Shown one piece after another: positions 1 to 5,934 of a stretch of DNA of 5,934 nucleotides (position 1 is its first letter; each line of letters begins with the position of its first letter). Below the pieces are notes generated by a model. It was given only the letters and a program-made list of their open reading frames with translations. It ran no database searches and was not told where the DNA came from. Location of the stretch: positions 1-5,934 of the forward strand of contig CAMLCX010000330.1 of assembly GCA_946478635.1 (NCBI GenBank). Direction: 5' to 3'. The position numbers were made by a program, and so were the translations under genes. The stretch comes from an uncultured Pseudomonadota bacterium. GTDB lineage: Bacteria; Desulfobacterota_B; Binatia; UBA9968.

Positions 1-815
1 AGCGTCAGGCCTTCGGGCACCGCCATGTTGTTGGCGACCTGAATCACCACGTCGGCCCCGCGCCCGTCGGTATGATCGCGCACCCACTTGCGCCGGTCTT
101 TCTCATCCGTCACTTCTTCGAGATTGAGCACGGCGTCCGCGCCCATGCGCTTGGTGACTTCCAGGCGATTGGCCGGCGCGCCGATCACCAGCACTTTCTT
201 GGCGCCATGATCTTTGGCAACTGCCGTGGCGAAATTGCCGAGCGGGCCGCTGCCCTGAATGACCACCGTCTCGTTGCTCTTGAGCGCGCCGAGCCGGTCG
301 AAACCGTGCATCACCGTGCGATAGGCGCAGGCCGAAGCGGCCGCCGAGGCCGAGGTAACCTCGTCCGGAACTTTGATGATCAGACATTCTTTCGGCACAT
401 ACATATATTCGGCGCAGCTGCCCAACAGGAACGGATGCTGGTCGCTGCGGTTATGTCCCCAGGACGCACGCCCGGGACAGATGCACGGCTGTAACGCTAC
501 GGCACAGTAGTAGCAGGAACCGCAGGCGACGTAGCTCCATACGATGCGGTCGCCGCGTTTGACCGGCTTCCCCAGGATGTCGGTGCGCTCGCCGGCGATA
601 TCTTCGACGTAACCGCACGGCTCGTGGCCGGTGATGACCGGCAAGCTGTCGCCGACGCTCAGCGGGCCATGCCAGCGGTGCACGTCGGTGCCGCAGAGTG
701 TGGATGCGGCAATTTTCACGAGCAGCGATCCCGGATCGAGCTTGGGAATCGGCACCTGCTCTATCGTCAGCGGTTTATTGTGTTCGGTAATGACGGCAGC
801 TCGGCAGGTATCCAT
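1..815 (-). CDS. Zinc-dependent alcohol dehydrogenase family protein (MDR superfamily), C-terminus beyond the window
   Basis: Translating the minus strand from the ATG at 815-813 gives 271 codons without a stop, running off the window edge; family members are usually 340-400 residues, so about a quarter is missing. The N-terminal GroES-like domain shows the catalytic zinc set: Cys41 in LCGTDVH, His64-Glu65 in GHEPCG, and Cys163 in SACAYRT. The structural-zinc lobe is CGSCYYC (Cys98, 101, 104) followed by Cys111 and Cys113. A Rossmann domain follows, with GSGPLG at residues 188-193. The expected activity is NAD(P)-dependent oxidation of an alcohol or reduction of a carbonyl in the cytoplasm; the substrate cannot be read from sequence. 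An AAGGA ribosome site (826-822) lies 6 nt before the ATG, which fixes the start. It lies 91 nt downstream of the amidohydrolase on the same strand, suggesting a shared transcript and a catabolic role. Oddities are the spacing of the fourth structural cysteine and the absence of an acidic residue after VLVIG. Family assignment is firm, substrate unknown. Confidence 0.92.
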   Translation of the reverse strand, partial: MDTCRAAVITEHNKPLTIEQVPIPKLDPGSLLVKIAASTLCGTDVHRWHGPLSVGDSLPVITGHEPCGYVEDIAGERTDILGKPVKRGDRIVWSYVACGSCYYCAVALQPCICPGRASWGHNRSDQHPFLLGSCAEYMYVPKECLIIKVPDEVTSASAAASACAYRTVMHGFDRLGALKSNETVVIQGSGPLGNFATAVAKDHGAKKVLVIGAPANRLEVTKRMGADAVLNLEEVTDEKDRRKWVRDHTDGRGADVVIQVANNMAVPEGLT

Positions 816-838
816 CGTAAGTCCTTTTTATTGACGGC

Positions 839-885
839 AAGCCGCCGACTCCGACGGCTTGAACTACTTGATCGTTTTGAACGAT
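839..885. other. Two small hairpins in the 91-bp gap between amidohydrolase and dehydrogenase genes
   Basis: Bases 839-860 form an inverted repeat (AAGCCGCCG, loop ACTC, CGACGGCTT) with 8 of 9 pairs matched. Bases 871-885 form a perfect 6-bp stem (ATCGTT, loop TTG, AACGAT). The motif TTGAAC also occurs three times, at 859, 877 and 886. Neither hairpin is followed by a T-run on the minus strand, so neither is a classical terminator. In a two-gene transcript they could mark RNA processing or adjust the amount of downstream message, but that is inference. Short stems like these also arise by chance. Confidence 0.35.
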
Positions 886-906
886 TTGAACTCTCCGGCG
901 GTAATG

Positions 907-1992
907 TCAGAGCGGCAGTTTGTAAAACGTCTCCGCATTGCGCCAGAGCAGCGCCGCCTTATCGTCCTCGGTGATCTCGCCGCTTTCCAAAAGTTCGCCG
1001 ATGTCGCGCTTACAGCTTTCGTTGGTCACTTCGTGGGGAAAATCCGACGAGTAAAGAAACGGCGTGTTGCCGACAGTTTTGATCGCGAACGGCATGGTCA
1101 ATTCTTCGGTCTCGATGCCCAGATACAGGCGACCGTCTTTGATCAGTTTTTTAATCTGCCTGGCGGGATCCTGTTCTTCGCGCACGCCGAACTCACCTTC
1201 GGGAATGTACTGAAAATGGGTTTCGTGCGATGCATGCAGCCGTTCGAGCAGCAGCAGCAGCCAGGCGATCCCGCCCTCGAGGAAGGCGATACGCACGCGT
1301 GGAAAACGTTCGAAGATGCCGTTGTAGACGATATCGGCGCAGTTGATCGTCAAACCCCACGGGTGTCCAAGGGCGTGCACGGGCACGTACATGTTCATGT
1401 GATCCATGCCAAAGCGGTCGTGGGCGCCGCCGTGGACGGCGAGACAGCATCCAAGTCGATCGGCCTCTTCGTACACCGGCCAGAACTGTTTTGCGCCCAG
1501 TGGTTGCGAGAGGCCATTGGACGGCATCATGGCGCCAAGCATGCCGAGCTCGGTAACCGCGCGGCGCAGTTCGTCGGCGGCCTCTTCGGGGTCCTGCATG
1601 GGAATAATCGCCATTCCTTTGAAACGTGAATTGAACTTAATATAGGTTTCGGCCATCCAGTCGTTGTAGGCTTTGCAGACCGCCACCGCATAATCGCGGC
1701 TGACGATCTTGCCACAGGAGAGCGCCAGAGTCGGGTACATCACGGTCCAGTCAATGCCGACGTCATCGAGAAACTCAAGCCAGCCCTTTGGGCCGACTGG
1801 AGGACGTTGGTCTCGTTGCGGCGGTGTCTCGACGGCGCGCCCTGAATGAAGATGATCCAAGGGTGGAAAGCAAACTCCCTTGCGCGACGCGATCTCACGG
1901 TAAGCGCCCTGCATGTGCGCGATGATGCCCGCGTTGTCTTCCATGATATGTCCGTCGCCGTCGATGATCCGGCTACCTAGCTTGGCTGACAT
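907..1992 (-). CDS. Amidohydrolase family protein (ACMSD/Amidohydro_2-like TIM barrel)
   Basis: This complete 361-residue protein is predicted to be a cytoplasmic metal-dependent hydrolase or decarboxylase of the amidohydrolase superfamily. Motifs in barrel order are: IIDGDGHIME at residues 9-18 (Asp13 and His15 as metal-ligand candidates on strand 1, with Glu18 where many members have a second His); AVHGGAH at 185-191 (His187); ALGHPWG at 207-213 (His210); FLEGG at 237-241; and SSDFPH at 315-320, where Asp317 is the strand-8 catalytic aspartate. The length is normal and there is no signal peptide. The start ATG (1992-1990) is preceded by GGAGG (2005-2001) with an 8-nt spacer, a strong ribosome site. 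Relatives of this group act on carboxylated or ring-cleaved aromatic intermediates, but many are uncharacterised and I cannot name the substrate. The dehydrogenase gene follows 91 nt downstream, so the two may catalyse steps of one degradation pathway. A promoter-like sequence and a direct repeat lie upstream. Confidence 0.93.
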   Translation of the reverse strand: MSAKLGSRIIDGDGHIMEDNAGIIAHMQGAYREIASRKGVCFPPLDHLHSGRAVETPPQRDQRPPVGPKGWLEFLDDVGIDWTVMYPTLALSCGKIVSRDYAVAVCKAYNDWMAETYIKFNSRFKGMAIIPMQDPEEAADELRRAVTELGMLGAMMPSNGLSQPLGAKQFWPVYEEADRLGCCLAVHGGAHDRFGMDHMNMYVPVHALGHPWGLTINCADIVYNGIFERFPRVRIAFLEGGIAWLLLLLERLHASHETHFQYIPEGEFGVREEQDPARQIKKLIKDGRLYLGIETEELTMPFAIKTVGNTPFLYSSDFPHEVTNESCKRDIGELLESGEITEDDKAALLWRNAETFYKLPL

Positions 1993-2010
1993 TCTAACGA
2001 CCTCCGTTTA

Positions 2011-2041
2011 GAATCGCTGAGGACTATTGATTGAATCGCTG
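2011..2041. repeat. 9-bp direct repeat GAATCGCTG, candidate operator
   Basis: GAATCGCTG occurs at 2011-2019 and again at 2033-2041, start-to-start 22 bp, about two helical turns, so both copies face nearly the same side of the DNA. The pair lies between the proposed minus-strand transcription start (near 2050) and the amidohydrolase ribosome site (2005-2001). This is a suitable place for a repressor to block transcription. By my estimate an exact 9-mer repeat in a gap this size is expected by chance in about one such gap in ten. The operator reading is therefore a hypothesis. Confidence 0.35.
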
Positions 2042-2056
2042 GATAACGTCATTACT

Positions 2057-2086
2057 CTTATAATCTGACTTCATGCGATGGATCAA
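2057..2086 (-). promoter_or_regulatory. Candidate sigma70-type promoter for the amidohydrolase-dehydrogenase operon
   Basis: On the minus strand TTGATC (2086-2081) resembles a -35 box (4 of 6 matches). TATAAG (2062-2057) resembles a -10 box (5 of 6). They are separated by 18 bp. Transcription would begin near 2050, leaving a leader of about 58 nt before the ATG at 1992. The same place reads TATAAT on the plus strand (2059-2064) but has no matching -35 there, so I assign it to the minus strand. The rest of the divergent gap (1993-2234) holds only a weak plus-strand -10-like TATACT at 2095-2100 for the rightward gene, and a small palindrome, CGATT-GCGA-AATCG, at 2190-2203. Confidence 0.45.
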
Positions 2087-2234
2087 GCGGGAGTTATACT
2101 TAGCGGAACGGGCTTGCCGGATATGATTTTAGCGCGAGGGTGTTTTTCGGCGACAAAATGAAATATCGTTGAGTAAAGTTAGGGTCGCACGATTGCGAAA
2201 TCGCCTCGCTGTTTACAATTGAATGGGAGGGGTC

Positions 2235-2489
2235 ATGGCCGAAGAAACCGCAGAACAAAAATTGGCTCGCTTGGAAGCCGAGAACCGCGCGCTCAAAGAA
2301 CAAATCGATAAGCGGAAACCCGGCGAGCTCCGGCTCAAGATCAGCGAAAAGGGGGGTCTGTCGGTGTACGGTTTAGGAAGGTTTCCGGTGACGCTCTATA
2401 AAGAGCAATGGTCGCGGTTGCTGAACCACGTCGATGAGATCAAACAGTTCCTTCAGGAGCATGATCAAGAACTCAAGGCAAAGCAGTAG
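2235..2489 (+). CDS. Small conserved-looking protein of unknown function with N-terminal coiled coil
   Basis: The protein has 84 residues. I choose the ATG at 2235 because GGAGGGG (2226-2232) lies just before it; the in-frame ATG at 2223 has no ribosome site and overlaps that purine run. Residues 4-28 form a short leucine-zipper-like helix with leucines at 10, 13 and 20 and a typical AENRALKEQ stretch. Residues 31-56 form a compact block with alternating hydrophobics: LKISEKGG, then LSVYGLGRFPVTLY, rich in glycine and aromatics. Residues 57-84 are a charged amphipathic helix beginning KEQWSRLL. There is no signal peptide or membrane segment, so it should be cytoplasmic and probably self-associates through the zipper. 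The central block looks like a conserved core and I have an impression of similar small proteins in cyanobacteria and other phyla, but I cannot verify that and know no function. It lies 239 nt upstream of the large coiled-coil gene on the same strand; co-transcription is possible but unproven. Confidence 0.85.
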   Translation: MAEETAEQKLARLEAENRALKEQIDKRKPGELRLKISEKGGLSVYGLGRFPVTLYKEQWSRLLNHVDEIKQFLQEHDQELKAKQ

Positions 2490-2499
2490 ATCGCACAGT

Positions 2500-2527
2500 A
2501 CGAGCTGTTCTCGGAGCACAGGCTCGT
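2500..2527 (+). other. Hairpin just after the small protein gene, possible weak transcript end
   Basis: ACGAGC-TGT (2500-2508) pairs with ACA-(G)-GCTCGT (2518-2527), giving nine base pairs with one bulged G and a 9-nt loop. It begins 11 nt after the stop codon at 2487-2489. The following bases, TGGAACAATGG, contain no T-run, so it is not a standard intrinsic terminator. It could stabilise the 3' end of the message. The remaining gap to 2687 shows no convincing gene; GATAAT at 2605-2610 is -10-like but has no properly spaced -35. Confidence 0.35.
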
Positions 2528-2687
2528 TGGAACAATGGCCGACGCGCCAAATTATTGTTTGATTGATGGTTTGGTGCCTTGTAAGGGCATCCCTGGTCAT
2601 CGTTGATAATTATGAGCAATTTCGAGTAAAAGACTCCTCGGACAATTGTTTTGGCAAAATCTTTCGGGAGGCGTAAAATACCCAAAT

Positions 2688-2726
2688 CCCGGGGGATCAA
2701 GCAATTGCTCCCCGGGGTGCAACCCC
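2688..2726 (+). promoter_or_regulatory. Overlapping mutually exclusive hairpins before the ATG of the large coiled-coil gene
   Basis: CCCGGGG (2688-2694) is perfectly complementary to CCCCGGG (2710-2716), a 7-bp all-GC stem. Its 15-nt loop contains most of the palindrome AGCAATTGCT (2700-2709). The 3' arm overlaps GGGGT (2714-2718), which can instead pair with ACCCC (2722-2726) around a 3-nt loop. The two stems cannot coexist. The second ends two bases before the ATG at 2729, and GGGGTG is the only purine-rich stretch near that ATG, so pairing could affect ribosome access. The pairing is seen directly; regulation is inference. If translation instead begins at TTG 2651, these bases are coding. 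Confidence 0.35.
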
Positions 2727-2728
2727 AT

Positions 2729-5700
2729 ATGCGGACAAGAGAAAAAGTTATTGTTGTGCTGGTCGGCGCCACTTTGATTTTGGGTGGGCTGATTTTTTTC
2801 GCCTTTCAGGGTAACGAGCTCGAAGCCAACTATTTCCGTTGGTTGCTCGCCAACAAGCTTAGCTACGGTTGGTCCTCGCCGGCGCGCTTTATCGCCGATG
2901 AATTGCCTTCGGGCACTCTATTCTACGGCGGTCTTTCGCTTTTCGCCGTGGTCATGACCATTGTCATCCTCAAAATGGTTCGTGACGGAGAAATCCAAGC
3001 GCTCCGACAGCGGTTGCTGGACCTGCGTTCGGAGAAATCCGAAGCGGAGAAGTTACTCGAGGAGCAAGTCTGGAAAGGCAAGACCGATAGGCAGGCGAAG
3101 GATTCGGTCATGCGCGACCTCGAAGCCAGCATCGAGAAAATTGAGCTGCTGCTCAGCGACTTGAACGAAAAAGAGCGAGAGCTAAAAGCGCGAGACGCCG
3201 AACTGATGGCGGTTAAAACCAGCGCAGCCGCAGATACCGGTGCGCCGCTCCCGCCGGCGGCCGTTCGACAATTGCGCGAGGAGCTCGACAAACAAATCAA
3301 GCTCGTGCAGACCAAGGACGCAGCGCTCCGAGATGCCGAGCAACGCCTAGGCGCGAAGACTCGGCAGTGGGAAGCCCAACTGCGTGAAAAAGACAGTCAT
3401 CTGAAGGAGAAAGAAAACCAACTAGGGGGCATTCGCGCCGAGGCCGCCGAGCTTACCGATCGTGTCCATCAGCTGGAAAGCGCCAAAAAACGCGCCGAGG
3501 ATCGTCTTGAGGAGGAGCTGCGGCAAAAGAAGGAAGTGCTCGAAGCCGACGCGCTGGCCATAAAAGCGGAGGAAGAGCGCTTAGGTGAAAGGATCAGAAC
3601 GCTCGAAAACCAGCTGAGCGACAAGGACAAGACGCTGCGCCAGCGCGACTCGGAAATGGCGGGGATCCGCCGCCAGCTGGGCGAACTTCAGGCCACCAAG
3701 TCACAAGTCGAAAGCGACATCGAGAAAGTATCGACGAAGGCGCAACGAGACCTGCAAGAAAAAGATCGCGCCTTGCGGGATCTTGAGCAGCGGCTCGGGG
3801 TCCGAGTGCAGGAACTGCAGGAGGATCTCGGCAAGAAAGATCTGTTGCTGCAAGTCCGCGACGACGAGCTCAAGTCTCTGCAATCCGAAGTCAAAGCGGT
3901 GTCGCTGCGACTGAGCGAGATGGCCGCGGCAAAAGCGCGTGCGGAAGAGGCGCTGCATGACGATCTCTTGAAGCAGAAGCAGCAACATGAGGCCGGCAAA
4001 GTCGCCTATCTCCAACTCGAGGACCGTTTCAATACCGAACTTAAACTCCTGACCACGCAACTCGGCGAGCGGGAGATTTTTCTCAAACGCCGCGACGACG
4101 AAGTTCAGGCGCTCGAACAGCAGGTGCATAACGCCTTGCAGCGGCTGGAAGGAGCCACTGCGGCCAAAGCACAGATCGAAAGCTCGCTGCGCGAAGAGCT
4201 CAAGAAAGAACAAACCCGGCTGGAATCCAGCGCGGCGGCCGCCCGCGCGCTGGAGCAACGTTTGAGCAAAGAAGCTGGCGCTTTCAAAAGCCAAGTTACG
4301 AAAGCCGAAGAATCGCGCAAGAGCCAGGAGGAAGAGAACAAAGCACTTAAAGCCCAGGTGGCTTCTCTCGCCGAGCAACTTGCGAAGGTCGGCTCCGCCA
4401 AGGAGCACGCGGCCCAGCTTCTTCAGCAAACGTTGAAAAAGGAGAAGGCCGTTGTTCAGGCAAGCGATTCCGCGGTGCGCGAGATCGAAGAAAGCTTCAA
4501 GACGAAGATTCAGGCTCTCGAAGAGCAACTGGCAGTCAAACAAAACCTGGTCGGCACTCGCGACAGCGAACTCTCGACACTCAAGTCGGAAATCTCGTCG
4601 GTCAGTCAAAAACTGACCGATTTGACGGGAGCGAAAGAACGGGCCGAAAGTTTATTGGAAGAGGCGGTTAACGAACGAACCGCGCTTTTGCATGCCAAAG
4701 ATGCCGGCATCAAAAAGTTGGAAGAAGACCTCAGCGGCCAAATTTGGAATCTGGAAAGCCGGTTAAGGGAGAGGGAAGAGCTTCTCCATCGCCGGGAATC
4801 GGAGCTGGAGGGATTCAAGAAACAACTGGCTGAGGTGGCCAAATCGAAAGAGCAAGTCGCGCAAACGCTGCACGAAGATCTCAGGGAAAAAGGCGAGATG
4901 CTCGGCGCCAAGGAAGCGGCGCTGGGCGCGCTGGAAGAACGTTTCAATGCGGCCATGCGCGATCTTGAAAGCGAACTGAGCCACAAGCAGGAGCTATTGG
5001 ATGCCCGGGATAACGAGCTCAAGGCGCTGTCGTCCAAACTGACGGGCCAAGCCGCTCAATTGGCGCAGTTGGAACTATCGAAAGACGGCGTCGCGCGGAG
5101 GCTCGAAGACGAACTCCGACGCGCGACCGAATCGATACAGGCCAAAGAATCTGCGATGCAATCTCTCGAGGACCGTTTGAGCGGAAAGCTCGCATCGCTG
5201 GAAGGGCAGATTGCGCAGAAACAAGAACTCTTGGAGGCGCGCGATTCGGAACTCGACGCGCTCATGTCCAAGGTGAATGAGCTCACGCAAAACCTCAACG
5301 AAGCGGCAGCCGAGCGCGAGCGCGCTGAGCGTCTGCTTCAGGAAGATGTGCGTGAGAAAACCGCGCAACTCCAGTCCAGGGAATCCTCTCTCGACGAATT
5401 AGAGGAGCGCTTCGGCGGAAGAATCGATTCCCTGGAGAGCCAGATCGAAGATAAACAGAAGCTTTTGGAGGCGAGTGGTGCGGAGCTCGGCGAGCTTCGC
5501 GCGCAGATCAATGCCATGCAAGAGCGATTGATCGAGTCTGAGGCTGCCAGAGCGCAACTCGAAGATTTGCTGCAGCAGGAACGCGACCACCCGGATAAGG
5601 CGTTGTTGGTTATGCCGTCGGCAGACCAGAACGGCGAGGAGCCAGTTAATGGTGACGGTCGGAGAGACACACTTTTGAGCGAGAGAGAAGAGCTGCTCAA

Positions 5701-5854
5701 GGCCCGCGACAAGTTAATTCAGAACTTAATGACGGAGCTCAAGGAAAAAAAGACGCAATTGGCCAGGCAGGAAATCGAAGTCTGGAAGGGCATTGAACGC
5801 CGGGAGGCATGGAAGCATCGCTTGTCGAAGTTCGGAATCCGGCTCAAGGATTAG
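2729..5854 (+). CDS. Large membrane-anchored coiled-coil protein with ten tandem 78-residue repeats, function unknown
   Basis: The protein has 1041 residues from the ATG at 2729. The start is uncertain: the frame is open back to a TAA at 2627, and TTG 2651 would add 26 basic residues, but it lacks a ribosome site. MRTREK is a typical positive, inside-facing N-terminus. Membrane helix 1 spans about residues 7-26 and helix 2 about 63-84, joined by a 36-residue loop predicted to be outside; the remainder should be cytoplasmic. Residues 87-160 are coiled coil, followed by a Pro/Ala linker near 164-179. Ten tandem repeats occupy 190-955, then an acidic/Gly linker (963-979), another short coil, and a basic tail ending WKHRLSKFGIRL. 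No cysteine is present. Most repeats carry an RDxEL-like motif. The repeat section alone would make a rod of roughly 110 nm if fully helical. I recognise no family. Two N-terminal membrane helices plus a long coil resemble the layout of Caulobacter TipN and other scaffolds, so a structural or positioning role is a guess. General hits to SMC or myosin would be compositional. Confidence 0.9.
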   Translation: MRTREKVIVVLVGATLILGGLIFFAFQGNELEANYFRWLLANKLSYGWSSPARFIADELPSGTLFYGGLSLFAVVMTIVILKMVRDGEIQALRQRLLDLRSEKSEAEKLLEEQVWKGKTDRQAKDSVMRDLEASIEKIELLLSDLNEKERELKARDAELMAVKTSAAADTGAPLPPAAVRQLREELDKQIKLVQTKDAALRDAEQRLGAKTRQWEAQLREKDSHLKEKENQLGGIRAEAAELTDRVHQLESAKKRAEDRLEEELRQKKEVLEADALAIKAEEERLGERIRTLENQLSDKDKTLRQRDSEMAGIRRQLGELQATKSQVESDIEKVSTKAQRDLQEKDRALRDLEQRLGVRVQELQEDLGKKDLLLQVRDDELKSLQSEVKAVSLRLSEMAAAKARAEEALHDDLLKQKQQHEAGKVAYLQLEDRFNTELKLLTTQLGEREIFLKRRDDEVQALEQQVHNALQRLEGATAAKAQIESSLREELKKEQTRLESSAAAARALEQRLSKEAGAFKSQVTKAEESRKSQEEENKALKAQVASLAEQLAKVGSAKEHAAQLLQQTLKKEKAVVQASDSAVREIEESFKTKIQALEEQLAVKQNLVGTRDSELSTLKSEISSVSQKLTDLTGAKERAESLLEEAVNERTALLHAKDAGIKKLEEDLSGQIWNLESRLREREELLHRRESELEGFKKQLAEVAKSKEQVAQTLHEDLREKGEMLGAKEAALGALEERFNAAMRDLESELSHKQELLDARDNELKALSSKLTGQAAQLAQLELSKDGVARRLEDELRRATESIQAKESAMQSLEDRLSGKLASLEGQIAQKQELLEARDSELDALMSKVNELTQNLNEAAAERERAERLLQEDVREKTAQLQSRESSLDELEERFGGRIDSLESQIEDKQKLLEASGAELGELRAQINAMQERLIESEAARAQLEDLLQQERDHPDKALLVMPSADQNGEEPVNGDGRRDTLLSEREELLKARDKLIQNLMTELKEKKTQLARQEIEVWKGIERREAWKHRLSKFGIRLKD
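3296..5593 (+). repeat. Ten tandem coding repeats of 234 bp (two of 213 bp) within the coiled-coil gene
   Basis: Aligning the translation on the motif L-x-x-K-[DE] and the downstream RDxEL places ten adjacent units. They start at 3296, 3530, 3743, 3977, 4211, 4445, 4679, 4892, 5126 and 5360; the last ends at 5593. Eight are exactly 78 residues; the units at 3530 and 4679 are 71. Shared positions within a unit are Lys7, Asp/Glu8, Leu14-Glu15, Leu25, Lys/Arg32, Arg39-Asp40, Leu43, Val/Leu50, a Lys near 64, and a Leu near 71. Units at 3296, 4211 and 5360 have lost the Arg-Asp pair. Comparison of the two most alike units (4892 and 5126) shows many synonymous changes, so the duplications look old and are held at protein rather than DNA level. 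A more degenerate copy precedes the array and a half copy (EELLKARDKL) follows the linker. Confidence 0.85.
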
Positions 5855-5934
5855 CCCGGATTATTCGCGGCAAAGCTGCATCGAGCTGCAACCCTTCCGG
5901 AACGAAGGCAAAGCGGTTGTGCCTTCAAGATGCA
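5855..5934. other. Downstream flank with short direct repeats and competing hairpins, no gene seen
   Basis: After the stop codon there is a 7-bp direct repeat AGCTGCA (5874-5880 and 5884-5890), 10 bp apart. GAAGGCA (5904-5910) pairs perfectly with TGCCTTC (5920-5926) around a 9-nt loop. The same GAAGG can instead pair with CCTTC at 5893-5897. No T-run follows before the window ends, so I do not call a terminator. Confidence 0.4.

Follow-up and report, generated by a model that had tools for sequence, protein, structure and literature searches.

A predicted membrane-anchored coiled coil of ten 78- or 71-residue units, with relatives that differ in length by whole units

How does a bacterial coiled coil come to be built from ten units of nearly the same length, and what could such a rod be used for? 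The question is raised by the largest gene in the window, the 5,934 nucleotide stretch of DNA analysed here. The original prediction saw in this gene ten in-register units that had grown by tandem duplication with their spacing then preserved. It further proposed a ruler or docking scaffold, a role that we likewise can only infer. The open reading frame taken mechanically starts at TTG 2651 and gives a protein of 1067 residues. However, ATG 2729 is probably the true start and TTG 2651 the wrong one, because 91 of 153 family members open exactly with MRTREK and others open with something close to it. Read from this ATG, the protein consists of a basic tail, two predicted transmembrane (TM) helices, a coil, a Pro/Ala hinge, the ten units, a linker and a C-terminal end. 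The gene and its parts outside the array are as follows.

2729..5854, + strand: rod gene, 1041 residues from ATG 2729 (ORF list and homologue starts)
2729..2746, + strand: N-terminal tail MRTREK, residues 1-6, near-invariant in the alignment, net charge +2
2747..2809, + strand: predicted TM helix 1, residues 7-27 (hydropathy peak window from residue 7; AF2 helix 3-25)
2810..2920, + strand: loop between the TM helices, residues 28-64 (37 residues), net charge -1
2921..2980, + strand: predicted TM helix 2, residues 65-84 (hydropathy peak window from residue 63; AF2 helix from 65)
2981..3223, + strand: juxtamembrane coil, residues 85-165, conserved (mean 3.29 bits)
3224..3283, + strand: Pro/Ala hinge, residues 166-185, variable (2.04 bits over 166-184; pLDDT below 50 at 165-172)
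5582..5668, + strand: flexible linker, residues 952-980, lowest conservation among the scored segments (1.98 bits)
5669..5851, + strand: C-terminal end, residues 981-1041 (61 residues), 3.81 bits

Because the tail is positive and the loop negative in net charge, the positive-inside rule suggests an orientation with both ends inside, in which the coil would be cytoplasmic and the loop is probably periplasmic. The C-terminal end (C-end) is the most conserved of the segments longer than the six-residue tail, which itself scores 4.01 bits. Its last 23 residues carry a net charge of +5, Trp 1028 is invariant and Trp 1019 nearly so, and we presume it to be a docking tip. We do not propose an amphipathic membrane helix for this end, as the hydrophobic moment is only moderately high: its best window comes 77th of 1024 in the rod studied here, and in five relatives the rank runs from 25 of 708 to 111 of 1110. 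AF2 run on one rod chain gave long helices with a mean pLDDT of 69, broken with low confidence at about residues 359-390 and 575-614; in the linker the pLDDT falls below 50 at residues 954-971 and 973-977. Immediately 5' of the rod start (2686-2728) lies a G+C-rich inverted repeat. The folding energy of the RNA upstream of the start was not significant (z -1.15), and no Rfam family reached its gathering score.

The repeat itself is real. Independent chaining recovered ten unit starts, separated by steps of 78, 71, 78, 78, 78, 78, 71, 78 and 78 residues. The coordinates 3296-5593 given for it hold, their 2298 nt corresponding to 766 residues or 8 x 78 + 2 x 71; the phase of the unit is arbitrary, and we place the array at 3284-5581 (residues 186-951). 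Degenerate matches flank the array 73 residues before it and 77 residues after the start of unit 10, and the juxtamembrane coil holds a degenerate unit, seen as a low-scoring chain start near residue 113. The units are listed below, with 78 residues given to unit 10 by position, there being no full unit after it to fix the end.

3284..3517, + strand: unit 1, 78 residues (chaining)
3518..3730, + strand: unit 2, 71 residues, one heptad short (chaining, unit profile)
3731..3964, + strand: unit 3, 78 residues (chaining)
3965..4198, + strand: unit 4, 78 residues, the least conserved unit (2.16 bits)
4199..4432, + strand: unit 5, 78 residues (chaining)
4433..4666, + strand: unit 6, 78 residues (chaining)
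4667..4879, + strand: unit 7, 71 residues, one heptad short (chaining)
4880..5113, + strand: unit 8, 78 residues (chaining)
5114..5347, + strand: unit 9, 78 residues (chaining)
5348..5581, + strand: unit 10, 78 residues by position (degenerate match 77 residues past its start)

The periodicity was compared with shuffles that keep heptad position. Over residues 186-951 the BLOSUM62 self-similarity at lag 78 was 1.234, the strongest of the lags tested (z 37.5). None of 200 shuffles came near it, their top value at any lag being -0.040, and a wider segment with 300 shuffles gave the same outcome. Five other rods gave z values from 27 to 75 in the same test. Among the controls, ten arms of SMC proteins, taken from five genomes belonging to the same group, gave a z of 1.4 at best, and for the closest arm 2 of 60 shuffles did as well. 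A further, eleventh control (L129, a 770-residue frame that is partly SMC-like) gave a z of 3.5 at lag 42 with 0 of 60 shuffles reaching it, but its similarity at that lag is itself negative (-0.374). A sub-repeat of 39 residues was also sought: lag 39 was weak, and lags 32 and 46 were slightly better. The duplications in the window must be old, because the repeat is almost invisible in the DNA and the units share a mean identity of 28% and at most 44% (over 62 residues, with all ten units used; in the mapping comparison below, window unit identities use units 1-9).

A profile made from 994 distinct 78-residue units (effective number 128) describes how such a unit is constructed. The residues L, I, V, M and F together exceed 40% at positions 1, 7, 8, 15, 18, 22, 26, 29, 33, 39, 40, 47, 50, 54, 57, 61, 64, 74 and 75, and the best-fitting hydrophobic period is 3.545, or 78/22, for about 22 core layers per unit. 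We read the unit as ten heptads interrupted by two stutters of four residues (22 to 26 and 75 to 1), that is, eight heptads and two hendecads. The 71-residue form fits best as a unit that lacks one heptad at about positions 50-60. The recurring motifs named in the original prediction reappear in the profile: Arg-Asp-x-Glu-Leu as R43 (86%), D44 (58%), E46 (80%) and L47 (56%), Lys-Asp/Glu as K11 (39%) and D12 or E12 (67%), and Leu-Glu as L18 (66%) and E19 (72%). R43 is the most informative position (2.66 bits) and lies, like K36 and K68, on the core line of the unit. D44 and E46 are strongly conserved off the core, which counts against a pure spacer because a spacer alone would not need this. 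The profile also shows a weak trimer-like motif, R60-L61-x-x-L64-E65, to which we gave no weight.

Relatives were gathered by searching with the rod, with its first 170 residues (116 matches) and with its soluble relatives (80 matches). Since the first of these searches scored 7990 candidates and listed 120 of its 142 matches, and the third scored 7995, more distant relatives are possible elsewhere. This gave 220 proteins, of which 153 (the window included) have both the two predicted N-terminal TM helices and the C-end and were counted for units; the other 67 are partial, soluble or divergent. Some proteins from the loci carry residues ahead of their true start, as their frames were taken from stop to stop. 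The search for homologues that differ by whole units, a check suggested with the original prediction, was positive, with members of 4 (3 proteins), 6 (28), 8 (3), 9 (12), 10 (91), 11 (7), 13 (1), 14 (1) and 15 (7) units, although the excess of ten-unit members may come in part from the use of a ten-unit query. Internal steps were exactly 78 or 71 residues in 1233 of 1278 cases, none of the 1278 being 64 or 85, and shuffled versions of 60 proteins yielded no chained unit. Of the ten-unit members, 85 of 91 match the steps of the window to the residue; 51 aligned relatives have 42-88% identity to it. In a survey of 125 proteins longer than 900 residues, made without P0078 and P0079, every one has a 71-residue step at unit 2, and 121 have a second at unit 7 (98), 6 (13), 9 (8) or 8 (2), with none found in the remaining 4. 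Six-unit members mostly alternate between 78 and 71, some with a 74.

When units are compared between members, window units 1-3, 6, 7 and 10 can be placed in the same order along most of the tested relatives with 9, 11, 13, 14 and 15 units; many of the assignments between these are weak or tied. The end units keep their order and the extra units of longer relatives fall in two regions, past unit 3, where unit 4 sits in the window, and directly past unit 7. Neighbouring units within the long members can be very similar: in two from the 14- and 15-unit set they are 76, 76 and 71% identical (P0074) and 81, 77, 74 and 65% identical (P0086), over 62 residues. The best neighbours in 13-, 11- and 9-unit examples reach 58, 55 and 52%, and those of the window 24-44%. 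We read the high values as tandem duplications of single units, later than those of the window. The claim of growth by tandem duplication with the spacing kept is thus well supported, by the whole-unit relatives and by the 71-81% neighbours in long members. In a tree built from the two ends alone, unit number largely tracks the clades, except that P0120 (9 units) is separated from the rest of the 9-unit proteins and that P0148 and P0192 (4 units each) do not fall together. It appears that evolution lengthens or shortens the rod in whole-unit steps. The tree covers 101 of the 153 members and was read with a midpoint root and without support values, so that it gives no direction of change.

The family has a narrow distribution. 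Among the matches listed, the named sources are metagenome-assembled genomes of Candidatus Binatia or Binatota or of 'Deltaproteobacteria', together with a single protein labelled Terriglobales and another labelled Limnocylindrales, both presumably misbinned. In the whole genomes searched the C-end is confined to one family-level group, being present in 9 of 25 genomes of one family, 9 of 35 of its order and 9 of 148 of its class, for which the protein sources suggest the name Binatia. A1 has matches in 14 of the 148 class genomes; 9 of these carry the unit profile and the C-end, and the other 5 are weak coil matches. The full profile was found in 1 of 395 genomes of a phylum sample, and a search of one genome per species (GTDB 220) gave two loci, titled 'Syntrophobacter sp. 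SbD2' and 'Deltaproteobacteria bacterium'. The best-ranked matches of a non-exhaustive literature search held no description of this protein family, and neither 'coiled' nor 'cytoskelet' turned up when the Binatota genome paper (PMC8262859) was searched for these words.

The unit is also used outside the anchored rods. Genome G511 has soluble frames of 412 and 457 residues with four chained units each, and of 289 and 212 residues with two and one, the last two differing in length by 77 residues. Soluble proteins occur in metagenomes too, such as P0135 and P0138 with five units. The soluble unit proteins of G511, all ending in DPFE, lie at the following positions.

L042, 907-2082, + strand: soluble unit protein
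L043, 492-1820, + strand: soluble unit protein
L103, 3113-3958, - strand: soluble unit protein
L104, 4489-5106, - strand: soluble unit protein

L042 and L043 adjoin genes with a bacterial SH3 domain, and homologous small genes (35% identity) lie near L042 and L104. In the same genome the C-end of the rod is found on short frames of 182 and 202 residues, the former with one unit and no predicted TM helix. It thus occurs apart from any anchored rod, at L105 (3-548, - strand) and L122 (the 202-residue frame). Genome G505, which also has a full rod, holds a TM relative with units and without the C-end (L041, 4534-6231, + strand). Two more coiled-coil proteins, L110 (1064-2497, + strand) and L106 (1-798, + strand), have weak unit matches and C-terminal parts that are alike but unlike that of the rod.

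Database searches did not place the rod in a known family. No Pfam or NCBIfam family reached its cut-off, and a Pfam-A scan of the 1067-residue reading returned only HAUS1 and Filament at E ≤ 0.001, both below cut-off. An SMC/Rad50 identity is rejected, the NCBIfam score being 44.8 bits against a cut-off of 567.35 and from the coil part only; the name 'chromosome segregation ATPase' carried by some matches we read as coil-driven. There was no PHROG match at E ≤ 0.01, and thus the feature looked for as the mark of a phage tape-measure protein is absent. Plasmid records gave no match. A single-sequence search of solved structures gave none at E ≤ 0.01; a profile search found only keratin 14, TRAF3 and a design (E 1e-4 to 5e-4), which we read as generic coil similarity.

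In kind the rod is nearest to the long regular coiled-coil rods of bacteria, Scy and FilP, and in function to the spacer coiled coils. Walshaw reportedly found in 2010 a 51-residue repeat in rods of the Scy and FilP type. The available part of PMC9858780 describes these actinobacterial proteins as long coiled-coil rods whose repeats go beyond the heptad, with more than 1000 residues in Scy, and attributes their diversity to duplication and coiled-coil repeat expansion. The protein described here is likewise a long bacterial rod with a repeat beyond the heptad. However, Scy and FilP have a DivIVA-like N-terminal domain where it has two predicted TM helices and no DivIVA match in Pfam at E ≤ 0.001. 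Scy is made almost entirely of hendecads, whereas the unit here is mostly heptads and 78 residues long, with relatives that step by whole units. Spacer coiled coils such as Omp-alpha and giantin are membrane-linked rods that keep their length while their sequence diverges, as told in the part of PMC5082667 available. The length of the rod is conserved in the same way, as the identical steps and the identities given above demonstrate, but it has an internal unit of equal length, and that part of PMC5082667 describes none for the spacers. Furthermore, Omp-alpha has a known gap to span, the periplasm.

Crescentin and the intermediate filaments are long rods with stutters, as is the protein described here. 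Unlike intermediate filaments it has a predicted membrane anchor and no stagger signal beyond that of shuffles, and its Pfam Filament score is 20.4 bits against a cut-off of 40, a coil-driven match that we do not accept as an identity. In TipN, two N-terminal TM helices precede a long coiled coil in the cytoplasm that has, to our knowledge, no regular repeat. By description, the rod with its two predicted N-terminal hydrophobic segments may resemble such a polar scaffold, its membrane side being assigned from charge. PodJ is covered in the available part of PMC10127582. What is distinctive here is the combination of a predicted membrane anchor, a mostly heptad unit of 78 residues and relatives that step by whole units.

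We propose that the protein is a coiled-coil spacer anchored in the inner membrane, with a length that depends on how many equal-length units it has, and give this reading a probability of roughly one half. The two TM helices would anchor it in the inner membrane, from which the ten 78- or 71-residue units would run into the cytoplasm, probably as a parallel dimer (a single-chain AF2 run is not informative on this). With the coiled-coil rise of 0.1485 nm per residue, the 766 residues of the array would extend about 115 nm, and a flexible linker would carry the basic, Trp-containing C-end to dock on a partner. The duplicated unit would keep the coil core in phase, with the short form dropping one whole heptad, and gain or loss of a unit would shift the length by about 11.6 nm with the anchor and tip undisturbed. 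The reading as a spacer or tether is suggested by the fixed length with drifting sequence, the two conserved ends, the loose linkers and the units that preserve phase. No one length seems to be required, because unit number differs between clades. More tentatively, the rod could be an evolvable ruler with which one bacterial lineage sets the distance from membrane to target in quanta of about 11.6 nm by single-unit gain or loss. The unit would then be reused as a brick in rods with an anchor (4-15 units), in soluble rods (1-5 units) and in a one-unit tip carrier. Gain or loss of length without loss of register is seldom visible in spacer coiled coils, and here there is a natural series of 4 to 15 units. 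With its conserved ends and countable duplications, this series makes it testable whether reach is selected. A unit of 78 residues that stays in phase and can drop one heptad may also serve as a brick for designed rods.

The same repeat could mean that each unit holds a binding site, so that about ten copies of a partner dock at steps of 11.6 nm. The off-core D44, E46 and E35, conserved across the 994 distinct units, would fit this, as would the use of the unit in soluble proteins. However, the units of the window are only 28% identical on average, R43, K36 and K68 are on or beside the core line and explicable by coil packing, and the neighbours seen suggest no repeated ligand. Nothing in the analysis clearly favours a ligand on every unit, and we consider this scaffold unlikely.

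Equally unlikely in our judgement is a self-assembling filament or mesh linked to the membrane, in which rods would lie alongside one another and the unit would fix their stagger, as in myosin rods or intermediate filaments. Staggered packing does need a strict long repeat. In addition, the rod is weakly similar in profile comparisons to intermediate filament proteins, where the score stays under the curated cut-off, and to keratin 14 (E 1e-4). In a charge scan of seven members, three (the window, P0005 and P0074) had a best parallel attraction above the mean of the shuffle maxima, at an offset of 74 or 82. Yet none of the seven showed an attraction, parallel or antiparallel, stronger than the top value among 200 heptad-preserving shuffles, which is the reason we lower this reading. 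The antiparallel attractions were below the shuffle mean, like charges mostly face each other near offset 78, and whole-unit differences in length are hard to fit to one lattice. Finally, the length might not be selected at all, with the unit persisting only because insertions and deletions that are not of whole heptads or units break the coil, and the copy number drifting by unequal crossing-over. The difference of one heptad between 71 and 78, the highly similar neighbouring units and the variation in unit number between clades are all expected from this. Against it, ten units are kept in 91 of the 153 members and on several branches, and in-phase changes of a single heptad are unseen (no 64 or 85 step) apart from the 71-residue steps, which are mostly at fixed places. 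This makes drift alone improbable.

The genes around the rod were compared in nine loci and form no clear functional unit.

2235-2489: small upstream gene, near the rod in 6 of 9 loci (window, L001, L035, L037, L039, L040)
907-1992, - strand: amidohydrolase (window), 82-93% identical in L001, L035, L039 and L040
3-815, - strand: zinc alcohol dehydrogenase (window), 82-93% identical in L001, L035, L039 and L040

The small gene was considered as a partner of the rod and rejected: it is more widespread, occurring in 35 of 148 class genomes, in 28 of these 35 no C-end of a rod is seen, and the small gene did not turn up in G506 or G511. We read the shared neighbourhood as inherited gene order without functional unity. 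Beyond the small gene, the alcohol dehydrogenase and the amidohydrolase follow in five of the six loci, the contig of L037 ending first, and form a conserved metabolic pair beside the rod.
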